Source: Albidovulum denitrificans (lineage in GTDB: Bacteria; Pseudomonadota; Alphaproteobacteria; Rhodobacterales; Rhodobacteraceae). Taken from it: a stretch of DNA of 64,000 nucleotides. The first letter of the stretch is position 1. The number at the start of each line of letters is the position of its first letter. Below are positions 1-64,000 of the stretch, in pieces. Location: positions 248,001 through 312,000 of the forward strand of contig NZ_PVEP01000003.1 of the NCBI RefSeq assembly GCF_002973535.1, in the 5' to 3' direction. The notes under the pieces were generated by a model. It had not been told where the DNA came from. It saw nothing but the letters and a program-made list of their open reading frames with translations, and did no database searches. Made by a program: the position numbers and the translations under genes.

Positions 1-133
1 GGCAGTCTTGCATCCGCTCGCCGTCGATCTCGCCCTCCACCTCCTCACCCGGCAGGGCCATGGGGACGAAGACCGGGCCGGGGGCGATCCCGTCGCCGTG
101 ATGGCCAAGGCGGGCAATGGTCAGCCGGGTCAT
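1..133 (-). CDS. Class I SAM-dependent RNA methyltransferase, N-terminal fragment
   Basis: Only the first 44 codons lie in the window; the gene continues beyond position 1. The translation begins MTRLTIARLGHHGDGIAPGP and continues through FVPMALPGEEVEGEI. This looks like the N-terminal TRAM-type beta-barrel of the RumA/TrmA-like uracil-5 RNA methyltransferases found in Rhodobacterales. The ATG at 133-131 overlaps the TGA of the upstream ABC transporter (ATGA), so the two are probably translationally coupled. The catalytic domain and Fe-S cysteines are outside the window, so which RNA position it would modify cannot be told. Confidence 0.6.
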   Translation of the reverse strand, partial: MTRLTIARLGHHGDGIAPGPVFVPMALPGEEVEGEIDGERMQDC

Positions 134-1962
134 TCCGCCGCCTCGTCCAGCCCGATGAAACCGCCCGACTGGCGGTTCCAGTAACGCGCGTAAAGCCCGC
201 CCTGGGCCAAGAGCGCGTCATGGGTACCGTCCTCGACGATGCGGCCCTGATCCATGACGACGATGCGGTCCATTTCCGAGATCGTGGAAAGGCGATGGGC
301 GATGGCCAGCACCGTCTTGCCCTCCATCACGCGGTGCAGCGCGCTTTGCACCTGTGCCTCGACCTCGCTATCGAGCGCGCTTGTCGCCTCATCCAGCACC
401 AGGATCGGGGCGTCCTTCAGGAAGGCGCGGGCCAGCGCGATGCGCTGACGCTGACCACCCGACAGCTTGACGCCGCGTTCGCCCAGATAGGCCTCATAGC
501 CGCCGCGGCCCTTGAAATCCTCAAGCTGGTGGATGAAGTCGTCCGCCTCTGCCGCCTCGGCGGCCGCGACCATCTCGGCCTCGGTCGCGTCGGGACGGCC
601 ATAGAGGATGTTGTCGCGGGCGGAGCGGTTGAACATCGCGGTTTCCTGCGTGACCATGGCGATCTGGCGGCGCAGGCTTTCCTGCGTGACGCGCCGCACA
701 TCGGTGCCATCAACCAGAACCCTGCCACCTTCGGTGTCGTAAAGCCGCAGGAGAAGCGCGACGAGGGTCGATTTCCCCGCGCCCGAGGCGCCGACGATGC
801 CAACCTTCTGACCGGCGGGGATCGACAGCGAAATATGGTCTATTCCGCCCTGTTTGCGCCCGTAGGCAAAGCTGACATCGTCAAAGGCGATGGCCCCCGC
901 GACGCGGTCCAGCGTGCCTGCATCGGCGGCATCGGTCAGCTCATGCGGTGGCGTCAGGGTGCGCATCCCGTCCTCCACCTCGCCAACCGAACCATAGATG
1001 CTCATCAGCGTGAAGCTGACCCAGCCGGTCATCTGCGCGATACGGATGGAGATGGTGCCCGCGGCGGCGATGTCGCCGGTCGTCGCCCCGCCTTTCGACC
1101 AAAGCAGAAGCGCGCCGCCAATCAGGATCAGCGGCAGCATCCCGGCAATGGTCATCAGGGCGACGCGGAACCACGCAGACAAGACCCCGAAATCGAGCGC
1201 GGTATCGCGAAAGCCCGACATGGCCCGCAGAGCTGCCTTATCCTCATGCGCGGCATGGGCGAACAGCTTCACCGTCTTGATATTGGTGATCGTGTCGACG
1301 ACCTGCCCCGTCACCATCGCCCGCGCCCCGGCCCGCGCGGCGGACTTGCCCCGGACGCGCGGCAGGAAGGCCCGGATCAGCGCCAGATAGGCCAGAAGCC
1401 AGACCGACAGCGCCACCGCCATCCAGCCGTTCATCGTCAGTAGCAGCGCCACCGAGCCGATGATGGAGGCCAGCGCGAAGGCAATCGTGTTGATGGATTC
1501 ACTGGCGACATCGGTCACGGCGCGGGCCGCCTGCATCTGCTTTTGCGCGATCCGGCCCGCGAAATCGTTGTCGAAGAACGTCACCGCCTGCCCCAGCGTC
1601 CAGCGATGCAGGCGCGAGAGGACAAGGGGCAGGACGTTCGGCTGCACGACGATGGAATTCGACGCCGCCGAAAGCCCGAAGGCGAGCGGGCGCAGCACGA
1701 CGAGGAAGACCGCGAAGCCAAGGTAAAGCGGCCAGTTCTGCACCAGAACGGCGGCCGGGTCGGCGCCCTGCGCGGTATCGACCACGCGGCCAAGGAACCA
1801 TGCGGTCACGACCTCCATCGCGCCCGCTATGCCGGAAAAGACCGCCGCCGCCAGAAGCGGCGCCCAGGCGCCCGACAGGCACCAGAGGAAGAACCGCCCC
1901 AGCGTGCGGGGCGGCGGCCCTTCCGCCGGGCGGAAGGCGTCGATCAGGTCGGCGAACTTCAC
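130..1962 (-). CDS. ABC transporter ATP-binding protein/permease (exporter half-transporter, second of pair)
   Basis: 610 residues, the usual size of an MsbA/LmrA-type half-exporter. An N-terminal transmembrane domain (about residues 30-330) is followed by an ATPase domain with Walker A GASGAGKS at 391-398, signature LSGGQ at 500-504, Walker B ILVLDEATSALD and H-loop IAHRLST. All ATPase motifs look intact. The start is GTG (1962-1960), which overlaps the TGA of the preceding homologous gene as GTGA. Two similar half-transporters encoded in tandem with coupled translation suggest an inner-membrane heterodimeric exporter. The substrate cannot be inferred. Confidence 0.93.
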   Translation of the reverse strand: MKFADLIDAFRPAEGPPPRTLGRFFLWCLSGAWAPLLAAAVFSGIAGAMEVVTAWFLGRVVDTAQGADPAAVLVQNWPLYLGFAVFLVVLRPLAFGLSAASNSIVVQPNVLPLVLSRLHRWTLGQAVTFFDNDFAGRIAQKQMQAARAVTDVASESINTIAFALASIIGSVALLLTMNGWMAVALSVWLLAYLALIRAFLPRVRGKSAARAGARAMVTGQVVDTITNIKTVKLFAHAAHEDKAALRAMSGFRDTALDFGVLSAWFRVALMTIAGMLPLILIGGALLLWSKGGATTGDIAAAGTISIRIAQMTGWVSFTLMSIYGSVGEVEDGMRTLTPPHELTDAADAGTLDRVAGAIAFDDVSFAYGRKQGGIDHISLSIPAGQKVGIVGASGAGKSTLVALLLRLYDTEGGRVLVDGTDVRRVTQESLRRQIAMVTQETAMFNRSARDNILYGRPDATEAEMVAAAEAAEADDFIHQLEDFKGRGGYEAYLGERGVKLSGGQRQRIALARAFLKDAPILVLDEATSALDSEVEAQVQSALHRVMEGKTVLAIAHRLSTISEMDRIVVMDQGRIVEDGTHDALLAQGGLYARYWNRQSGGFIGLDEAAE

Positions 1963-3812
1963 TGCGCTGCCTCCGGGCTTTCGTCCGTGCCGATGAAACC
2001 GCCGGACTGCCTGTCCCAGAACTGGGCATAAAGTCCGCCTTTCGCAAGAAGCGCGGCATGGGTTCCGGACTCGACAATCTGGCCGCCGTCGATGACGACG
2101 ATCCGGTCCATATGGGCGATGGTGGACAGGCGGTGGGCGATGGCGATCACCGTCTTGCCCTCCATCACCCCGTAAAGCGTGTCGAGGATCGCAGCCTCCA
2201 CCTCACTATCCAGCGCGCTTGTCGCCTCATCCAGCACAAGGATCGGGGCGTCCTTCAGGATCACGCGGGCCAGCGCCACGCGCTGCCGCTGACCGCCCGA
2301 AAGTTTTACACCGCGTTCGCCGACCTGCGCGTCATAGCCCGACCGCCCCTCGGGGTCCGCCAGATCGCCGATGAAACCGTCCGCCTCGGCCCGCTGCGCG
2401 GCCCGGATCATCTCGGCCTCAGTGGCATCGGGGCGGCCGTAAAGGATGTTGTCGCGCACCGAGCGGTGGAGGAGAGAGCTGTCCTGTTGCACCATCCCGA
2501 TCACGCGGCGAAGGCTGTTCTGCGTGACATGGGTGATGTCCTGCCCGTCGATCAGGATGCGGCCGCCTTCGGGGTCGTAGAACCGCAAAAGCAGCTTGAC
2601 GAGGGTCGATTTGCCAGAACCGGAGCGCCCGACAAGACCCACCTTTTCCCCCGGCCGGATGGTCAGCGACAGCTTGTCCAACCCGCCCGCGCCGCGGCCG
2701 TAATGGTGGCTGAGGGTGTCGATCTCGATCCGCCCCTCGCGGTAATCCAGCGGCTTTGCCCCGGCGCGGTCGGTCAGGGCGACGGGCTGGGCGATGGTTT
2801 CCATCCCCTCGGCCACGACGCCGAGCGACTGCACGAGGTTCGTGGTCGCCCACATGATCCAGTAGGTCATGTTGTTCAGCCTGAGGACCAGCGCGGTCGC
2901 GGCCGCGACGACACCGACCGTCGCCTGCCCGTCATACCAGAGCCAGAGCGCGAGGCCGGTGACCGAGACGATCAGAAGCCCGTTGATGAAGGTCAGCATG
3001 ACATCCATCAGCGTGACGATGCGCATTTCGGTCTGAAACTTCTCCCGCGCTTCCTCGATCGCCTCGCCGGCATAGGCGATCTCACGATCATGGTGGGCGA
3101 ACATCTTGACCGAATGGATATTGGTATAGCTGTCGACCACACGGCCCGTGACCTTCGACCGCGCGTCCGAGGCGGCGGTAGAGGCGGGACCGGCGCGCCG
3201 CACGGTCCAGCGCAAGAGCCAGAGGTAGAGGGCGATCCAGAGGAGAAGCGGCACGACAAGGCGCAGGTCCGCCCCCGACAGAAGTGCGATGGAGCCGATC
3301 AGCGTCGTGACGGCAAAGGCCACGGCGTCGAAGACCTGAAACAGCGCGTCCCCGGCGGCGGGGGGTGTCTGCATAATCCGGTTGGCGATGCGGCCGGCAA
3401 AGTCATTCTCGAACCAGCCGACGGGCTGGCGCAGGACATGGCGGTGCGAACGCCAGCGGATCAGGGTGCCGAAATTCGGCAGGATGGTGTTGTGCAGAAG
3501 TGCCACGTCGATGCCGCCGATGATCGGGCGCAGGCAAAGGACGGCGATGGCGGCGAACAGGAACTCTGCCCCGTGGTCGCGCATGACCTCGGCCGGGCTG
3601 CCCCCAGCCAGAAGATCGACCAGTCGTCCGACATACCAGATCATCCCGACCTCGATCACGGCGACGACCATCTTGAGGACCCCGGTCACGACAAAGACCC
3701 GCCGGAACGGGCGGGCATAGTCGATCAGGAACGGCAGAAGTCGCCGGGGCGGCGTGTCCGTTTCCTCATATTCGACATAGGGATCGACCAGGTTCTCGAA
3801 GAACCGGAACAT
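1959..3812 (-). CDS. ABC transporter ATP-binding protein/permease (exporter half-transporter, first of pair)
   Basis: 617 residues starting MFRFFENLVDPYVEYEETDT. The open frame extends to 4505, but that extension is antisense-frame sequence within the LysE gene, so the ATG at 3812 is chosen. An N-terminal membrane domain precedes an ATPase domain with Walker A GRSGSGKS, signature LSGGQ, Walker B ILVLDEATSALDSE and H-loop IAHRLST. It is clearly paralogous to the next gene: both share the FENDFAGRIA/FDNDFAGRIA stretch, the sequence ILYGRPDATEAEM, and a C-terminal tail with RQSGGFIG. The two probably assemble as a heterodimeric ABC exporter. Substrate unknown. Confidence 0.93.
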   Translation of the reverse strand: MFRFFENLVDPYVEYEETDTPPRRLLPFLIDYARPFRRVFVVTGVLKMVVAVIEVGMIWYVGRLVDLLAGGSPAEVMRDHGAEFLFAAIAVLCLRPIIGGIDVALLHNTILPNFGTLIRWRSHRHVLRQPVGWFENDFAGRIANRIMQTPPAAGDALFQVFDAVAFAVTTLIGSIALLSGADLRLVVPLLLWIALYLWLLRWTVRRAGPASTAASDARSKVTGRVVDSYTNIHSVKMFAHHDREIAYAGEAIEEAREKFQTEMRIVTLMDVMLTFINGLLIVSVTGLALWLWYDGQATVGVVAAATALVLRLNNMTYWIMWATTNLVQSLGVVAEGMETIAQPVALTDRAGAKPLDYREGRIEIDTLSHHYGRGAGGLDKLSLTIRPGEKVGLVGRSGSGKSTLVKLLLRFYDPEGGRILIDGQDITHVTQNSLRRVIGMVQQDSSLLHRSVRDNILYGRPDATEAEMIRAAQRAEADGFIGDLADPEGRSGYDAQVGERGVKLSGGQRQRVALARVILKDAPILVLDEATSALDSEVEAAILDTLYGVMEGKTVIAIAHRLSTIAHMDRIVVIDGGQIVESGTHAALLAKGGLYAQFWDRQSGGFIGTDESPEAAQ

Positions 3813-3868
3813 GATTGGCCTCGTCGGGTTGCCGCGCGGATATAGCGCAGGGCCGGGGAAAGGTGAAC

Positions 3869-4465
3869 TCAGTGCATGACCAGCGCCGCGACGGACAGCA
3901 GGATCAGGCCGGCCATGGTCAGGTTGAAGGCGCGCAACCGCGCGGGTGTGGTCAGCCAGCGGGCAATCGCCTGCCCGGCATAGGTCCAGGTCATCGCCGA
4001 GAGGATGCCGAAGCCAAGGAAGGTCCCGGCGACGACGGTCGCGGTGACGACGGGGGACGCGGGCAGGATGAACTGCGAGGTGGCGGCGATCGCCATCGAC
4101 CAGGCCTTCGGGTTGACCCACTGAAACGCCACGGCGCTGAGGTAGCGCATCGGCCGGTCGGCACCGTTCGCACGCCCGACGGCGCCGGAGCGGGCGATCT
4201 TCCACGCGATCCAGACCAGAAGCGCCGCGCCGCCCCAGCGCAGCCCCTCGGCCAGCCAGGCGGAGGTCTGGAACAGACCGCCCAGCAGCAGCCCGACGCT
4301 GAGCATCATCAGCGGAAAGCCGGTCGCCACGCCGAAGAAATGCGGCGCCGTCGGCCAGAAGCCGAAGCGCGCGCCCGACGCGGCGAGCATCGCGTTGTTC
4401 GGGCCGGGCGTGAAAAGCGTGGCGATGGCAAGCGCGATCAGCGCGGGGATCAGGTCGGCGGGCAT
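3869..4465 (-). CDS. LysE/RhtB family translocator
   Basis: 198 residues with about six hydrophobic segments, the normal size for the LysE/RhtB family of amino-acid exporters. The N-terminus MPADLIPALIALAIATLFTP leads into the family motif TPGPNN. The ATG at 4465 is preferred over the longer frame, which would add a non-hydrophobic, improbable leader reaching into the cca gene. It lies 56 bases upstream of the ABC pair and 52 bases downstream of cca on the same strand. The exported substrate cannot be read from sequence. Confidence 0.88.
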   Translation of the reverse strand: MPADLIPALIALAIATLFTPGPNNAMLAASGARFGFWPTAPHFFGVATGFPLMMLSVGLLLGGLFQTSAWLAEGLRWGGAALLVWIAWKIARSGAVGRANGADRPMRYLSAVAFQWVNPKAWSMAIAATSQFILPASPVVTATVVAGTFLGFGILSAMTWTYAGQAIARWLTTPARLRAFNLTMAGLILLSVAALVMH

Positions 4466-4517
4466 GATACGGGGTCCGGTCGATTGGCCGACCATCTTCC
4501 ACCATGGGGCCGGGGCT

Positions 4518-5657
4518 TCAAGCCAGCAATTGTTCCCGAGACAATGTAAAGCCCGAGGCGATCCAGCGCGCCTCGACCTCGGCCAGACGTCGCCCCAGCT
4601 CGGCGCCCGCATACTGCGGCATCAGGTCGGCGGGGCGGACCGGGAAGGCGGCGGCGGCGCCCTTTGCGATCTCTGCCTGCCACCCCGGCGCGGGCGGCAG
4701 GCCCGATGCGGCGCGGATCAGCATCGCGTCGCGGGCGACGGTTGCGCCATGCCGGTAGGCCAGTTCGGCCGCCCCGGCGCTGTCGCCCACCGCCTGGCGC
4801 AGCAGGTCCAGATCGCGCGCCTCGGCCCGCGACAGGCGCAGGTGGTCGGCGGGGTCCTGCCCGCCCAGCGCAGCAAGGCGGCGGAGCCAGCGGGGTGCCT
4901 CCGCCCCTTCCAGATGGATCAGGGGCGCAAGGGCGCGGGGGTCGGCGCCGGGCAGAACCCGGCCCAGAACGCCGCAGGCGGCCATCGTTGCCAGCGCAGG
5001 CGCGGGATCGGGGGCGGATAGCAGGCGGCGCATCTCATGCCCGATCCGTTCGCGCGACAGCGTGTCTATTCCGCCTGCATTTGCGGCAATCGCGGCCAGC
5101 GCGTCCGCATCCATCCCTGCCTCGGCGTCGCCGAACCAGGCATGGAAGCGGAAGAATCGCAGGATGCGCAGATAATCCTCGCGCACCCGGTCTTCGGGCA
5201 GGCCGACAAAGCGGACGCGGCGGTCGCGCAGGTCGGGAATGCCGCCGACCGGATCGGTGACGTTGCCCTCCGCATCCGCGTAAAGCGCATTCATGGTGAA
5301 GTCGCGCCGGGCCGCGTCCTCCTCGATCCGGTCGGAAAAGGCGACGACGGCGCGGCGGCCATCGGTCTCCACGTCGCGGCGAAAGGTCGTGACCTCATGC
5401 GGGACGCCTTGGGCGATCAGCGTGACGGTGCCGTGGTCGATCCCGGTCGGAACGGCGCGCAACCCTTCCGCCCCGGCCAGCGCCATCACCCGTTCGGGGC
5501 GCGCGTCGGTGGAGATGTCGATATCCGCCACCGGCCGTCCCAGCAGCCCGTCGCGCACGCAGCCGCCGACCAGCCAGGCCTGATGCCCGGCGCGGGTCAG
5601 CATCGACAGCACCGCCTGCGTGCCTTCGGCCGCGATCCAGTCGCCCTTTATCCGCAT
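4518..5657 (-). CDS. cca: CCA tRNA nucleotidyltransferase
   Basis: 379 residues. Class II nucleotidyltransferase head with GGCVRD at 31-36 and the metal-binding DID at 45-47, followed by RRDFTMNALY and the tRNA-binding stretch EDYLRILRFFRFHA. The enzyme adds or repairs the 3' CCA end of tRNAs in the cytoplasm. The C-terminal half looks like the usual helical body/tail, with no HD phosphohydrolase motif visible. The ATG at 5657 lies inside the end of the upstream Nudix gene (10-base overlap), so the two are likely cotranscribed, an arrangement common in alphaproteobacteria. Confidence 0.95.
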   Translation of the reverse strand: MRIKGDWIAAEGTQAVLSMLTRAGHQAWLVGGCVRDGLLGRPVADIDISTDARPERVMALAGAEGLRAVPTGIDHGTVTLIAQGVPHEVTTFRRDVETDGRRAVVAFSDRIEEDAARRDFTMNALYADAEGNVTDPVGGIPDLRDRRVRFVGLPEDRVREDYLRILRFFRFHAWFGDAEAGMDADALAAIAANAGGIDTLSRERIGHEMRRLLSAPDPAPALATMAACGVLGRVLPGADPRALAPLIHLEGAEAPRWLRRLAALGGQDPADHLRLSRAEARDLDLLRQAVGDSAGAAELAYRHGATVARDAMLIRAASGLPPAPGWQAEIAKGAAAAFPVRPADLMPQYAGAELGRRLAEVEARWIASGFTLSREQLLA

Positions 5658-6241
5658 CGTTCCATCCGGTCCGCCAACGCGCGCAGCATACGCGCGGTTG
5701 CGCCCCAGATGTAATAGGGACCGTAGGGGACGACGTAAAACCGCCGCCTTTGCCCGCGCCAGCGCCGCCCCTCGATGCTGAACCGGGTCGGGGTGAGGAC
5801 GTGGGACAGGGGGACGGCGAAGACCTCCTCGACCTCGCCTTCCTCGGGCACCGGGTCGAAGGGGGCGGCGATCCAGCCGAGGACCGGGGTGACGGAAAAG
5901 CCCGTCACCGTCTCATGCGACGGCAGGGTGCCAAGGATATCTACCGCGGCTTCGGGCAGCCCGATCTCTTCTCGCGCCTCGCGCAGGGCGGCGGCCACCG
6001 GGCCGTCGTCGCCCGCGTCGACCTTGCCGCCGGGAAAGGCGATCTGGCCGGGGTGGTGTTTCAGCCGCGAGGAACGCTTGGTCAGGATCACCTCCGGCCC
6101 CGACCGCCCCTCGCGGCAGGCGATCAGGACTGCGGCATCGCGCAATACCCCGCCAGGTGCCGCCACTGCGGCCGGGTTGAGGTCGTAATCCGAACTCGGC
6201 GGCCCCGGCAGGGTCGTCGCCTGCCGGAGCCTGTCTTTCAT
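5648..6241 (-). CDS. Nudix hydrolase, CoA-pyrophosphatase (NudL) type
   Basis: About 197 residues from the ATG at 6241. An in-frame GTG at 6256 would add five residues and overlap hslO. The segment LTKRSSRLKHHPGQIAFPG fits the signature preceding the Nudix box in the CoA pyrophosphatase subfamily, and the box ends REAREEIGL. In this subfamily the first acidic residue is Asp (GGKVDAGDD), as in NudL. The likely activity is cleavage of CoA or its derivatives to 4'-phosphopantetheine and 3',5'-ADP. It sits directly after hslO and overlaps cca, forming a minus-strand hslO-nudix-cca operon. Confidence 0.9.
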   Translation of the reverse strand: MKDRLRQATTLPGPPSSDYDLNPAAVAAPGGVLRDAAVLIACREGRSGPEVILTKRSSRLKHHPGQIAFPGGKVDAGDDGPVAAALREAREEIGLPEAAVDILGTLPSHETVTGFSVTPVLGWIAAPFDPVPEEGEVEEVFAVPLSHVLTPTRFSIEGRRWRGQRRRFYVVPYGPYYIWGATARMLRALADRMERCG

Positions 6242-6242
6242 C

Positions 6243-7244
6243 TCACTCACCCTCACCAGCCACCTGCGTTGCCTCGAACCCCAGCGTGGCGGGCTCGAAC
6301 TCGTAATGCGCGCCGCAGAACTGGCAATCGGCGGTCACGATCCCGTCGTCGGTCGTCATGTGGCCGATATCCTTGGCCGAATAGATCGACAGGCTCTGCC
6401 GCACCTTGTCTTCCGAGCAGGAGCAGCCGAACATCACCGACTGAGCATCGAAGACACGCGGACCTTCCTCATGAAACAGCCGCACCAGAAGATCGGTCGG
6501 GGCCACCTGCGGGCCGACAAGCTCCATCGCCTCGACGGTGTCGAGAAGCAGGTTGGCGCGGCTCCAGTTGTCGCCCTCATCCCCGTCGAGAAGGTCGTCC
6601 GCCCGCAACAACCCACCCTCGCCGCTGCCGCCTTCGGAGGCGACGAAGGGTGAGGCCTTGGGCATATGCTGAAGCATCACGCCACCGGCGCGCCAGCGTT
6701 CAACCTCTCCCGGACGCTGCGAGCGGCCGAAGGAAAGGGCAAAGCGGGTCGGCAGTTGTTCGGACTGCGAGAAATAGGTCTCGGCACAGTCCGACAGCGA
6801 GGTCCCGGCAATCGGCGTCAGCCCCTGATAGGGGACCGTCCCTTCGCCCTGGTCGATCAGCACGGCGAAATAGCCGGTGCCGATCTGCGAGAAGGGATCG
6901 GCCCCGTCCGCCAGCGCGTCGGCATCGAAAGAGGCCCAGGCGCGGATGCGGGCGGGGGCGCCCTCTTCGGCGGGGGCATAGTAATCGGTCGCGATGATGC
7001 GCACCGGGCCGTCGCCCCGAACTTGCAGGGAAAGCTTCCAGCGCAGCTTGATCGTCTGCCCGATCAGCGCGGTCAAAAGCGCCGCCTCGGCCACCAGAGC
7101 CTCAACCAGCGGCGGGTAGCTGTGCTGGGTCAGGATCTTTTCCAGCACGCCATCAAGGCGCGCGATACGGCCCCGGATGTCCGAGCGGTCGAGTTGGAAG
7201 GGCAGGACGGTATCGTCCCAGGCGATTTGCGTCATGCTGGTCAT
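6243..7244 (-). CDS. hslO: Hsp33 redox-regulated chaperone
   Basis: 333 residues from the ATG at 7244, which has AAGGA just upstream; another ATG lies three codons downstream. The C-terminal zinc-binding redox switch is complete: CSC in FGCSCSEDK, then CQFC in ADCQFCGAHYEF. The N-terminal domain carries ALIGQTIKLRWKLSLQVRGD, typical of Hsp33. Hsp33 is a cytosolic holdase that is activated when its four cysteines oxidise and release zinc. The gene is divergent from a second Nudix gene across 75 bases and is followed by Nudix and cca. Confidence 0.96.
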   Translation of the reverse strand: MTSMTQIAWDDTVLPFQLDRSDIRGRIARLDGVLEKILTQHSYPPLVEALVAEAALLTALIGQTIKLRWKLSLQVRGDGPVRIIATDYYAPAEEGAPARIRAWASFDADALADGADPFSQIGTGYFAVLIDQGEGTVPYQGLTPIAGTSLSDCAETYFSQSEQLPTRFALSFGRSQRPGEVERWRAGGVMLQHMPKASPFVASEGGSGEGGLLRADDLLDGDEGDNWSRANLLLDTVEAMELVGPQVAPTDLLVRLFHEEGPRVFDAQSVMFGCSCSEDKVRQSLSIYSAKDIGHMTTDDGIVTADCQFCGAHYEFEPATLGFEATQVAGEGE

Positions 7245-7319
7245 GGAATGTCCTTCTGGCTTGCGCCATGGCTTAAGGCTCCAATATGGGAAGAACCGTG
7301 GCAAGGCCAAGGGGGCAGG

Positions 7320-7766
7320 ATGATCAGACGGTTCGGCGAAGGGCCGCTGCGTGGCCAGCGCTACACCCGGCGGCACGGGGTTTACGCGGTGCTGACGCTG
7401 GGGCGCGAGGTGCTTTTGACCCATCAGGCAGAGCCGGAGCCGGAGTTCCAGCTTCCCGGCGGCGGCATTGACCCCGGCGAATCGCCGCTGCGGGCGCTGC
7501 ATCGCGAGGTTTATGAGGAAACCGGCTGGACCCTCACCGGCGCCGTCCGCCTTGGCGCGTTCCGGCGCTTTGCCTATCTGCCGGAATACGATCTTTGGGC
7601 CGAGAAGCTTTGCACCGTCTACCTTGCGCGCCCGGTGCGGCAGCTGTCCTTGCCGCCCGAGCCGGGGCATAGTGCGGTCTGGATGGACCCGGACGCGGCG
7701 ATCCCGCTGCTGGGCAATGACGGCGACCGGCATTTCATGGCCCAGGTGGCGCAGCGCCTGCGCTGA
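7320..7766 (+). CDS. Nudix hydrolase
   Basis: 148 residues from the ATG at 7320; the longer open frame upstream is antisense to hslO. The Nudix box occupies residues 47-69 with all key positions: GGGIDPGESP followed by REVYEETGW. The compact single-domain size suggests a housecleaning pyrophosphohydrolase of NDP-X substrates. The subfamily cannot be named with confidence. It is divergent from hslO and ends two bases before the convergent phosphatase gene. Confidence 0.88.
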   Translation: MIRRFGEGPLRGQRYTRRHGVYAVLTLGREVLLTHQAEPEPEFQLPGGGIDPGESPLRALHREVYEETGWTLTGAVRLGAFRRFAYLPEYDLWAEKLCTVYLARPVRQLSLPPEPGHSAVWMDPDAAIPLLGNDGDRHFMAQVAQRLR

Positions 7767-7768
7767 GG

Positions 7769-9034
7769 TCAGGACCGTTCGATCAGCGCGGCCGAGACAT
7801 CGTCGGCGAAATCGGCGCCATCGCGGTCCGTCAGGCGGTCGACAAGCCCTTGCAGGAATTCGGGTCCTTGCAGTGCGGAGAGGCCGCGCATCAGCCGGTC
7901 CAGACCGTCCTCCCCCAGTTGCCTGCCTTCCCGATCCTCGACCTCCGTCACGCCGTCGGAGACCAGAAGCAGCCGGTCGCCGGGGGCCAGAACCGTCTCG
8001 AACCCCTCATACTTCGCCTGGAAGAACAGGCCGACCGGCATCCCGCCACGCCCCAGAAGTTCGGTCCGGCCATCGGCGCGCTGAACAACAGGATGGGGAT
8101 GGCCCGCCTGCACCAGACGGGTGCGCCCGCTGGTGATGTCGATCTCGGCATAGGCGAGGGTAAAGTAGCTTTCGGTCCCCATCTCGGTCAGGACGATGCG
8201 GTTCAGATGGGCGGCGATGTCGGCCGGGTCGCGACCGCGATAGCCGCCGCCCGCCACCGGTTGAAGCGCGATATTGTGGTCGGGCGAGCCGCCCGAGAGA
8301 TAGCCCGCCAGCCGCGCCGTCATCAGCGCCGAGGTGATGCCATGGCCCGACACGTCCAGCGCATAGACCCCGACGCGGGCGGCATCTATGGCGAAGAAGC
8401 CCACCAGATCGCCGCCGATATGGCCCGAGGGTTGCAGCAGAAGCGAGACCTGCACCGGCCCGAACTTGCGGAACCGTTCGCGCACCAGGCTTTGTTGCAG
8501 CTTGCGCGCCTCGACCAGGTCACGGTTGACGGAATCGTTGATAAGCCGCAGTTCGGTCAGCGCCTCGGTCAGCAGGCGGTTGTTGTCGGTCAGCTCCCGC
8601 TCCATGCGGATGATGCGGTCCCCGGCCGCGATCCGGGCGCGCAATTCATCGCCGGTGACGGGCTTGGTCAGGAAATCGTCGGCGCCGCCGTCAAGGCCAT
8701 GGGCGATTTCCGCCGTTTCGGTCTTGGAGGTCAGGAGGATGAAATAGGTATAGCTTTCATGCTTCTGCGCCCGAAGCGCCCGGCAGAAATCCAGCCCGCT
8801 GAGCCCCGGCATGACCCAATCCGATATGACGATATCGGGGGCGCTTTCGGCGCAAAGCGGCAGCGCTTCCTCGACCGAGGCGGCCTCGGTCACCTGATAG
8901 CCGGCGCGGGCAAGCTGCGTCGTCAGGATCTTGCGCTGGACGCGGCTGTCATCGACGACCATCACGCGCCGCGCCGTCGAGGCGGCGGCATCGGGCGCAG
9001 GGGGCGCAGGATCGGATTCGGGGCTGTCAGTCAT
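7769..9034 (-). CDS. Response regulator with PP2C-type (SpoIIE/RsbU-like) phosphatase output
   Basis: 421 residues. A receiver domain at about 22-140 has acidic pocket VVDDS, phospho-acceptor Asp72 in SDWVMPG and the LTKPV lysine. A coiled segment at about 140-185 (MERELTDNNRLLTEALTELR) leads to a PPM/SpoIIE phosphatase domain with GGDLVGFF, DVSGHGITSAL and SDGVTEVED, which supply the metal-binding aspartates. Such proteins dephosphorylate anti-sigma-factor antagonists in partner-switching pathways. No STAS or RsbW-type kinase gene is in the window. A phosphotransfer (HPt) gene lies divergently across 138 bases, which suggests the receiver is fed by a phosphorelay. Confidence 0.93.
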   Translation of the reverse strand: MTDSPESDPAPPAPDAAASTARRVMVVDDSRVQRKILTTQLARAGYQVTEAASVEEALPLCAESAPDIVISDWVMPGLSGLDFCRALRAQKHESYTYFILLTSKTETAEIAHGLDGGADDFLTKPVTGDELRARIAAGDRIIRMERELTDNNRLLTEALTELRLINDSVNRDLVEARKLQQSLVRERFRKFGPVQVSLLLQPSGHIGGDLVGFFAIDAARVGVYALDVSGHGITSALMTARLAGYLSGGSPDHNIALQPVAGGGYRGRDPADIAAHLNRIVLTEMGTESYFTLAYAEIDITSGRTRLVQAGHPHPVVQRADGRTELLGRGGMPVGLFFQAKYEGFETVLAPGDRLLLVSDGVTEVEDREGRQLGEDGLDRLMRGLSALQGPEFLQGLVDRLTDRDGADFADDVSAALIERS

Positions 9035-9172
9035 GGCTGCGTCAATCGTTCCGGTCCCCCCTGACTAGGCGCTGGCGGTTAAGGTCGGCTGAACAGGGTT
9101 CCGGGCGGGCCTTAACCGGCGGGTAAGCCCTTGGCGTCTAACCTGACACATGCGGTGGAGCGGGAGAGCACG

Positions 9173-9514
9173 ATGATTGACTGGTCACGAGTAAACGAAC
9201 TGAAGGGTGAAATCGGCGAGGACGGTTTTGCCGAGGTGGTGGAACTTTTCCTCGATGAGGTGGAAACCGCCATCGCGCGGCTTTCGCCCGACAGCCCCGC
9301 GCGCAAGCTGGAAACCGACATGCATTTCCTGAAGGGCAGCGCCTGGAACCTTGGTTTCGTGGAATTCGGCGCGGTCTGCCACGATGTCGGGCGCCGGGCC
9401 GCCGAGGGGGCGTTTCAGGCCGGGGATCTTGAGCGGCTGAAGGATTGCTACGGCGAATCGAAGGCCGTCTTCCTTGGCGGCATCGGCGGCAAGGGCAAGA
9501 CCTCCGCCGCCTGA
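9173..9514 (+). CDS. HPt domain phosphotransfer protein
   Basis: 113 residues from the ATG at 9173, with GGGAG about eight bases upstream. A longer frame beginning at a TTG is disfavoured. It is a single histidine-phosphotransfer domain: the motif HFLKGSAWNLG places the phospho-acceptor at His51. It would pass phosphate between a hybrid kinase receiver and a terminal receiver. It lies back to back with the receiver-PP2C gene, the most obvious partner. The C-terminus GGIGGKGKTSAA is low complexity. Confidence 0.88.
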   Translation: MIDWSRVNELKGEIGEDGFAEVVELFLDEVETAIARLSPDSPARKLETDMHFLKGSAWNLGFVEFGAVCHDVGRRAAEGAFQAGDLERLKDCYGESKAVFLGGIGGKGKTSAA

Positions 9515-9521
9515 TGACCTT

Positions 9522-10769
9522 TCAGATCAGGAATTCCGACAGCGCCTGATCGTCAGTGATGTCCTGATAGGTGAACCCCGCCGCGTCGAGCTGATCGCGC
9601 AGGCGCGTGAAGCTCTCGGGTGCCTTCGTCTCGATCCCGATCAGGACGGAACCGAAGTTGCGGGCCGATTTCTTGAGGTATTCGAATCGGGCGATGTCGT
9701 CGTCCGGCCCCAGCATCGACAGGAATTCGCGCAGGGCGCCGGGGCGCTGCGGCATGCGAAGGATGAAGTATTTCTTCAACCCCGCGAAGCGCTGCGCGCG
9801 TTCCTTGACCTCTGGCAGACGTTCAAAATCGAAATTGCCGCCCGAAGTGACGCAAACCACCGTCTTGCCACGGATCGCGTCACCCAGATCGCGCAGCGCA
9901 TCGACCGACAGCGCGCCCGCCGGTTCCAGCACGATCCCTTCGTGGTTCAGCATCTCCAGCATGGTGATGCAGATCCGGTCCTCCGGCGCCGAAAGGACGG
10001 TCGCGGGGTCCGTCGCGGAGAGGCGTGCAAAGGTCGTCTCCCCCATCCGCGCGACGGCGGCGCCATCGACGAAGCTGTTGACCTTGTTCAGCGTCACCGG
10101 CGCCCCGGCCTTCAGCGCGGCGGCAAAACTCGCCCCACCTGCGGGTTCGATATAGCGGAAGGCCACATCCGGCGCCGTATCGGACAGATAGCCGGTGACA
10201 CCGGCGGCCAGACCGCCGCCGCCGACGGGCAGGATGACCAGATCGGGGGCCGTCCCCATCTGCGCCACGATCTCCGCCCCCACGCTCGCCTGCCCCTCGA
10301 TCACGTCGGGGTCATCGAAGGGGGCGAGGAACCAGGCGTCCTGATCCGCCGAAAACGCCTTTGCCGCCGCAAGCGTCTGGTCGAAATAGTCGCCGGTCAG
10401 CCGGATCTCCACATTATCGCCGCCGAAGACACGGGTCTTGTCGATCTTCTGCTGCGGCGTGGTGACGGGCATGAAGACCGTCCCCATGACGCCGAAATGC
10501 CGGCAGGCGAAGGCCACGCCCTGCGCGTGGTTCCCGGCGCTGGCGCAGACAAAGCGGCGCTGGTCGGGGCGGTCAGCCAGAACCTTGCGCATGGCGTTGA
10601 AGGCGCCACGCAGCTTGTAGCTGCGCACGGGGGTCAGATCCTCGCGCTTCAGCCAGATGTCGGCCCCGTAGCGGGCGGAAAGGAAATCGTTGCGCTGCAA
10701 CGGCGTCTCGGGGAAAAGCGACCGGATCGCCCCGGCCGCCGTCACCGCATCTTTGGAAAACCCGCCCAT
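9522..10769 (-). CDS. ilvA: Threonine ammonia-lyase (threonine deaminase)
   Basis: 415 residues from the ATG at 10769, preceded by AAGGA at good spacing. This fold-type II PLP enzyme has its cofactor lysine at K52 (RSYKLRGA), substrate loop ASAGNHAQGV and PLP phosphate loop VGGGGLAAGV. A C-terminal regulatory ACT-like region begins near KKYFILRMPQRPGALREFL. It converts threonine to 2-oxobutyrate, the first committed step to isoleucine. The short regulatory tail (one ACT-like domain) resembles the shorter IlvA form. It is convergent with the HPt gene (7-base gap). Confidence 0.93.
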   Translation of the reverse strand: MGGFSKDAVTAAGAIRSLFPETPLQRNDFLSARYGADIWLKREDLTPVRSYKLRGAFNAMRKVLADRPDQRRFVCASAGNHAQGVAFACRHFGVMGTVFMPVTTPQQKIDKTRVFGGDNVEIRLTGDYFDQTLAAAKAFSADQDAWFLAPFDDPDVIEGQASVGAEIVAQMGTAPDLVILPVGGGGLAAGVTGYLSDTAPDVAFRYIEPAGGASFAAALKAGAPVTLNKVNSFVDGAAVARMGETTFARLSATDPATVLSAPEDRICITMLEMLNHEGIVLEPAGALSVDALRDLGDAIRGKTVVCVTSGGNFDFERLPEVKERAQRFAGLKKYFILRMPQRPGALREFLSMLGPDDDIARFEYLKKSARNFGSVLIGIETKAPESFTRLRDQLDAAGFTYQDITDDQALSEFLI

Positions 10770-10809
10770 TCCTGATCCTTCCGCGTCTGCCGAAAGCCGC
10801 CCTGCCCCG

Positions 10810-11541
10810 TCAGGCCAGCGGACGACCCTCAACATAATGGCCGTAGATCGTGGTCAGGATACTGGCCCCGACCATTGTCTTGATCCAGGCCGTGACAAAG
10901 GTCCAGGCCATCGCCAGCGGCATGACGTTTATCAGGCTGAGGACCGGCAGGTGGATCAGGACGCTTCCCAGAACCGCAAGGATCGCCAGCACCAAAAGGT
11001 CCCCCATCGCGCCGTTGGTCGCCCCCCAGGCGTCACCAAGGCTCAGGCTGTCGCCCAGCGCCGCCGCGGGCAAAAGCGGGCTAAGCCGCAGGGCCAGAAG
11101 GACGGCCGGCACGAAGACCACCAGGCTCGCCAGTATCGACATTGCCATACTGTTCACAGGCGCGAAGCGTGACACGAGGAAGGCCAGGATCACCACAACG
11201 ATGGCCAGCGCCACGCCGATCAGGATGCTGTAGCCAAGATAGGCCAGCATCCGGCCGCCATGGAAGGCCGGAAGGAAGGCGCCCGGCTGTTCCACCCGCA
11301 GGACGAACCTGTGCCAGGCGACCGCGATCCAAAGGCTCGACACAAGGGTCAGCAGGGACAGAAGGATCACGTTCAGGGTCCCTCCCCCGACAGCGCCCTC
11401 GATCGCCCCCATGGCATGACGACTGACCAGCAGCGTCGCGATAAGCTGGACCAGAAACAGCAGGCCCGAGATTCGGATCGCCGCGCCGAGATTGCCAAAG
11501 ACCTGCTTCACCGAATGCAGGAAGAGTTGAACGCCTTTCAC
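10810..11541 (-). CDS. Integral membrane protein of unknown function
   Basis: About 243 residues from a GTG at 11541, which has a good GGAGG just upstream; the open frame extends to 11640 without a better start. About six hydrophobic segments are visible (for example ISGLLFLVQLIATLL and LAIVVVILAFLVSRF), separated by short loops, one carrying AWHRFVLRVEQPG. The overall pattern resembles uncharacterised YciC-like membrane proteins. It lies 40 bases upstream of ilvA on the same strand and divergent from argG. No function can be assigned. Confidence 0.75.
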   Translation of the reverse strand: MKGVQLFLHSVKQVFGNLGAAIRISGLLFLVQLIATLLVSRHAMGAIEGAVGGGTLNVILLSLLTLVSSLWIAVAWHRFVLRVEQPGAFLPAFHGGRMLAYLGYSILIGVALAIVVVILAFLVSRFAPVNSMAMSILASLVVFVPAVLLALRLSPLLPAAALGDSLSLGDAWGATNGAMGDLLVLAILAVLGSVLIHLPVLSLINVMPLAMAWTFVTAWIKTMVGASILTTIYGHYVEGRPLA

Positions 11542-11684
11542 ATGACCCTCCGAAATATCCCGTCCGCGCATAGGGAAGAAGCGGCGCGGGCGTGTCAACC
11601 GGAACCCTGCCTGCCCGCCGCTCCTTGCCCTGCCGGTCAATCTTCGCTAAGCGCCTGCGGAACGCTCTTCGCGAAGGAGTCCCC

Positions 11685-12914
11685 ATGTCCGCGCCCAAGA
11701 AAGTCGTGCTGGCCTATTCCGGCGGCCTCGACACCTCGATCATCCTGAAATGGCTACAGACCGAATACGGCTGCGAGGTCATCACCTTCACCGCCGATCT
11801 CGGTCAGGGCGAGGAACTGGAACCCGCGCGGTCCAAGGCGCTGATGCTGGGCATCAAGGAAGAGAACATCCATATCGTCGACGTGCGCGAGGAATTCGTG
11901 CGCGACTTCGTCTTCCCGATGTTCCGGGCCAATGCGGTCTATGAGGGGCTTTACCTTCTTGGCACCTCGATCGCGCGGCCGCTGATTTCCAAGCACCTCG
12001 TCGATATCGCCCATCAACATGGCGCCGATGCCGTGTCCCATGGCGCGACCGGCAAGGGCAACGATCAGGTGAGGTTCGAGCTTTCGGCCTATGCGCTTGA
12101 CCCCGCGATCCGGGTCATCGCGCCGTGGCGGGAATGGGACCTGTCGAGCCGGACCAAGCTTCTGGAATTCGCCGAACAGAACCAGATTCCGATCGCCAAG
12201 AACAAACGGGGCGAGGCGCCCTTTTCCGTCGATGCGAACCTGCTGCACACCTCGTCGGAAGGCCGCGTTCTGGAGGACCCCGCCGTCGAGGCGCCCGATT
12301 ACGTCGCCCAGCGCATCGTCGCGGTCGAGGATGCGCCCGACACGCCGGAATTCATCGAGGTCACCTTTGAAAAGGGCGACCCGGTCGCGATCAACGGTGA
12401 GGCGCTGAGCCCCGCGACGATCCTGACGCGCCTGAACGAATATGGTGCGAAACACGGGATCGGGCTTCTCGATTTCGTCGAAAACCGCTTTGTCGGTATG
12501 AAATCGCGCGGCGTCTATGAGACGCCCGGCGGCACGATCCTTCTGGAGGCCCATCGCGGGATCGAGCAGATCACGCTCGACAGCGGGTCGGGGCATCTGA
12601 AGGATTCGATCATGCCGCGCTACGCGGAACTGATCTATAACGGCTTCTGGTTCTCACCCGAGCGCGAGATGCTGCAAGCCCTGATCGACAAGAGCCAGGA
12701 GCGCGTGTCGGGTACCGTCCGGCTGAAGCTTTACAAGGGCTCCGCCCGCACCGTCGCGCGCTGGTCCGATCAGTCGCTTTATTCCGAGAAGCATGTCACG
12801 TTCGAAGAGGACGCGGGCGCCTACGACCAGAAGGACGCCGAAGGCTTCATCCGCCTGAACGCGCTGCGCCTGAAACTGATCGCCACGCGGAACGCGCGGG
12901 GCGAGGGGAAGTAG
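11685..12914 (+). CDS. argG: Argininosuccinate synthase
   Basis: 409 residues from the ATG at 11685, preceded by GAAGGAG. The N-terminal PP-loop ATP-binding motif is AYSGGLDTS, followed by [17 protein letters not shown]; the [23 protein letters not shown] and [10 protein letters not shown] blocks are all present. The enzyme condenses citrulline and aspartate with ATP to argininosuccinate, the penultimate step of arginine synthesis. A clear intrinsic terminator follows within 25 bases, so it is probably monocistronic. Confidence 0.97.
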
Positions 12915-12938
12915 GGGGCGAAAGCGCCGGAAGATTGG

Positions 12939-12969
12939 AAAGGGGGAGGTTTCGGCCTTCCCCTTTTTT
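12939..12969 (+). terminator. Intrinsic terminator of argG
   Basis: An imperfect 10-base stem, AAGGGGGAGG with CCTTCCCCTT and one G-T pair, closes the loop TTTCGG. It is followed directly by a run of T residues. It begins 24 bases after the argG stop. Confidence 0.8.
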
Positions 12970-13022
12970 CATGTTGGCAGGGATTCCGACATCTTCACCA
13001 CCATCGCATGGGCCGACCTTCG

Positions 13023-13247
13023 TCAGGCCTTTGCGAGTCTCTCGATGGTAACGTCGGGTAGACCGCCGCCGACGAGATGTTGATGGCTGTAGTCGTCCCC
13101 AAGTTCTCGCATCCGTTCACCGCATAATTTGGCGAATGCCGCGAAGCGCTCTGCATCAGCAGCACTTTCAAAGCAAATCGCCACCCTCTCCAGTTCAAGA
13201 AGTTGGCCATCGACACGGGTAAATAGCTTGAATGATGGACCCGCCAT
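13023..13247 (-). CDS. Small hypothetical protein (74 aa)
   Basis: 74 residues from an ATG at 13247 with GGAG at good spacing upstream. It begins MAGPSFKLFTRVDGQLLELE and ends with TIERLAKA; it has no signal peptide, membrane segment or recognised motif. The stretch looks noticeably lower in GC and less biased at third positions than its neighbours argG and aroC, which suggests recent acquisition or a non-coding remnant. A competing 126-codon frame overlaps on the same strand but has less protein-like composition and no clear ribosome site. No function is proposed. Confidence 0.5.
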   Translation of the reverse strand: MAGPSFKLFTRVDGQLLELERVAICFESAADAERFAAFAKLCGERMRELGDDYSHQHLVGGGLPDVTIERLAKA

Positions 13248-13352
13248 TCACTCCATTCCTTCGTTGTCTGCGCGAGGTTGCGGAACCATGCCACCAAAGG
13301 CAACGGGCTTTCTTCTACCTGATCCCGCTGGCACCAGACACCGTCCTCAGCG

Positions 13353-14456
13353 TCACCCGATCCTGCCCCCCGCATCCCCCACCTGCCCCCGGTGCAGCAG
13401 CAGGTGATCGAGGATCACGCAGGCCATCATCGCCTCGCCCACCGGCACGGCGCGAATGCCGACGCAGGGGTCATGGCGGCCCTTGGTGACGATCTCCGTC
13501 TCCTCGCCCGCGATGGTGATGGTCTTGCGCGGGGTGAGGATGGATGAGGTCGGCTTGACGGCAAAGCGCACCACAACATCCTGCCCGGTGGAAATCCCGC
13601 CAAGGATGCCGCCCGCGTGGTTCGAGGAAAACCGGGGCCTGCCGTCATTGCCCAAGAAGATTTCATCGGCATTCTCGATCCCGGTCAGGTCCGCCGCCGC
13701 CATCCCCTCGCCGATCTCCACCCCTTTCACGGCGTTGATCGACATCATCGCGGCCGCCAGATCGGTGTCGAGCTTGCCGTAGATCGGCGCGCCAAGACCT
13801 GCGGGAACGCCCGAGGCCACGACCTCGACCACCGCGCCCACCGAATTGCCGGATTTGCGCAGCTCATCCAGATGCGCGGCCCAGATCGCGGCGGCGCTGG
13901 CGTCGGGGCTCCAGAAGGGGTTCTGCCCGATCTGGCCCATGTCGAAGCGGTCGCGGTCGGCCTTCAGCCGCCCCATCTGCACCATGTAGCCGGTGATCTT
14001 CACCTCCGGCGCCAGCAGGTCCAGCGCCGCCCGCGCGACGCCCCCCGCCGCCACCCGCGCCGCCGTCTCGCGGGCAGAGGACCTGCCGCCGCCCCTCGGG
14101 TCGCGGATGCCGTATTTCTGCCAATAGGTAATGTCGGCATGGCCAGGGCGGAACTTCTGCGCGATCTCGGAATAATCCTTCGACCGCTGGTCGGTATTCT
14201 CGATCATCAACTGGATCGGCGTCCCGGTCGTGCGCCCCTCATAGACGCCGGACAGGATCTTGACCTGATCGGCCTCGCGCCGCTGGGTCGTGTACTTGTT
14301 CTGCCCCGGCTTGCGCAGGTCGAGCCAGTGTTGAAGCATCGCCTCATCCACCGCCACCCCCGGCGGACAGCCATCGACGGTCGCGCCAAGCGCGGGTCCG
14401 TGGCTTTCGCCCCAGGTCGTCACGCGGAAGAGATGGCCGAAGGTATTAAGGCTCAT
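13353..14456 (-). CDS. aroC: Chorismate synthase
   Basis: 367 residues from the ATG at 14456. The N-terminus [20 protein letters not shown] contains the first family signature; [18 protein letters not shown] and the later [16 protein letters not shown] and GISTGQ blocks follow. The enzyme makes chorismate from EPSP in the shikimate pathway with reduced FMN. The intergenic region upstream carries a repeated hairpin element and, on the other strand, the leader of the thiamine operon. Confidence 0.97.
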
Positions 14457-14517
14457 GGGCTGGCTCCTGTGCTGCAAGCGGCATAACGAAGGGCGCGCCG
14501 CCGCTCAAGCATTCGCT

Positions 14518-14587
14518 CCTTTCATCTTGCCGGAAATACCTCGGGGTGAATGCGGGTCCAAAGGCCCGCAGAGGGGCAGCGCCCCTT
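14518..14587 (-). repeat. Intergenic repeat: GGTATTTCCGGCAAGATGAAAG element with hairpins
   Basis: On the minus strand this reads a hairpin (AAGGGGC/GCCCCTC), a second hairpin (TGCGGG/CCCGCA), then a GAGGTATTT tract ending in a GATGAAAG box. The same arrangement of GC-rich hairpin, GGAGTATTT and a GATGAAAG box recurs at 36571-36625, and the tail alone recurs at 61751-61774. It sits just upstream of aroC and looks like a dispersed family-specific element. Its function is unknown. Confidence 0.55.
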
Positions 14588-14621
14588 CCGCCCTTGCCGC
14601 CGCCACACATTCCGCTATGGT

Positions 14622-14713
14622 GCGCCTCACCTCGGGGTGCTCTGGCGACAGGGCTGAGATGCGCAAGCGAACCCGTAGAACCTGAACCGGTTAAGACCGG
14701 CGGAGGGAAGGTA
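14622..14713 (+). promoter_or_regulatory. TPP riboswitch (THI element)
   Basis: The conserved core is readable: CTCGGGGTGCTC, then GGCTGAGATG (the pyrimidine-sensor arm), then ACCCGTAGAACCTGAACCGG (the pyrophosphate arm), closing with GGCGGAGGGA. It lies 52 bases upstream of the first thiB, whose ribosome site GGAGG is at 14754-14758. Binding of thiamine pyrophosphate should switch off the downstream thiB-thiB-thiP-thiQ operon, probably at translation, since no T-tailed terminator is seen. Confidence 0.93.
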
Positions 14714-14764
14714 CGGCCAAAGGCCATCGCCATCTCCGCCCGCCTGACCATTGGAGGATGAGAG

Positions 14765-15757
14765 ATGAGGACCATCATTTCTCCGGCTCTGATGATCGCG
14801 GGATGCCTGACAGCCAGCACGGTGCTGGCCGGGGGCAAGCCCGAACTGATCGTCCTTGCGCCGGATTATTTCGCGTCGGAATGGGGACCGGGACCCCGGA
14901 TAGAAAGCGGTTTCGAAAGCCGCTGCGGCTGTGATTTGCGGTTCGTGACCGGCGATCTGCTGTCGCGGCTGCGCCTTGACGGCGGCGCGGGCGCCGATGT
15001 GGTGATCGGCCTTTCGACCGACCAGACCGCCGCGGCCCGCGCCACCGGGCTTTTCGCGCCCCATGGCCTGAACCTGTCGGTGCTGACCCTGCCGGTTGCC
15101 TGGACCGACCCGGATTTCGTCCCCTTCAACTGGGGCGAGACCGCCTTTGTCTATGACCGCACGCGCCTGCCCGATCCGCCGGACAGTTTGCAGGCGCTGA
15201 TCGACGCGCCCGATGATCTGAAGATCGTCATCCAGGACCCGCGCACCTCGGCTTCGGGTCTTGCGCTGGTGCTGTGGGTCGATGCGATCCATGGCGACGG
15301 CGCGGCCGAGGTCTGGCGCAGGCTCAGGCCCAAGATCCTGACGGTGACGCCGGGCTGGTCGGAATCCTATGGCCTTTTCACCGCGGGTGAAGCCGACATG
15401 GTGATGAGCTACACCACCTCCCCCGCCTATCACCTGATCGCCGAAAAGGACGACACCAAGCGCGCGGCGATCTTCCCCGAAGGGCATTACTTCATGGCCG
15501 AACTGGTGGGGCGGCTGACAAGTTCGGACCAGCCGGAGCTGGCCGGGCAGTTCATGGACTATGTGCTGTCCGAGGATTTCCAGAAGATGATCCCGACCGC
15601 CAACTGGTCCTATCCGGCGGTGATGTTTGAAGGCGCCCTGCCGCCGGAGTTCGCCGCGCTGGCGCGGCCCGAAAAGACACTGTTCCTGCCCGAAGCGCAA
15701 GTCGAGGCGCGCCGCGAGACGGCCATCGCGACCTGGCGGAAGGAGATGACCGAATGA
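14765..15757 (+). CDS. thiB: Thiamine ABC transporter substrate-binding protein (first copy)
   Basis: 330 residues with an N-terminal signal peptide ending near STVLAGG. The mature part is an extracellular solute-binding fold with the ThiB-like stretches YFASEWGPGP, CGCDLRF, TPGWSESYGLF and SYTTSPAYHLIAE. It would deliver thiamine (or its phosphates) to ThiPQ in the periplasm. It is the first gene after the TPP riboswitch and is followed 17 bases later by a paralogous thiB. The start ATG has TTGGAGG nine bases upstream. Confidence 0.9.
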   Translation: MRTIISPALMIAGCLTASTVLAGGKPELIVLAPDYFASEWGPGPRIESGFESRCGCDLRFVTGDLLSRLRLDGGAGADVVIGLSTDQTAAARATGLFAPHGLNLSVLTLPVAWTDPDFVPFNWGETAFVYDRTRLPDPPDSLQALIDAPDDLKIVIQDPRTSASGLALVLWVDAIHGDGAAEVWRRLRPKILTVTPGWSESYGLFTAGEADMVMSYTTSPAYHLIAEKDDTKRAAIFPEGHYFMAELVGRLTSSDQPELAGQFMDYVLSEDFQKMIPTANWSYPAVMFEGALPPEFAALARPEKTLFLPEAQVEARRETAIATWRKEMTE

Positions 15758-15774
15758 TCCCGAAGGAGAGACCG

Positions 15775-16782
15775 ATGACACGCTACGCCCCGACCGCCAC
15801 GTTGACCGCCGCGCTGACCCTGGCCGCCGCCCCCATGGCCGTGGCAGAGGAAAAGCCCGTTCTGACCGTCTACACCTATGACAGCTTCGTCTCTGACTGG
15901 GGGCCGGGGCCGAAGATCGAGGCGGCGTTCGAGGAAACCTGCGGCTGCGACCTGCGCTTCGTGACCGCGGGCGACGGCGCCGCGCTGCTGGCACGTCTGC
16001 TGCTTGAGGGTGACCATACCGAGGCGGACGTGGTCCTTGGCCTCGACACCAACCTGACGGCGCGTGCGGCGCAAAGCGGCCTGTTCGCGGAAAGCGGGCT
16101 GGGCGGCGTGACTTACGACCTGCCCGTCGCGTGGGACGATCCGATCTTCGTCCCCTATGACTGGGGCTATTTCGCCTTTGTCTATGACAAGACCAAGGTC
16201 GCCGAGGTCCCGGCCGACTTCGAGGCCCTCGCCGCCTCGGACCTGAAGGTCGTGATCGAGGACCCGCGGTCTTCCACCCCCGGTCTTGGCCTTCTCCTCT
16301 GGGTCAAGGAGGCTTATGGCGACAAGGCCGCCGCGATCTGGGAGGGGCTTTCCGACAATATCGTCACGGTCACGCCCGGCTGGTCGGAAGCCTATGACAT
16401 GTTCCTGCGCGGTGAGGCCGACATGGTCCTGTCCTACACCACCTCGCCCGCCTATCACCTGATCGCCGAAGGCGATGACAGCAAGGCGGCGGCGGCGTTC
16501 CGCGAAGGCCACTACCTACAGGTTGAGGTCGCGGGCAAGGTGGCGGCAAGCGATCAGGTCGCGCTGGCGGACCAGTTCCTGGCCTTCATCGGGACCGAGG
16601 CGTTTCAATCGGTGATCCCGGAAACGAACTGGATGTATCCCGCCGTGACGCCGGAAGGCGGGCTTCCGGCCGGGTTTGACACGCTCGTCACCCCGGATAA
16701 GGCGCTGCTGTTCCCGGCGGAGAAGGCAGAGGCGGTCCGCGATGCGGCGATCTCCGAATGGCGGGCGGCGCTAAGCCGGTGA
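15775..16782 (+). CDS. thiB: Thiamine ABC transporter substrate-binding protein (second copy)
   Basis: 335 residues from the ATG at 15775, chosen for its AAGGAG; a frame starting at 15754 lacks one and would overlap the preceding gene. The signal peptide ends near PMAVAEEKP. The mature protein shares long blocks with the copy just upstream (SDWGPGPKIEAAFEETCGCD, TPGWSEAYDMF, SYTTSPAYHLIAE), so this is a tandem duplication that has diverged. It is probably the canonical ThiB partner of ThiP, whose start overlaps its end. The two copies could differ in ligand, for example thiamine versus a precursor. Confidence 0.92.
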   Translation: MTRYAPTATLTAALTLAAAPMAVAEEKPVLTVYTYDSFVSDWGPGPKIEAAFEETCGCDLRFVTAGDGAALLARLLLEGDHTEADVVLGLDTNLTARAAQSGLFAESGLGGVTYDLPVAWDDPIFVPYDWGYFAFVYDKTKVAEVPADFEALAASDLKVVIEDPRSSTPGLGLLLWVKEAYGDKAAAIWEGLSDNIVTVTPGWSEAYDMFLRGEADMVLSYTTSPAYHLIAEGDDSKAAAAFREGHYLQVEVAGKVAASDQVALADQFLAFIGTEAFQSVIPETNWMYPAVTPEGGLPAGFDTLVTPDKALLFPAEKAEAVRDAAISEWRAALSR

Positions 16783-18329
16783 GGCCGGGGGCGCTTCCCC
16801 TTGCGGCGGGCGGGGCGGCGGCGGTCGCGGCCCTTCTGACCATCGGCACGCTGCTGGCGGTGCTGGCGCGGGCGGGGGGGGCGGCCTGGCCCGATGCCGC
16901 CGACTGGGCGGCGCTGCGCTTCACGCTGTGGCAGGCGGTGCTGTCGGCGGGCCTCAGCGTCCTTCTGGCCGTGCCGGTCGCGCGCGCGCTGGCGCGGCGG
17001 CGCTTTCCGGGGCGGGGGCTTTTCATCACGCTCCTTGGCGCGCCCTTCATCCTGCCGGTGATCGTCGCCGTCATGGGTATCCTCGCGATCTTTGGCCGCG
17101 CGGGGCTGTTCAACACGGCCCTTGGCGCCATCGGGGTTGCGCCCGTTTCGATCTACGGGCTGACCGGGGTGGTGCTGGCGCATGTGTTCTTCAACCTGCC
17201 ACTGGCCGTGCGGCTGATCCTTCAGGGCTGGCTGGCCATTCCCGCCGAACGCTTCCGACTCGCCGCCGCGCTGGGCTTCACCGCCCGCGACATCGCCCGC
17301 CATCTGGAACGCCCGATGCTGCGTGAAGTGGTGCCGGGCATCGCGGTCACGATCTTCCTGATCTGCCTGACGAGCTTTGCGGTCGCGCTGACGCTGGGCG
17401 GCGGGCCAAAGGCGACGACCATCGAACTGGCCATCTATCAGGCGTTCCGCTTCGATTTCGACCTTGGCCGGGCGGCGATGCTGGCGGGGATGCAACTGGT
17501 CCTTTGCGCCGTCACGGCAGCGCTGGCCGCGAGGTTAAGCCTGCCACCGGCCTTCGGGGCGGGGCTTGATACCTCCCAGCGGCGCTGGGACGGGACCGGG
17601 CGCTGGGTGCGGCTGGCCGACGGGGCGGCCATCGGCGCGGCGGCCGTCTTTCTGCTCTTGCCGCTCGGCGCGGTCGCGGCAGAGGGGCTGCCCCGGCTTT
17701 TGTCGCTGCCCGCGCCGGTCTGGCAGGCGGCGGGGTTGTCGCTGGCCGTGTCCCTTGCCGCGACCGCGTTGGCGATGGCGCTGGCGCTGCCGATCGCCCT
17801 TGGCGCAGCGCGGTTTCGGCGCGGGCGGGCGTTTGAGATCCTGGGGATGCTGCCGCTCGCCACCTCGGCATTGGTCGTTGGCACGGGCCTGTTCCTGATC
17901 CTGCGCCCCGTCACGTCGCCGGGGGCGCTGGCCCTGCCGGTGACGGCGCTGGTCAACGCGGTGATGGCCCTGCCCTTCTGCCTGCGCGCCCTGATCCCGG
18001 CGGCGCGACGGGTGGAGGCGGATTATGCCCGGCTGGCCGACAGCCTTGGCATGACCGGCCTGGCGCGGCTGCGCTACCTGACCCTGCCCCGGATGCGGCG
18101 GCCTTTGGGGTTTGCCGCCGGGCTGACCGCGGCGCTGTCGATGGGCGATCTTGGCGTCATCACGCTTTTCGCCGATCCTGAGCGCGCGACGCTGCCCCTG
18201 CAGATGTACCGCCTGATGTCGGCCTACCGGCTGGCGGATGCGGCGGGGGCGGCGCTGTTGCTGATGGGGCTGAGCTTCGGGCTCTTCTGGATATTCGATC
18301 GTGGGGGGCGCGCCGATGCTGCTGTTTGA
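16758..18329 (+). CDS. thiP: Thiamine ABC transporter permease
   Basis: 523 residues with two fused permease modules and about 12 hydrophobic segments, as usual for ThiP. Both modules carry an EAA-type loop (AALGFTARDIARHLERPML and ADSLGMTGLARLRYLTLP). The ATG at 16758 overlaps the second thiB by 25 bases. An in-frame GTG at 16779 gives a GTGA overlap and is an equally good start. It works with ThiB and ThiQ in inner-membrane thiamine import. Confidence 0.93.
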   Translation: MAGGAKPVRPGALPLAAGGAAAVAALLTIGTLLAVLARAGGAAWPDAADWAALRFTLWQAVLSAGLSVLLAVPVARALARRRFPGRGLFITLLGAPFILPVIVAVMGILAIFGRAGLFNTALGAIGVAPVSIYGLTGVVLAHVFFNLPLAVRLILQGWLAIPAERFRLAAALGFTARDIARHLERPMLREVVPGIAVTIFLICLTSFAVALTLGGGPKATTIELAIYQAFRFDFDLGRAAMLAGMQLVLCAVTAALAARLSLPPAFGAGLDTSQRRWDGTGRWVRLADGAAIGAAAVFLLLPLGAVAAEGLPRLLSLPAPVWQAAGLSLAVSLAATALAMALALPIALGAARFRRGRAFEILGMLPLATSALVVGTGLFLILRPVTSPGALALPVTALVNAVMALPFCLRALIPAARRVEADYARLADSLGMTGLARLRYLTLPRMRRPLGFAAGLTAALSMGDLGVITLFADPERATLPLQMYRLMSAYRLADAAGAALLLMGLSFGLFWIFDRGGRADAAV

Positions 18330-19011
18330 CGGGGTTGAGATCGTGCAGGGCGATTTCCGCCTGACCGCAGACTTCACGGTCGAGACCGGCGAACGGGTCG
18401 CGGTGATCGGACCTTCTGGCGCGGGGAAATCGACGCTGCTTTCGGTCATTGCCGGGTTCTTCGCCCAAAGCGCGGGGCGCATCCTGTGGGACGGGACCGA
18501 CCTTGGCCCGCTACCGCCCGGCGCGCGGCCGCTGTCGATCCTGTTTCAGGACCAGAACCTGTTCCCGCACCTGACGGCGGGGCAGAATGTGGCCCTTGGC
18601 CTGCGCCCGGACCTGCGGCTGTCACACGACGATCGGGCGCGCGTGTCGGCGGCGCTGGCCCGCGTGGGGCTGGCGGGGATGGAGGATCGCCGCCCCGGAA
18701 CCCTGTCAGGCGGGCAGCAAAGCCGGGTGGCTCTGGCGCGGGTCCTTCTGCGCGCCCGGCCCCTGATGCTGCTGGATGAGCCGTTTTCGGCCCTTGGCCC
18801 CGCCCTGAAGGTCGAGATGCTGGACCTCGTGGCCGGGATCGCGGCGGAGACGGGGGCGACGGTGCTGATGGTCAGCCATGACCCGGAGGATGCGCTGCGC
18901 ATCGCGGGACAGACCGTGCTGGTCGCCGATGGCATCGCCCATGCGCCGCAACCCACCGCGACCCTTCTGGCCGATCCGCCGCCTGCGCTGGCCGCCTATC
19001 TGGGCAAGTGA
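18316..19011 (+). CDS. thiQ: Thiamine ABC transporter ATP-binding protein
   Basis: 231 residues from the ATG at 18316, which matches the usual ThiQ length; an in-frame GTG at 18301 would add five residues. Walker A GPSGAGKS, Q-loop LFQDQNLFPHLT, signature LSGGQ and Walker B LMLLDEPFSALGP are intact. It is the ATPase of the thiamine importer and overlaps thiP by 14 bases. A GC-rich hairpin follows the stop immediately. Confidence 0.95.
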   Translation: MLLFDGVEIVQGDFRLTADFTVETGERVAVIGPSGAGKSTLLSVIAGFFAQSAGRILWDGTDLGPLPPGARPLSILFQDQNLFPHLTAGQNVALGLRPDLRLSHDDRARVSAALARVGLAGMEDRRPGTLSGGQQSRVALARVLLRARPLMLLDEPFSALGPALKVEMLDLVAGIAAETGATVLMVSHDPEDALRIAGQTVLVADGIAHAPQPTATLLADPPPALAAYLGK

Positions 19012-19013
19012 AA

Positions 19014-19040
19014 GGGCGCGGCCGTTTCCGACCGCGCCCC
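19014..19040. terminator. Hairpin between convergent thiQ and petC
   Basis: An inverted repeat GGGCGCGG with CCGCGCCC encloses a small CG-TTTC-CG loop three bases after the thiQ stop and 25 bases before the petC stop. No strong T-run follows on either strand. It may act as a bidirectional transcript end or 3'-stabilising hairpin. Confidence 0.55.
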
Positions 19041-19064
19041 CCGAAGATCATCCAACCGGGTGGA

Positions 19065-19847
19065 TCAGTGCTTGCCCTTGTGGGGTGCCCAGATCCGCTT
19101 GTTGGTCAGGTAGAGAAGCACCGAGAGAAGGCCAAGGAACAGCACGGCGACGAAGCCCGCCTGCTTGCGCGCCATCATCTTCGGTTCGGCCGCCCACATC
19201 AGGAAAGCAGCGACATCTTCGGCCATGTGCTTCACATCGTTGGGCGAGCCGTCCGCGAATTCCACCTGCTCATCAAAGAGCGGCGGCGCCATGGAGATCC
19301 AGCCGGTCGAGAAGGCGTGGTTCTCATAATAGACCGTCCCCGCCTCTTCCTTTTCCTCGCCGGTGTAGCCGTCAAGGATCGCGACGATGTATTCCGGGCC
19401 ACCGATGCCCTGGAAGAACTGGTTGATCCCGGTGCCGTAGGGCCCGTGGAAACCGGCCCGCGCCTTGGCCATCAGGCTGAGGTCGGGGGCGTTCGGGTCG
19501 TTATGCGGCGGGAAGAAATCCGTCTCTTTCCGCGGGCGGGTATCGTCAAGCTCGGCATCGAAGATGTCGAACTGCGCCGCATAGGCACGGACCTGATCTT
19601 CCGGCAGGTGCGGGCCACCCTCGTCGGCGAGAGAACGGATCGGGACCAGTTTCATCCCGTGGCAGGCAGAGCAGACCTCGGTATAGACCTGAAGGCCGCG
19701 CTGAAGCTGATGCTCGTCATAGGTGCCGAACGGCCCTTCGAAGGAGAAGGCCACATCCTCGATATGAACAGCGCCTTCGGCTGCCATGGCCGCCCCGCCC
19801 GAGAGGGCGAGCAGGGAAGCGGCGGTGATTGCGATTTTCCTGAACAT
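19065..19847 (-). CDS. petC: Cytochrome c1 of the bc1 complex
   Basis: 260 residues from the ATG at 19847. A signal peptide ends near [10 protein letters not shown], the covalent haem motif CSACH lies at 59-63, and a C-terminal membrane anchor ([18 protein letters not shown]) holds the domain in the periplasm. The segment MAPPLF includes a candidate axial methionine. Cytochrome c1 takes electrons from the Rieske centre and passes them to soluble or membrane cytochrome c. It is the last gene of petABC, 19 bases after petB. Confidence 0.97.
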
Positions 19848-19866
19848 CTCAATCGGTCCTTTTCGC

Positions 19867-21189
19867 TTATTCCGCCGGATGGCTGTTGGCGCCGTAATGC
19901 GCATTGAAGTCGTCCTCGATCGTCGCGGGCGCCGCCAGCGGCTTTTCGATGATGCCGAGGATCGGCAGGATCACCAGGAAGTAGGCGAACCAGTAGGCCG
20001 CGCCGATCAGCGAGATGATCGAATAGGGTGGCTCGGCCGGCATGGCGCCGCACCACATCAGGACGATGAAGTCGATGACCAGCAGGTAGAACCACCAGCG
20101 GAACATCGGCCGGTACTTGCCCGAACGAACGCTGGAGGTATCAAGCCACGGCACCACGAACATCACCGCGATGGCGCCGAACATCGCCAGCACGCCAAAG
20201 AACTTGGCGTCGACGATGCCGAAGGTGATCCACTCGGTCAGCATCACGACCCAGACGTCCGAGGTGAAGGCGCGCAGGATCGCGTAGAAGGGCAGGAAGT
20301 ACCATTCCGGCACGATATGCGCGGGCGTCGCCAGCGGGTTCGCCTCGATGTAATTGTCCGGGTGGCCAAGGTAGTTCGGCATGAAGCCGACGATGGCGAA
20401 GAACACCATCAGCACGACGGCCATCGCGAACAGGTCCTTGATGACGAAGTAGGGCCAGAAGGGCAGCGTGTCCTTCTCGGCCTCGGCCTTGGATCCGCGC
20501 CGCACTTCCACGCCCGTCGGGTTGTTGTTGCCCGTCGTGTGGAAGGCCCAGATGTGAACGGCGACAAGCGCCGCGATCACGAAGGGCAAGAGGTAGTGCA
20601 GCGAGAAGAAGCGGTTCAGCGTGGCGTTGTCCACGGCCGGTCCGCCCAGAAGCCAGGTCTGGATCGATTCCCCGATGCCGGGGATCGCGCCGAAGAGGCC
20701 GGTGATGACCGTGGCGCCCCAGAAGGACATCTGCCCCCAGGGAAGGACGTAGCCCATGAAGGCGGTCCCCATCATGCAGAGGTAGATGATCATGCCGACG
20801 ATCCAGGTCACCTCACGCGGGGCCTTGTAGGAGCCGTAGAAGAGACCGCGGAAGATGTGGATATAGACGGCGAAGAAGAAAAGCGAGGCCCCGTTCGCGT
20901 GCAGATAGCGCAGCAGGTAGCCGCCGTTCACGTCACGCATGATGTGTTCGACGCTGGCAAAGGCCTTGTCGACATGCGGGGTGTAGTGCATCGCAAGGAC
21001 GATGCCTGTCGCGATCTGAAGAACCAGGCAGAACGCCAGGACGATGCCCCAGATCCACCACCAGTTCAGGTTCTTCGGCGTCGGAATCATGAGCGTGTCA
21101 TAAGCCAGGCTCACGATCGGCAGGCGGCGGTGAAGCCACTGCTCGATGCCCGACTTCGGCTCGTAATGGTCGTGCGGAATACCAGCCAT
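19867..21189 (-). CDS. petB: Cytochrome b of the bc1 complex
   Basis: 440 residues, the full-length proteobacterial fused cytochrome b. It contains the b-haem histidine helices ([20 protein letters not shown] and [20 protein letters not shown]), the [18 protein letters not shown] block, and the Qo-site motif PEWY. About eight transmembrane helices are visible. It oxidises ubiquinol at the Qo site and reduces quinone at Qi. Gene order petA-petB-petC matches Rhodobacter. Confidence 0.98.
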
Positions 21190-21201
21190 CTGTCAGTCCC
21201 C

Positions 21202-21765
21202 TCAGCCCAGCTTGATCGTGGTGTCGTCAGTGAAGGCGGCCAGCGGAATGTCGAGGTTCCGCGGCGCCGGCCCCCTGCGGATGCGGCCGGCCGTGTCGTA
21301 GTGCGACCCGTGGCAGGGGCAGAACCAGCCGTCGAAATCGCCCGCATTGTTGCCCAGCGGCACGCAGCCCAGATGGGTGCAGACGCCGATCATCACCAGC
21401 CATTCGCCCGCTTCGTCCAGCGTCCGGTTTTCGTCGGTCGCCTCGGCGGTGGGGGCCAGGTTCTTGTTCTCGGCGTTGGTGTCCACCAGATCGGAAAGCT
21501 GCACGGCGCGGCCTTCCTCGATCTCTTTCTCGGTCCGGCGGCGGATGAAGACCGGCTTGCCGCGCCATTTCACGGTCAACTGGGTGCCGACCTCGACCCC
21601 GCTCACATCGACGAAGATGGAGCTGAGCGCCTGAACGTCGGCGGAGGGGTTCATCTGGTCCACAAGGGTCCAGACGGCGGCGCCGGTCGCGACCGCGCCC
21701 GCGCCGGCCGTGGCGTAGTAGAGGAAATCCCTCCGGGTGCCTGCGTGATCTTCTGCTTGGGACAC
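21202..21765 (-). CDS. petA: Ubiquinol-cytochrome c reductase Rieske iron-sulfur subunit
   Basis: 187 residues from a GTG at 21765 with GGGAG nine bases upstream. That start gives the [21 protein letters not shown]-terminus that matches Rhodobacter Rieske proteins. The twin-arginine RRDFLYYAT precedes the anchor helix. The 2Fe-2S ligands are C129, H131, C149 and H152 (CTHLGC, CPCHGSH), with C134 and C151 available for the disulfide. First gene of petABC. Confidence 0.97.
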
Positions 21766-21907
21766 GAAACTTTCTCCCTGTTCCGACCGGCGGCCCGGCC
21801 CTACGACGGTTGGGCCGCAGTCTCCCGCAGCCTTCACCGGCGGTTATTAGCGGTCAATTTCCGGCCCGTCCAGCGGACAATCTGGCGCAAATCGTCGCCA
21901 TTGACGC

Positions 21908-21913
21908 ATTATA
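21908..21913 (-). promoter_or_regulatory. Candidate -10 element for petABC
   Basis: On the minus strand a perfect TATAAT lies about 145 bases upstream of the petA GTG start. No convincing TTGACA is found 17 bases further upstream, so this rests on one hexamer and may be chance. Confidence 0.3.
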
Positions 21914-21950
21914 CCCCTGTGCCACGCCGCCCGGCCCTTCCTCCCTTACC

Positions 21951-22712
21951 TTACGGCCAGCGCTTGCGACTCATCAGCGCAGCCTGCCGCAACAGGGCCA
22001 GGTCGATGTCGGAGGAGACGAAGATGGCCCCGGCGTCGATGACCTCGGCGACGAATTCGGCGTCGGAGGAGAGGAAACCTGCGGGCAGCCCGGCCGCCGT
22101 GATGCGGCGGATACCATCCAGCGTGGCCTTCTTTACCTCGGGGTGGGAGGTCTGGCCGGGATAGCCCATGCTCGCGGCAAGATCCGCCGGGCCGATGAAG
22201 ATGCCGTCCACCCCCGGAACCGCCGCGATCTCCTCGATCCGGCCCAGCGCGAGTTCGGTTTCGCATTGCACGAGGACACAGATTTCTTCGTCCGCGCGGG
22301 CGGCATAGCCGGGAATCGCGCCATAGCGCCCGGCGCGCGTCATGCTCGACAGCCCGCGCGCGCCCTTCGGGGGGTAGCGCGTCGCCGCAACGGCGGCCGC
22401 GGCCTCCTCTGCGGACTGGACATAGGGCAGAAGCAGGGTCTGCGCGCCGATATCGAGGTATTTCTTGATCAGCACCAGGTCGTTCCAGGCCGGGCGGACA
22501 AGGCCGCTGACCGGATAGGGCGCGACGGTGCGCAGAAAGGCCGCCGCCTCGGCCGGGCCTACGGGCGAATGTTCAGTATCGTAAAGCAGCCAGTCATAGC
22601 CGCACCCGGCCAAGAGTTCGGCCGAGTTGGTGTCGCCGATCGTACACCAGATCCCGACCTGAAGGCGCCGTTCCTTCAACGCGGCCTTGAAGTGGTTGCG
22701 GGGCAGGTCCAT
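21951..22712 (-). CDS. HpcH/HpaI aldolase/citrate lyase family protein
   Basis: 253 residues from the ATG at 22712; the longer open frame runs through the tRNA gene and is not real. The class II pyruvate-aldolase features are YDTEHSPVG, GLVRPAWND, VQCETELALGRIEEI and FIGPADLAASMG, including the Glu that with an Asp binds the metal. Relatives cleave 4-hydroxy-2-oxo acids (HpaI, GarL) to pyruvate and an aldehyde. The exact substrate cannot be fixed. It stands alone between petA and tRNA-Leu. Confidence 0.9.
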   Translation of the reverse strand: MDLPRNHFKAALKERRLQVGIWCTIGDTNSAELLAGCGYDWLLYDTEHSPVGPAEAAAFLRTVAPYPVSGLVRPAWNDLVLIKKYLDIGAQTLLLPYVQSAEEAAAAVAATRYPPKGARGLSSMTRAGRYGAIPGYAARADEEICVLVQCETELALGRIEEIAAVPGVDGIFIGPADLAASMGYPGQTSHPEVKKATLDGIRRITAAGLPAGFLSSDAEFVAEVIDAGAIFVSSDIDLALLRQAALMSRKRWP

Positions 22713-22833
22713 GGCGATCCTCTCTGGCTGTTGGGGGGGGGTAAGGGGAAAGCTTCTGCCAGAAGTCCGCCTATCGCAAGCCCGTCGGGCGATCCCTTCC
22801 GGGCCCGTCGCCCACTCCGCCCAGGTCAGGCCA

Positions 22834-22875
22834 GAAAAAAACAAAAGCCGTCCATCTCGCTGAGATTGAACGGCC
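22834..22875 (-). terminator. Intrinsic terminator of tRNA-Leu
   Basis: On the minus strand a stem GCCGT...ACGGC, extended by ATCTC/GAGAT around an AGC loop, is followed by TTTTGTTTTTTT. It begins about 12 bases after the CCA end of tRNA-Leu. Confidence 0.85.
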
Positions 22876-22886
22876 TTTTGATCGTA

Positions 22887-22971
22887 TGGTGCCCAGGAGA
22901 GGACTCGAACCTCCACGCCTTGCGGCACACGGACCTGAACCGTGCGCGTCTACCAATTCCGCCACCTGGGC
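22887..22971 (-). tRNA. tRNA-Leu (anticodon CAG), CCA encoded
   Basis: The minus strand gives a class II tRNA. The acceptor GCCCAGG pairs with CCTGGGC, the D-arm region is GCGGAATTGGTAGACGC, and the anticodon stem CACGG/CCGTG frames a loop with CAG at 34-36. A long variable arm (TGCCGCAAGGCG) and the T-arm GGTTCGAGTCC follow, ending ACCA. It reads CUG codons, the dominant Leu codon of this genome. Confidence 0.97.
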
Positions 22972-23110
22972 AGGTGTCGTGGAGCGCGATTTACAGAGGG
23001 CCGCTGGGCGTGTCAACGGGGAGACAGCGAAAAGCCGCGACGATCATTGCGCCTTGTTCGCTGCGGGTCTAGGCGCTAATCAGGGGCGCATTCAGTTTCG
23101 GAGGCCGGCC

Positions 23111-24097
23111 ATGTCCAAGCTCGTCACGATTTACGGCGGTTCGGGGTTTCTCGGGCGATATATCGCCCGGCGGATGGCCAAGAAGGGCTGGCGCGTGCGC
23201 GTCGCGGTCCGGCGCCCGAATGAGGCCTTGTTCGTCAAGCCCTATGGCGCCGTCGGTCAGGTTGAGCCGATCCTGTGCAACATCCGTGACGATGCCTCTG
23301 TCCGCGCCGCGATGATCGGCGCCGATGCGGTGGTCAACTGCGTCGGGACCTTCGACAAGTCCGGCAAGAACAATTTCGAGGCGGTGCAGGCCGAGGGGGC
23401 CGCGCGCATTGCCCGCATCGCGGCGGAAACCGGGGTGGCATCGCTGGTCCATATCTCTGCCATCGGCGCCTCGGCCGATGCCGCAAGCCGCTATTCCCGT
23501 ACCAAGGCGGAAGGGGAAGCCGGTGTGCTTCGCCATTTCCCCGGCGCAACGATCCTGCGTCCCTCGGTCATGTTCGGGCCCGAAGACGGGTTCTTCAACC
23601 GCTTCGCCTCGATGGCGCGGTTCGGGCCGGTGCTGTCGATCGTCGGCGGCAACACGCGCTTTCAGCCGGTCTATGTCGATGACGTCGCCCAGGCGGCGGT
23701 GGCCGGGATCGAGGGGCGTGCAAGCGGCACCTATGAACTCGGCGGTCCCGATGTCGCGACCTTCCGCGACTGGATCAGGCAGATGCTGACGGTGATCCTG
23801 CGTCGCCGCCTGATCGTGAACCTGCCGTTCTGGATCGCCTCGATCATGGGCAACCTTCTTGATTTCGGCTCGGCGCTGACGGGACGTCTGTTCCCCAACA
23901 AGATCCTGACCGCCGATCAGGTCAAGACGCTGAAAGTCGACAATGTCGTGGCGGATGGCGCGAAAACGCTGTCCGATCTGGGGATCGCGCCGACGCCCGC
24001 GGGCGCGGTCCTGCCCGACTACCTCTGGCGGTTCCGCCCCTCGGGGCAATACGACGCCATCAAGGCCTCGGCCAAGAACCTGCGTCAGCACGGGTAA
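23111..24097 (+). CDS. Complex I NDUFA9-subunit-like NAD(P)-binding protein
   Basis: 328 residues from the ATG at 23111 with GGAGG upstream. It is an atypical short-chain dehydrogenase: the N-terminal Rossmann motif [18 protein letters not shown] is intact, and the later [20 protein letters not shown] holds a Tyr-x3-Lys pair. It resembles the mitochondrial NDUFA9 accessory subunit, whose alphaproteobacterial homologues are common outside nuo operons. Whether it binds complex I here is not known. uppP follows 81 bases later. Confidence 0.87.
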
Positions 24098-24178
24098 TGA
24101 AGGCGCGAGTGTCTTGCGTCCGTTCGTGGCCGCGCCTAGGGTCCGCGCGAGCTTGATGCCGCACAGGACCCCCCGAAG

Positions 24179-24982
24179 ATGCAAGACACGACGCTGATCT
24201 CCCTTTTTCTGGGGGTGCTTGAAGGGCTGACGGAGTTCATCCCGGTCTCTTCCACCGGCCATTTGCTGCTGGCGAGCCATTTCCTTGGCTTCGAAAGCGC
24301 GGGAAAGACCTTTGAGGTGGTGATCCAGCTGGGCGCGGTGCTGGCGCTGCTGGCGGTCTATGCGGGCAAGATCACCCATACCATCGTCGCCCTGCCAAGC
24401 GAGCGGCAGGCGCGGCGGTTCGCCGGGTCGGTGTTGCTGGCCTTCCTGCCTGCGGTGGTGATCGGCGTTCTGGCGCATGACATCATCAAGGAAGTGCTGT
24501 TCGAAAGCCCGCGCCTGATTTCGATCATGCTGATCCTTGGCGGGATCGTCCTTTTGCTGGTGGACCGGCTGCCGCTGCGGCCGCGTTATCATGCGGCGGA
24601 CGACCTTCCGCTGGGCGTCGCGCTGGCGATCGGCTTTTTCCAGTGCCTTGCGATGATTCCCGGCACCTCGCGGTCAGGCTCCACCATCGTCGGCGCGCTG
24701 CTTCTGGGGGTGGAGAAACGTGCGGCGGCGGAGTTTTCGTTTTTCCTGTCGATCCCGACCATGGCAGGTGCCGTAGCCTATGACCTTTACAAGAACCGCG
24801 ACGTTCTGGACTGGTCGGCAATGGGCGAGATTGCCATCGGCTTTGCGGCGGCCTTCGTGGTCGCGATCCTCGTGGTGCGGTGGTTGCTGGGCTATGTGAG
24901 CAGGCGGGGCTATGCGCTTTTTGGCTGGTGGCGAATCATCGTTGGCGCGCTGGCCTTGGCTGCGCTGACGGCGGGTTTCTGA
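24179..24982 (+). CDS. uppP: Undecaprenyl-diphosphatase
   Basis: 267 residues with about eight membrane helices. The BacA/UppP family motifs are [18 protein letters not shown] near the N-terminus and [10 protein letters not shown] mid-protein. The enzyme dephosphorylates undecaprenyl pyrophosphate on the periplasmic face, recycling the lipid carrier of peptidoglycan synthesis. A terminator-like hairpin follows directly. Confidence 0.97.
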
Positions 24983-24985
24983 CCG

Positions 24986-25018
24986 TTAGGTCCACTTTTC
25001 TGACCTAATTTTCGCTTT
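24986..25018 (+). terminator. Intrinsic terminator of uppP
   Basis: The stem TTAGGTC with GACCTAA encloses a nine-base loop and runs into TTTTCGCTTTT. It starts three bases after the uppP stop and separates it from gltD. Confidence 0.65.
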
Positions 25019-25143
25019 TGCGAGGGGATCGCGCCGCTGCCGCGCCAAAAATCCGCCAAATAGGTAAACTATGCTGACTTTTATTCCTGACGCATTGGCA
25101 GTAGCAATGCGCACCCGGAACTTCGCGCGGAAATGAGTGAGCC

Positions 25144-26580
25144 ATGGCCCAGCAACGCATGTTGAAATTCGTCTCTGTCTCGAAAGAGATGCCGGAGAAG
25201 CGCGAGGCCAATGTCCGCGCCCAGGATTTCAACGAGATTTACCGTGAGTTCGCGTTGGCCAAGGCCGAAGAGCAGGCCGGGCGGTGCAGCCAGTGCGGTG
25301 TACCCTACTGCCAGTCGCATTGCCCGCTGCACAACAATATCCCCGACTGGCTACGGATGACCGCCGAGGGGCGGTTGCAGGAGGCCTATGAGCTTTCGCA
25401 ATCCACCAACACCTTCCCGGAGATTTGCGGCCGCATCTGCCCGCAGGATCGTCTCTGTGAGGGCAACTGCGTGATCGAACAGTCGGGCCACGGCACCGTC
25501 ACCATCGGCGCGATCGAGAAATTCATCACCGACACGGCCTTCGACAATGGCTGGGTCAAGGCGATCCGTCCGGCGCGGGAACGGTCGGAAAGCGTCGGCA
25601 TCATCGGCGCGGGTCCCGGCGGCCTTGCCGCCGCCGATGCGCTGCGCCGCGCCGGAGTGCAGGTCACGGTCTATGACCGTTACGACCGCGCGGGCGGGCT
25701 GATGACCTACGGCATTCCCGGCTTCAAGCTGGAGAAGGACGTGGTGATGGACCGTATCCGCCAGCTTGAGGATGGCGGGGTGGAATTCGTGCTGAACTGC
25801 AACGTGGGCGAGGACATCACCTTCGACGCGATCCATGGCAAGCATGACGCAGTCGTCATCGCGACGGGCGTCTACAAAAGCCGCGACCTTGGCGGGCCGA
25901 ATGCCGGGGCCACGGGCATCGTGCGCGCCATCGACTATCTGACCGCGTCGAACCGCAAGAGCTTTGGCGACGATGTGCCGGAATTCGACAGCGGCGAGCT
26001 GGACGCGAGCGGCAAGCGCGTCGTCGTGATCGGCGGCGGCGACACGGCGATGGATTGCGTCCGCACGGCGATCCGGCAGGGCGCGCAATCGGTGAAATGC
26101 CTTTACCGCCGCGACCGGGCGAACATGCCGGGAAGCCAGCGCGAGGTCGCAAATGCCGAGGAAGAGGGCGTCGAATTCGTCTGGCTGACCGCACCCAAGG
26201 GGTTTGCCGCCAGCGGTGCCGTCGAGGGCGTGATGGTCGAGAAGATGCGCCTTGGCGCGCCGGACGCCACGGGCCGCCAGGCGCCCGAGGTGATCGAGGG
26301 CGCGGATTATCTGGAAGAGGCCGACCTCGTCATCAAGGCGCTGGGCTTCGAGCCGGAGGACCTGCCGAAGCTCTGGGGTGTGGACGACCTGACCGTCACC
26401 CGCTGGGGTACGATCCGGGCCGATTTCGGCACCCATGCGACCAGCCTGCCGGGCGTCTTCGCCGTGGGCGACATCGTGCGCGGCGCCAGCCTTGTGGTCT
26501 GGGCGATCCGCGACGGGCGCGAGGCGGCGGAAAGCGTGCTGGATTACCTCTCCGGGGCCGAGGCGGTCGCGGCGGAATAG
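25144..26580 (+). CDS. gltD: Glutamate synthase small subunit (NADPH)
   Basis: 478 residues. The N-terminal cysteine-rich region (CSQCGVPYCQSHCPLHN and CGRICPQDRLCEGNC) binds the Fe-S clusters. Then come an FAD site GIIGAGPGGLAAADALRRAG and an NADPH site VIGGGDTAMDC, and the C-terminal VFAVGDIVRG. It passes NADPH electrons to the large subunit for glutamate formation in ammonia assimilation. Unusually, it is separated from gltB by two small genes. Confidence 0.97.
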   Translation: MAQQRMLKFVSVSKEMPEKREANVRAQDFNEIYREFALAKAEEQAGRCSQCGVPYCQSHCPLHNNIPDWLRMTAEGRLQEAYELSQSTNTFPEICGRICPQDRLCEGNCVIEQSGHGTVTIGAIEKFITDTAFDNGWVKAIRPARERSESVGIIGAGPGGLAAADALRRAGVQVTVYDRYDRAGGLMTYGIPGFKLEKDVVMDRIRQLEDGGVEFVLNCNVGEDITFDAIHGKHDAVVIATGVYKSRDLGGPNAGATGIVRAIDYLTASNRKSFGDDVPEFDSGELDASGKRVVVIGGGDTAMDCVRTAIRQGAQSVKCLYRRDRANMPGSQREVANAEEEGVEFVWLTAPKGFAASGAVEGVMVEKMRLGAPDATGRQAPEVIEGADYLEEADLVIKALGFEPEDLPKLWGVDDLTVTRWGTIRADFGTHATSLPGVFAVGDIVRGASLVVWAIRDGREAAESVLDYLSGAEAVAAE

Positions 26581-26709
26581 GCGGTAGGGACGGCGTCGGA
26601 CCCGTATCGTGCATCTGTAGGGTTTGTGTAGCTACAGGCGCAGGGGCGGCGAAAGCGCCGGAAAGACGGGATGGTCAGCAATGCTGACCCGGATTGGAAA
26701 GGACGTCCG

Positions 26710-27426
26710 ATGGCGATCGCGACACGCATCCTTCTGGCAGGCGCCGCCCTGGCGGGCCTTGCGGGCGCCCCGGCGCTGGCGGCGGGCAAGTTCCGCGCGC
26801 CGGAGGGCTGCACAGTCTATCAGACCGTCCAGCTTCACAACTGCCAGGTGGCGCAGCTTTACCGCTGCGATGGCGACGCGGCGGGCGATCAGTGGACGCT
26901 TTACAGCGATGGCCAAGGGCCGTTCTACCTGAGCCGTATCGACGCCGAGACGCGTTGGGTCGACAGCTATGACCTGACAACCGGAGAGCGCGACCAGATC
27001 GCCGAGGAAGCTGACCCGGCCTCATTCTCCACCCTGCTGGAGACCGGGCGGGACAGCTATGACTTCACCACGAAAAGCAACTCCGGCGAGGTACGGCGCT
27101 ATCACGGCTTTGACGAGTTGACCGGCAAGACGGTGGTGATCGACGGCATTACGCTGGACCAGACGCGGTTCGAACTGACGGCAGAGGGCGCGGATGGCGA
27201 ACGGATTTATCATCGGTCCGGGGCGCAGTTCATCCAGCGCGACTGGCGCGTGTTCTTCGCCGACCGGGAGGTGTTCGAAGGCAGTGATGGCGACCGGCGC
27301 GAGATGGCCGAGGGGCCGGTGACCTTCGCCGCGCCGGACACGCCGGGCTATCTGGCGGCGGAACCGGAATATGACTGCAATTCGCAGATGACGGATGCGA
27401 TGCCCCTGCCCGGCGGTGCGTCATGA
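26710..27426 (+). CDS. Secreted protein of unknown function
   Basis: 238 residues from the ATG at 26710 with AAAGGA upstream. A signal peptide (AIATRILLAGAALAGLAGAP, then ALAAG) is clear. The mature protein has four cysteines: two near the start, in GCTVYQTVQLHNC, one in YRCDGD and one near the end in YDCNSQ, which suits a disulfide-bonded periplasmic domain. I do not recognise the family. The stop overlaps the next start (ATGA), and the gene sits inside the gltD-gltB interval, so it is probably cotranscribed with the glt genes. Confidence 0.75.
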   Translation: MAIATRILLAGAALAGLAGAPALAAGKFRAPEGCTVYQTVQLHNCQVAQLYRCDGDAAGDQWTLYSDGQGPFYLSRIDAETRWVDSYDLTTGERDQIAEEADPASFSTLLETGRDSYDFTTKSNSGEVRRYHGFDELTGKTVVIDGITLDQTRFELTAEGADGERIYHRSGAQFIQRDWRVFFADREVFEGSDGDRREMAEGPVTFAAPDTPGYLAAEPEYDCNSQMTDAMPLPGGAS

Positions 27427-27866
27427 CGGCGCTGCCCCCCATCTCCGGCGCCTGCCTTTGCGGCGCGGTCACGGTGACGATGGTCCCTGCCGCGGCTGAG
27501 GTCCATGCCTGCCATTGCGGTCAGTGCCGCCGCTGGACCGGCAGCGCGTTCCTTGAGATCGACGCGGCCCCCGGCACGCTTGAGGCCAAAGGTCCGGTCG
27601 TCGCCTTCGCCTCGTCGGACTGGGCGGAGCGGGCGCATTGCGGCGCCTGTGGATCGCCGCTCTGGTATCGGCTCACCCAGCCGGGGGCGGATACCCACGC
27701 CGTCTCGGCCGGGCTGTTCGAAAATGCGGCGGGCTTCCCGCTGACCAAAGAGATCTATGTCGACCGCAAGCCCGAGGGCTACGCCTTCGCGGGCGATCAC
27801 CGGCGGATGACCGAAGCGGAATTCCTGGCGTCGATTGGCGTCAGCGCAGAAGGAGAAGGCCAATGA
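27423..27866 (+). CDS. GFA family protein (glutathione-dependent formaldehyde-activating-enzyme fold)
   Basis: 147 residues. The zinc-binding cysteines typical of the GFA/CENP-V fold are present: CLCGAV, CHCGQCRRWTGS and CGACGSPLWYR. Members bind zinc and some act with glutathione adducts, but most are uncharacterised and no substrate is implied here. It overlaps the secreted-protein gene upstream and gltB downstream by ATGA, so it is embedded in a coupled gltD-X-GFA-gltB transcript. Confidence 0.9.
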   Translation: MTALPPISGACLCGAVTVTMVPAAAEVHACHCGQCRRWTGSAFLEIDAAPGTLEAKGPVVAFASSDWAERAHCGACGSPLWYRLTQPGADTHAVSAGLFENAAGFPLTKEIYVDRKPEGYAFAGDHRRMTEAEFLASIGVSAEGEGQ

Positions 27867-30800
27867 CCGGGTTTGACCAGAACTGGGTGGCAATCGAGGA
27901 AACCAACCGCGCCTGGATGGCGGAGAACGGTCTTTATCGCGCCGAGGATGAGCATTCCTCCTGCGGGGTCGGGCTTGTCGTCGCGATCAACGGGAAAGCC
28001 AGCCGCAAGGTGGTGGAGCATGGGATCGACGCGCTGAAAGCGGTCTGGCACCGGGGCGCGGTCGATGCCGATGGCAAGACCGGCGACGGCGCGGGCATCC
28101 ATGTGCAGATCCCGGTCAAGTTCTTCTACGACCAGATCCGCCGCACCGGGCATGAGCCGGACATGAAGGCGCTGGTCGCCGTGGGTCAGGTCTTCCTGCC
28201 GCGCACCGATTTCGGCGCGCAGGAGGCCTGCCGGACCATCGTCGAGACGGAAGTCCTGCGCGCGGGCTATTACATCTATGGCTGGCGCCATGTGCCGGTG
28301 AATACCGAGGTGCTGGGCGAGAAGGCCAACGCGACCCGGCCGGAGATCGAGCAGATCCTGATCAAGAACTCCAAGGGGACGGATGAGGAAACGTTCGAGC
28401 GCGAGCTTTACGTCATCCGCCGCCGGATCGAAAAGGCCGCCGCCGCCGCGGGCATCTCGGGGATGTATCTTTGCACGCTGTCCTGCCGGTCGATCATCTA
28501 CAAGGGCATGATGCTGGCCGAGCAGGTGGCGGAGTTCTATCCCGACCTGAAGGACGAACGGTTCGAAAGCGCCTTTGCGATCTATCATCAGCGTTATTCG
28601 ACCAATACCTTCCCGCAATGGTGGCTGGCGCAGCCCTTCCGCATGCTCGCCCATAACGGCGAGATCAACACGCTGAAGGGCAACCTGAACTGGATGAAAA
28701 GCCATGAGATCCGCATGGCATCGTCGACCTTTGGCGATCAGGCGGGCGACATCAAGCCGATCGTGCCGCAGGGGTCTTCGGACAGCGCCGCGCTGGATGC
28801 GGTGTTCGAGGTTCTGGTGCGCGCAGGACGTTCCGCGCCGATGGCCAAGACCATGATGGTGCCGGAAGCCTGGTCCAAGTCGGCGGTTGAGATGCCGCAG
28901 GCCTGGCAGGACATGTATGCCTATTGCAACGCGGTGATGGAGCCGTGGGACGGGCCGGCGGCGCTGGCCATGACCGACGGGCGCTGGGTCTGCGGCGGGC
29001 TTGACCGCAACGGGCTGCGCCCCCTGCGCTATGTCGTCACCGGCGACGGTCTTCTGGTCGCGGGGTCCGAGGCCGGGATGGTCCCGGTGGATGAGGCCGT
29101 GGTGCGCGAGAAGGGCGCCCTTGGGCCGGGTCAGATGATCGCCGTCGACATGAAAGAGGGCAAGCTTTACCACGACGCCGGGATCAAGGACAAACTCTCG
29201 GCCGCGCAGCCCTATGCCGACTGGATCGAGAAGGTCGTCGATCTGAACGCGATCATGCGCGACGTGCCGGAAAAATCGCTGTTCGAGGGGCCGGAGCTGC
29301 GCAAGCGGCAGGTCGCGGCGGGTTTCTCGCTGGAACTGCTGGAACAGGTGCTGGCGCCGATGGCCGAGGACGGCAAGGAAGCCATCGCCTCGATGGGTGA
29401 CGACACGCCGCCCGCGGTTCTGTCGTCGGTCTACCGGCCGCTGTCGCATTTCTTCCGGCAGAACTTCAGCCAGGTCACCAACCCGCCCATCGACAGCTTG
29501 CGCGAAAGCCGGGTGATGAGCCTGAAAACGCGGTTCGGCAACCTCAAGAACGTGCTGGACGAAGACAGCAGCCAGACGGAGATTCTGGTGCTGGAAAGCC
29601 CGTTTATCGCGAATGCCGAATTCGACGAGATGGTGCGCCAGTTCAGCGGCAATGTCGCCATCATCGACTGCACCTTCGCCACCGATGGCGAGCCGGAGGC
29701 GCTGCGCCTTGGGCTTGAGCGTATCCGGGCCGAGGCGGAAGATGCCGTGCGGTCGGGTGCGGGCCACCTTGTCCTGACGGATGAACATCAGGGCGCGGAA
29801 AAGGTCGCGATGCCGATGATCCTTGCGACCTCGGCGGTGCATAGCTGGCTGACGCGCAAGGGGCTTCGGACCTTCTGTTCGGTCAACGTGCGGTCGGCCG
29901 AATGCGTCGATCCGCATTATTTCGCCGTGCTGATCGGCTGCGGGGCGACGACGGTCAACGCCTATCTGGCGCAGGACAGCATCGCCGACCGCATCCGCCG
30001 CGGCCTGATCGAGGGCAGCCTGATCGACGCCATGCGCCGCTATCGCGACGCGGTCGATGCGGGGCTTTTGAAGATCATGTCGAAGATGGGGATTTCGGTC
30101 ATCTCCTCCTATCGCGGCGGTCTGAACTTTGAGGCGGTGGGCCTGAGCCGGGCCATGGTGGCGGAATATTTCCCCGGCATGCATTCCCGTATCTCCGGTA
30201 TCGGCCTGTCGGGCATTCAGTTGAAGCTGGAAGAGGTGCATGGGCGCGGCTGGACCGCCGGGACCGATATTCTGCCGGTGGGCGGTTTCTACAAATCGCG
30301 CCGGTCGGGGGAAAAGCACGCCTGGGAAGCGCAGACGATGCATCTTCTGCAATCGGCCTGCGACCGGGCGTCCTATGACCTGTGGAAGCAGTATTCGGCC
30401 GCGATGCGGGCCAATCCGCCGATCCATATCCGCGACCTGCTGGACATCAAGCCGCTGGGCCGTCCGGTGCCGATCGAGGAGGTGGAAAGCATCACCTCAA
30501 TCCGCAAGCGGTTCGTGACGCCGGGGATGTCGCTTGGCGCGCTGTCGCCCGAGGCGCACAAGACGCTGAACATCGCCATGAACCGCATCGGCGCCAAGTC
30601 CGACAGCGGCGAGGGCGGCGAGGACCCGGCGCATTTCCTGCCGGAACCGAACGGCGACAACCCGTCGGCGAAGATCAAGCAGGTGGCGTCGGGGCGCTTC
30701 GGCGTGACGGCGGAATATCTGAACGCCTGCGAGGAGCTGGAAATCAAGGTCGCGCAGGGCGCCAAGCCCGGCGAGGGCGGACAGTTGCCCGGCATGAAGG

Positions 30801-32401
30801 TGACGAAGCTGATCGCGCGGCTGCGCCATTCGACGCCGGGGGTGACGCTGATCTCCCCCCCGCCGCACCACGATATTTACAGTATCGAGGACCTCGCGCA
30901 GCTGATCTACGACCTCAAGCAGATCAACCCGCGCGCCAAGGTGACGGTGAAGCTGGTGGCATCTTCCGGCGTCGGCACGATTGCGGCCGGTGTGGCGAAG
31001 GCCAAGGCGGATGTGATCCTGATCTCCGGCCATAACGGTGGCACCGGCGCGTCGCCCGCGACGTCGATCAAATTCGCGGGCCTGCCGTGGGAAATGGGGC
31101 TGACCGAGGCGCATCAGGTTCTGGCGATGAACAAGCTGCGCGACCGGATCACGCTGCGCACCGATGGCGGGCTGCGGACCGGGCGCGACATCGTCATCGC
31201 GGCAATGATGGGGGCCGAGGAATACGGCATCGGCACCGCCGCGCTGATCGCCATGGGCTGCATCATGGTGCGCCAGTGCCAGTCGAACACCTGCCCGGTG
31301 GGCGTCTGCACGCAGGACGAAAAGCTGCGCGCCAAGTTCACCGGCAATGCCGACAAGGTCGTGAACCTCATCACCTTCTACGCGCAGGAGGTGCGCGAAC
31401 TGCTTGCCAATATCGGCGCGCGGAGCCTGGATGAGGTGATCGGGCGGGCCGATCTTCTGACCCAGGTCAGCCGGGGGGCGGCGCATCTTGACGACCTCGA
31501 CCTCAACCCGCTGCTGATCACCGTCGATGGCGCGGACCGGATCGTCTATGACCGTTCGAAGCCGCGCAACGCGGTGCCGGATACCCTTGATGCCGAGATC
31601 ATCAAGGACGGCCACCGCTTCTTCGAGGATGGCGAAAAGATGCAGCTGTCCTATGCCGTGCGGAACACCCACCGCACCATCGGCACGCGCGCATCCAGCC
31701 TGATCGTCAAGAAGTTCGGGATGCGGAACAGCCTGCAACCGGACCACCTGACGGTGAAGCTCTCGGGCTCCTGCGGGCAATCGCTTGGCGCCTTTGCCGC
31801 GCCGGGGCTGAAGCTTGAGGTGTCGGGCGATGCCAACGACTATGTCGGCAAGGGCCTGTCGGGCGGAATGATCGTCGTGCGTCCGCCGATGGTGTCGCCA
31901 CTGACGGCATCGGCCAACACGATCATCGGCAACACCGTGCTTTACGGCGCGACCGACGGCCATCTTTTCGCCGCCGGCCGCGCGGGGGAACGGTTTGCGG
32001 TTCGCAACTCCGGCGCGAAGGTGGTGATCGAGGGCTGCGGTTCGAACGGGTGCGAATACATGACCGGCGGTGTCGCGGTCATCCTTGGCCGGATCGGGGC
32101 GAACTTCGGCGCCGGCATGACCGGCGGCATGGCCTATATCCATGACCCCGACGGGACGGCCGAAGAGCTGATGAACCTTGAGACGCTGGTCACCTGCGCG
32201 GTCACTGTGCCGCATTGGGAAGCCGAGCTGAAGGGTCTGATCGAGCGTCACGCGGCAGAGACCGGCAGCCTCAAAGCCAGGCAAATCCTGACCGACTGGG
32301 CCGAGGAGCGGGCGAATTTCATTCAGGTCTGCCCGAAGGAAATGATGCCGCATCTGGCCCACCCCCTCAGCCGCGACAGGGAAGCGGTTCCGGCGGAATA
32401 A
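27863..32401 (+). CDS. gltB: Glutamate synthase large subunit
   Basis: 1512 residues from the ATG at 27863, which overlaps the GFA stop and has AAGGAGAAGG upstream. The class II amidotransferase nucleophile is Cys34 (SSCGVGLVV), exposed after removal of a short propeptide. The FMN synthase domain (SGHNGGTGASPATSIKFAG) and Fe-S cysteines (CIMVRQCQSNTCPVGVC) follow, then a C-terminal beta-helix domain with GSCGQSLGAFAAPGLKLEVS. It converts glutamine plus 2-oxoglutarate to two glutamates together with GltD. Confidence 0.98.
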   Translation: MTGFDQNWVAIEETNRAWMAENGLYRAEDEHSSCGVGLVVAINGKASRKVVEHGIDALKAVWHRGAVDADGKTGDGAGIHVQIPVKFFYDQIRRTGHEPDMKALVAVGQVFLPRTDFGAQEACRTIVETEVLRAGYYIYGWRHVPVNTEVLGEKANATRPEIEQILIKNSKGTDEETFERELYVIRRRIEKAAAAAGISGMYLCTLSCRSIIYKGMMLAEQVAEFYPDLKDERFESAFAIYHQRYSTNTFPQWWLAQPFRMLAHNGEINTLKGNLNWMKSHEIRMASSTFGDQAGDIKPIVPQGSSDSAALDAVFEVLVRAGRSAPMAKTMMVPEAWSKSAVEMPQAWQDMYAYCNAVMEPWDGPAALAMTDGRWVCGGLDRNGLRPLRYVVTGDGLLVAGSEAGMVPVDEAVVREKGALGPGQMIAVDMKEGKLYHDAGIKDKLSAAQPYADWIEKVVDLNAIMRDVPEKSLFEGPELRKRQVAAGFSLELLEQVLAPMAEDGKEAIASMGDDTPPAVLSSVYRPLSHFFRQNFSQVTNPPIDSLRESRVMSLKTRFGNLKNVLDEDSSQTEILVLESPFIANAEFDEMVRQFSGNVAIIDCTFATDGEPEALRLGLERIRAEAEDAVRSGAGHLVLTDEHQGAEKVAMPMILATSAVHSWLTRKGLRTFCSVNVRSAECVDPHYFAVLIGCGATTVNAYLAQDSIADRIRRGLIEGSLIDAMRRYRDAVDAGLLKIMSKMGISVISSYRGGLNFEAVGLSRAMVAEYFPGMHSRISGIGLSGIQLKLEEVHGRGWTAGTDILPVGGFYKSRRSGEKHAWEAQTMHLLQSACDRASYDLWKQYSAAMRANPPIHIRDLLDIKPLGRPVPIEEVESITSIRKRFVTPGMSLGALSPEAHKTLNIAMNRIGAKSDSGEGGEDPAHFLPEPNGDNPSAKIKQVASGRFGVTAEYLNACEELEIKVAQGAKPGEGGQLPGMKVTKLIARLRHSTPGVTLISPPPHHDIYSIEDLAQLIYDLKQINPRAKVTVKLVASSGVGTIAAGVAKAKADVILISGHNGGTGASPATSIKFAGLPWEMGLTEAHQVLAMNKLRDRITLRTDGGLRTGRDIVIAAMMGAEEYGIGTAALIAMGCIMVRQCQSNTCPVGVCTQDEKLRAKFTGNADKVVNLITFYAQEVRELLANIGARSLDEVIGRADLLTQVSRGAAHLDDLDLNPLLITVDGADRIVYDRSKPRNAVPDTLDAEIIKDGHRFFEDGEKMQLSYAVRNTHRTIGTRASSLIVKKFGMRNSLQPDHLTVKLSGSCGQSLGAFAAPGLKLEVSGDANDYVGKGLSGGMIVVRPPMVSPLTASANTIIGNTVLYGATDGHLFAAGRAGERFAVRNSGAKVVIEGCGSNGCEYMTGGVAVILGRIGANFGAGMTGGMAYIHDPDGTAEELMNLETLVTCAVTVPHWEAELKGLIERHAAETGSLKARQILTDWAEERANFIQVCPKEMMPHLAHPLSRDREAVPAE

Positions 32402-32422
32402 AAACCGCCCCGCGCGACACGG

Positions 32423-32461
32423 AACGGCCCCGCCAGTCATCTGCGGGGCCGTTCACTTTTT
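32423..32461 (+). terminator. Intrinsic terminator of gltB
   Basis: A perfect 11-base stem AACGGCCCCGC with GCGGGGCCGTT encloses a nine-base loop and is followed by CACTTTTT, 22 bases after the gltB stop. Confidence 0.9.
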
Positions 32462-32530
32462 GGTCTTACTTTTTTCATTCAATCAGCAGCAAAGGCTGTT
32501 ACAACAGCTGCGTGTAAAAACGAGCTTACG

Positions 32531-33454
32531 ATGCCACAGACCTATATCGACCAGTTCTTCTACATGGACCCCGGCAGCGCGCCCCCCGGAGGCACGTCGC
32601 TGACCGTGCAGAAGGTGAACTTCACCGACAGCGATGATGACGGGTTCATCGGCACCGCGACGGGGGATACGTTCAACGGCGCGCAGGTGATGAATGTCTG
32701 GGTCGGGGATACGATCACCGTCATCATGGGCGGCTCGACCGTCACCATCACCGGGGTGACGCTTTATGTCGATGACGGCGCAGGCGGAACCTATGCGGTC
32801 TTTACGCCCACCGACGGCACAGTGCTTCAGGACGCAACCTTCCAGTCCTCCACCTGGGTCAATACCTCCACCCAGACGCCGGTCAGCAATTTCGGCCCGC
32901 CCTGTTTCACGCCCGGCACGCTGATCCGGGTCCCGGGCGGCGAAGTCGCGGTCGAGACGCTGGTCCCCGGCGACCTGGTCGAAACGCTCGACCACGGGGC
33001 GCAGCCCTTGCGCTGGGTCGGGCGGCGGACGGTCGAGGGGCGCGGCGATCTTGCCCCGGTGGCGATTGCGGCGGGGACGCTGGACAACCTGCGCGACCTG
33101 CGGGTTTCGCCGCAGCATAGGATGCTGTTCACCGGCTGGCGGGCCGAGCTTTGCACCGGCCAGGCCGAGGTTCTGGTGGCCGCGAAACACCTTGTCGGCC
33201 AGCCCGGCATCACCCGCGCGCCGGTGGATGAGGTGGACTATATCCACCTGCTTTTCGACCGGCATGAGATCATCTTTGCCGAGAATACCCCGACCGAAAG
33301 CTTCTATCCGGGCAGCGAGATCCTTGCCGCCGACCGGGCGATGTTCAATGAGGTGGTGCGCATCTTCCCCGAGATCCTGCGCATCCGGGCCGAGGGCGCG
33401 CCCGTGGCACGGCGGATCGGCCAGCGCCATGAGGATCGTCTGATCGCCTCCTGA
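32531..33454 (+). CDS. Hint-domain protein (first of pair)
   Basis: 307 residues with no signal peptide. The N-terminal part (1-124) is rich in Thr, Gly and Asp, including a FTDSDDDGFIGTATGDTFNG loop that looks calcium-binding. The C-terminal part is a Hint (Hedgehog/intein) domain starting at Cys125 in PPCFTPGTLI, with VPGDLVETLDHG and VSPQHRML. Hint domains can cleave the bond before their Cys by an N-S acyl shift. The whole protein has only two lysines (K28, K219). It is followed by a promoter-like site and an HlyC-like acyltransferase. Function unknown. Confidence 0.88.
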   Translation: MPQTYIDQFFYMDPGSAPPGGTSLTVQKVNFTDSDDDGFIGTATGDTFNGAQVMNVWVGDTITVIMGGSTVTITGVTLYVDDGAGGTYAVFTPTDGTVLQDATFQSSTWVNTSTQTPVSNFGPPCFTPGTLIRVPGGEVAVETLVPGDLVETLDHGAQPLRWVGRRTVEGRGDLAPVAIAAGTLDNLRDLRVSPQHRMLFTGWRAELCTGQAEVLVAAKHLVGQPGITRAPVDEVDYIHLLFDRHEIIFAENTPTESFYPGSEILAADRAMFNEVVRIFPEILRIRAEGAPVARRIGQRHEDRLIAS

Positions 33455-33471
33455 CACTAGGGAAGGTGTAT

Positions 33472-33500
33472 TTGACAGCCTGACCCCCCATCCCTATCAT
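33472..33500 (+). promoter_or_regulatory. Candidate sigma-70 promoter for the acyltransferase-Hint pair
   Basis: TTGACA at 33472-33477 and TATCAT at 33495-33500 are separated by exactly 17 bases. The next start codon is 75 bases after the -10. It would drive the acyltransferase and second Hint gene separately from the first Hint gene. Confidence 0.6.
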
Positions 33501-33574
33501 CCGGTCGACCGGGTTGGTGGGGCATGGGGTGTCGTTCCGGTCACGCACCCCCTGACTGATGTGCAGGGGACGGA

Positions 33575-34165
33575 ATGCACGAACCGGGGCATTTTGCCGA
33601 CCGCGCGGCGCGTCATTTCGCCGCCCTGCGTCAGCGTGACCGGGGCGGGTCCGACCCGAAGCCGCCCTTCCCCGATGGATGGTTCGACCTCGACGCAGGG
33701 CTTTACGCCGATTTCGGCGCGATGTTCTACCTTGCCGCGCTGGTGCCGTTTCACGCCGGGCGCAGCCTTGCCGCCGCCACCTCGACCTTTGAACCGGCGC
33801 TGCGACTGGGACAGTATCACATCTTCCGCTCGGACGGGTTTCCGCGCGCCTTCGTCAGCTGGGCGGGCCTGTCGCCCGAGGTGGAGCGGCGCCTTGCGCT
33901 GAAACGGACGCCCCTGCGGGCCGAAGAGTGGAACGGCGGCCCCTCGGTCTGGCTGATCGACTTCGTCGCGCCCTTTGGCCACATGCGGGAAATCGTCCCG
34001 CGCCTGACGGAGAACCCGGCGCTGCGGCGGCTTCGCGCGCTATGGCTGACCGAGGGCAGCGACAGCTATCGCATCATCGAATGGACCCGTGCCGCCGCCG
34101 GGGGCCGGGTGGATGAGAGGGTCTTTTCGCCCGCCCGTTTCGCCCGCCATCTCGACGAAAGCTGA
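33575..34165 (+). CDS. Toxin-activating lysine-acyltransferase (HlyC/RtxC-like)
   Basis: 196 residues from the ATG at 33575 with GGGGA upstream. The core matches HlyC block by block: VPFHAGRSL aligns with the PLHR catalytic region (His60), then GQYHIFRSDGFPRAFVSWAG, LSPEVE, EEWNGGPSVW and IDFVAPFG, with Asp129 in place of the HlyC Asp. HlyC-type enzymes move a fatty acyl group from acyl-ACP to lysines of RTX proteins. No RTX toxin gene or type I secretion gene is nearby. Instead it lies between two Hint-domain genes. Family assignment is strong; the substrate is unknown. Confidence 0.87.
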   Translation: MHEPGHFADRAARHFAALRQRDRGGSDPKPPFPDGWFDLDAGLYADFGAMFYLAALVPFHAGRSLAAATSTFEPALRLGQYHIFRSDGFPRAFVSWAGLSPEVERRLALKRTPLRAEEWNGGPSVWLIDFVAPFGHMREIVPRLTENPALRRLRALWLTEGSDSYRIIEWTRAAAGGRVDERVFSPARFARHLDES

Positions 34166-34168
34166 AAC

Positions 34169-35056
34169 ATGGGCGCGCCGAACATCACCGGCACCTTCAC
34201 CGGCAGCGTGACCGAAGGCAGCGGGCTTGTCATCGGCGGCAACCTTGACGACGGCAGCGCCAATATCTGGGCCGATACCTGGTCGATCAGCGGGGCGCCC
34301 GCCTATGGCATCGCCAGCGTCGATGCGACCGGGAACTGGACCTATGACCTGAACGACACCAACCCGGTCGTCGCGGCGCTGAACACCGGCGACACGCTGA
34401 CCGACACCTTCACGGTGCAGCTCAGCGATGGCGGCGGGACCGATACCCAGGTCATCACGATCACCATCCAGGGTACGACCCCGCCCTGCTTCACCCCCGG
34501 CACGCTGATCGCCACGCCGCAGGGCCAGCGCCCGGTGGAACGGATCGTGCCGGGCGACATGGTCCTGACCCGCGACCACGGCGCACGCACCGTGCTTTGG
34601 ACCGGGAGGCGGCGGGTCGCGGCAGAGGGGGACCTTGCCCCGATCGCCATCGCGGCGGGGACACTGGGCAACCGCCGCGAGATCATCGTTTCGCCACAGC
34701 ACAGGGTCTGTATCGGCGGATGGGCGGCCGAGCTTCACTGTGGCGCGCCCGAGGTTCTGGTCGCCGCCGCCCATCTGGTCGATGGCAAGACCGTGCGGCG
34801 CCTGCCAGGGGGCGAGGTGACCTATCTGCACCTGATGTTCGACCGGCATGAGATGATCTGGGCCGAGGGGATGCTGACCGAAAGTTTCTTTCCCGGCGGC
34901 GCGGTCGCGGGTGAGATCGCGCGGACAGAGGCGGAGTTGCGTCGGCTTTTCGACGATCTGCCCGGTCTGGCGGAAGGCGCCGCCGCCGCCTATTGCGCCA
35001 CCCGGACCGAGGCGCGGGTTTTGCGCGCGGCACTGCTGGAAACCGGCGCGGCGTGA
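34169..35056 (+). CDS. VCBS-like plus Hint-domain protein (second of pair)
   Basis: 295 residues starting three bases after the acyltransferase stop. Residues 8-103 resemble a VCBS/cadherin-like adhesin repeat (GSVTEGSGL, then ATGNWTYDLNDTNPVVAAL and DTFTVQLSDGGGTDTQVITI). A Hint domain starts at Cys107 (PPCFTPGTLI) with VPGDMVLTRDHG and VSPQHRVC. The domain order is repeat, then Hint, as in the first protein, and the Hint domains are clear paralogues. Only one lysine (K207, inside the Hint domain) is present, so the repeat itself cannot be a lysine-acylation target. Likely exported, route unknown. Confidence 0.87.
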   Translation: MGAPNITGTFTGSVTEGSGLVIGGNLDDGSANIWADTWSISGAPAYGIASVDATGNWTYDLNDTNPVVAALNTGDTLTDTFTVQLSDGGGTDTQVITITIQGTTPPCFTPGTLIATPQGQRPVERIVPGDMVLTRDHGARTVLWTGRRRVAAEGDLAPIAIAAGTLGNRREIIVSPQHRVCIGGWAAELHCGAPEVLVAAAHLVDGKTVRRLPGGEVTYLHLMFDRHEMIWAEGMLTESFFPGGAVAGEIARTEAELRRLFDDLPGLAEGAAAAYCATRTEARVLRAALLETGAA

Positions 35057-35094
35057 CTTGACCCTGCGGGGCCGCGCATGGCTAATGTCGGCAA

Positions 35095-35841
35095 ATGGCG
35101 AAGACGAGCAGCACCCGGCGCAAACCGACGAAATCCCGCAAGGCGGCGGCCAAAAGGCCCCTGCCCCGTCTGACCCTGCGCGGGGTCCTGCGCTGGACGG
35201 GGCGCGGGGCGGTCGCGCTTGTGGCGCTGTTCCTGCTGCTGGTGATCCTTGGCATCTTCATCAACCCGCGCCTGACGCCCTACCTGATCGCCGAAGGCTG
35301 GCGGCAGGGCGGCGTCGACCGGGTCTGGGTCCCGATCGAGGATATGGCGCCGGAAATGGCGCGGGCCGTCGTCGCCTCGGAGGACGCGAATTTCTGCGAA
35401 CACTGGGGCTTTGACATGAAGGCGATCCGGGCCGCGATGAACGAAGGCGCGGGGCGCGGCGCCTCGACCATCAGCCAGCAGGTGACGAAGAACGTCTTTC
35501 TCTGGCAGGGGCGCAGCTGGCCGCGCAAGGCGCTTGAGGCGCTGATGACCCCGGTGGTGGAGCTGTTCTGGCCCAAGCGCCGTATCCTTGAGGTCTATCT
35601 GAACGTGGCGGAAACCGGGAAGGGCATCTTCGGCGTCGAGGCGGCGGCGCAGCATTATTTCGGCGTCAGCGCGGCAAAGCTCAGCCCGCCACAGGCCGCG
35701 CTGATCGCCGCCGCCCTGCCCGATCCGAAGGGGCGCAATCCCGGCCACCCCTCGGGCTATCTGCGCGGCCGCGCCCGCGCGATCCTTGACGGGGCGGCGA
35801 CGATCCGCGCCGATGGCCGCGCCGCCTGTTTCGAGGATTGA
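35095..35841 (+). CDS. mtgA: Monofunctional biosynthetic peptidoglycan transglycosylase
   Basis: 248 residues: a Lys/Arg-rich N-terminus, one membrane anchor (VALVALFLLLVILGIFI), then a GT51 domain. The catalytic motif EDANFCEHWGFD is followed by GASTISQQVTKNVFLW and RILEVYLNVAETG. No transpeptidase domain follows, as expected for MtgA. It polymerises lipid II into glycan strands on the periplasmic face. Confidence 0.95.
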   Translation: MAKTSSTRRKPTKSRKAAAKRPLPRLTLRGVLRWTGRGAVALVALFLLLVILGIFINPRLTPYLIAEGWRQGGVDRVWVPIEDMAPEMARAVVASEDANFCEHWGFDMKAIRAAMNEGAGRGASTISQQVTKNVFLWQGRSWPRKALEALMTPVVELFWPKRRILEVYLNVAETGKGIFGVEAAAQHYFGVSAAKLSPPQAALIAAALPDPKGRNPGHPSGYLRGRARAILDGAATIRADGRAACFED

Positions 35842-35895
35842 ACCGGGCGGGAGGGGCCGCTATCAGGGGGCAACCCCATCCCTGCCCGAGCGCCC

Positions 35896-36561
35896 ATGAC
35901 CCGTCTCTACCATGTCCCGCTGTCGCCCTTCTGCCGCAAGGTTCGCCTGACGCTGGCGGAAAAGAAGGTTGAGGTGGAACTGGTCGAGGAGCGGTACTGG
36001 GAACAGGCACCCGAATTCATGCGCCGCAACCCGGCGGGCAAGATCCCGATCCTGCGCCATGACGGCAAGGTGATGTCGGAAAGCCAGGCGATCTGCGAAT
36101 ATCTGGATGAGACCATCGCCGAGCCGAAACTGATGCCGCGCGATGCCGCCGGGCGTTATGAGGTGCGCCGCCTTTGCGCCTGGTTCGACGACAAGTTCCA
36201 TGAGGAAGTGACCTCGAAGCTCGTCTATGAGCGGGTAAACAAGAAGGTGATGAAGCTGGGTTACCCGGACAGCAAGAACGTCAAGTCCGGCTCTACTCGC
36301 ATCAAGTATCACCTCGATTACATGGCCTGGCTTCTGGAACAGCGCCGCTGGCTGGCGGGGAATGAGATGACGCTGGCCGATTTCGCTGCCGCCGCGCATC
36401 TTTCGGCGCTCGACTATATCTCGGACGTGGACTGGAACCGGAGCCAGACGGTCAAGGACTGGTACGCGAAGATCAAGTCGCGGCCGTCATTCCGGTCGCT
36501 TCTGGCCGATCAGGTGCCGGGCTTTCCGCCGCCTGCGCATTATGCCGACCTCGATTTCTGA
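35896..36561 (+). CDS. Glutathione S-transferase family protein, FzlA-like
   Basis: 221 residues with an N-terminal thioredoxin-like half (LYHVPLSPFCRKVRLTLAEK, NPAGKIPIL, ESQAICEYLDE) and a helical C-terminal half (LAGNEMTLADFAAAAHLSAL). The YWEQAPEFMRRNPAGK stretch and length are like the alphaproteobacterial cell-division GST-fold protein FzlA, which binds FtsZ. That identity is from memory and is tentative; a true glutathione transferase is the alternative. It is followed by a repeat element and queG. Confidence 0.85.
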   Translation: MTRLYHVPLSPFCRKVRLTLAEKKVEVELVEERYWEQAPEFMRRNPAGKIPILRHDGKVMSESQAICEYLDETIAEPKLMPRDAAGRYEVRRLCAWFDDKFHEEVTSKLVYERVNKKVMKLGYPDSKNVKSGSTRIKYHLDYMAWLLEQRRWLAGNEMTLADFAAAAHLSALDYISDVDWNRSQTVKDWYAKIKSRPSFRSLLADQVPGFPPPAHYADLDF

Positions 36562-36570
36562 GGGAGAGCG

Positions 36571-36625
36571 CCGGGGGTTTCGCACCCCCGGACCCCCGCG
36601 GAGTATTTCGGCCACGATGAAAGGG
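36571..36625 (+). repeat. Intergenic repeat: hairpin plus GGAGTATTTCGGCCACGATG element
   Basis: A perfect CCGGGGG/CCCCCGG hairpin is followed by ACCCCCGCGGAGTATTT and a CACGATGAAAGG tail that ends just before queG. The same order of parts occurs on the minus strand at 14518-14587. The tail GGAGTATTTGCGCCACGATG occurs again at 61753-61772. The GATGAAAGG could double as a ribosome site for queG. Confidence 0.6.
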
Positions 36626-36633
36626 GCGCCGCC

Positions 36634-37686
36634 ATGGATGCCGCCGGGCTGAAACACCGGCTTGTCGCGAAGGCGGTCGAAGAGGGGTTCGCCGCCGCCC
36701 GGATCTGCCGCCCGGATGCGATCCCCGAGGCGGCGGGGCGGCTGGCGACCTTTGTCGATCAGGGTCGGCACGGGCAGATGGGCTGGATGGCAGAGCGGAT
36801 GGGCTGGCGCGGCGATCCGGCGGCGCTTTGGCCCGAGGCGCGGTCGGTCGTGATGCTGGCCGAGGTCTATACGCCCGAGGGCGACCCGCTGGCGGTTCTG
36901 GACCGGCCGGACCGGGCGGCGGTTTCCTGCTATGCGCAGGGGCGCGACTACCACGACCTTGTGAAGAAGCGGCTGAAGCGGGTTGGGCGGTGGTTGATCG
37001 AGGCGGCCGAAAAAGGCTCTGTTCCGGCGGAAATCAAGGTTTTCGTCGATACCGCGCCGGTGATGGAAAAGCCCTTGGCGCAGGCGGCGGGACTGGGCTG
37101 GCAGGGCAAGCACACCAATCTGGTAAGCCGCGAATTGGGAAGCTGGTTTTTCCTGGGCGCGATCTTTACCACGCTGGACCTGCCCGTGGACGGGGCGGAG
37201 GTTGACCATTGCGGGTCCTGCCGGGCCTGTCTGGACATCTGCCCGACGGGCGCATTTCCGGCGCCCTATCAACTGGATGCGCGGCGGTGCATTTCCTACC
37301 TGACGATCGAACACAAGGGGCCGGTGGACGAGGCGTTGCGCGGCGCGCTCGGCAACCGGATCTATGGCTGCGACGATTGCCTTGCGGTCTGTCCGTGGAA
37401 CAAGTTCGCGGTGGCGGCGCGCGAGGCGGGCTATGCCGCGCGAGTGGGCGCGCCGCCGCTGGCGGAGCTTGCCACCCTGGACGATGCCGCGTTCCGGGCG
37501 CGGTTTTCGGGCAGCCCGGTCAAGCGGATCGGGCGGGACCGTTTCGTGCGCAACGTGCTTTATGCGATCGGAAATTCGGGCGAGGAGGCGTTGAGTCCGC
37601 TGGTGGAGAGCCTTTTGGCGGATGCGGACCCGGCCGTGGCCGATGCTGCGCAATGGGCGCTTCGGCGGCTGAAATCGGCACGCTGA
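36634..37686 (+). CDS. queG: Epoxyqueuosine reductase
   Basis: 350 residues. Two 4Fe-4S motifs are complete: [12 protein letters not shown] and [10 protein letters not shown]. The upstream segment [20 protein letters not shown] contains the active-site region of the cobalamin-dependent reductase. A HEAT-like C-terminus ([19 protein letters not shown]) may contact tRNA. It performs the last step of queuosine synthesis at tRNA position 34. Confidence 0.95.
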
Positions 37687-37785
37687 GATCACGTTCCGCG
37701 TGCGCGGGGTAGAAAAATACGCGATTCGCCCCCATCCTTGAGGTATCGTCCCCCGTCATGGGGCAAGGAAACCGAGGAGGATTTC

Positions 37786-37980
37786 ATGAGCCGTCATCTT
37801 GCAGACCGCCGCGAACCGTCGGACGGAGGCCGGACGAAACATTATGCCGAGGTGGAGCGCAGCCATGGCGGCGCGGGCAGCCATCCGGCGACGAAAGCCC
37901 TGCATGAGCGGGCGCAGACCCGGAGCGACGCGGCGCGGTTGAAGGCCTTCACCCGGATCGAACGCGGTCTGGAGGCCTGA
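37786..37980 (+). CDS. Small charged hypothetical protein (64 aa)
   Basis: 64 residues from the ATG at 37786 with GAGGAGG six bases upstream, a better start than the longer frame at 37738. It is hydrophilic and very rich in Arg, His, Ala and Ser (SRHLADRREPSDGGRTKHYA), with no membrane segment. I do not recognise a family. It is free-standing between queG and the convergent dxs. Confidence 0.65.
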   Translation: MSRHLADRREPSDGGRTKHYAEVERSHGGAGSHPATKALHERAQTRSDAARLKAFTRIERGLEA

Positions 37981-38001
37981 ACGACGAGAGAGATCATGAG
38001 G

Positions 38002-38027
38002 CGCGCGTGAGGTTCAGGCGCGCTTTT
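38002..38027 (+). terminator. Possible terminator after the 64-aa gene
   Basis: GCGCGC pairs with GCGCGC around an 11-base loop and is followed by TTTT. It overlaps the last codons of the convergent dxs, so the coding constraint may explain part of it. Confidence 0.35.
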
Positions 38028-39930
38028 CGCCAATACGGGTAACGCCCAGAACGTCCAGCACCTTCGCCTCGATCTGGGGCGCGTTCATGCCTGCGGTGGC
38101 ATACATATCCTCGGGCGAGGACTGGTCGATGAAAGTGTCGGGCAGCACCATGGAGCGGAATTTCAGCCCGTGGTCGAAGACGCCCTCTTCCGCCAGAAGC
38201 TGCGCCACCTGAGAACCGAAACCGCCGATGGCGCCTTCCTCGATGGTGATGAGCGCCTCATGATGCGCGGCGAGTTGCAGGATCAGGTCGCGGTCGAGCG
38301 GCTTGGCAAAGCGGGCATCGGCGACGGTCGGGGCAAGGCCACGCTGGGCCAGCGCCTCACGCGCCTTCAGCACCTCGGCCAGGCGGGTACCGAAGGACAG
38401 GATCGCGACGCGGCCGCCTTCGGAAATGACCCGGCCCTTGCCGATTTCAAGCGGTTGGCCGCGTTCGGGCATGTCGACGCCGACACCTTCGCCGCGTGGG
38501 TAGCGGAAGGCCGAGGGGCGGTCGTCGATAGCGGCGGCGGTGGCGACCATGTGGACCAGCTCTGCCTCGTCCGCCGCAGCCATGACCACGATGCCGGGCA
38601 GGTTGGAGAGGTAGGCCACGTCGAAGGCCCCGGCATGGGTCGCGCCGTCCGCGCCAACCAACCCCGCGCGGTCGATGGCGAAGCGGACCGGCAGACGCTG
38701 AATCGCGACGTCGTGGACGACCTGATCGTAGCCGCGTTGCAGGAAGGTGGAATAGAGCGCGCAGAAGGGTTTCATCCCGCCGGCGGCCAGCCCGGCAGAG
38801 AAGGTCACCGCGTGCTGTTCGGCGATGCCCACGTCGAAGCAACGGCGCGGGAAGCGTTCCGCGAAGAGGTTCAGCCCGGTCCCGTCCGGCATCGCTGCGG
38901 TGACGGCGACGATCTTGTCGTCCCGCTCCGCCTCGGCGATCAGGGACCGGGCGAAGACCTTGGTGTAGGACGGCGCGTTTGAGGCCGCTTTCTTCTGTTC
39001 GCCTGTAACAGGGTCGAATTTGCCGGTCGCGTGGCCCTTGTCGGGGCTACGTTCGGCGGGGGCGAAGCCCTTGCCCTTCCTGGTCAGCACATGGATCAGA
39101 ACCGGCCCGGTGGCGCGGTCATGGACGGTGCGCAGGACGCCAAGCAGCTGGTCCATGTCATGCCCGTCGATGGGGCCGACATAGGAAAAGCCCAGCTCCT
39201 CGAACATGGTGCCGCCGACGGTCATGCCTTTGAGCATTTCCTTGGCGCGGCGGGCGCCTTCCTGGAAGGGCGGTGGCAGCAGGCTGACCGCGCCTTTCGC
39301 GGCGGCCTTCAGCTCCTGAAACGGCGCGCCGGCGTAGAGGCGAGAGAGGTAGGCGGACATGGCGCCAACCGGCGGTGCGATCGACATTTCATTGTCGTTC
39401 AGCACGACGAAGAGCCGCTTTTTCAGGTGACCGGCGTTGTTCAGCGCCTCATAGGCCATGCCCGCGCTCATCGCGCCGTCGCCGATGACGGCGATGGCAT
39501 CGCCCGCATCGCCGCCAAGGTCACGCGCCACCGCAAAGCCCAGCGCGGCGGAGATCGAGGTAGAGGAATGGGCGGCGCCGAAGGGGTCATAGGGGCTTTC
39601 CGACCGCTTGGTAAAGCCCGACAGGCCCGATTTCTGGCGCAGCGTGCGAATACGGTCGCGCCGCCCGGTCAGGATCTTGTGCGGATAGCACTGATGGCCG
39701 ACGTCCCAGATGATCTTGTCGCGCGGTGCGTCGAAGACAGCGTGCAGGGCCACGGTCAGTTCGACGACGCCAAGACCGGCGCCCAGATGCCCGCCGGTGA
39801 CGGACACCGCGCTGATCGTTTCGGCGCGCAATTCGTCGGCGAGGTGACGCAGGTCGGCATCCGTCAGGGACTTGAGGTCGGCGGGGACGGTCACACGGTC
39901 AAGCGTCGGTGTCTTCGGTCTGTCGGTCAA
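38014..39930 (-). CDS. dxs: 1-deoxy-D-xylulose-5-phosphate synthase
   Basis: 638 residues. The TPP-binding [18 protein letters not shown], the [18 protein letters not shown] block with its conserved His, and the [17 protein letters not shown] and [13 protein letters not shown] blocks are intact. It condenses pyruvate and glyceraldehyde-3-phosphate at the entry of the MEP isoprenoid pathway. The best-matching N-terminus needs a rare TTG start at 39930 with no obvious ribosome site; a GTG at 39894 is the fallback. It is the last gene of the xseB-ispA-ltaE-dxs stretch. Confidence 0.96.
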
Positions 39931-40013
39931 AGCGGCGGCCCCGGTGTGGTTTCGGCCGGTTTAGCCGGAATCACGTGCAGGAACAATCGCGATGGCTTGC
40001 AGATTTCGTGCAG

Positions 40014-41066
40014 TCAGCCGCCGTAATGGGCGCGAAAGGCCGCGATGGCGCGGTCCAGCGCGGCATCATCGACATCGCGGTGCAGGACCATGCGGATGGC
40101 GGGGCTTTGGCCGCCGATCACGATGCCTTGCGCCGCCAGCGCCGCGCGCAGGTCGGCGTGACCGTCCGCGGCGGGGGTGAAGAAGACCATATTGGTGGCG
40201 TGGCTGACCTGCCCCACGCCCAGATCGCCCAGCGCCTTGGCCAGCCGCGCGGCGCGGGTGTGATCCTCGGCCAGCCCGGCGCGGTTATGGGTCAGCGCGT
40301 GGCGCCCCGCCGCGGCGAGGATACCGGCCTGCCGCATCCCGCCGCCCAGCATCTTGCGCAGCCGCAGCCCGCGCGCGATCAGATCGGCCGGGCCGACAAG
40401 GACAGAGCCGACGGGCGCGCCAAGGCCCTTTGACAGGCAGACCGAGACGGTATCGACAAGGCCCGCCAGATCGGCAGGCGCACAGCCCAGCGCGGTCACG
40501 GCGTTGAAGAACCGCGCGCCGTCGAGATGGACCGACAGGCCCGCCGTCCGCGCGGCTTCGGTAGCGGCGCGCATGTCGGCAAGGGGAACGGCCTGACCAT
40601 TGACGGTGTTCTCAAGGCTCAGCAGGCGGCTGACGGGATGGTGGGGATCATCGGGCTTGATGGCGCCGGTCACATCGCCCGGCGCGACGCCGCCGGACGG
40701 CCCGACCGGCACGGGGCAAAGCGCCACGCCGCCAAGGACCGAGGCCCCGGCGGCCTCATGCAGGTAGACGTGATAGGCACCGCCAAGGATGACCTCATCC
40801 CCGCGCCCGCAATGGGAAAGGACCGCGACAAGGTTCGACTGCGTGCCGGAGGGCAGGAACAGCCCGGCCTCCTTGCCCAGCAGTTCGGCGGTCTCCGCCT
40901 GAAGGCGATTGACGTCCGGGTCCTCGCCATAGACGTCGTCGCCGACCTCGGCCCCGGCGATGGCGCGCAGCATCGCGGCGTCGGGCCGGGTGACGGTATC
41001 GCTGCGCAGGTCACAGATCGTGTTGGCGGCGGGAGAGGCGGCTTTCATGCCGGAATAGACACTCAT
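40014..41066 (-). CDS. ltaE: Low-specificity L-threonine aldolase
   Basis: 350 residues from the ATG at 41066, with GAGGAGG upstream. The fold-type I PLP lysine lies in SVCLSKGLGAPVGSVLVG; other family blocks are DLRSDTVTRPDAAM, VYGEDPDVNRLQ, LPSGTQSN and HLDGARFFNA. It cleaves threonine or allo-threonine to glycine and acetaldehyde. It sits between ispA (10-base gap) and dxs, an insertion into the usual isoprenoid gene cluster. Confidence 0.93.
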   Translation of the reverse strand: MSVYSGMKAASPAANTICDLRSDTVTRPDAAMLRAIAGAEVGDDVYGEDPDVNRLQAETAELLGKEAGLFLPSGTQSNLVAVLSHCGRGDEVILGGAYHVYLHEAAGASVLGGVALCPVPVGPSGGVAPGDVTGAIKPDDPHHPVSRLLSLENTVNGQAVPLADMRAATEAARTAGLSVHLDGARFFNAVTALGCAPADLAGLVDTVSVCLSKGLGAPVGSVLVGPADLIARGLRLRKMLGGGMRQAGILAAAGRHALTHNRAGLAEDHTRAARLAKALGDLGVGQVSHATNMVFFTPAADGHADLRAALAAQGIVIGGQSPAIRMVLHRDVDDAALDRAIAAFRAHYGG

Positions 41067-41076
41067 TTGATCCTCC

Positions 41077-41937
41077 TCAGGTGTCACGACTGATTGTAAA
41101 ACGGGCCGCCTGGCGCAGCGGGTCGGCGGCCATGCCGTACTGCGCCAGCGCCTCCTCTGCCTCATCCACCAACGCGCGGGCGCGGGTCTTGGCGCCGTCG
41201 AGGCCAAGCAGCGAAACGAAGGTCGCCTTGCCCGCCGCCGCGTCCTTGCCCAGCTTCTTGCCCGCCTTGTCGGGGTCGCCCTCGACATCCAGAATATCGT
41301 CGGCGATCTGGAAGGCGAGGCCCAGCGCCTTCGCGTAGCGTTCCAGCGGCCGCGGATCCGCCCCGGCAAGGATCGCCCCCGCCGTCGCGGCAAAGCCGAT
41401 CAGCGCGCCGGTCTTGCCCGCCTGAAGGCGCGTGATCTCCTCCAGAGTCAGGGGCGTCGCGGCGGTTTCGGCGGCGATGTCAAGCGCCTGGCCCAGCACC
41501 ATCCCCTCGGCCCCCGAGGCCTGCGCAAGGGCGACGACAAGGTCGATCCGCCGGGCGCCCAGCGCCGGGTCGCAGCAAAGCTGGAAGGCCAGCGTCTGAA
41601 GCGCGTCACCGGCAAGGACAGCGGTTGCCTGATCCCATTTTACATGCACCGTGGGACGGCCGCGCCGCAGGTCGTCATCATCCATGCAGGGCAGATCGTC
41701 ATGGACCAGCGAATAGGCATGAAGCGCCTCGACCGCGGCGGCGGCGGGCATCGCCTCCCCCTCATGGATGCCATGAAGGCGGGCGCTTTCAAGGACAAGG
41801 AAGGCGCGCAGGCGCTTGCCGCCCTGTAGGGCGTAGCGCATGGCCTGAATGACGGGCAGATCGGGATGGAACGCCAATGCGTCGTCAAGCGCCTGCTGCA
41901 CTTTCGACTGCGCGCGGGTCAGGCGTTCGTGAAACAC
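41077..41937 (-). CDS. ispA: Polyprenyl synthetase (farnesyl/geranyl diphosphate synthase)
   Basis: 286 residues from a GTG at 41937 that follows the xseB stop directly. The first aspartate-rich motif is DDLPCMDDDDLRRGRPTVH and the second is DDILD in LAFQIADDILDVEGD; GGKRLRAFLVLES carries the substrate-binding lysine and arginines. It builds C15 (or C10) prenyl diphosphate from IPP and DMAPP, downstream of dxs in the same pathway. Chain length cannot be certified by eye. Confidence 0.95.
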   Translation of the reverse strand: MFHERLTRAQSKVQQALDDALAFHPDLPVIQAMRYALQGGKRLRAFLVLESARLHGIHEGEAMPAAAAVEALHAYSLVHDDLPCMDDDDLRRGRPTVHVKWDQATAVLAGDALQTLAFQLCCDPALGARRIDLVVALAQASGAEGMVLGQALDIAAETAATPLTLEEITRLQAGKTGALIGFAATAGAILAGADPRPLERYAKALGLAFQIADDILDVEGDPDKAGKKLGKDAAAGKATFVSLLGLDGAKTRARALVDEAEEALAQYGMAADPLRQAARFTISRDT

Positions 41938-42174
41938 TCAGAGACCTTCGACGGGGGTGGTGCCTGCGGGTTTGCCATCGGGGCCGAGGGTGATCTTCGC
42001 GACCTTCTCCTCCGCCTCTTTCAGCTTGGCCTCGCAATGCGCCTTCAGCTTCGCGCCCTTCTCGTAAAGGGCGATGGATTTCTCAAGCTCGACATTGCCG
42101 GATTCAAGGGCGCGGACGACCTCTTCCAGCTGCTTCATGGCGTCTTCGAAGCTGAGGGTGGAAAGATCGCTCAT
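41938..42174 (-). CDS. xseB: Exodeoxyribonuclease VII small subunit
   Basis: 78 residues, typical of XseB, with the family pattern LSFEDAMKQLEEVVRALESG and SIALYEKGAKLKAHCEAKLK forming two helices. It partners XseA in degrading single-stranded DNA. The start overlaps the deacetylase stop (ATGA) and the stop abuts ispA. The xseB-ispA-dxs cluster is widely conserved. Confidence 0.95.
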   Translation of the reverse strand: MSDLSTLSFEDAMKQLEEVVRALESGNVELEKSIALYEKGAKLKAHCEAKLKEAEEKVAKITLGPDGKPAGTTPVEGL

Positions 42175-43103
42175 GCGCCGCGCTCCATCAGGACAGTGAC
42201 ATGCGCTTCGACCGATGCCGCCAGCGCGGCGAGATCATAGCCGCCCTCAAGGCAGGATACCACCCGGCCCGAGGCGGTTCTGTCGGCCAGATCGCAGATC
42301 GCGCCGGTGATCCAGGCGAAGTCGCTTTCGGTCCAGTTCAGGCCAGCGAGGGGGTCGTCGCGATGGGCGTCGAACCCGGCGGAGATCAGGATCAGGTCGG
42401 GGGCGAAGTCGGAAACGCGGGCCAGCGCCGCTTCCCAGGCCGCGCGCATCTCTGCCCCGCCCGAGCCGGGGCGCAAGGGCAGGTTCACGATCTGGCCATG
42501 CGCGCCGGTTTCCGTCGCCGCGCCGCTGCCGGGGTAAAGCGGCATCTGGTGGGAGGAGACGAAGACCGCCCGCGCCTCATCCCACAGCAGGCCCTGCGTT
42601 CCGTTGCCGTGATGGACATCGAAATCAAGGACCGCGACGCGCGACAGGCCATGGTGATCAAGCGCGTATCTGGCCGCGACAGAGACTGTTCCGAACAGGC
42701 AGAACCCCATCGCGCGGCCACGTTCGGCATGATGGCCGGGCGGGCGCATGGCGACGAAGGCGTTGGCGGCCTCACCCGCCAGAACCGCATCGACGGCGGC
42801 TTCGGCCGCGCCGATCGCGCGCAGGGCGGCCTCATACGACCCCGGCGACAGGAAGGTATCGGGGTCAAGCTGCGCCAAGCCTTCACCCGGCCGCGCGGCG
42901 CGGACCTTTGCCAGATAGTCGGCGGCGTGGCAGCGCAGCACCTCTGCTTCCCCTGCCAGCGGCGCCTCGCGGCGATCCAGCGCGGCGAAGGCGGGCGCGT
43001 TCAGCGCGCGGCTGACAGCGGTGATCCGGTCCACCCGTTCGGGATGGCCGGGGGGTGTCAGGTGCGACAGGCTACTGTCATGGCTGAAAAGAAGCGTCGT
43101 CAT
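42171..43103 (-). CDS. Histone deacetylase family protein
   Basis: 310 residues of the arginase/deacetylase fold. RPPGHHAERGRAMGFCLFGT holds the paired active-site histidines, and VAVLDFDVHHGNGTQ and SAGFDAHRDDPLAGL supply the zinc ligands. Bacterial members deacetylate small acetylated amines or acetyl-lysines; the substrate is not known here. It overlaps xseB by ATGA and lies 15 bases downstream of petR. Confidence 0.93.
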   Translation of the reverse strand: MTTLLFSHDSSLSHLTPPGHPERVDRITAVSRALNAPAFAALDRREAPLAGEAEVLRCHAADYLAKVRAARPGEGLAQLDPDTFLSPGSYEAALRAIGAAEAAVDAVLAGEAANAFVAMRPPGHHAERGRAMGFCLFGTVSVAARYALDHHGLSRVAVLDFDVHHGNGTQGLLWDEARAVFVSSHQMPLYPGSGAATETGAHGQIVNLPLRPGSGGAEMRAAWEAALARVSDFAPDLILISAGFDAHRDDPLAGLNWTESDFAWITGAICDLADRTASGRVVSCLEGGYDLAALAASVEAHVTVLMERGA

Positions 43104-43118
43104 GTCGCGGCCTTCCCG

Positions 43119-43829
43119 CTATTCGGGCGCCAGCATGTAGCCCGCGCCGCGCACGGTCTGAAGGTAGCGCGGCTGCTTCGGATCGGTTTCGACCTTGCGC
43201 CTGAGACGGGTGATCTGGACATCGACGGCGCGTTCCTGCGCGGAATCGCCGCGGCCGCCGCCCCGGCCCAGATCCTCGACCAGTTGCGTGCGGCTGACCG
43301 CCTCGCCCGGACGGGCGGCGAAGATGCGCATCAGCGCGGCTTCGGTCGCGGTCAGGCGGATCAGGTCGTCGCCGCGCCACATCTCCCCCCGGTCGACGTC
43401 GTAGCGCACCGGCCCCATATGCAGGACGCGCGGCAGGCGGGTTTCGACCTCGGGCGGGGTGCGGCGGAGAATGGCGTTGATGCGGAGAAGCAGTTCGCGC
43501 GGCTCGAAGGGCTTGGCCAGGTAGTCGTCCGCCCCGGCCTCAAGCCCGGCGATACGGTCGTCGGCCTCGGCCTTGGCGGTCAGGAGAAGGATCGGCGTCG
43601 TGAGGCTGCGGCGCAGGTCGCGCGTCAGGCTGATGCCGTCCTCGCCGGGCATCATCACGTCAAGCACGATCAGGTCGAAGTCCAGCCCGGCCAGAAGCCG
43701 CCGCGCATGGGCGCCGTCGCGGGCGGAGGTAACCCAGAAGCCGTTCCGCATGAGGTATTTCTGCAAGAGCGACCGGATGCGTTCGTCATCATCGACGATC
43801 AGAAGGTGAACCTCGGGCTGGGGACTCAT
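43119..43829 (-). CDS. petR: OmpR-family response regulator, PetR-like
   Basis: 236 residues. The receiver domain has VDDDER and phospho-acceptor Asp57 (LDVMMPGEDG) and KPFEPREL. The C-terminal winged helix (LTATEAALMRIFAARPGEAV, RAVDVQITRLRRKVE, VRGAGYML) binds DNA. With the MarR-family gene directly upstream it reproduces the petP-petR pair of Rhodobacter capsulatus. There PetR is reported as needed for cytochrome bc1 and growth. Here the pair is about 21 kb from petABC. No histidine kinase gene is adjacent. Confidence 0.9.
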   Translation of the reverse strand: MSPQPEVHLLIVDDDERIRSLLQKYLMRNGFWVTSARDGAHARRLLAGLDFDLIVLDVMMPGEDGISLTRDLRRSLTTPILLLTAKAEADDRIAGLEAGADDYLAKPFEPRELLLRINAILRRTPPEVETRLPRVLHMGPVRYDVDRGEMWRGDDLIRLTATEAALMRIFAARPGEAVSRTQLVEDLGRGGGRGDSAQERAVDVQITRLRRKVETDPKQPRYLQTVRGAGYMLAPE

Positions 43830-44338
43830 GGCGCGCCATCCTTCATCGACAGGTAATGACGGCGAATCTCGGGGTCCATCATCGCCTCAAGCACCTGGCG
43901 AAAGCCGGTGACGGCGGCGGGTCCGGCGGAACGGTAGGCGGCGCGCATCCGGGCGCGCTGTGCCTCGGACAGGTCACGTTCCAGGGCAGAGCCCTTTTCG
44001 GTCAGGAAAAGGTTGCGTTCGCGTTTGTCCCGGCGGCCGACGCGGGCCTCGACCAGGCCATCCTCGACCAGCGTCCTGAGGACACGGTTCAGCGACTGCT
44101 TGGTGACGCCAAGCATGGTCAGAAGCGTGTTCACCGTCAGCCCCGGCTGGCGGTTGATGAAATGGATCGCGCGATGATGGGCGCGCCCATATTCGTAGTT
44201 TTCCAGAATCCGGTCGGGATCGGCCGTGAAGGCGCGGTAGGCGAAATACATCGCCTCGATCCCCTTGCGGAGCTGTTCGTCGGTCAGGAACAGCAGGCTT
44301 TCGCCGCCGCCCGTTTCCGTCCTCCCGCCTTGCATCAT
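43826..44338 (-). CDS. petP: MarR-family transcriptional regulator, PetP-like
   Basis: 170 residues from the ATG at 44338; a second ATG follows at once. The winged-helix core is LTVNTLLTMLGVTKQSLNRV with the wing EARVGRRDKRERNLFLTEKG. It overlaps petR by ATGA, so the two are coupled, as for R. capsulatus petPR. It is divergent from ilvE across 155 bases, where its operator may lie. Confidence 0.88.
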   Translation of the reverse strand: MMQGGRTETGGGESLLFLTDEQLRKGIEAMYFAYRAFTADPDRILENYEYGRAHHRAIHFINRQPGLTVNTLLTMLGVTKQSLNRVLRTLVEDGLVEARVGRRDKRERNLFLTEKGSALERDLSEAQRARMRAAYRSAGPAAVTGFRQVLEAMMDPEIRRHYLSMKDGAP

Positions 44339-44493
44339 GCCGTCCCTGCTGGCCTCTCTCTGATTTTATGTCAGTGATGTTGACTTTCCAAGGTCGAATT
44401 GATAGCGAGTCGCAGAAATCACGCAACTTTATGTCCGCATCGGACCAAACTTGCGCAACATTCGGAAAACGGGCTTGCCCGAGGAGGACTGTG

Positions 44494-45363
44494 ATGGCCG
44501 GGGCCTATGATGATCGTGACGGCAAGATCTGGATGGACGGGACGCTGGTGGACTGGCGCGATGCCAAGGTCCATATCCTGACCCATGCGCTGCACTATGC
44601 TTCCTCCGTTTTCGAGGGGGAGCGGTGCTATGATGGCAAGATCTTCAAGGGCCACGAACATTCGCTGCGGCTGCGGAAATCGGCCAATCTGCTGGACATG
44701 GAAATCCCCTATACCGCCGAAGAGATCGACGCGGCAAAGGACGCGATGCTGAAGGCCAATGGCTGGACCAACGCCTATGTCCGCGCCATCGCCTGGCGCG
44801 GCGCGGGCGAAGACATGGGCGTGTCGGCCAAGCGCAACCCGGTGCGGCTGGCCGTCGCCGGTTGGGAATGGGGCAACTATTACGGCGACGCGAAGCTGAA
44901 GGGTGCCAAGCTCGACATCTCGAAATGGAAGCGGCCGTCGCCGGAAACGATCCCGTCCGAGGCGAAGGCGGCGGGGCTTTACATGATCTGCACCATGTCC
45001 AAGCACGCCGCCGAGGCGAAGGGCTGTTCGGACGCGATGATGTTCGACTATCGCGGCTATGTCGCCGAGGCGACCGGCGCCAACATCTTCTTCGTGAAGG
45101 ATGGTGAGGTTCACACGCCCAAGGCCGACTGCTTCCTGAACGGGCTGACGCGGCAGACCGTCATCGGGATGCTGAAGGACATGCAGATCAAGGTGCATGA
45201 GCGCCACATAATGCCCGAAGAACTGGAAAGCTTCGAGCAGTGCTGGCTGACCGGCACGGCGGCCGAGGTCACGCCGGTCGGGCAGATCGGCGATTACACC
45301 TTCGAGGTGGGCGAACTGACAAAGCGCGTCGCCGCCGATTATGAGAAACTCGTGCGCGCCTGA
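44494..45363 (+). CDS. ilvE: Branched-chain amino acid aminotransferase
   Basis: 289 residues from the ATG at 44494 with GAGGAGG upstream. The fold-type IV PLP features include YASSVFEGERCY and YVRAIAWRGAGEDMGV, a candidate catalytic lysine in SKHAAEAKG, and EATGANIFFVKDG and LTGTAAEVTPVG. It transfers amino groups among Leu, Ile, Val and 2-oxoglutarate. It is divergent from petP and convergent with the lipoprotein gene. Confidence 0.94.
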   Translation: MAGAYDDRDGKIWMDGTLVDWRDAKVHILTHALHYASSVFEGERCYDGKIFKGHEHSLRLRKSANLLDMEIPYTAEEIDAAKDAMLKANGWTNAYVRAIAWRGAGEDMGVSAKRNPVRLAVAGWEWGNYYGDAKLKGAKLDISKWKRPSPETIPSEAKAAGLYMICTMSKHAAEAKGCSDAMMFDYRGYVAEATGANIFFVKDGEVHTPKADCFLNGLTRQTVIGMLKDMQIKVHERHIMPEELESFEQCWLTGTAAEVTPVGQIGDYTFEVGELTKRVAADYEKLVRA

Positions 45364-45375
45364 CGCGCGCACGAG
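45349..45375. terminator. Bidirectional hairpin between ilvE and the lipoprotein gene
   Basis: CTCGTGCGCG pairs perfectly with CGCGCACGAG around a seven-base loop that contains the ilvE stop codon. GGTCTTGTCTT follows on the plus strand. Confidence 0.55.
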
Positions 45376-45384
45376 GGTCTTGTC

Positions 45385-45666
45385 TTACGGATAGCGGCAC
45401 GGCGCGCGGTAGGACCGCCCGTCGGGATAGGTGTAGATACACTGCTGCGGCTGGTTCGCCTGATCGACGATGCTGCCGACAGCGGCACCGGCCGCGCCAC
45501 CCAGAAGGGCGCCTTCCAGCCGGTCGCCGTCATCCGAGGCAATCGCCCCCACGGCAGCGCCGGTCAGGGCGCCGGTGGCCATCGTCTGATCGCCCGTCGT
45601 CTCGCAGGCCGCGAGGGTAAGGGCGAAGGGCAGCGCGAGAAGCAGCTTGTGTTTCATCAGATTCAT
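45385..45666 (-). CDS. Glycine-zipper lipoprotein
   Basis: 93 residues from the ATG at 45666 with GGGAG upstream. A lipoprotein signal ends LTLAAC (Cys21). It is followed by a glycine-zipper region (GALTGAAVGAIAS and GALLGGAAGAAVGSIV) of the kind found in 17-kDa antigen/OmpA-linked small lipoproteins, and a short C-terminus with two cysteines. Probably anchored in the outer membrane; role unknown. It is divergent from modB across 214 bases. Confidence 0.85.
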   Translation of the reverse strand: MNLMKHKLLLALPFALTLAACETTGDQTMATGALTGAAVGAIASDDGDRLEGALLGGAAGAAVGSIVDQANQPQQCIYTYPDGRSYRAPCRYP

Positions 45667-45820
45667 GAGGCTCTCCCATATTGGATTCATTGAAGCCGTG
45701 GGGGGGCAACGCCGGGCCGGGCGGTGTGTTCCCTGAAGGTTTTCGGAACCGGCGGCATTTGGCCGATGGGTCTGGGAAAGGCGCCGGGAAGTTACGCTTG
45801 CCAAGCGCGCCGGGATTGGA

Positions 45821-45842
45821 GATATGTTTTTGGAAACATATC
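45821..45842. promoter_or_regulatory. Perfect inverted repeat upstream of modB, candidate Mo-box (ModE-type operator)
   Basis: GATATGTTT and AAACATATC form perfect nine-base arms around TTGG, 39 bases upstream of the modB start. AT-rich palindromes with TATAT-like arms in front of molybdate transport genes are the usual target of ModE-family regulators. The match to the known consensus is in layout rather than exact sequence. No ModE gene is in the window. Confidence 0.5.
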
Positions 45843-45880
45843 GAACTCCCTGCTTTTGACAGGGCCGGAACGGGGCGAGG

Positions 45881-46579
45881 ATGGTGGACTGGCTGACAGC
45901 GGATGAATGGCGCGCGGTGGCGCTGTCGCTTCGGGTGTCGCTTTGGGCCGCCGTGGTGGGGCTGCCGTTCGGGATATTCGTGGCCTATGCGCTGGCGCGG
46001 TGGTCCTTTCGCGGCAAGGCGCTTTTGAACGGGATCGTCCACCTGCCCCTGATCCTGCCGCCGGTCGTCACCGGCTATCTTCTCCTGCTGACACTGGGCC
46101 GGACCGCGCCGGTGGGGCGGTTCCTTGACGACTGGTTCGGCCTCGTCTTCGCGTTCCGCTGGACCGGGGCGGCGCTGGCGGCCGGGATCATGGCCTTTCC
46201 GCTGATGGTGCGCGCCATCCGGCTGGCGATCGAGGCGGTCGATCCGGGGCTTGAGGACGCGGCAAGGACACTGGGCGCGCCGGGGCCGGTGGTGTTCCTG
46301 ACCGTCACCCTGCCCCTGATCCTGCCCGGCATCGTCGCGGGCGCGATTCTGGCCTTTGCCAAGGCGATGGGGGAATTCGGCGCGACAATCACCTTCGTGT
46401 CGAACATCCCCGGCCAGACGCAGACGATCCCCTCGGCGATCTACAGCTTCCTTCAGGTCCCCGGTGGCGATGCCTCCGCCCTGCGGCTTGTCGCGGTTTC
46501 GGTCACTATCGCCATGGCGGCGCTTCTGGCGTCGGAATGGCTGTCGAAACGCATTGCGCGCAGGATCGGGCGGGCATGA
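45881..46579 (+). CDS. modB: Molybdate ABC transporter permease
   Basis: 232 residues with about five membrane helices. The inner-membrane permease EAA loop EDAARTLGAPGPVVFLTVTL is preserved, as are LPLILPPVVTGYLLL and AKAMGEFGATITFVSNIPGQ, which are typical of ModB. It forms the channel for molybdate (or tungstate). The binding-protein gene modA is not adjacent. modC follows with an ATGA overlap. Confidence 0.94.
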   Translation: MVDWLTADEWRAVALSLRVSLWAAVVGLPFGIFVAYALARWSFRGKALLNGIVHLPLILPPVVTGYLLLLTLGRTAPVGRFLDDWFGLVFAFRWTGAALAAGIMAFPLMVRAIRLAIEAVDPGLEDAARTLGAPGPVVFLTVTLPLILPGIVAGAILAFAKAMGEFGATITFVSNIPGQTQTIPSAIYSFLQVPGGDASALRLVAVSVTIAMAALLASEWLSKRIARRIGRA

Positions 46580-47721
46580 CGCTGGAGGTCGCCATAAGCC
46601 ACCGGATCGGGGCGTTCCGGCTTGAGGCAGAGTTCCGCGTCGCGGGCGGCGTGACCGCGCTTTTCGGGCATTCCGGGGCCGGGAAAAGCACCGTCGTCAA
46701 CGCAATTTCGGGTCTGTTACGGCCGGATTCGGGCCGGATCGTCGCGGGGGGAGAGGTTTTATATGACGCCGCGAAGGGCATAGACGTGCCGCCGCACCGG
46801 CGCCGGGTCGGTTATGTCTTTCAGGATGCGCGACTGTTCCCGCATATGACCGTGGCGCGGAACCTGTCCTATGGCGCGTGGTTCGGCCGTTCGCGCGGGG
46901 CCGGGCGGGACCGGGACCTGATCGTCGATCTTCTGGGCATCGGCCCCCTGCTTCAGCGCCAGCCCCGGACCCTGTCGGGGGGGGAGAAAAGCCGCGTCGC
47001 GCTGGCGCGCGCGATCCTTGCGGGGCCGCGGCTTTTGCTGATGGACGAACCGCTTGCCGCACTGGACGCCGCCCGGAAGGCGGAAATCCTGCCCTATCTG
47101 GAACGCCTGCGCGACGACCTGCATCTGCCGATCATATATGTCAGCCATTCGGTCGCCGAGGTGACGCGCCTTGCCACCTCCATCGTGCTGCTGGATGGCG
47201 GGCGGGTGGTGGCATCTGGCCCGGCAGAGGCGATCCTTGCCGACCCGGCCATCGCCCCGACCTTCGGCCAGCGCGAGATCGGGACCATCCTGCCCGCAAC
47301 GGTCGCGGCGCAGGAGGAGGACGGGCTGACGCGGCTTGCGACGCCGGGCGGGCCGGTCTGGGTGCCGGGCGTTCCCGATCGGCCGGGCGCGGCGGTGCGG
47401 CTGCGGATCATGGCGCAGGACGTGATGATCGCGCAAACCCGGCCCGAGGGGATTTCGGCGCTGAACGTCCTTGCGGCCGAGGTCAGCGACATCCGGCTGG
47501 GTGACGGCCCCGGCGCGCTGGTCCAGTTGAACGTGGGGGGCAGCCCGATCCTGTCGCGGATCACCCGGCGGTCGGCCGTCGCGCTGGGTCTTGCGCCGGG
47601 CAAACAGGTTCATGCCGTCCTCAAGGCCGTCTCCGTCGCGCGCGACAGTGTCGGGCATTCTGTGCCGGTCGAAGGGCCGCAGGGCGGGAAAGGGACAAAT
47701 ACGCCCGGATTTCCCCCGTAA
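46576..47721 (+). CDS. modC: Molybdate ABC transporter ATP-binding protein
   Basis: 381 residues from the ATG at 46576, in ATGA overlap with modB. The ATPase domain has Walker A GHSGAGKS, Q-loop FQDARLFPH, signature LSGGEKSRV and Walker B LLLMDEPLAALD. A C-terminal Mop/TOBE domain (SALNVLAAEVSDIRLGDGPG and GSPILSRITRRSAVALGL) can bind molybdate and sense it inside the cell. Full length for ModC. Confidence 0.95.
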   Translation: MTLEVAISHRIGAFRLEAEFRVAGGVTALFGHSGAGKSTVVNAISGLLRPDSGRIVAGGEVLYDAAKGIDVPPHRRRVGYVFQDARLFPHMTVARNLSYGAWFGRSRGAGRDRDLIVDLLGIGPLLQRQPRTLSGGEKSRVALARAILAGPRLLLMDEPLAALDAARKAEILPYLERLRDDLHLPIIYVSHSVAEVTRLATSIVLLDGGRVVASGPAEAILADPAIAPTFGQREIGTILPATVAAQEEDGLTRLATPGGPVWVPGVPDRPGAAVRLRIMAQDVMIAQTRPEGISALNVLAAEVSDIRLGDGPGALVQLNVGGSPILSRITRRSAVALGLAPGKQVHAVLKAVSVARDSVGHSVPVEGPQGGKGTNTPGFPP

Positions 47722-47921
47722 CGGGGGACCAATGCGTGTCATTACGCAATACCGTGCCGATATTTCGATCTGCCGCCACGGAACTATTGATTCAGGGCCT
47801 TGCTTGACCGATGTGAAGGCGGCTCATCAAGGCGTCCGACGGGGATGAAGGACGTGATGACGACGGACCAGCCTGCGATGCCGGCGGGATCGCGCGGGCG
47901 GGTCGGCAGACCGAAAGGCCA

Positions 47922-48500
47922 ATGGGCGTGAATGCGAAGGAGAACAGCGTCGACGAGCTTGTCGCGGCCATCGCGGTCGGCGACCGTTTGGCGTTTGACA
48001 CGCTTTACCGCAGGCTCGAACGGCCGCTCTACCGCTTTCTCATCCTAAAATTGAACGATCCGCATCGATCCTCCGACGTACTCCATGACGTGTTTCTGGA
48101 GGTCTGGCGCAGCGCGGCGGCGTTCCGGGGGCAGTCGAAGGCCCAGACATGGATCTTCGCAATCGCCTGGCGAAAGGCGATGGAGGTTCACCGGAAGGGT
48201 GAAAGGGTAACGTATCAGGAGAGTTTGCCGGACCAGATCGACGAAAGCCCCGATGCCGCGACGGCGTTGTCAGCCGCCGAAGATGCAACGGCGGTGCGGG
48301 CATGCCTGAAGGGGTTGAGCGAGGAGCATCGGATGGTGCTTGAGCTGACCTTCTTCGAAGAGATGAGCTACCCGGATATCGGGGCGGTCATGGGCATTCC
48401 CGAGGGGACGGTCAAATCGAGGGTCTATCACGCCAAGCAGCTCATGCTGCGGTGTTTGTCGGCAAAGGGCGCTGTCAGGGGTTCGGGACGTAATGGGTAA
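47922..48500 (+). CDS. ECF-type RNA polymerase sigma factor
   Basis: 192 residues. Region 2 (FDTLYRRLERPLYRFLILKL, then DVLHDVFLEVWRSAAAFRG) and region 4 (LSEEHRMVLELTFFEEMSYP, then EGTVKSRVYHAKQLM) are clear; no region 1 or 3 is present. It would direct RNA polymerase to a small regulon, probably including its own operon. It overlaps the anti-sigma gene by eight bases and heads a three-gene operon with it and a secreted protease. Confidence 0.93.
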   Translation: MGVNAKENSVDELVAAIAVGDRLAFDTLYRRLERPLYRFLILKLNDPHRSSDVLHDVFLEVWRSAAAFRGQSKAQTWIFAIAWRKAMEVHRKGERVTYQESLPDQIDESPDAATALSAAEDATAVRACLKGLSEEHRMVLELTFFEEMSYPDIGAVMGIPEGTVKSRVYHAKQLMLRCLSAKGAVRGSGRNG

Positions 48501-49077
48501 CGACGTGCAACGTGAGATCGAAGAACTTCTGCCGTTCTATCTGAACGGATCGCTGAGCGGGGATGAACATGCCCGCGTCGAGGCGGCGCTGAAGGCGAAT
48601 GAAGGGCTGCGCCAGCAGCTTGAGTTTCTGTCCGCGATTTCCGGGGCGGTGCGGTCGGATGACCCCGCCTCTGCCGCGCCCGGCGATCTGGGTCTGGCGC
48701 GGTTGCGGCGCGACATCGGGCGGCAGCAGCCGGGGCGGTCGGCGCTGCGTTCGGTCGCGGCGCTTGCGGCGGCCTTCATCCTTGGTGTCGGCGTGATGGC
48801 GCTTTGGCCGTCGCTTGACCGGGGGCCGGAGGACGCGATCTATGAACAGGCCAGCGGGCCGGTGGCGAAAGGCGCGCTGATCGTCGCCTTCCGTCCGGGC
48901 GCGACGGCGGAACAGATCTCAACCCTGCTTCTGTCGGTCGACGGGGTGATCGTCGACGGGCCTTCCGCGATCGGGCTCTATCGGGTAGACCTGCCCGAAG
49001 GCGCCGATGCCGGGACCGTGGTGGGCCGCCTTCTGGCAGCGGGCGAGATAGTCGAGAGTGCGCAAAAGGCAGAATGA
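48493..49077 (+). CDS. Membrane anti-sigma factor with C-terminal propeptide-like domain
   Basis: 194 residues. The N-terminus (1-45, EIEELLPFYLNGSLSGDEHA) resembles the anti-sigma domain of ECF regulators that lack the zinc-binding His/Cys set. One membrane helix spans about 85-105. The C-terminal 126-194 region (GALIVAFRPGATAEQISTLL, then GLYRVDLPEG and ESAQKAE) has the pattern of subtilase N-terminal prodomains. The next gene encodes a subtilase and starts in the stop codon (ATGA). This suggests a periplasmic domain that binds the protease. The anti-sigma role is supported by context; the protease-binding role is inference. Confidence 0.82.
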   Translation: MGNDVQREIEELLPFYLNGSLSGDEHARVEAALKANEGLRQQLEFLSAISGAVRSDDPASAAPGDLGLARLRRDIGRQQPGRSALRSVAALAAAFILGVGVMALWPSLDRGPEDAIYEQASGPVAKGALIVAFRPGATAEQISTLLLSVDGVIVDGPSAIGLYRVDLPEGADAGTVVGRLLAAGEIVESAQKAE

Positions 49078-50354
49078 AAGCGTTTGTTGCGACCGTCGCC
49101 GCTTTGGCGATTGTCCTCGGAGCGGGAGAGGGCAGGATGATCGGGGCGGCTTTCGCCGCCGAGCCGACGTCTGAAGGCAGTGAACCCTCTGGTGAGTCGA
49201 CCAAGCCCACCGACCGGGAGCGCGCCCGCGCGCGGGAGAGGAATGAGACGCCCGCCCGCTCCCGCCTGATGACCTTTGGCCGGTCACGGACGCTGGGCAA
49301 TGGCCGCGTCGAATATCTGTCAGTCGGCACGCCCGCGGCGATGGACCGCGCGGCCGAGTACATTGAATCGCTGGGTGCGACCGTCCTGCGGCGCCAGGAC
49401 CTTGGGTCGCTGGGCCTGTCGATGGTGGCCGTCGATCTGAACGAACGCATCTCGGCCTCCGCGCTCCAGCGCCGTCTTCTGGGCGCGGGGATCAGCGTCG
49501 CGCTGGACCGCAACAGCATCTTTGCCCCCTCGGGCGGGTCGCGAAGCTATGCGGCGGACCTGGTGGGCGCGCCTGTGAACCGGACCTGCGCCCTGCCCGG
49601 CAATGTCCGCATCGGCCTGATCGACGGTCCCGTCGATACCGCCGCGCCGGGCCTTTCGAAGATCAATATCGTCAGCCGGACGGTACTGGATGACACCGAC
49701 ACGGCGGCCGATCCGGGCCATGCGACGGGCCTCGTTTCGCTGATCGCCGGTCAGCCGGGGGCGCGCGATGACGAAGGCCTTGCCGTCGGCGCACAGATCT
49801 ATTCGGCGGTGGCCTTCGCGCAGGGGAACAAGGCCGAAGGCAACGGCATGCGGCTGGATCATTTCGCCAGGGGTCTGGACTGGCTGCTTGGCGATAATGT
49901 CGACATCGTCAACATGTCGCTGTCGGGGCCGGACAACCGGGTTCTTTCCACGCTGATGGCAACGGCCAGCGCGCGCGGCGCGACGCTTATCGCCGCGACC
50001 GGCAATCAGGGGCGTGGGCAGGTCGCCTACCCCGCCGCCGATCCGCATGTCATCGCCGTAACGGCCATCGACGCGCGACTTCGGCTTTATCGCGCCGCGA
50101 ACCGGGGCGATGAGGTGGATTTCGCGGCACCGGGCGTCGATCTTCTGGTCTCAGACAGCGGCGGGCGTTCCTATCGTTCGGGGACGTCCTATGCCGCCGC
50201 CATCGCTTCGGCGATCATCGCGCATGAGGTCGGCAAGGGCGTGCGCGGCAAGACGGCCATCGTCGATGCGCTGAAGCGCGACGCCCGTGACCTTGGGGCG
50301 GCGGGGCATGATTCCGATTTCGGCTGGGGCCTGCTTCAGCTTCCGGGCTGCTGA
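49074..50354 (+). CDS. S8 (subtilisin-like) serine protease, exported
   Basis: 426 residues with an N-terminal signal-like segment (VATVAALAIVLGAGEG, ending near AAFAAE), a charged linker, and a prodomain-like stretch at about 78-150. The catalytic domain follows: Asp184 in GLIDGPVD, His216 in GHATGLVSLIAG, oxyanion Asn311 in ATGNQG and Ser372 in GTSYAAAIAS. The triad is complete but the motifs are divergent (IDGPVD for the usual DTG, HATG for HGTH). It likely acts in the periplasm. Its translation is coupled to the anti-sigma gene, so it may cut or be inhibited by that protein. Confidence 0.88.
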   Translation: MKAFVATVAALAIVLGAGEGRMIGAAFAAEPTSEGSEPSGESTKPTDRERARARERNETPARSRLMTFGRSRTLGNGRVEYLSVGTPAAMDRAAEYIESLGATVLRRQDLGSLGLSMVAVDLNERISASALQRRLLGAGISVALDRNSIFAPSGGSRSYAADLVGAPVNRTCALPGNVRIGLIDGPVDTAAPGLSKINIVSRTVLDDTDTAADPGHATGLVSLIAGQPGARDDEGLAVGAQIYSAVAFAQGNKAEGNGMRLDHFARGLDWLLGDNVDIVNMSLSGPDNRVLSTLMATASARGATLIAATGNQGRGQVAYPAADPHVIAVTAIDARLRLYRAANRGDEVDFAAPGVDLLVSDSGGRSYRSGTSYAAAIASAIIAHEVGKGVRGKTAIVDALKRDARDLGAAGHDSDFGWGLLQLPGC

Positions 50355-50970
50355 GCGGACGGGCGCGACGGCCTGCCGGAAGTTTTTTTTCGGAAAATCT
50401 GAATTTCTTTTGAACCGAACCCTATGGGGCGCAACTAACAGACAATGGGTGTGGGTAGATATTTGGGGATGAGTGTCGGCGGGCTGTACTCACGGAACGG
50501 CCGGCAGATCACCAAGGTCAAGAGTTCAGGTGTAAGAGTGGCTGCCTCCTCCAGACGTCGATCGTTGTGTCCTGTCGGGTGTGCTTGAAGTAACGAGTTT
50601 CTGACTGATCGATCGGCGGGAGCGGTCAACGCTGTACGGGTGCGCAAGCATACGAGGTGTTGGCCGCTTCCGCCCTTTTCACGCGGGCGACAGGCGCGGC
50701 CCCGTCCGGTTTACTTTCCCTGCATCGCCCAGCGCATCCCGTACCCTCGGCCCACGGTCCCGCATCTGCCTAATTTTTAGGCGCCCGGCGGAATGGCGCC
50801 GATCCGGGGGCCTCTGGATGGGCGCAGAACCTCCTGTTGGGTGCCTCCCCTCGCCTTTTGCGAATGCTGCACGCGCATTCCTCTTGCGGAAATGCAAGAA
50901 GCGGTATGAATGCGCGATGGTGACGCCCGATGAGTCGGGCTGGCTGCCAGGCTATTGCAAACGTTGAAGA
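50355..50970. other. 616-base intergenic region between the protease gene and opgG
   Basis: No supported gene. A poly-T stretch follows CCGGAAG near 50378-50392 and may end the sigma operon. A small perfect hairpin GCCTAA-TTT-TTAGGC lies at 50768-50782 and a second GGCGCC/GGCGCC at 50780-50801. The middle (about 50420-50660) is visibly lower in GC than the flanks. A 72-codon minus-strand frame at 50679-50897 looks spurious. The region probably holds the opgG promoter and could hide a small RNA. Confidence 0.5.
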
Positions 50971-52557
50971 ATGATTCCGAACATGACTGATCTCCGGTCG
51001 CCCTCGCGGCGGCTGTTCCTGACCGCGGCGGGGACCACCGCGCTGACCATGCTGGCGCTGCCCGCCCCCCTCTGGGCGCAGGCCGATGCGGTGCAGGGCG
51101 AACCCTTCAGCTTTGACCTGCTGACCGACGCCGCGCGCGCGCGGGCGGCCCAGCCTGCGCCCGAGGCAGAGGTCCTGTCGCCGCTTTTCACCGACCTCAA
51201 CTATGACGACTATCAGCATATCCAGTTCCGCCCCGCCAAGGCGCGGTGGAAATCGGCGGAAAGCACCTGGAACCTGCTGCCCTTCCACCTCGGCTGGCTG
51301 TTCAAGGAGCCGGTGCGCCTGCATGAGGTCATCGACGGGCGCGCGACCGAACTGACCTTCACCACCGACGATTTCGACTATCGCGGCCATCTGAAAGAGG
51401 ACGTCCCCCCCGCAACCGCGCTTCCCGGCGTGGCGGGCTTCAAGCTGACCCATCCGCTGAACCGCGCCGACAAGATGGATGAGATCATCTCCTTCGTCGG
51501 GGCCAGCTATTTTCGCGCGCTGGGACAGGGCAACACTTACGGCCTTTCGGCACGCGGTCTGGCCATCGACAGCGGCTTGACCAAGGCCGAGGAATTCCCG
51601 CGCTTCAGCGGTTTCTGGCTGGAACGTCCGGCGCCGGGGGATGAGCGGGTGACGATCTACGCCGCGCTTGACAGCGCGAGCGTGACCGGGGCCTACCGTT
51701 TCATCGTGACGCCGGGCGTCGACACCACAGTCGAGGTGACGGCGCGGCTTTTCTTCCGCAATGACGTCGAACAGCTTGGCATCGCGCCGCTGACCTCAAT
51801 GTTCCTCTTCGCCGATGTGAACCGGGCGCGGTTCCTCGACTACCGCCCGCGCGTCCATGACAGCAACGGCCTCAGGATCGTGCGGGCGGATGGTGACGTG
51901 ATCTGGCGCGCGCTCGACAATCCGGCGCGGCTTGCGACCTCCTATTACAGCGAGACGCAGCCGCAGCGCTTCGGCCTGCACCAGCGGGGGCGGGATTTCG
52001 ACGATTACCAGGACGCCGGTGCGCGCTATGACCTGCGGCCTTCGGTCGATGTCGAGCCGATCGGCGACTGGGGCGCGGGCAAGGTCCGGCTTTTCGAGCT
52101 TCCGACCGATGTCGAGGTGCATGACAATATCGGCGCCTTCTGGATTCCCGACCAGCCGGTAAAGGCGGGCGATGCGCGCGAATTCGCCTACAGGCTGCAT
52201 TGGGGTCGGCTGGAACCCGACTATTCCGACGACCGGGCCATCGTCCGGGCCACACGAAGCGGTGTGGGCGGGGCGGCGGGGGTTGAAAACCCGCCCGACA
52301 CGCGCAAGTTCGTGGTCGATTTCCACGGCGGAATGCTTGGCCGCCTGCCGGACAGCGACACGGAGGTGTCACCGGTGCTGAGCGTGTCCGGGGGGACCGT
52401 CGATGTGCTGACCCTGTCGAAGCTTCCCGGTGAACCGACATGGAGGATGGCCGCCGACATCGCGGCCAAGGACGGCGCGGTCGTGGAGATGACGGCACAT
52501 ATCGCAGGCTACGGCAGGAAACTGTCGGAGATCTGGTCATTCCAATGGGTGAAGTGA
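50971..52557 (+). CDS. opgG: Glucan biosynthesis protein G
   Basis: 528 residues with a twin-arginine signal (PSRRLFLTAAGTTAL, then APLWAQ). The mature periplasmic domain has the MdoG/OpgG family stretches FSFDLLTDAARARAAQ, LNYDDYQHIQFRP, FHLGWLFKEPVRLHEV and FAGFYLF-like blocks. OpgG is needed for building the osmoregulated periplasmic glucan backbone. ATG at 50971 is used; a second ATG is four codons later. It is the first gene of opgGIHC. Confidence 0.94.
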   Translation: MIPNMTDLRSPSRRLFLTAAGTTALTMLALPAPLWAQADAVQGEPFSFDLLTDAARARAAQPAPEAEVLSPLFTDLNYDDYQHIQFRPAKARWKSAESTWNLLPFHLGWLFKEPVRLHEVIDGRATELTFTTDDFDYRGHLKEDVPPATALPGVAGFKLTHPLNRADKMDEIISFVGASYFRALGQGNTYGLSARGLAIDSGLTKAEEFPRFSGFWLERPAPGDERVTIYAALDSASVTGAYRFIVTPGVDTTVEVTARLFFRNDVEQLGIAPLTSMFLFADVNRARFLDYRPRVHDSNGLRIVRADGDVIWRALDNPARLATSYYSETQPQRFGLHQRGRDFDDYQDAGARYDLRPSVDVEPIGDWGAGKVRLFELPTDVEVHDNIGAFWIPDQPVKAGDAREFAYRLHWGRLEPDYSDDRAIVRATRSGVGGAAGVENPPDTRKFVVDFHGGMLGRLPDSDTEVSPVLSVSGGTVDVLTLSKLPGEPTWRMAADIAAKDGAVVEMTAHIAGYGRKLSEIWSFQWVK

Positions 52558-52733
52558 TGAATATCGAGGTGCTTTCCGAACGCGATGCCGAGGCGGTGAT
52601 CCTGCCGATCCCGGCCGCTGCCGCGCTGCCCGACGCCCCCCTCGCGATGCCCACGCAACGGCTTGAGGCGCCACAGGCGCTCACCGTCCTGCGCGGCCTT
52701 TTCGGCGCGGCGCGGCGCACGGTGAACCATTGA
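52557..52733 (+). CDS. opgI: OpgI small protein of the periplasmic glucan operon
   Basis: 58 residues from the ATG at 52557, which overlaps the opgG stop by one base (TGATG). It begins MNIEVLSERDAEAVILPIPA and contains MPTQRLEAPQALTVLRGLFG; there is no signal or membrane helix. Rhodobacter sphaeroides has a small gene of unknown function, opgI, at exactly this place in opgGIHC, and position and size support the same name here. Its role is unknown. Confidence 0.7.
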   Translation: MNIEVLSERDAEAVILPIPAAAALPDAPLAMPTQRLEAPQALTVLRGLFGAARRTVNH

Positions 52734-52734
52734 C

Positions 52735-54510
52735 ATGGGCAGCCGGTCCAGACTGATCGCCCTGCGTTCGGTTGCCGTTCTTCTGCCCGTGCTGGCGGGA
52801 AGCGGGGCGGCAGCGCTGTTCCTTCAGTATTCCTCGGCTGCGGGCCTGACCGTCTATGCCTATCTCAGCGCCGCCCTGCTGGCGCTGTCGACCGCCTGGC
52901 TCGCCTGGGGCGCGGGGCTGTCGCTGATCGGGCTTTGGCCCGCGCGAAGGGCAACGGTCGCGGCGCAGCCGATCCGGGGCAAGACCGCGCTCCTGATGCC
53001 GGTTTGCAACGAAGACCCCGCCGCGACCTTCGCCCGCGTGGCGGCGATGATGGAGGCGCTGCACGACGCCCCGGCGCGGATCGACTTTGCGATCCTGTCC
53101 GACAGTTCCCGGCCCGAGGTGATCGCGGGCGAAGCCTATTGGTTCAATCGCCTGATGGCCGAAACCGGCGGCGAGGGGCGGCTCTTCTACCGCCGCCGCA
53201 GCCAGAATACCGGACGCAAGGCGGGTAATATCGCGGATTTCTTCCGCCGCAGCGGCGGGGCCTATGACTTTGCCCTGATCCTTGACGCGGACAGCCTGAT
53301 GGAGGCGGAGTCGATCCTTGAGATGATCCGGCGGATGGAGGCGGAGCCACGCCTTGGCCTGCTTCAGACGCTTCCCGTCGTGGTACGGGCGCAGTCGATC
53401 TTCGGCCGCGCGATGCAATTCGCCGCCGGGTTCTATTCGCCGGTCTTCGCGCGCGGGCTGGCGCGGCTTCAGGGGGCCGCGGGGCCGTTCTGGGGCCATA
53501 ACGCCATCGTCCGTACCGCCGCCTGGGCCGGGTCCTGTGGGTTGCCGGAACTGGACGGGCCGCCGCCCTTCGGGGGCCATATCCTTAGCCATGACATCGT
53601 CGAGGCGGCGCTTCTGGCCCGCGCGGGGTGGATCGTGCGCCTCGACCCCGATCTGGGCGGGTCATATGAGGAAGGGCCGGAAAACCTGATTGAACATGCC
53701 AAGCGCGACCGGCGCTGGTGCCAGGGCAACCTTCAGCATTCCCGCGTCATCGGTGCAGCCGGTCTGCCGGGGTGGAGCCGCATGTCGCTGGGCCTTGGGA
53801 TCATGGCCTATATCGCCCCGGTCTTCTGGGGCGGGTTCCTGATCTCCTCTCTCCTCGACCGGGCGAACCTGCCGCCGCCCGACTATTTCCCCGACCCGCA
53901 CCAGTTCTTCCCGGTCTTTCCCAGCGATGAGACGGCGAAGGCGATCGGCCTTGCGATCGGGATCGTCGGCCTTCTGATCATGCCGAAACTCCTGATCGTG
54001 ATCGAGGCGGCGATGGGCGGCCGGTTGCGGCAGTTCGGGCGGCCTGCCTCTGTCGTCCTGTCCTCGGTCCTGGACCTCGCGCTGTCGAGCGTGATCGCCC
54101 CGATCCTGATGGCCTTCCAGACCCGGTCCGTGCTTCAGGTCCTGCGCGGCGCCGATGGCGGCTGGCCCGCGAACCGGCGGGGCGAGGCGCGGCTGACCCT
54201 GATGGAGGCGTTCGAGGCCTGCCACTTCATGGTCACGGTCGGGCTTCTGGGTCTTGTCGCCTCATGGTACTGGATCCCCGCGCTGCTGCCCTGGCTGCTG
54301 CCGGTGCTTGGCCCGATGATCCTGTCGCCGGTCCTGATCGCCTGGACCTCACGCTCTGCGGCGGGGTCGGCGGTGTTCGGGATGCCCGAGGAACGCGCCC
54401 TGCCGCCGATCCTTGCGCGGCACGACGCGATCCTTGCGCGCTGGGGGCAGACCTCGGGCGCTGCGCTTGGCACGGGCGCCCAACCGGGCCGGGGTACCGC
54501 CGATGCCTGA
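52735..54510 (+). CDS. opgH: Glucans biosynthesis glucosyltransferase H
   Basis: 591 residues. Two N-terminal helices precede a GT2 glucosyltransferase domain (LLMPVCNEDPAATFARVAAM, ALILDADSLMEAESIL, DRRWCQGNLQHSRVIGAAGL), with several helices following. The QxxRW-type motif is RDRRWCQGN. OpgH polymerises UDP-glucose into the glucan backbone while exporting it across the inner membrane. It starts one base after opgI ends and overlaps opgC. Confidence 0.95.
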   Translation: MGSRSRLIALRSVAVLLPVLAGSGAAALFLQYSSAAGLTVYAYLSAALLALSTAWLAWGAGLSLIGLWPARRATVAAQPIRGKTALLMPVCNEDPAATFARVAAMMEALHDAPARIDFAILSDSSRPEVIAGEAYWFNRLMAETGGEGRLFYRRRSQNTGRKAGNIADFFRRSGGAYDFALILDADSLMEAESILEMIRRMEAEPRLGLLQTLPVVVRAQSIFGRAMQFAAGFYSPVFARGLARLQGAAGPFWGHNAIVRTAAWAGSCGLPELDGPPPFGGHILSHDIVEAALLARAGWIVRLDPDLGGSYEEGPENLIEHAKRDRRWCQGNLQHSRVIGAAGLPGWSRMSLGLGIMAYIAPVFWGGFLISSLLDRANLPPPDYFPDPHQFFPVFPSDETAKAIGLAIGIVGLLIMPKLLIVIEAAMGGRLRQFGRPASVVLSSVLDLALSSVIAPILMAFQTRSVLQVLRGADGGWPANRRGEARLTLMEAFEACHFMVTVGLLGLVASWYWIPALLPWLLPVLGPMILSPVLIAWTSRSAAGSAVFGMPEERALPPILARHDAILARWGQTSGAALGTGAQPGRGTADA

Positions 54511-55681
54511 TCGCAGCGCCCTGCAATCGCCCGCGCGCCAGCGTGACGGGCGGATCGACGTGCTTCGGGGCCTTGCCCTTGTGATGATCTTCATCAACCA
54601 CGTCCCCGGCACGGTGTTCGAGAACCTGACCAACCGCAATTTCGGCTTCTCGGATGCCGCCGAGGGGTTTGTGATGATCTCCGGCATCTCCGCCGCGCTG
54701 GCCTATTCGGGCGGTCTGTCGGCCAAGCCGCTCTGGCCGGGGATCGCGAAGGTGTGGAAGCGGGCCTGGACGCTTTACCTTACCCACCTGTTCCTGTCCT
54801 TCTGGGCGATCGCCATCGTCTTTGCGACCTGGCGTTTTGGCGGCAGTATCACGCTGGCGCAGAAGGATAACTTCCAGTTCCTCTTCAGCGACCCCTATGG
54901 CGTCCTGATCGGGGTGCCGACGCTGGGGCACCAGTTCGGCTATGTGAACATCCTGCCGCTTTACGCCGTCCTGCTGCTGGCCGCCCCGGCGCTGATCCTG
55001 CTGGGCCGACGCTGGCCGGTCTGGACGCTTGCCGGGTCTGTCGCGCTCTGGTTCGCTGCGGGGTGGTTCCGGCTCGACCTGCCGGCCTATCCGCTTCCCG
55101 GCGGCTGGTTCTTCAACCCGTTCTCCTGGCAACTTCTGTTCGTGATCGGCCTCTTGACCGGGCTGGCGATGAAGCGCGGCGCGCGGTTCGTGCCGTTACG
55201 GCCGTGGCTGGCCTGGCTGGCCTGGGGTTTTGTCATCCTCGCGGTGGTCTGGCTGAAATGGCACGCGCTGGGGCGGGCGGCGGGGACCGCGCTCTGGTGG
55301 GCGGCCAATCACGGCGCGCCCTGGTTCTTTACCGCCTTCGACAAGACATATGTGTCGCTGCCCCGGCTTCTGCATGTCGTGGCCCTTGCCTATGCGATCA
55401 GCACCATCCCCGGATTCCGCCGCGCGGCCGATCATCCGGCGCTGGCGCCGCTGGCGGTCCTGGGGCGGCAGGCGCTGCCGGTCTTCGCGATGGGGACGCT
55501 TCTGTCCTTCGCCGCCCGCGCGGTGAAGGAGCTTGCGGTGATACCGTCGCATATCCTCGACGGGTCGCTGATTGCCGGGGGCATCGTGGTGATGATCGCC
55601 TTCGCGGCCTTCCTCGACCGCAACCGCAAACCATCCGGCGGGCGGGTCGCCACCGGCCCCGCCCTGCCCGCCCGCGCCTAA
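54503..55681 (+). CDS. opgC: OpgC succinyltransferase of periplasmic glucans
   Basis: 392 residues from the ATG at 54503, eight bases before the opgH stop. About ten membrane helices. The N-terminus GRIDVLRGLALVMIFINHVP carries the conserved His, followed by FGFSDAAEGFVMISGISAAL, as in the OpgC acyltransferase family. In R. sphaeroides OpgC adds succinyl groups to glucans. It converges on the saccharopine-dehydrogenase-like gene with a four-base overlap of stop codons. Confidence 0.92.
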   Translation: MPDRSALQSPARQRDGRIDVLRGLALVMIFINHVPGTVFENLTNRNFGFSDAAEGFVMISGISAALAYSGGLSAKPLWPGIAKVWKRAWTLYLTHLFLSFWAIAIVFATWRFGGSITLAQKDNFQFLFSDPYGVLIGVPTLGHQFGYVNILPLYAVLLLAAPALILLGRRWPVWTLAGSVALWFAAGWFRLDLPAYPLPGGWFFNPFSWQLLFVIGLLTGLAMKRGARFVPLRPWLAWLAWGFVILAVVWLKWHALGRAAGTALWWAANHGAPWFFTAFDKTYVSLPRLLHVVALAYAISTIPGFRRAADHPALAPLAVLGRQALPVFAMGTLLSFAARAVKELAVIPSHILDGSLIAGGIVVMIAFAAFLDRNRKPSGGRVATGPALPARA

Positions 55682-56757
55682 CGCCGCCCGCGCAGGCCCG
55701 CGTTGAAGTACTGCCCGGTCTTTGTCGCAAGATAGGCGTCAAGCGGGATGGTTTCCTGCTTCAGGAAGCCTTGCCGCGGCAGCTTTCCGGCCTTCACCAT
55801 CTCGATCACCGCCACGACCGAGGCCGAGGTCGTCCAGGCGATCGCCGTGCGCCGACGACCTGCAATCTCCTGCGGATAATAGGCGCGCACGAATTCGGTC
55901 CGCTTCAACTGCCCGCCGGTCCAGCCCTCGGCGGCGACGTGAAGGTAGACGACATCCTCATCCACCGGCGGCTTGGCATGGGTCAGGATCCTGCCCGCCG
56001 CCTCGCGGTTTTCGCGCATCAGAAGCTCGTGGAAGAAGAAATTCATCAACTGAACATGGCCGGGATAGCGCATGGTCTTGTAATCGAGGTTCTCCACCCG
56101 GTCGGCATAGGTTTCACACATCGTCCCGAGGCCGCCGGAGGTGGTGAAGGCTTCAAGCTTCAGCCCGTCGATATAGATCGTCTCCAACCATTCCATCGCC
56201 GAGACGGTCTTGTGAACCCCCTCCTCGATCACCTCGCAATCGTTGAGGTATTCGTTGACCACACCCTCGGGCGACCAGTTGAAGGCGTATCCAAGAAGCC
56301 CGGTCGGGTTCTGCGGCAGCGCGCCCACGCGCAGGCGGATGGAGCGGACCTTGTCGAACGGTTCGGCCAGATGCGCGCCGACGATGCCGACGAAACCGGG
56401 GGCGAGGCCGCATTGCGGGGCCATGAGGCCCTTCGCGGTCTTGGCGAGGTCGCGGATGTGCTGCGTGGTGGGGACGTCTTCCGTCAGGTCGAAGTAATGC
56501 AGGCCAAGGCCGTGGGCGACGGTAGAGATGCCGATATTCAGGTGATAGGGCAGGCAGGACAGAACTGCCTCCTGATCCTTCAGGATCGCGCCCAGCGCGG
56601 CGGTATCGGTCAGGTCGGCGGTGCGGGTCGGGAAGGGGGTGTCCGCGACCTTGCGCGCGTCGATGCCGGTGACGTCGAACCCCGCCTCCGCCAGCAGCTC
56701 CGCCGCCAGGTGGCCGACCTTGCCGAGGCCGAGAACGGCGACTTTGGTGAATGACAT
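55678..56757 (-). CDS. Saccharopine dehydrogenase-family protein
   Basis: 359 residues from the ATG at 56757 with GGAGAG upstream. The N-terminal Rossmann motif VAVLGLGKVGHLAAELLAEA binds NAD(P). QCGLAPGFVGIVGAHLAE, TSGGLGTMCETYADRVENLD and LDYKTMRYPGHVQLM are family blocks. The likely reaction is cleavage of saccharopine to glutamate and aminoadipate semialdehyde in lysine degradation. The neighbouring aldehyde dehydrogenase would use that product. No lysine-ketoglutarate reductase is seen in the window. Confidence 0.87.
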   Translation of the reverse strand: MSFTKVAVLGLGKVGHLAAELLAEAGFDVTGIDARKVADTPFPTRTADLTDTAALGAILKDQEAVLSCLPYHLNIGISTVAHGLGLHYFDLTEDVPTTQHIRDLAKTAKGLMAPQCGLAPGFVGIVGAHLAEPFDKVRSIRLRVGALPQNPTGLLGYAFNWSPEGVVNEYLNDCEVIEEGVHKTVSAMEWLETIYIDGLKLEAFTTSGGLGTMCETYADRVENLDYKTMRYPGHVQLMNFFFHELLMRENREAAGRILTHAKPPVDEDVVYLHVAAEGWTGGQLKRTEFVRAYYPQEIAGRRRTAIAWTTSASVVAVIEMVKAGKLPRQGFLKQETIPLDAYLATKTGQYFNAGLRGRR

Positions 56758-56883
56758 CGAAACTCTCCTGTCCGTTGGTTTACGGACAGATTCACGCGGC
56801 CGGCCGTCGATTGCGCGCGTCATTTCGGCGGATTGTCAGGGGTTGAGATAAAATATGACGGCACGGCCGGTCATAATGACGAA

Positions 56884-56942
56884 GCCCCGGAGGTGATCCG
56901 GGGCCTCTTGTTTCAACGGAGGTCCCGGATCAGGTCCGGGAC
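56884..56942. repeat. Tandem GC-rich hairpins (REP-like) after the aldehyde dehydrogenase gene
   Basis: GCCCCGGA-GGTGA-TCCGGGGC at 56884-56904 is followed by GTCCCGGA-TCAGG-TCCGGGAC at 56922-56942. Both are perfect eight-base stems. They lie just past the aldehyde dehydrogenase stop (56957, minus strand). They may terminate or stabilise that transcript, or belong to a dispersed palindrome family. Confidence 0.55.
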
Positions 56943-56956
56943 GGCACCGCCTTCTC

Positions 56957-58456
56957 TCAGATGTCGAACTTTACGCCCTGCGCCAGCGGCAGGTCGGCGG
57001 AATAGTTGATCGTGTTGGTCTGGCGTCGCATGTAGCCCTTCCAGGCGTCCGAACCGCTTTCGCGGCCGCCGCCGGTTTCCTTCTCGCCGCCGAAGGCGCC
57101 ACCGATCTCGGCGCCCGAAGGGCCGATATTGACGTTGGCGATGCCGCAGTCGGACCCGACGGAGGACAGGAAGGTTTCCGCCTCGCGCATGTTCAGCGTG
57201 AAGATGCAGGAGGACAGGCCCTGCGGCACGTCGTTCTGGATCGCGATCGCCTCATCCAGCGTGTCATAGCCCATGACGTAAAGGATCGGCGCGAAGGTCT
57301 CGGTGCGCACCGTGTCGGTCTGCTTCGGCATTTCGGCCACGGCGGGCTGCACATAGGCGCCGCCCTGCGGCACGCCCGTCGCAACGGTCTTGCCGCCGTG
57401 GATCGTGCCGCCTTCGGACTTCGCCTGTTCCAGCGCGGCCTGCATCCGGTCGCGCGAGGCGTGGTCGATCAGCGGGCCGATCAGCGTCGTCCCCTTGCGC
57501 GGATCGCCGATGGGCAGGCTGCCATAGGCCTTGACCAGCCGCGCCACCAGATCGTCCTTGATCGAGTTATGCGCGATCAGGCGGCGCAGTGAGGTGCAGC
57601 GCTGCCCCGCCGTGCCGACGGCGGAAAAGACGATGGCGCGCACCGCCATGTCGAGGTCGGCCGAGGGCGCGACGATCATCGCGTTGTTTCCGCCAAGCTC
57701 CAGGATCGGGCGGCCCCAGCGGGCGGAAACCTTCGGCCCGACGATACCGCCCATGCGGGTCGATCCGGTGGCCGAGACGATGGGAACGTCCTTGGAATTC
57801 ACCAGCGCCTCCCCCACATCCGGGCCGCCGATCACCAGTTGCACCAGCCCCTCGGGCGCGTCGCCAAACCGCTTCAGCGCGCGGTCGAGGATCTTCATGC
57901 AGACCATCGCGGTCAGCGGGGTCTTTTCCGACGGCTTCCAGATCACCGGATCGCCGCACACAAGTGCCAGCGCAGTGTTCCAGGACCAGACCGCAACGGG
58001 AAAGTTGAAGGCGGTGATGACGGCGCAGGGGCCAAGCGGATGCCAGGTTTCCATCATCCGGTGACCGGGACGTTCCGAGGCGATGGTCAGGCCGTAAATC
58101 TGGCGGCTAAGGCCCACGGCAAAGTCGCAGATGTCGATCATCTCCTGCACCTCGCCCAGACCCTCGGACAGGATCTTGCCCGCCTCAAGCGTCACGACCG
58201 CGCCCAGCTCTTCCTTCGAGGCCCGCAGTTCCTCGCCCAGCAGGCGGACAAGTTCACCCCGGCGCGGGGCCGGGACCTGCCGCCAGGCCTTGAATGCCTC
58301 CTGCGACGTCGCGATGATCGCAGGCATCTCCGCCGCCGTGGTTTCGCGCACCTTCGCGGCCTCGGCGCCGTCGATCGGCGAATGCACGGCCAGCGTGCCG
58401 CCCGAAATCTCCGCCTCGCTCAGGCCCGCGGCCTTCAGCACATCCTTGTGGCTCAT
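56957..58456 (-). CDS. Aldehyde dehydrogenase, antiquitin type (aminoadipate semialdehyde dehydrogenase)
   Basis: 499 residues from the ATG at 58456 with AAGGGAGA upstream. The aldehyde dehydrogenase active site is GTAGQRCTSLRRL with the catalytic Cys; the Glu is in LELGGNNAMIVAP, and FNFPVAVWSWNTALALVCGD binds NAD. The sequence is like ALDH7/antiquitin, which oxidises 2-aminoadipate 6-semialdehyde to 2-aminoadipate. Between a saccharopine-dehydrogenase-like gene and a glutaryl-CoA dehydrogenase gene, this assignment fits well. Confidence 0.92.
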   Translation of the reverse strand: MSHKDVLKAAGLSEAEISGGTLAVHSPIDGAEAAKVRETTAAEMPAIIATSQEAFKAWRQVPAPRRGELVRLLGEELRASKEELGAVVTLEAGKILSEGLGEVQEMIDICDFAVGLSRQIYGLTIASERPGHRMMETWHPLGPCAVITAFNFPVAVWSWNTALALVCGDPVIWKPSEKTPLTAMVCMKILDRALKRFGDAPEGLVQLVIGGPDVGEALVNSKDVPIVSATGSTRMGGIVGPKVSARWGRPILELGGNNAMIVAPSADLDMAVRAIVFSAVGTAGQRCTSLRRLIAHNSIKDDLVARLVKAYGSLPIGDPRKGTTLIGPLIDHASRDRMQAALEQAKSEGGTIHGGKTVATGVPQGGAYVQPAVAEMPKQTDTVRTETFAPILYVMGYDTLDEAIAIQNDVPQGLSSCIFTLNMREAETFLSSVGSDCGIANVNIGPSGAEIGGAFGGEKETGGGRESGSDAWKGYMRRQTNTINYSADLPLAQGVKFDI

Positions 58457-58457
58457 G

Positions 58458-59489
58458 TCAGTCTCCCTTCGTGACGGTCGCGCGCTGGTCGTCCATACCC
58501 ATGGAGACGAGCAGCGGCGCAGAGTGTTGGCGTGTCTGGAAATCGCTCTTTGAACCCATGCCGCGCCAGCGGCCAAGGATCAAGCTTTGTGCCACAGCGC
58601 CCCCCAGCGTGGTGCCGGGGCCGGTGACGATGAAAAGATCCGGCGCGAATTCCCGCGCGGCGATGTGGATGGCCTTGGTGAAGTCATATGTCTCCGTCAC
58701 CTGATGGCCCAGCGTATAGTCCCAAAGCGCGTGTGTGTCGGTCGCGCCCGGCCACCAGATCGCACCGCGCCCGTCGATCATCGGCAGCTTCGGCTGGCTG
58801 AACAGCGTGGGCGACAGGCGGGCGCGGCCACGTTCGGCGACAGGGGCCTGAAGCGCGGTGTGGAAGGCGGCGTGGTTTGCCAGACGCATCGGGAATCGAC
58901 CCTGTTCCGGCGGAACTTCGGCCTCAAACGCTTTCAGGCCCGCATCGTTCCCGGCAAGCACCAGCATGCCCCCAAGGTCGATGGACAGGCCAAGGATATG
59001 ATCCGGCCGCGCGTCGATGTCTGCCACCTTCGCCAGCAGCCCGGCCTTGCGGGCGGTGTCGGGGACCCAGTCCTCACCCACGCAAGGATGCACCATCTGC
59101 CCGCCGATCAGCGCCTCTTGCATCAGGGTCCCCATGGTGTTGACCACCTCGAACCCCGCTTCGGCGGTCAGCGCGCCGCCGCAGGCCAGGGCCGAATACC
59201 AGCCCATCGAATTGCCGGTAACGGCGACGACCCTGACGCCCTCGATGGCGCGGAAATCGCCCAACGTCGCAGCGTAGATCAGGGCCGAGGCATTGTCGCC
59301 CCGTGTATGCTTCGCCACCGAATAGCTCGCCGCGCCGTCAAGATCGCTCAGCGTTTCCTGGCCCAGCGCGGCGCGGGTACGGTCGAAGGCGGTCAGAAGC
59401 GCGCGATCGGCGAAATGGCGTTTCAGATAGCCAAGCTCGGTCTTGGTATAGGTCCCCCGGCCGGGGCAGATCACGACGGCGGTTTTCAT
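58458..59489 (-). CDS. FabD-like acyltransferase (malonyltransferase fold), stand-alone
   Basis: 343 residues. GNSMGWYSALACGG holds the nucleophile Ser94 where FabD has GHSLGE, and ANHAAFHTAL supplies His210. The overall order matches ACP S-malonyltransferase, but the sequence has drifted: GNSMGW replaces GHSLGE, and TKTELGYLKRHF is unlike FabD. It is coupled by ATGA to the fused E1 gene upstream and abuts the aldehyde dehydrogenase gene. Inference: it may move an acyl group in lysine or glutarate breakdown rather than in fatty-acid synthesis. Confidence 0.8.
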   Translation of the reverse strand: MKTAVVICPGRGTYTKTELGYLKRHFADRALLTAFDRTRAALGQETLSDLDGAASYSVAKHTRGDNASALIYAATLGDFRAIEGVRVVAVTGNSMGWYSALACGGALTAEAGFEVVNTMGTLMQEALIGGQMVHPCVGEDWVPDTARKAGLLAKVADIDARPDHILGLSIDLGGMLVLAGNDAGLKAFEAEVPPEQGRFPMRLANHAAFHTALQAPVAERGRARLSPTLFSQPKLPMIDGRGAIWWPGATDTHALWDYTLGHQVTETYDFTKAIHIAAREFAPDLFIVTGPGTTLGGAVAQSLILGRWRGMGSKSDFQTRQHSAPLLVSMGMDDQRATVTKGD

Positions 59490-61675
59490 GCCTTGCCCCC
59501 CAGCAGCGTCATCGCCGCGTCATAGATCCCGTCCGCCGAAGGCATGGTCGCGGCATAGGCGGGGCCGGTGGCGATGAAACTGTCCTTCGCCGTGATGCGG
59601 GCATGGGGCAGATCGGTGCGTTCGGTGAACAGCGCCATCAACGCCTCGGCCACCCCTCCGGTGCGGCGCGTCTCATCCACGATCAGGATGCGTTTCGCGC
59701 CCTTCACCGCCGCGATCAGCGCGTCAGCGGGCAGGGGCGACAGCCAGCGCATGTCGATCACCCGCGCCTTGACGCCCTTCTCCGCCAGCCGCTTCTCGGC
59801 CTGGCGCGACAGGTAATAGCCGTTCGCGAAACTGACGATGGCAAGTTCGGTGCCATCGCCATGAACACCCACCTCACCGAACGGAATCACCTCATTTCCG
59901 GCGGGATAGAGCCTTATCCAGCCTGCATCCTTCTCTCCATGCAGGTCGCGCATCGGGTAAAGCGCGATGGGTTCGAGAAAGACCACCAGCCGCTGCTCCT
60001 CGCGCGCAAGGCGCACGCATTCGCGCAGCATCATCGCCGCATCCGCCCCGTTCGAGGGGCAGGCGAGGATCAGGCCGGGAATGTCGCGCAAGACGGCGAC
60101 GGAGTTGTCATTGTGGAAATGTCCGCCAAAGCCCTTCTGATAGCCAAGCCCGGCGATCCGCACGACCATCGGGTTGGTGTATTGACCGTTCGAGAAGAAG
60201 GGCAGCGTCGCCGCCTCCCCCCGCAGTTGATCCTCGGCATTGTGGAGATAGGCGAGGAACTGGATCTCGGGCATCGGGATGAAGCCGTTTTGCGCCATGC
60301 CGATGCCAAGGCCAAGGATCGACTGTTCGTCCAGAAGTGTGTCGATCACCCGGTCCGGGCCAAAGCGGGTGATGAGCTTTTGCGTCACGCCGTAGACGCC
60401 GCCCTTGCGCCCGACATCCTCGCCCATCAGGGCAATCTCGGGGTGTTCCAGCATCAGGTCGGTCAGCGCCCAGTTGATGAGGCGGGACATGATCTGCGGC
60501 TCTTCCATCGCCTTCAGATCGCCGCCGAAGGCGCTGGCGCGCGCCTCGGCGCTCGGCCCGTTGGTCGGCTTGCAAGCCCGTTTCGGCGGAATCAGGCTCT
60601 CCATCACGTCGCGGGCCGTTTTAAGCCGCGGCCGGGTCACCGCCTCTTCCGCGATCCGCGACACACGCGCGCAGGTGTCTTGATAGATAGCCAGCGCCTC
60701 GACGGGCGTGAGCGCGCCCGCCTGACCCAGCAGCCGCACGGAATGCAGCAGCGGATCGTTCGCCTCTTCCGCCTCCACCTCCTCGCGCGGCATGTAGGTG
60801 GTGGGCATGTCGGCGCCCGCGTGGCCGTAAAGGCGCACCGTGCCGACATGGAGGAAGGCGGGCTTCTTGCGGCCCCGGACATAGGCGGCCGCCTCGGTCG
60901 CGACACGGAAGGTCTCGAAGATATCCAGCCCGTTGCAGGCGAAATACTTCAACCCCGGCCGCTGCGCGAAATTGGCGGCGATCCAGCCCTTCGGCGTCTT
61001 GGTGGAAATGCCGATGCCGTTATCCTCGCACACGAAGAGAAGCGGCAGGGGGATCGACTGATAGGACGTCCAGGCCGCCGTATTGAACGCGCCCTGCGCG
61101 GTGGAGTGGTTGGCCGAGGCGTCCCCGAAGGAGCAATAGACGATGGAGTCGTCCGGCAGGTCCTGATGTTCCGGCCGGTGCCGCCGCGCCGCGCCGATGG
61201 AATAGGCAGCGCCCACAGCTTTCGGCAGATGCGAGGCGATGGTGGAGGTTTGGGGCGGAATAGAGAGTGTTTTCGACCCCAGAACCTTGTGCCGCCCGCC
61301 GGAAATCGGGTCTTCGGACGAAGACGCGAAGCTGAGAAGCATGTCCCAGGCGATCGACTGCCCCGGCACCTGCGCGGCGCGCGCGATCTGGAACGCCGCG
61401 TCGCGGTAATGCAGGAAGGCGGTATCGGTGGGCCGCAGCGCCGCCGCCACCGCCGCCAGCCCCTCATGCCCCGAGGAGCCGATGGTATAGAACCCCTGCC
61501 CCGCCTTCTGCATCGCCCGGCTTTGCCGGTCGAGCGCGCGCGACAGGCAGGCCGAGCGGAAGACCGAAACCGCCCCGGTCGGCGACAACGGCCCCACGGG
61601 CGCGGCGCCCGGCGGCAGGTCGCCCGCGGCAACCCGTCTCAGGAAGTTTTCGTGAACGATCTCGGCGCGGTCCAT
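59486..61675 (-). CDS. 2-oxoacid dehydrogenase E1, fused alpha and beta subunits (TPP-dependent)
   Basis: 729 residues. The alpha half (about 30-370) has HYRDAAFQIARAAQVPGQ and the TPP motif FGDASANHSTAQGAFN...CEDN (G184, D185, N219; Ala replaces the usual second Gly). The beta half (about 400-729) has MGEDVGRKGGVYGVTQKLI, GFIPMPEIQFLAY and VSFANGYYLSRQAEKRL. It would decarboxylate a 2-oxoacid and pass the acyl group to a lipoyl E2. No E2 or E3 gene is in the window. In this lysine locus 2-oxoadipate, the precursor of glutaryl-CoA, is a plausible substrate; a branched-chain oxoacid is the alternative. Confidence 0.87.
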   Translation of the reverse strand: MDRAEIVHENFLRRVAAGDLPPGAAPVGPLSPTGAVSVFRSACLSRALDRQSRAMQKAGQGFYTIGSSGHEGLAAVAAALRPTDTAFLHYRDAAFQIARAAQVPGQSIAWDMLLSFASSSEDPISGGRHKVLGSKTLSIPPQTSTIASHLPKAVGAAYSIGAARRHRPEHQDLPDDSIVYCSFGDASANHSTAQGAFNTAAWTSYQSIPLPLLFVCEDNGIGISTKTPKGWIAANFAQRPGLKYFACNGLDIFETFRVATEAAAYVRGRKKPAFLHVGTVRLYGHAGADMPTTYMPREEVEAEEANDPLLHSVRLLGQAGALTPVEALAIYQDTCARVSRIAEEAVTRPRLKTARDVMESLIPPKRACKPTNGPSAEARASAFGGDLKAMEEPQIMSRLINWALTDLMLEHPEIALMGEDVGRKGGVYGVTQKLITRFGPDRVIDTLLDEQSILGLGIGMAQNGFIPMPEIQFLAYLHNAEDQLRGEAATLPFFSNGQYTNPMVVRIAGLGYQKGFGGHFHNDNSVAVLRDIPGLILACPSNGADAAMMLRECVRLAREEQRLVVFLEPIALYPMRDLHGEKDAGWIRLYPAGNEVIPFGEVGVHGDGTELAIVSFANGYYLSRQAEKRLAEKGVKARVIDMRWLSPLPADALIAAVKGAKRILIVDETRRTGGVAEALMALFTERTDLPHARITAKDSFIATGPAYAATMPSADGIYDAAMTLLGGKA

Positions 61676-61702
61676 GCCAAAGCCTCATGTCTTCACTGTG
61701 GA

Positions 61703-61761
61703 AAAATACTCCCGCCGGAGGCATCTGGCGGCAAGGCCGGACGCCTCCGGCGGGAGTATTT
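61703..61761 (-). terminator. 19-base perfect inverted repeat between gcdH and the E1 gene
   Basis: AAATACTCCCGCCGGAGGC at 61705-61723 is the exact inverse of 61743-61761, with a 19-base spacer. Read on the minus strand the stem is followed by TTTTTCC, which makes it a strong terminator or attenuator after gcdH and before the E1 gene. One arm also overlaps the GGAGTATTT repeat tail. Confidence 0.75.
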
Positions 61762-61780
61762 GCGCCACGATGAACCCCCT

Positions 61781-62989
<1,209 letters not shown>

Positions 62990-63105
62990 GGCGAAGTCAT
63001 CCTTTGGTGGCGAAAGTGCGGGAATGTGTCGGGTATTCATTATGGGCTGGTTTTGCCCGCCGATACAGCGCTATTCTCACCAAGACATATGAGTATCGCA
63101 CATAC

Positions 63106-64000
63106 ATGGCCCTTCCCCGTCGCCTTTTGCCCTCTGTCAGCCTGCTGCGCGCCTTTGAGGCGGTCGTGCGCACCGGGTCGACCCTTGGCGCCGCGCAAGA
63201 GTTGCACCTGACGCAAGGGGCGGTGTCGCGCCTGATCCAGAGCCTTGAAACACAGGTCGGCGTCACGCTTTTTGTCCGCGACCGCCGCCGCCTGACGCCC
63301 ACGGATGAGGCGCTGGCCTATGCGCGGGACGTGGCGAAGGCGCTTGAACTGATCTCCCGCGCGACGATGCGGCTTGGCTCGCCCACCGGGGGCGGGACGC
63401 TGTCGCTGGCGATCCTGCCGACCTTCGGCACCCGCTGGCTTGCCCCTCGACTGCCACGCTTTCTGGCGGCGCATCCGGGCATCACGATCAACCTTGCCAC
63501 GCGGCTGAAGCCCTTCGATTTCGATGAGGAAGGCTTCGATGCCGCGATCCATTTCGGCATCGGCACCTGGCCCGGCACCGAATCGGTCAAGCTGCTGGAC
63601 GAACGCCTTGTCGCCTGCTGCGCGCCGGGCCTGCTGTCCGGGCGGATGATCGAAGACCCGCGCGATCTTTTCGCGCTACCGCTTCTTCGGCTTGAGACGC
63701 GACCGAACGCCTGGGCGGAATGGTTCGCCCATCACGGCGTTCATGACCCGGTCCCGCAGGGGATGATCTTCGATCAGTTCGCACCGATGATTCAGGCGAT
63801 CATCCATGGCCTTGGCGTCGGGCTGCTGCCAGAGTTTCTGGCCCGCAGCGATCTGGAGGACGGGCGGCTTCTGCCCGTCCATGGCGGTCCGGTCCGGGTG
63901 GAGGGCAGCTATCAACTGGTCTGGCCAAAGACCGGCGCGCGGCACGCACCGCTTCTGGCCTTTCGCGACTGGCTGGTGGATGAGGCCGCCGATCCCGACG
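63106..64000 (+). CDS. LysR-family transcriptional regulator (partial)
   Basis: 298 codons are visible from the ATG at 63106, and the gene runs off the window. The N-terminal winged helix (FEAVVRTGSTLGAAQELHLT, QGAVSRLIQSLETQVG) and an effector-binding domain with HPGITINLATRLKPFDF are typical. It is divergent from gcdH across 116 bases, the arrangement in which LysR proteins usually control the neighbouring gene. It is therefore a candidate GcdR-like regulator of glutarate/lysine breakdown. That is inferred from position only. Confidence 0.88.
   Translation, partial: MALPRRLLPSVSLLRAFEAVVRTGSTLGAAQELHLTQGAVSRLIQSLETQVGVTLFVRDRRRLTPTDEALAYARDVAKALELISRATMRLGSPTGGGTLSLAILPTFGTRWLAPRLPRFLAAHPGITINLATRLKPFDFDEEGFDAAIHFGIGTWPGTESVKLLDERLVACCAPGLLSGRMIEDPRDLFALPLLRLETRPNAWAEWFAHHGVHDPVPQGMIFDQFAPMIQAIIHGLGVGLLPEFLARSDLEDGRLLPVHGGPVRVEGSYQLVWPKTGARHAPLLAFRDWLVDEAADPD

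Follow-up and report, generated by a model that had tools for sequence, protein, structure and literature searches.

The window, by which we mean the whole 64,000-nucleotide stretch of Albidovulum denitrificans DNA that was analysed, contains a three-gene cassette in which the membrane anti-sigma factor ends in a domain resembling a subtilase prodomain, and the adjoining gene encodes an exported S8 (subtilase) protease with a prodomain of its own. We favour, with a probability of roughly 0.4, the reading that the cassette is a protease-gated ECF sigma switch, in which the exported protease would dock on the anti-sigma factor and cut it, and the sigma factor would thereby be freed. Cleavage or sensing of the anti-sigma factor by the protease had been suggested beforehand, as one option, from the letters of the sequence, and it is the candidate relationship that fits the evidence best.

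Architecture of the cassette

The ECF sigma, anti-sigma and S8 protease genes occupy positions 47922-50354, all on the + strand, with end overlaps of 8 and 4 bases.

47922-48500, +: ECF sigma factor, 192 aa (Pfam Sigma70_r2, 40.3 bits; Sigma70_r4_2, 52.5 bits)
48493-49077, +: membrane anti-sigma factor, 194 aa, with a C-terminal prodomain-like domain (Pfam, hydropathy)
48511-48594, +: zf-HC2-type anti-sigma stretch, residues 7-34 (Pfam zf-HC2)
48751-48807, +: anti-sigma transmembrane helix, residues 87-105 (best 19-residue hydropathy window)
48841-48858, +: anti-sigma juxtamembrane stretch YEQASG, residues 117-122 (putative cleavage region)
48877-49068, +: anti-sigma prodomain-like domain, residues 129-192, beta-alpha-beta-beta-alpha-beta (Pfam, profile comparison, AlphaFold2, structure matches)
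49074-50354, +: exported S8 (subtilase) protease, 426 aa (Pfam PF00082, 80.9 bits)
49314-49526, +: prodomain of the protease itself, tail strand included, residues 81-151 (AlphaFold2, fold matches)
49533-49544, +: probable protease maturation junction, residues 154-157 (pLDDT below 50; putative cleavage)
49623-49625, +: catalytic Asp184 of the S8 protease (Asp in 55/55 aligned)
49719-49721, +: catalytic His216 of the S8 protease (His in 55/55 aligned)
50187-50189, +: catalytic Ser372 of the S8 protease (Ser in 55/55 aligned)

This anatomy agrees with the original prediction, which had described three genes overlapping by 8 and 4 bases, a middle protein with an anti-sigma N terminus, one helix and a prodomain-like C terminus (now borne out by zf-HC2, hydropathy, and PF22148 together with the predicted fold), and a complete-triad S8 protease with its own prodomain (borne out by Pfam, the three catalytic residues and the AlphaFold2 prodomain at residues 81-151).

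The N terminus of the anti-sigma factor passes the Pfam zf-HC2 cut-off (25.3 bits against 22.2). HxxxCxxC is the zinc ligand motif of zf-HC2 class I anti-sigma factors, among which zinc-free members exist; it is found in 9 of the 59 relatives described below, and the anti-sigma factor in the window has no cysteine, so this copy has no zinc ligands. Hydropathy places one hydrophobic helix within residues 83-109, and the C-terminal domain should be located in the periplasm. The juxtamembrane YEQASG often reads [YF]xxA[SG] among the relatives, and the alignment column of A120 holds alanine in 44 of 60 proteins, a gap in 11 and another residue in 5. Loosely similar juxtamembrane stretches also occur in anti-sigma factors that do not have the domain, which puts the specificity of the motif in doubt; any mimicry by YxxASG of the site at which the protease matures is speculation.

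The protease matches Peptidase_S8 and has Asp184, His216 and Ser372 together with Asn311. The triad is complete in all 55 aligned S8 proteases, that of the window included, and the oxyanion asparagine aligns in 48 of these. The N terminus of the window protease is hydrophobic and signal-peptide-like. Pfam names no prodomain in this protein; in the AlphaFold2 model, blocks at residues 81-150 with pLDDT 91-97 form its own prodomain, of which residues 81-146 have the same order of elements as the anti-sigma domain and are followed by an extra strand (148-151) and then by a low-confidence loop (154-157) that is the probable maturation site. The best fold matches of the protease model were pro-subtilisins, with unautoprocessed pro-subtilisin E first and fervidolysin tenth, and the alignment columns spanned by the first 18 rows of these matches numbered 373 to 426. 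Three related proteases (L014, L016 and L046) have an extra stretch starting C[FV]xPGxxxxxxG ahead of the propeptide, which has no Pfam name in the two that were scanned (L016 and L046), and at a further locus (L015:5745-6152) a separate small protein encoded between the anti-sigma factor and the protease has a similar stretch.

A prodomain-like domain on the anti-sigma factor

The assignment of the C-terminal domain as prodomain-like is well supported, without any single strong match. The original prediction had proposed a profile search against subtilase prodomain families and a structure prediction of the domain, and both came out on its side. In Pfam, PF22148 (Fervidolysin_NPro-like) passed narrowly on residues 119-190, at 21.9 bits against a cut-off of 21, and in a whole-genome search it exceeded the cut-off at a single place, which is this anti-sigma factor. 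At E values up to 0.1 it matched five of the ten members of seed set A1 and, among ten further members, only L081. Because this score is marginal, the predicted fold and the conservation weigh more. AlphaFold2 gave the domain prodomain topology, with the element order beta-alpha-beta-beta-alpha-beta and a pLDDT of 89.5, and the structural matches of this model include the subtilisin propeptides 1scj_B and 1spb_P, POIA1 (1v5i_B), Tk-propeptide and the ORF2 chaperone 3wqb_B. Foldseek with the same model found nothing at an E value of 0.001 or lower and placed EF-1 beta first; ACT domains scored like the subtilisin propeptides, and there were ties with other ferredoxin-like folds. The fold is a common one.

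Profile comparison of the domain with the propeptides of the cognate proteases gave a moderate match, with a probability of 63% (E 6.9e-5) in local mode and 13.9% in global mode, and three control comparisons stayed under 1%. Used alone, the domain's HMM did not find the propeptides of the cognate S8 proteases (best E 0.031), and the domain profile from set A2 found no propeptide among PDB sequences, a ribonuclease J (E 1.7) being its sole match. An AEP motif, which we take to be propeptide-like, stands at the C-terminal end of five distant members (L081, L099, L101, L105 and L106).

Conservation and linkage of the cassette

We searched related genomes with the anti-sigma factor or its domain as query; the protease was not used as a query. 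Matches, a few of them false, came from 8 of the 61 family genomes, 19 of the 385 class genomes and 42 of the 398 phylum genomes, the genome of the window being counted each time. In the class search 19 places were fetched, of which L057-L059 were dropped as non-anti-sigmas. In the phylum search 40 loci were fetched, of which L108 and L110 were dropped as S8 proteases matched in their N-terminal propeptide region, L111 as a separate small protein, and L107, L109 and L112, on reading their sequences, as what we take to be unrelated proteins. This clean-up left 59 relatives in addition to the window, and together they represent 35 numbered genera and one MAG; several genera supply many loci, so that the loci are not independent. 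Kept apart from this 60-locus set are the loci of the caspase follow-up described below (L135-L141) and five alternative loci (L060-L064). On plasmids, tblastn with the anti-sigma factor gave no match.

An S8 gene lies within 0.8 kb of the anti-sigma gene in 54 of the 59 relatives (55/60 counting the window), a count to be read with the fact that S8-linked loci were the source of seed sets A1 and A2 and of most of A4, which may bias the searches towards that kind. An ECF-like sigma factor was found at 56 of the 59 relatives' loci (weakly in L100). Gene order changes among the cassettes, and the S8 linkage persists: the anti-sigma gene is inverted between the other two in four loci (L018, L020, L042 and L076), and the protease stands ahead of the sigma gene in two (L075 and L077). 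Absence of the trio from related genomes had been named as an outcome that would count against the original prediction; the trio is instead widely conserved, and this context reaches well beyond the evidence on which the prediction was made.

As a control we inspected 20 other ECF loci of the same genomes, none of which has an S8 gene and none the domain. These controls were the top of the sigma matches listed, a non-random choice, less the cassettes and L060-L064, whose S8 linkage had been noticed; since S8-linked loci were set aside before the choice, 0/20 understates the background, and three of the stretches (L116, L127 and L129) are shortened by contig ends. Over 23 genomes there were 339 Sigma70_r4_2 matches. 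Some 23 of these belong to cassettes; of the remaining 316 or so, which are without the domain, at least 5 lie near an S8 gene. The same genomes hold 51 S8 matches, about two each, of which 24 are in cassettes and 5 in the alternative loci. A comparison of distance matrices across 54 loci revealed no co-variation specific to the prodomain-like domain, whose partial correlation with the catalytic domain was 0.17; the zinc-finger part reached 0.18.

At seven loci (L014, L016, L041, L043, L045, L050 and L083) a large protein of about 630-730 aa recurs upstream of the cassette, and some of these loci also have a 390-450-aa protein there; the former recurs in six genome groups and the latter in four. 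No Pfam family passed its cut-off in those that were scanned. Both are candidate targets. One genome has two prodomain-bearing anti-sigma factors (L044 and L046) with no adjoining sigma gene by profile.

Caspase-family genes at loci without a linked S8 protease

Five of the 59 relatives have no linked S8 gene, and in four of these (L097, L098, L100 and L104) a caspase-family (C14) gene is present in the fetched stretch, directly after the anti-sigma gene in L097 and L104 and some 2 to 3 kb off in L098 and L100; the fifth, L044, has neither S8 nor C14 in its fetched stretch. Three of the four C14-linked genomes (G663, G733 and G783) have S8 genes elsewhere, so that an S8 partner in trans may exist there, and G642 has none. 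The C14 profile found nothing over the 20 control ECF loci; it matched in six of seven genomes, 1 to 8 times in each genome having any.

In a follow-up of one C14-linked genome and 20 relatives, 8 of the 21 had a match. Among the seven loci fetched, L135-L137 have a sigma factor, a domain-bearing anti-sigma factor and an adjoining C14 gene, in L139 and L140 a longer domain-carrying protein is accompanied by a weak C14 match, and L138 has the longer protein with no C14 profile match. L141 was a false match and was dropped. The domain thus accompanies an exported-looking protease of either class, which suggests that it can work without a linked S8 partner, that docking of an S8 protease is not the whole story, and that a protease cutting the anti-sigma factor is to be preferred over a subtilase inhibitor.

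The C14 products encoded after the anti-sigma gene (L097, L104, L135, L136 and L137) look exported, and an ECF sigma gene precedes except in L104, where the profile found none. L098 and L100 each encode two domain-carrying proteins, with a SulP-type transporter and the C14 gene close by, and L015, an S8 locus, also has a C14 gene upstream.

Promoters and direction of control

A GGAAC-type ECF promoter was found before the sigma gene at none of 57 loci. An ECF-like dyad, TGAACC-N16-CGAC, stands before it at 17 of the 57, in several families and 44 to 68 bases ahead of the aligned start, where mononucleotide shuffles gave 0.07 and the reverse strand 3; a looser form occurs at 24 of the 57 (shuffles 0.98, reverse strand 4). 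The dyad was picked by inspecting the sequences and counted afterwards, so the significance of these counts is inflated. Autoregulation is probable at the dyad-bearing loci, judging from this sequence pattern. The dyad is not in the window, nor in the 13 S8 upstream regions examined, nor before the S8 gene in L075 and L077, whose gene order separates the two promoters.

These results bear on the strongest rival to a gated switch, a doubtful one in our estimation, namely that the protease is an output of the sigma factor only, while the domain senses a ligand or the state of the envelope and its propeptide likeness reflects fold resemblance or an old recruitment. There is precedent for such an output in Sinorhizobium meliloti, where RpoE6 causes a strong increase in expression of SMa0142 (log FC 4.7), a divergent serine protease gene, in an arrangement widely conserved in ECF26 (PMC6180224, in excerpt); since a neighbouring protease gene is a sigma target there, the protease here may likewise be output only. 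On pSymA of S. meliloti strains 1021 and R28 we found sigma and anti-sigma genes transcribed divergently from a gene for an S8 protease belonging to this subfamily, a locus that from gene order and replicon we infer to be that of SMa0142, and neither the domain profile nor Pfam found the prodomain-like domain in its anti-sigma factor. The five alternative loci L060-L064, in the same genomes, combine an S8 protease from the same subfamily with a distinct ECF sigma factor and with an anti-sigma factor that has another, unnamed C-terminal domain, so S8 coupling is possible without the prodomain-like domain. The lack of specific co-variation between domain and protease also speaks for the output-only reading. 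Against a mere output, an anti-sigma factor with a propeptide-like domain beside a propeptide-bearing protease in 55/60 loci would be coincidence, a C14 gene is nearby in four of the five loci where S8 is missing, and the dyad of the sigma gene is absent from the S8 upstream regions examined. A further locus (L143:1659-4526) holds the same second cassette type as L060-L064 and resembles the RpoE6 arrangement.

A missing tail distinguishes the domain from the protease's own propeptide

The AlphaFold2 model of the anti-sigma domain has only two residues after the last strand, and its alignment with the BPN' prosegment, which has 77 residues, stops at residue 72 of the latter, so an I9-type C-terminal tail reaching the active site was not found in the window domain. 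Among the 47 of 60 proteins that align at reference Val187 (the other 13 are uncountable), 35, including the window, have 8 or fewer residues after it and 12 have 9-14. Judged from the model and this alignment, the active-site tail is absent from the window domain and short in most countable relatives. The title of PDB entry 3a3o describes a complex of subtilisin and a Tk-propeptide from which five C-terminal residues are missing, which indicates that a tail-less propeptide can dock. Stopping where the active-site tail would start, the anti-sigma domain looks like a docking domain and not like a classical inhibitor.

The tail also bears on a second rival, in which the domain acts as a POIA1-like inhibitor or reservoir that is tethered to the membrane and restrains the protease there; protease occupancy would report the protease level and set sigma activity, with the anti-sigma factor left uncut. 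We consider this unlikely. In its favour, the domain matches the fold of subtilisin-bound POIA1 (1v5i_B), and the 12 members with 9-14 residues past the reference valine have room for a tail; set against these are the short ends in the other 35, the two residues after the last strand in the model, and the C14 loci, where no linked S8 inhibitor is needed. The original prediction had offered inhibition in trans as one option: its classical form is now less likely here, given that the cognate propeptide has a further strand after the point at which the anti-sigma domain ends, and the C14 loci argue against a purely S8-specific inhibitor. That the domain instead helps the protease to fold in trans, like the Aeromonas ASP chaperone ORF2 that its fold matches (3wqb_B), with sigma released when no protease is folding, is very improbable, as a prodomain is already predicted within the protease itself and the domain also occurs at C14 loci.

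A proposed protease-gated switch and its relation to known systems

The missing tail favours docking followed by cleavage of the anti-sigma factor over inhibition of the protease. In the gated switch that we propose, the anti-sigma factor would hold the adjacently encoded sigma factor at the inner membrane, and its periplasmic domain, a putative copy of a subtilase prodomain minus the active-site tail, would be the docking site for the co-encoded exported protease. The trigger would be the mature protease becoming available once its own propeptide is shed. The docked protease would make the site-1 cut in the short stretch linking the domain to the membrane, an M50 site-2 protease and cytosolic proteases would then free the sigma factor, and this would transcribe the cassette, so that control would run from protease to sigma factor and back to the operon, presumably in this genome too. 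The M50 family PF02163 is present in the genome (best E 6.2e-65); as it is also present in 14 of 14 control genomes, its presence is weak support. Tentatively, the evolutionary reading may be extended: a propeptide could have become the sensory domain of an anti-sigma factor, with the mature protease as the signal that activates its own operon, and the domain could have been redeployed with proteases of the caspase family.

For most ECF sigma factors, to our knowledge, the signal and the protease that makes the first cut are unknown. Here a candidate for the first cut is encoded in the cassette together with a recognisable docking fold, which makes its target-finding directly testable in dozens of genomes, and the exchange of subtilase for caspase around the same anti-sigma domain is a natural experiment on what that domain recognises.

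Under the proposed model, the cassette would resemble DegS-RseA-RpoE in having a membrane anti-sigma factor, an exported serine site-1 protease and a site-2 protease acting after it (PMC8103513, in excerpt). DegS is of the HtrA family and has a PDZ domain, whereas the protease here is a subtilase with its own propeptide. We know of no propeptide-like domain in RseA. Like S. meliloti RpoE6-EcfR6-SMa0142 (ECF26), the cassette combines an ECF sigma factor with a one-helix anti-sigma factor and an adjoining protease; unlike here, the protease gene there is transcribed divergently and, according to the excerpted text of PMC6180224, the C-terminal domain of EcfR6 is likened to that of RsiW. The window anti-sigma factor does not have an EcfR6-type C-terminal domain and has the prodomain-like domain in its place. 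In the type III-E CRISPR system Csx29-Csx30-CASP-sigma, a CHAT (caspase-related) protease likewise cleaves a sigma-factor inhibitor, but that system is triggered by target RNA via Cas7-11, and the excerpt of PMC10028731 mentions no prodomain-like domain. The ECF54 group also has subtilase, carboxypeptidase and CHAT genes in its ECF context (PMC8999054, in excerpt).

Among the papers listed by our searches of the open-licence PMC literature we recognised none that describes a prodomain-bearing anti-sigma factor; the main ECF re-classification may already note the gene context. The original statement that no characterised system of this design is known stands to that extent, except that a sister ECF/protease locus has been published for S. 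meliloti (PMC6180224, in excerpt). POIA1 and the Aeromonas ASP-ORF2 pair, by their PDB titles, share with the anti-sigma domain a propeptide-like fold that acts on a separate subtilase; there the fold stands alone, whereas here it is fused to a membrane anti-sigma factor and, in this protein, its tail is missing. One of the loci dropped from the phylum search encodes a 145-aa lipoprotein-like protein with a propeptide-like stretch (L111:3160-3597), just before an S8 protease that seemingly has its own propeptide, and this small protein is possibly a stand-alone inhibitor or folding helper.
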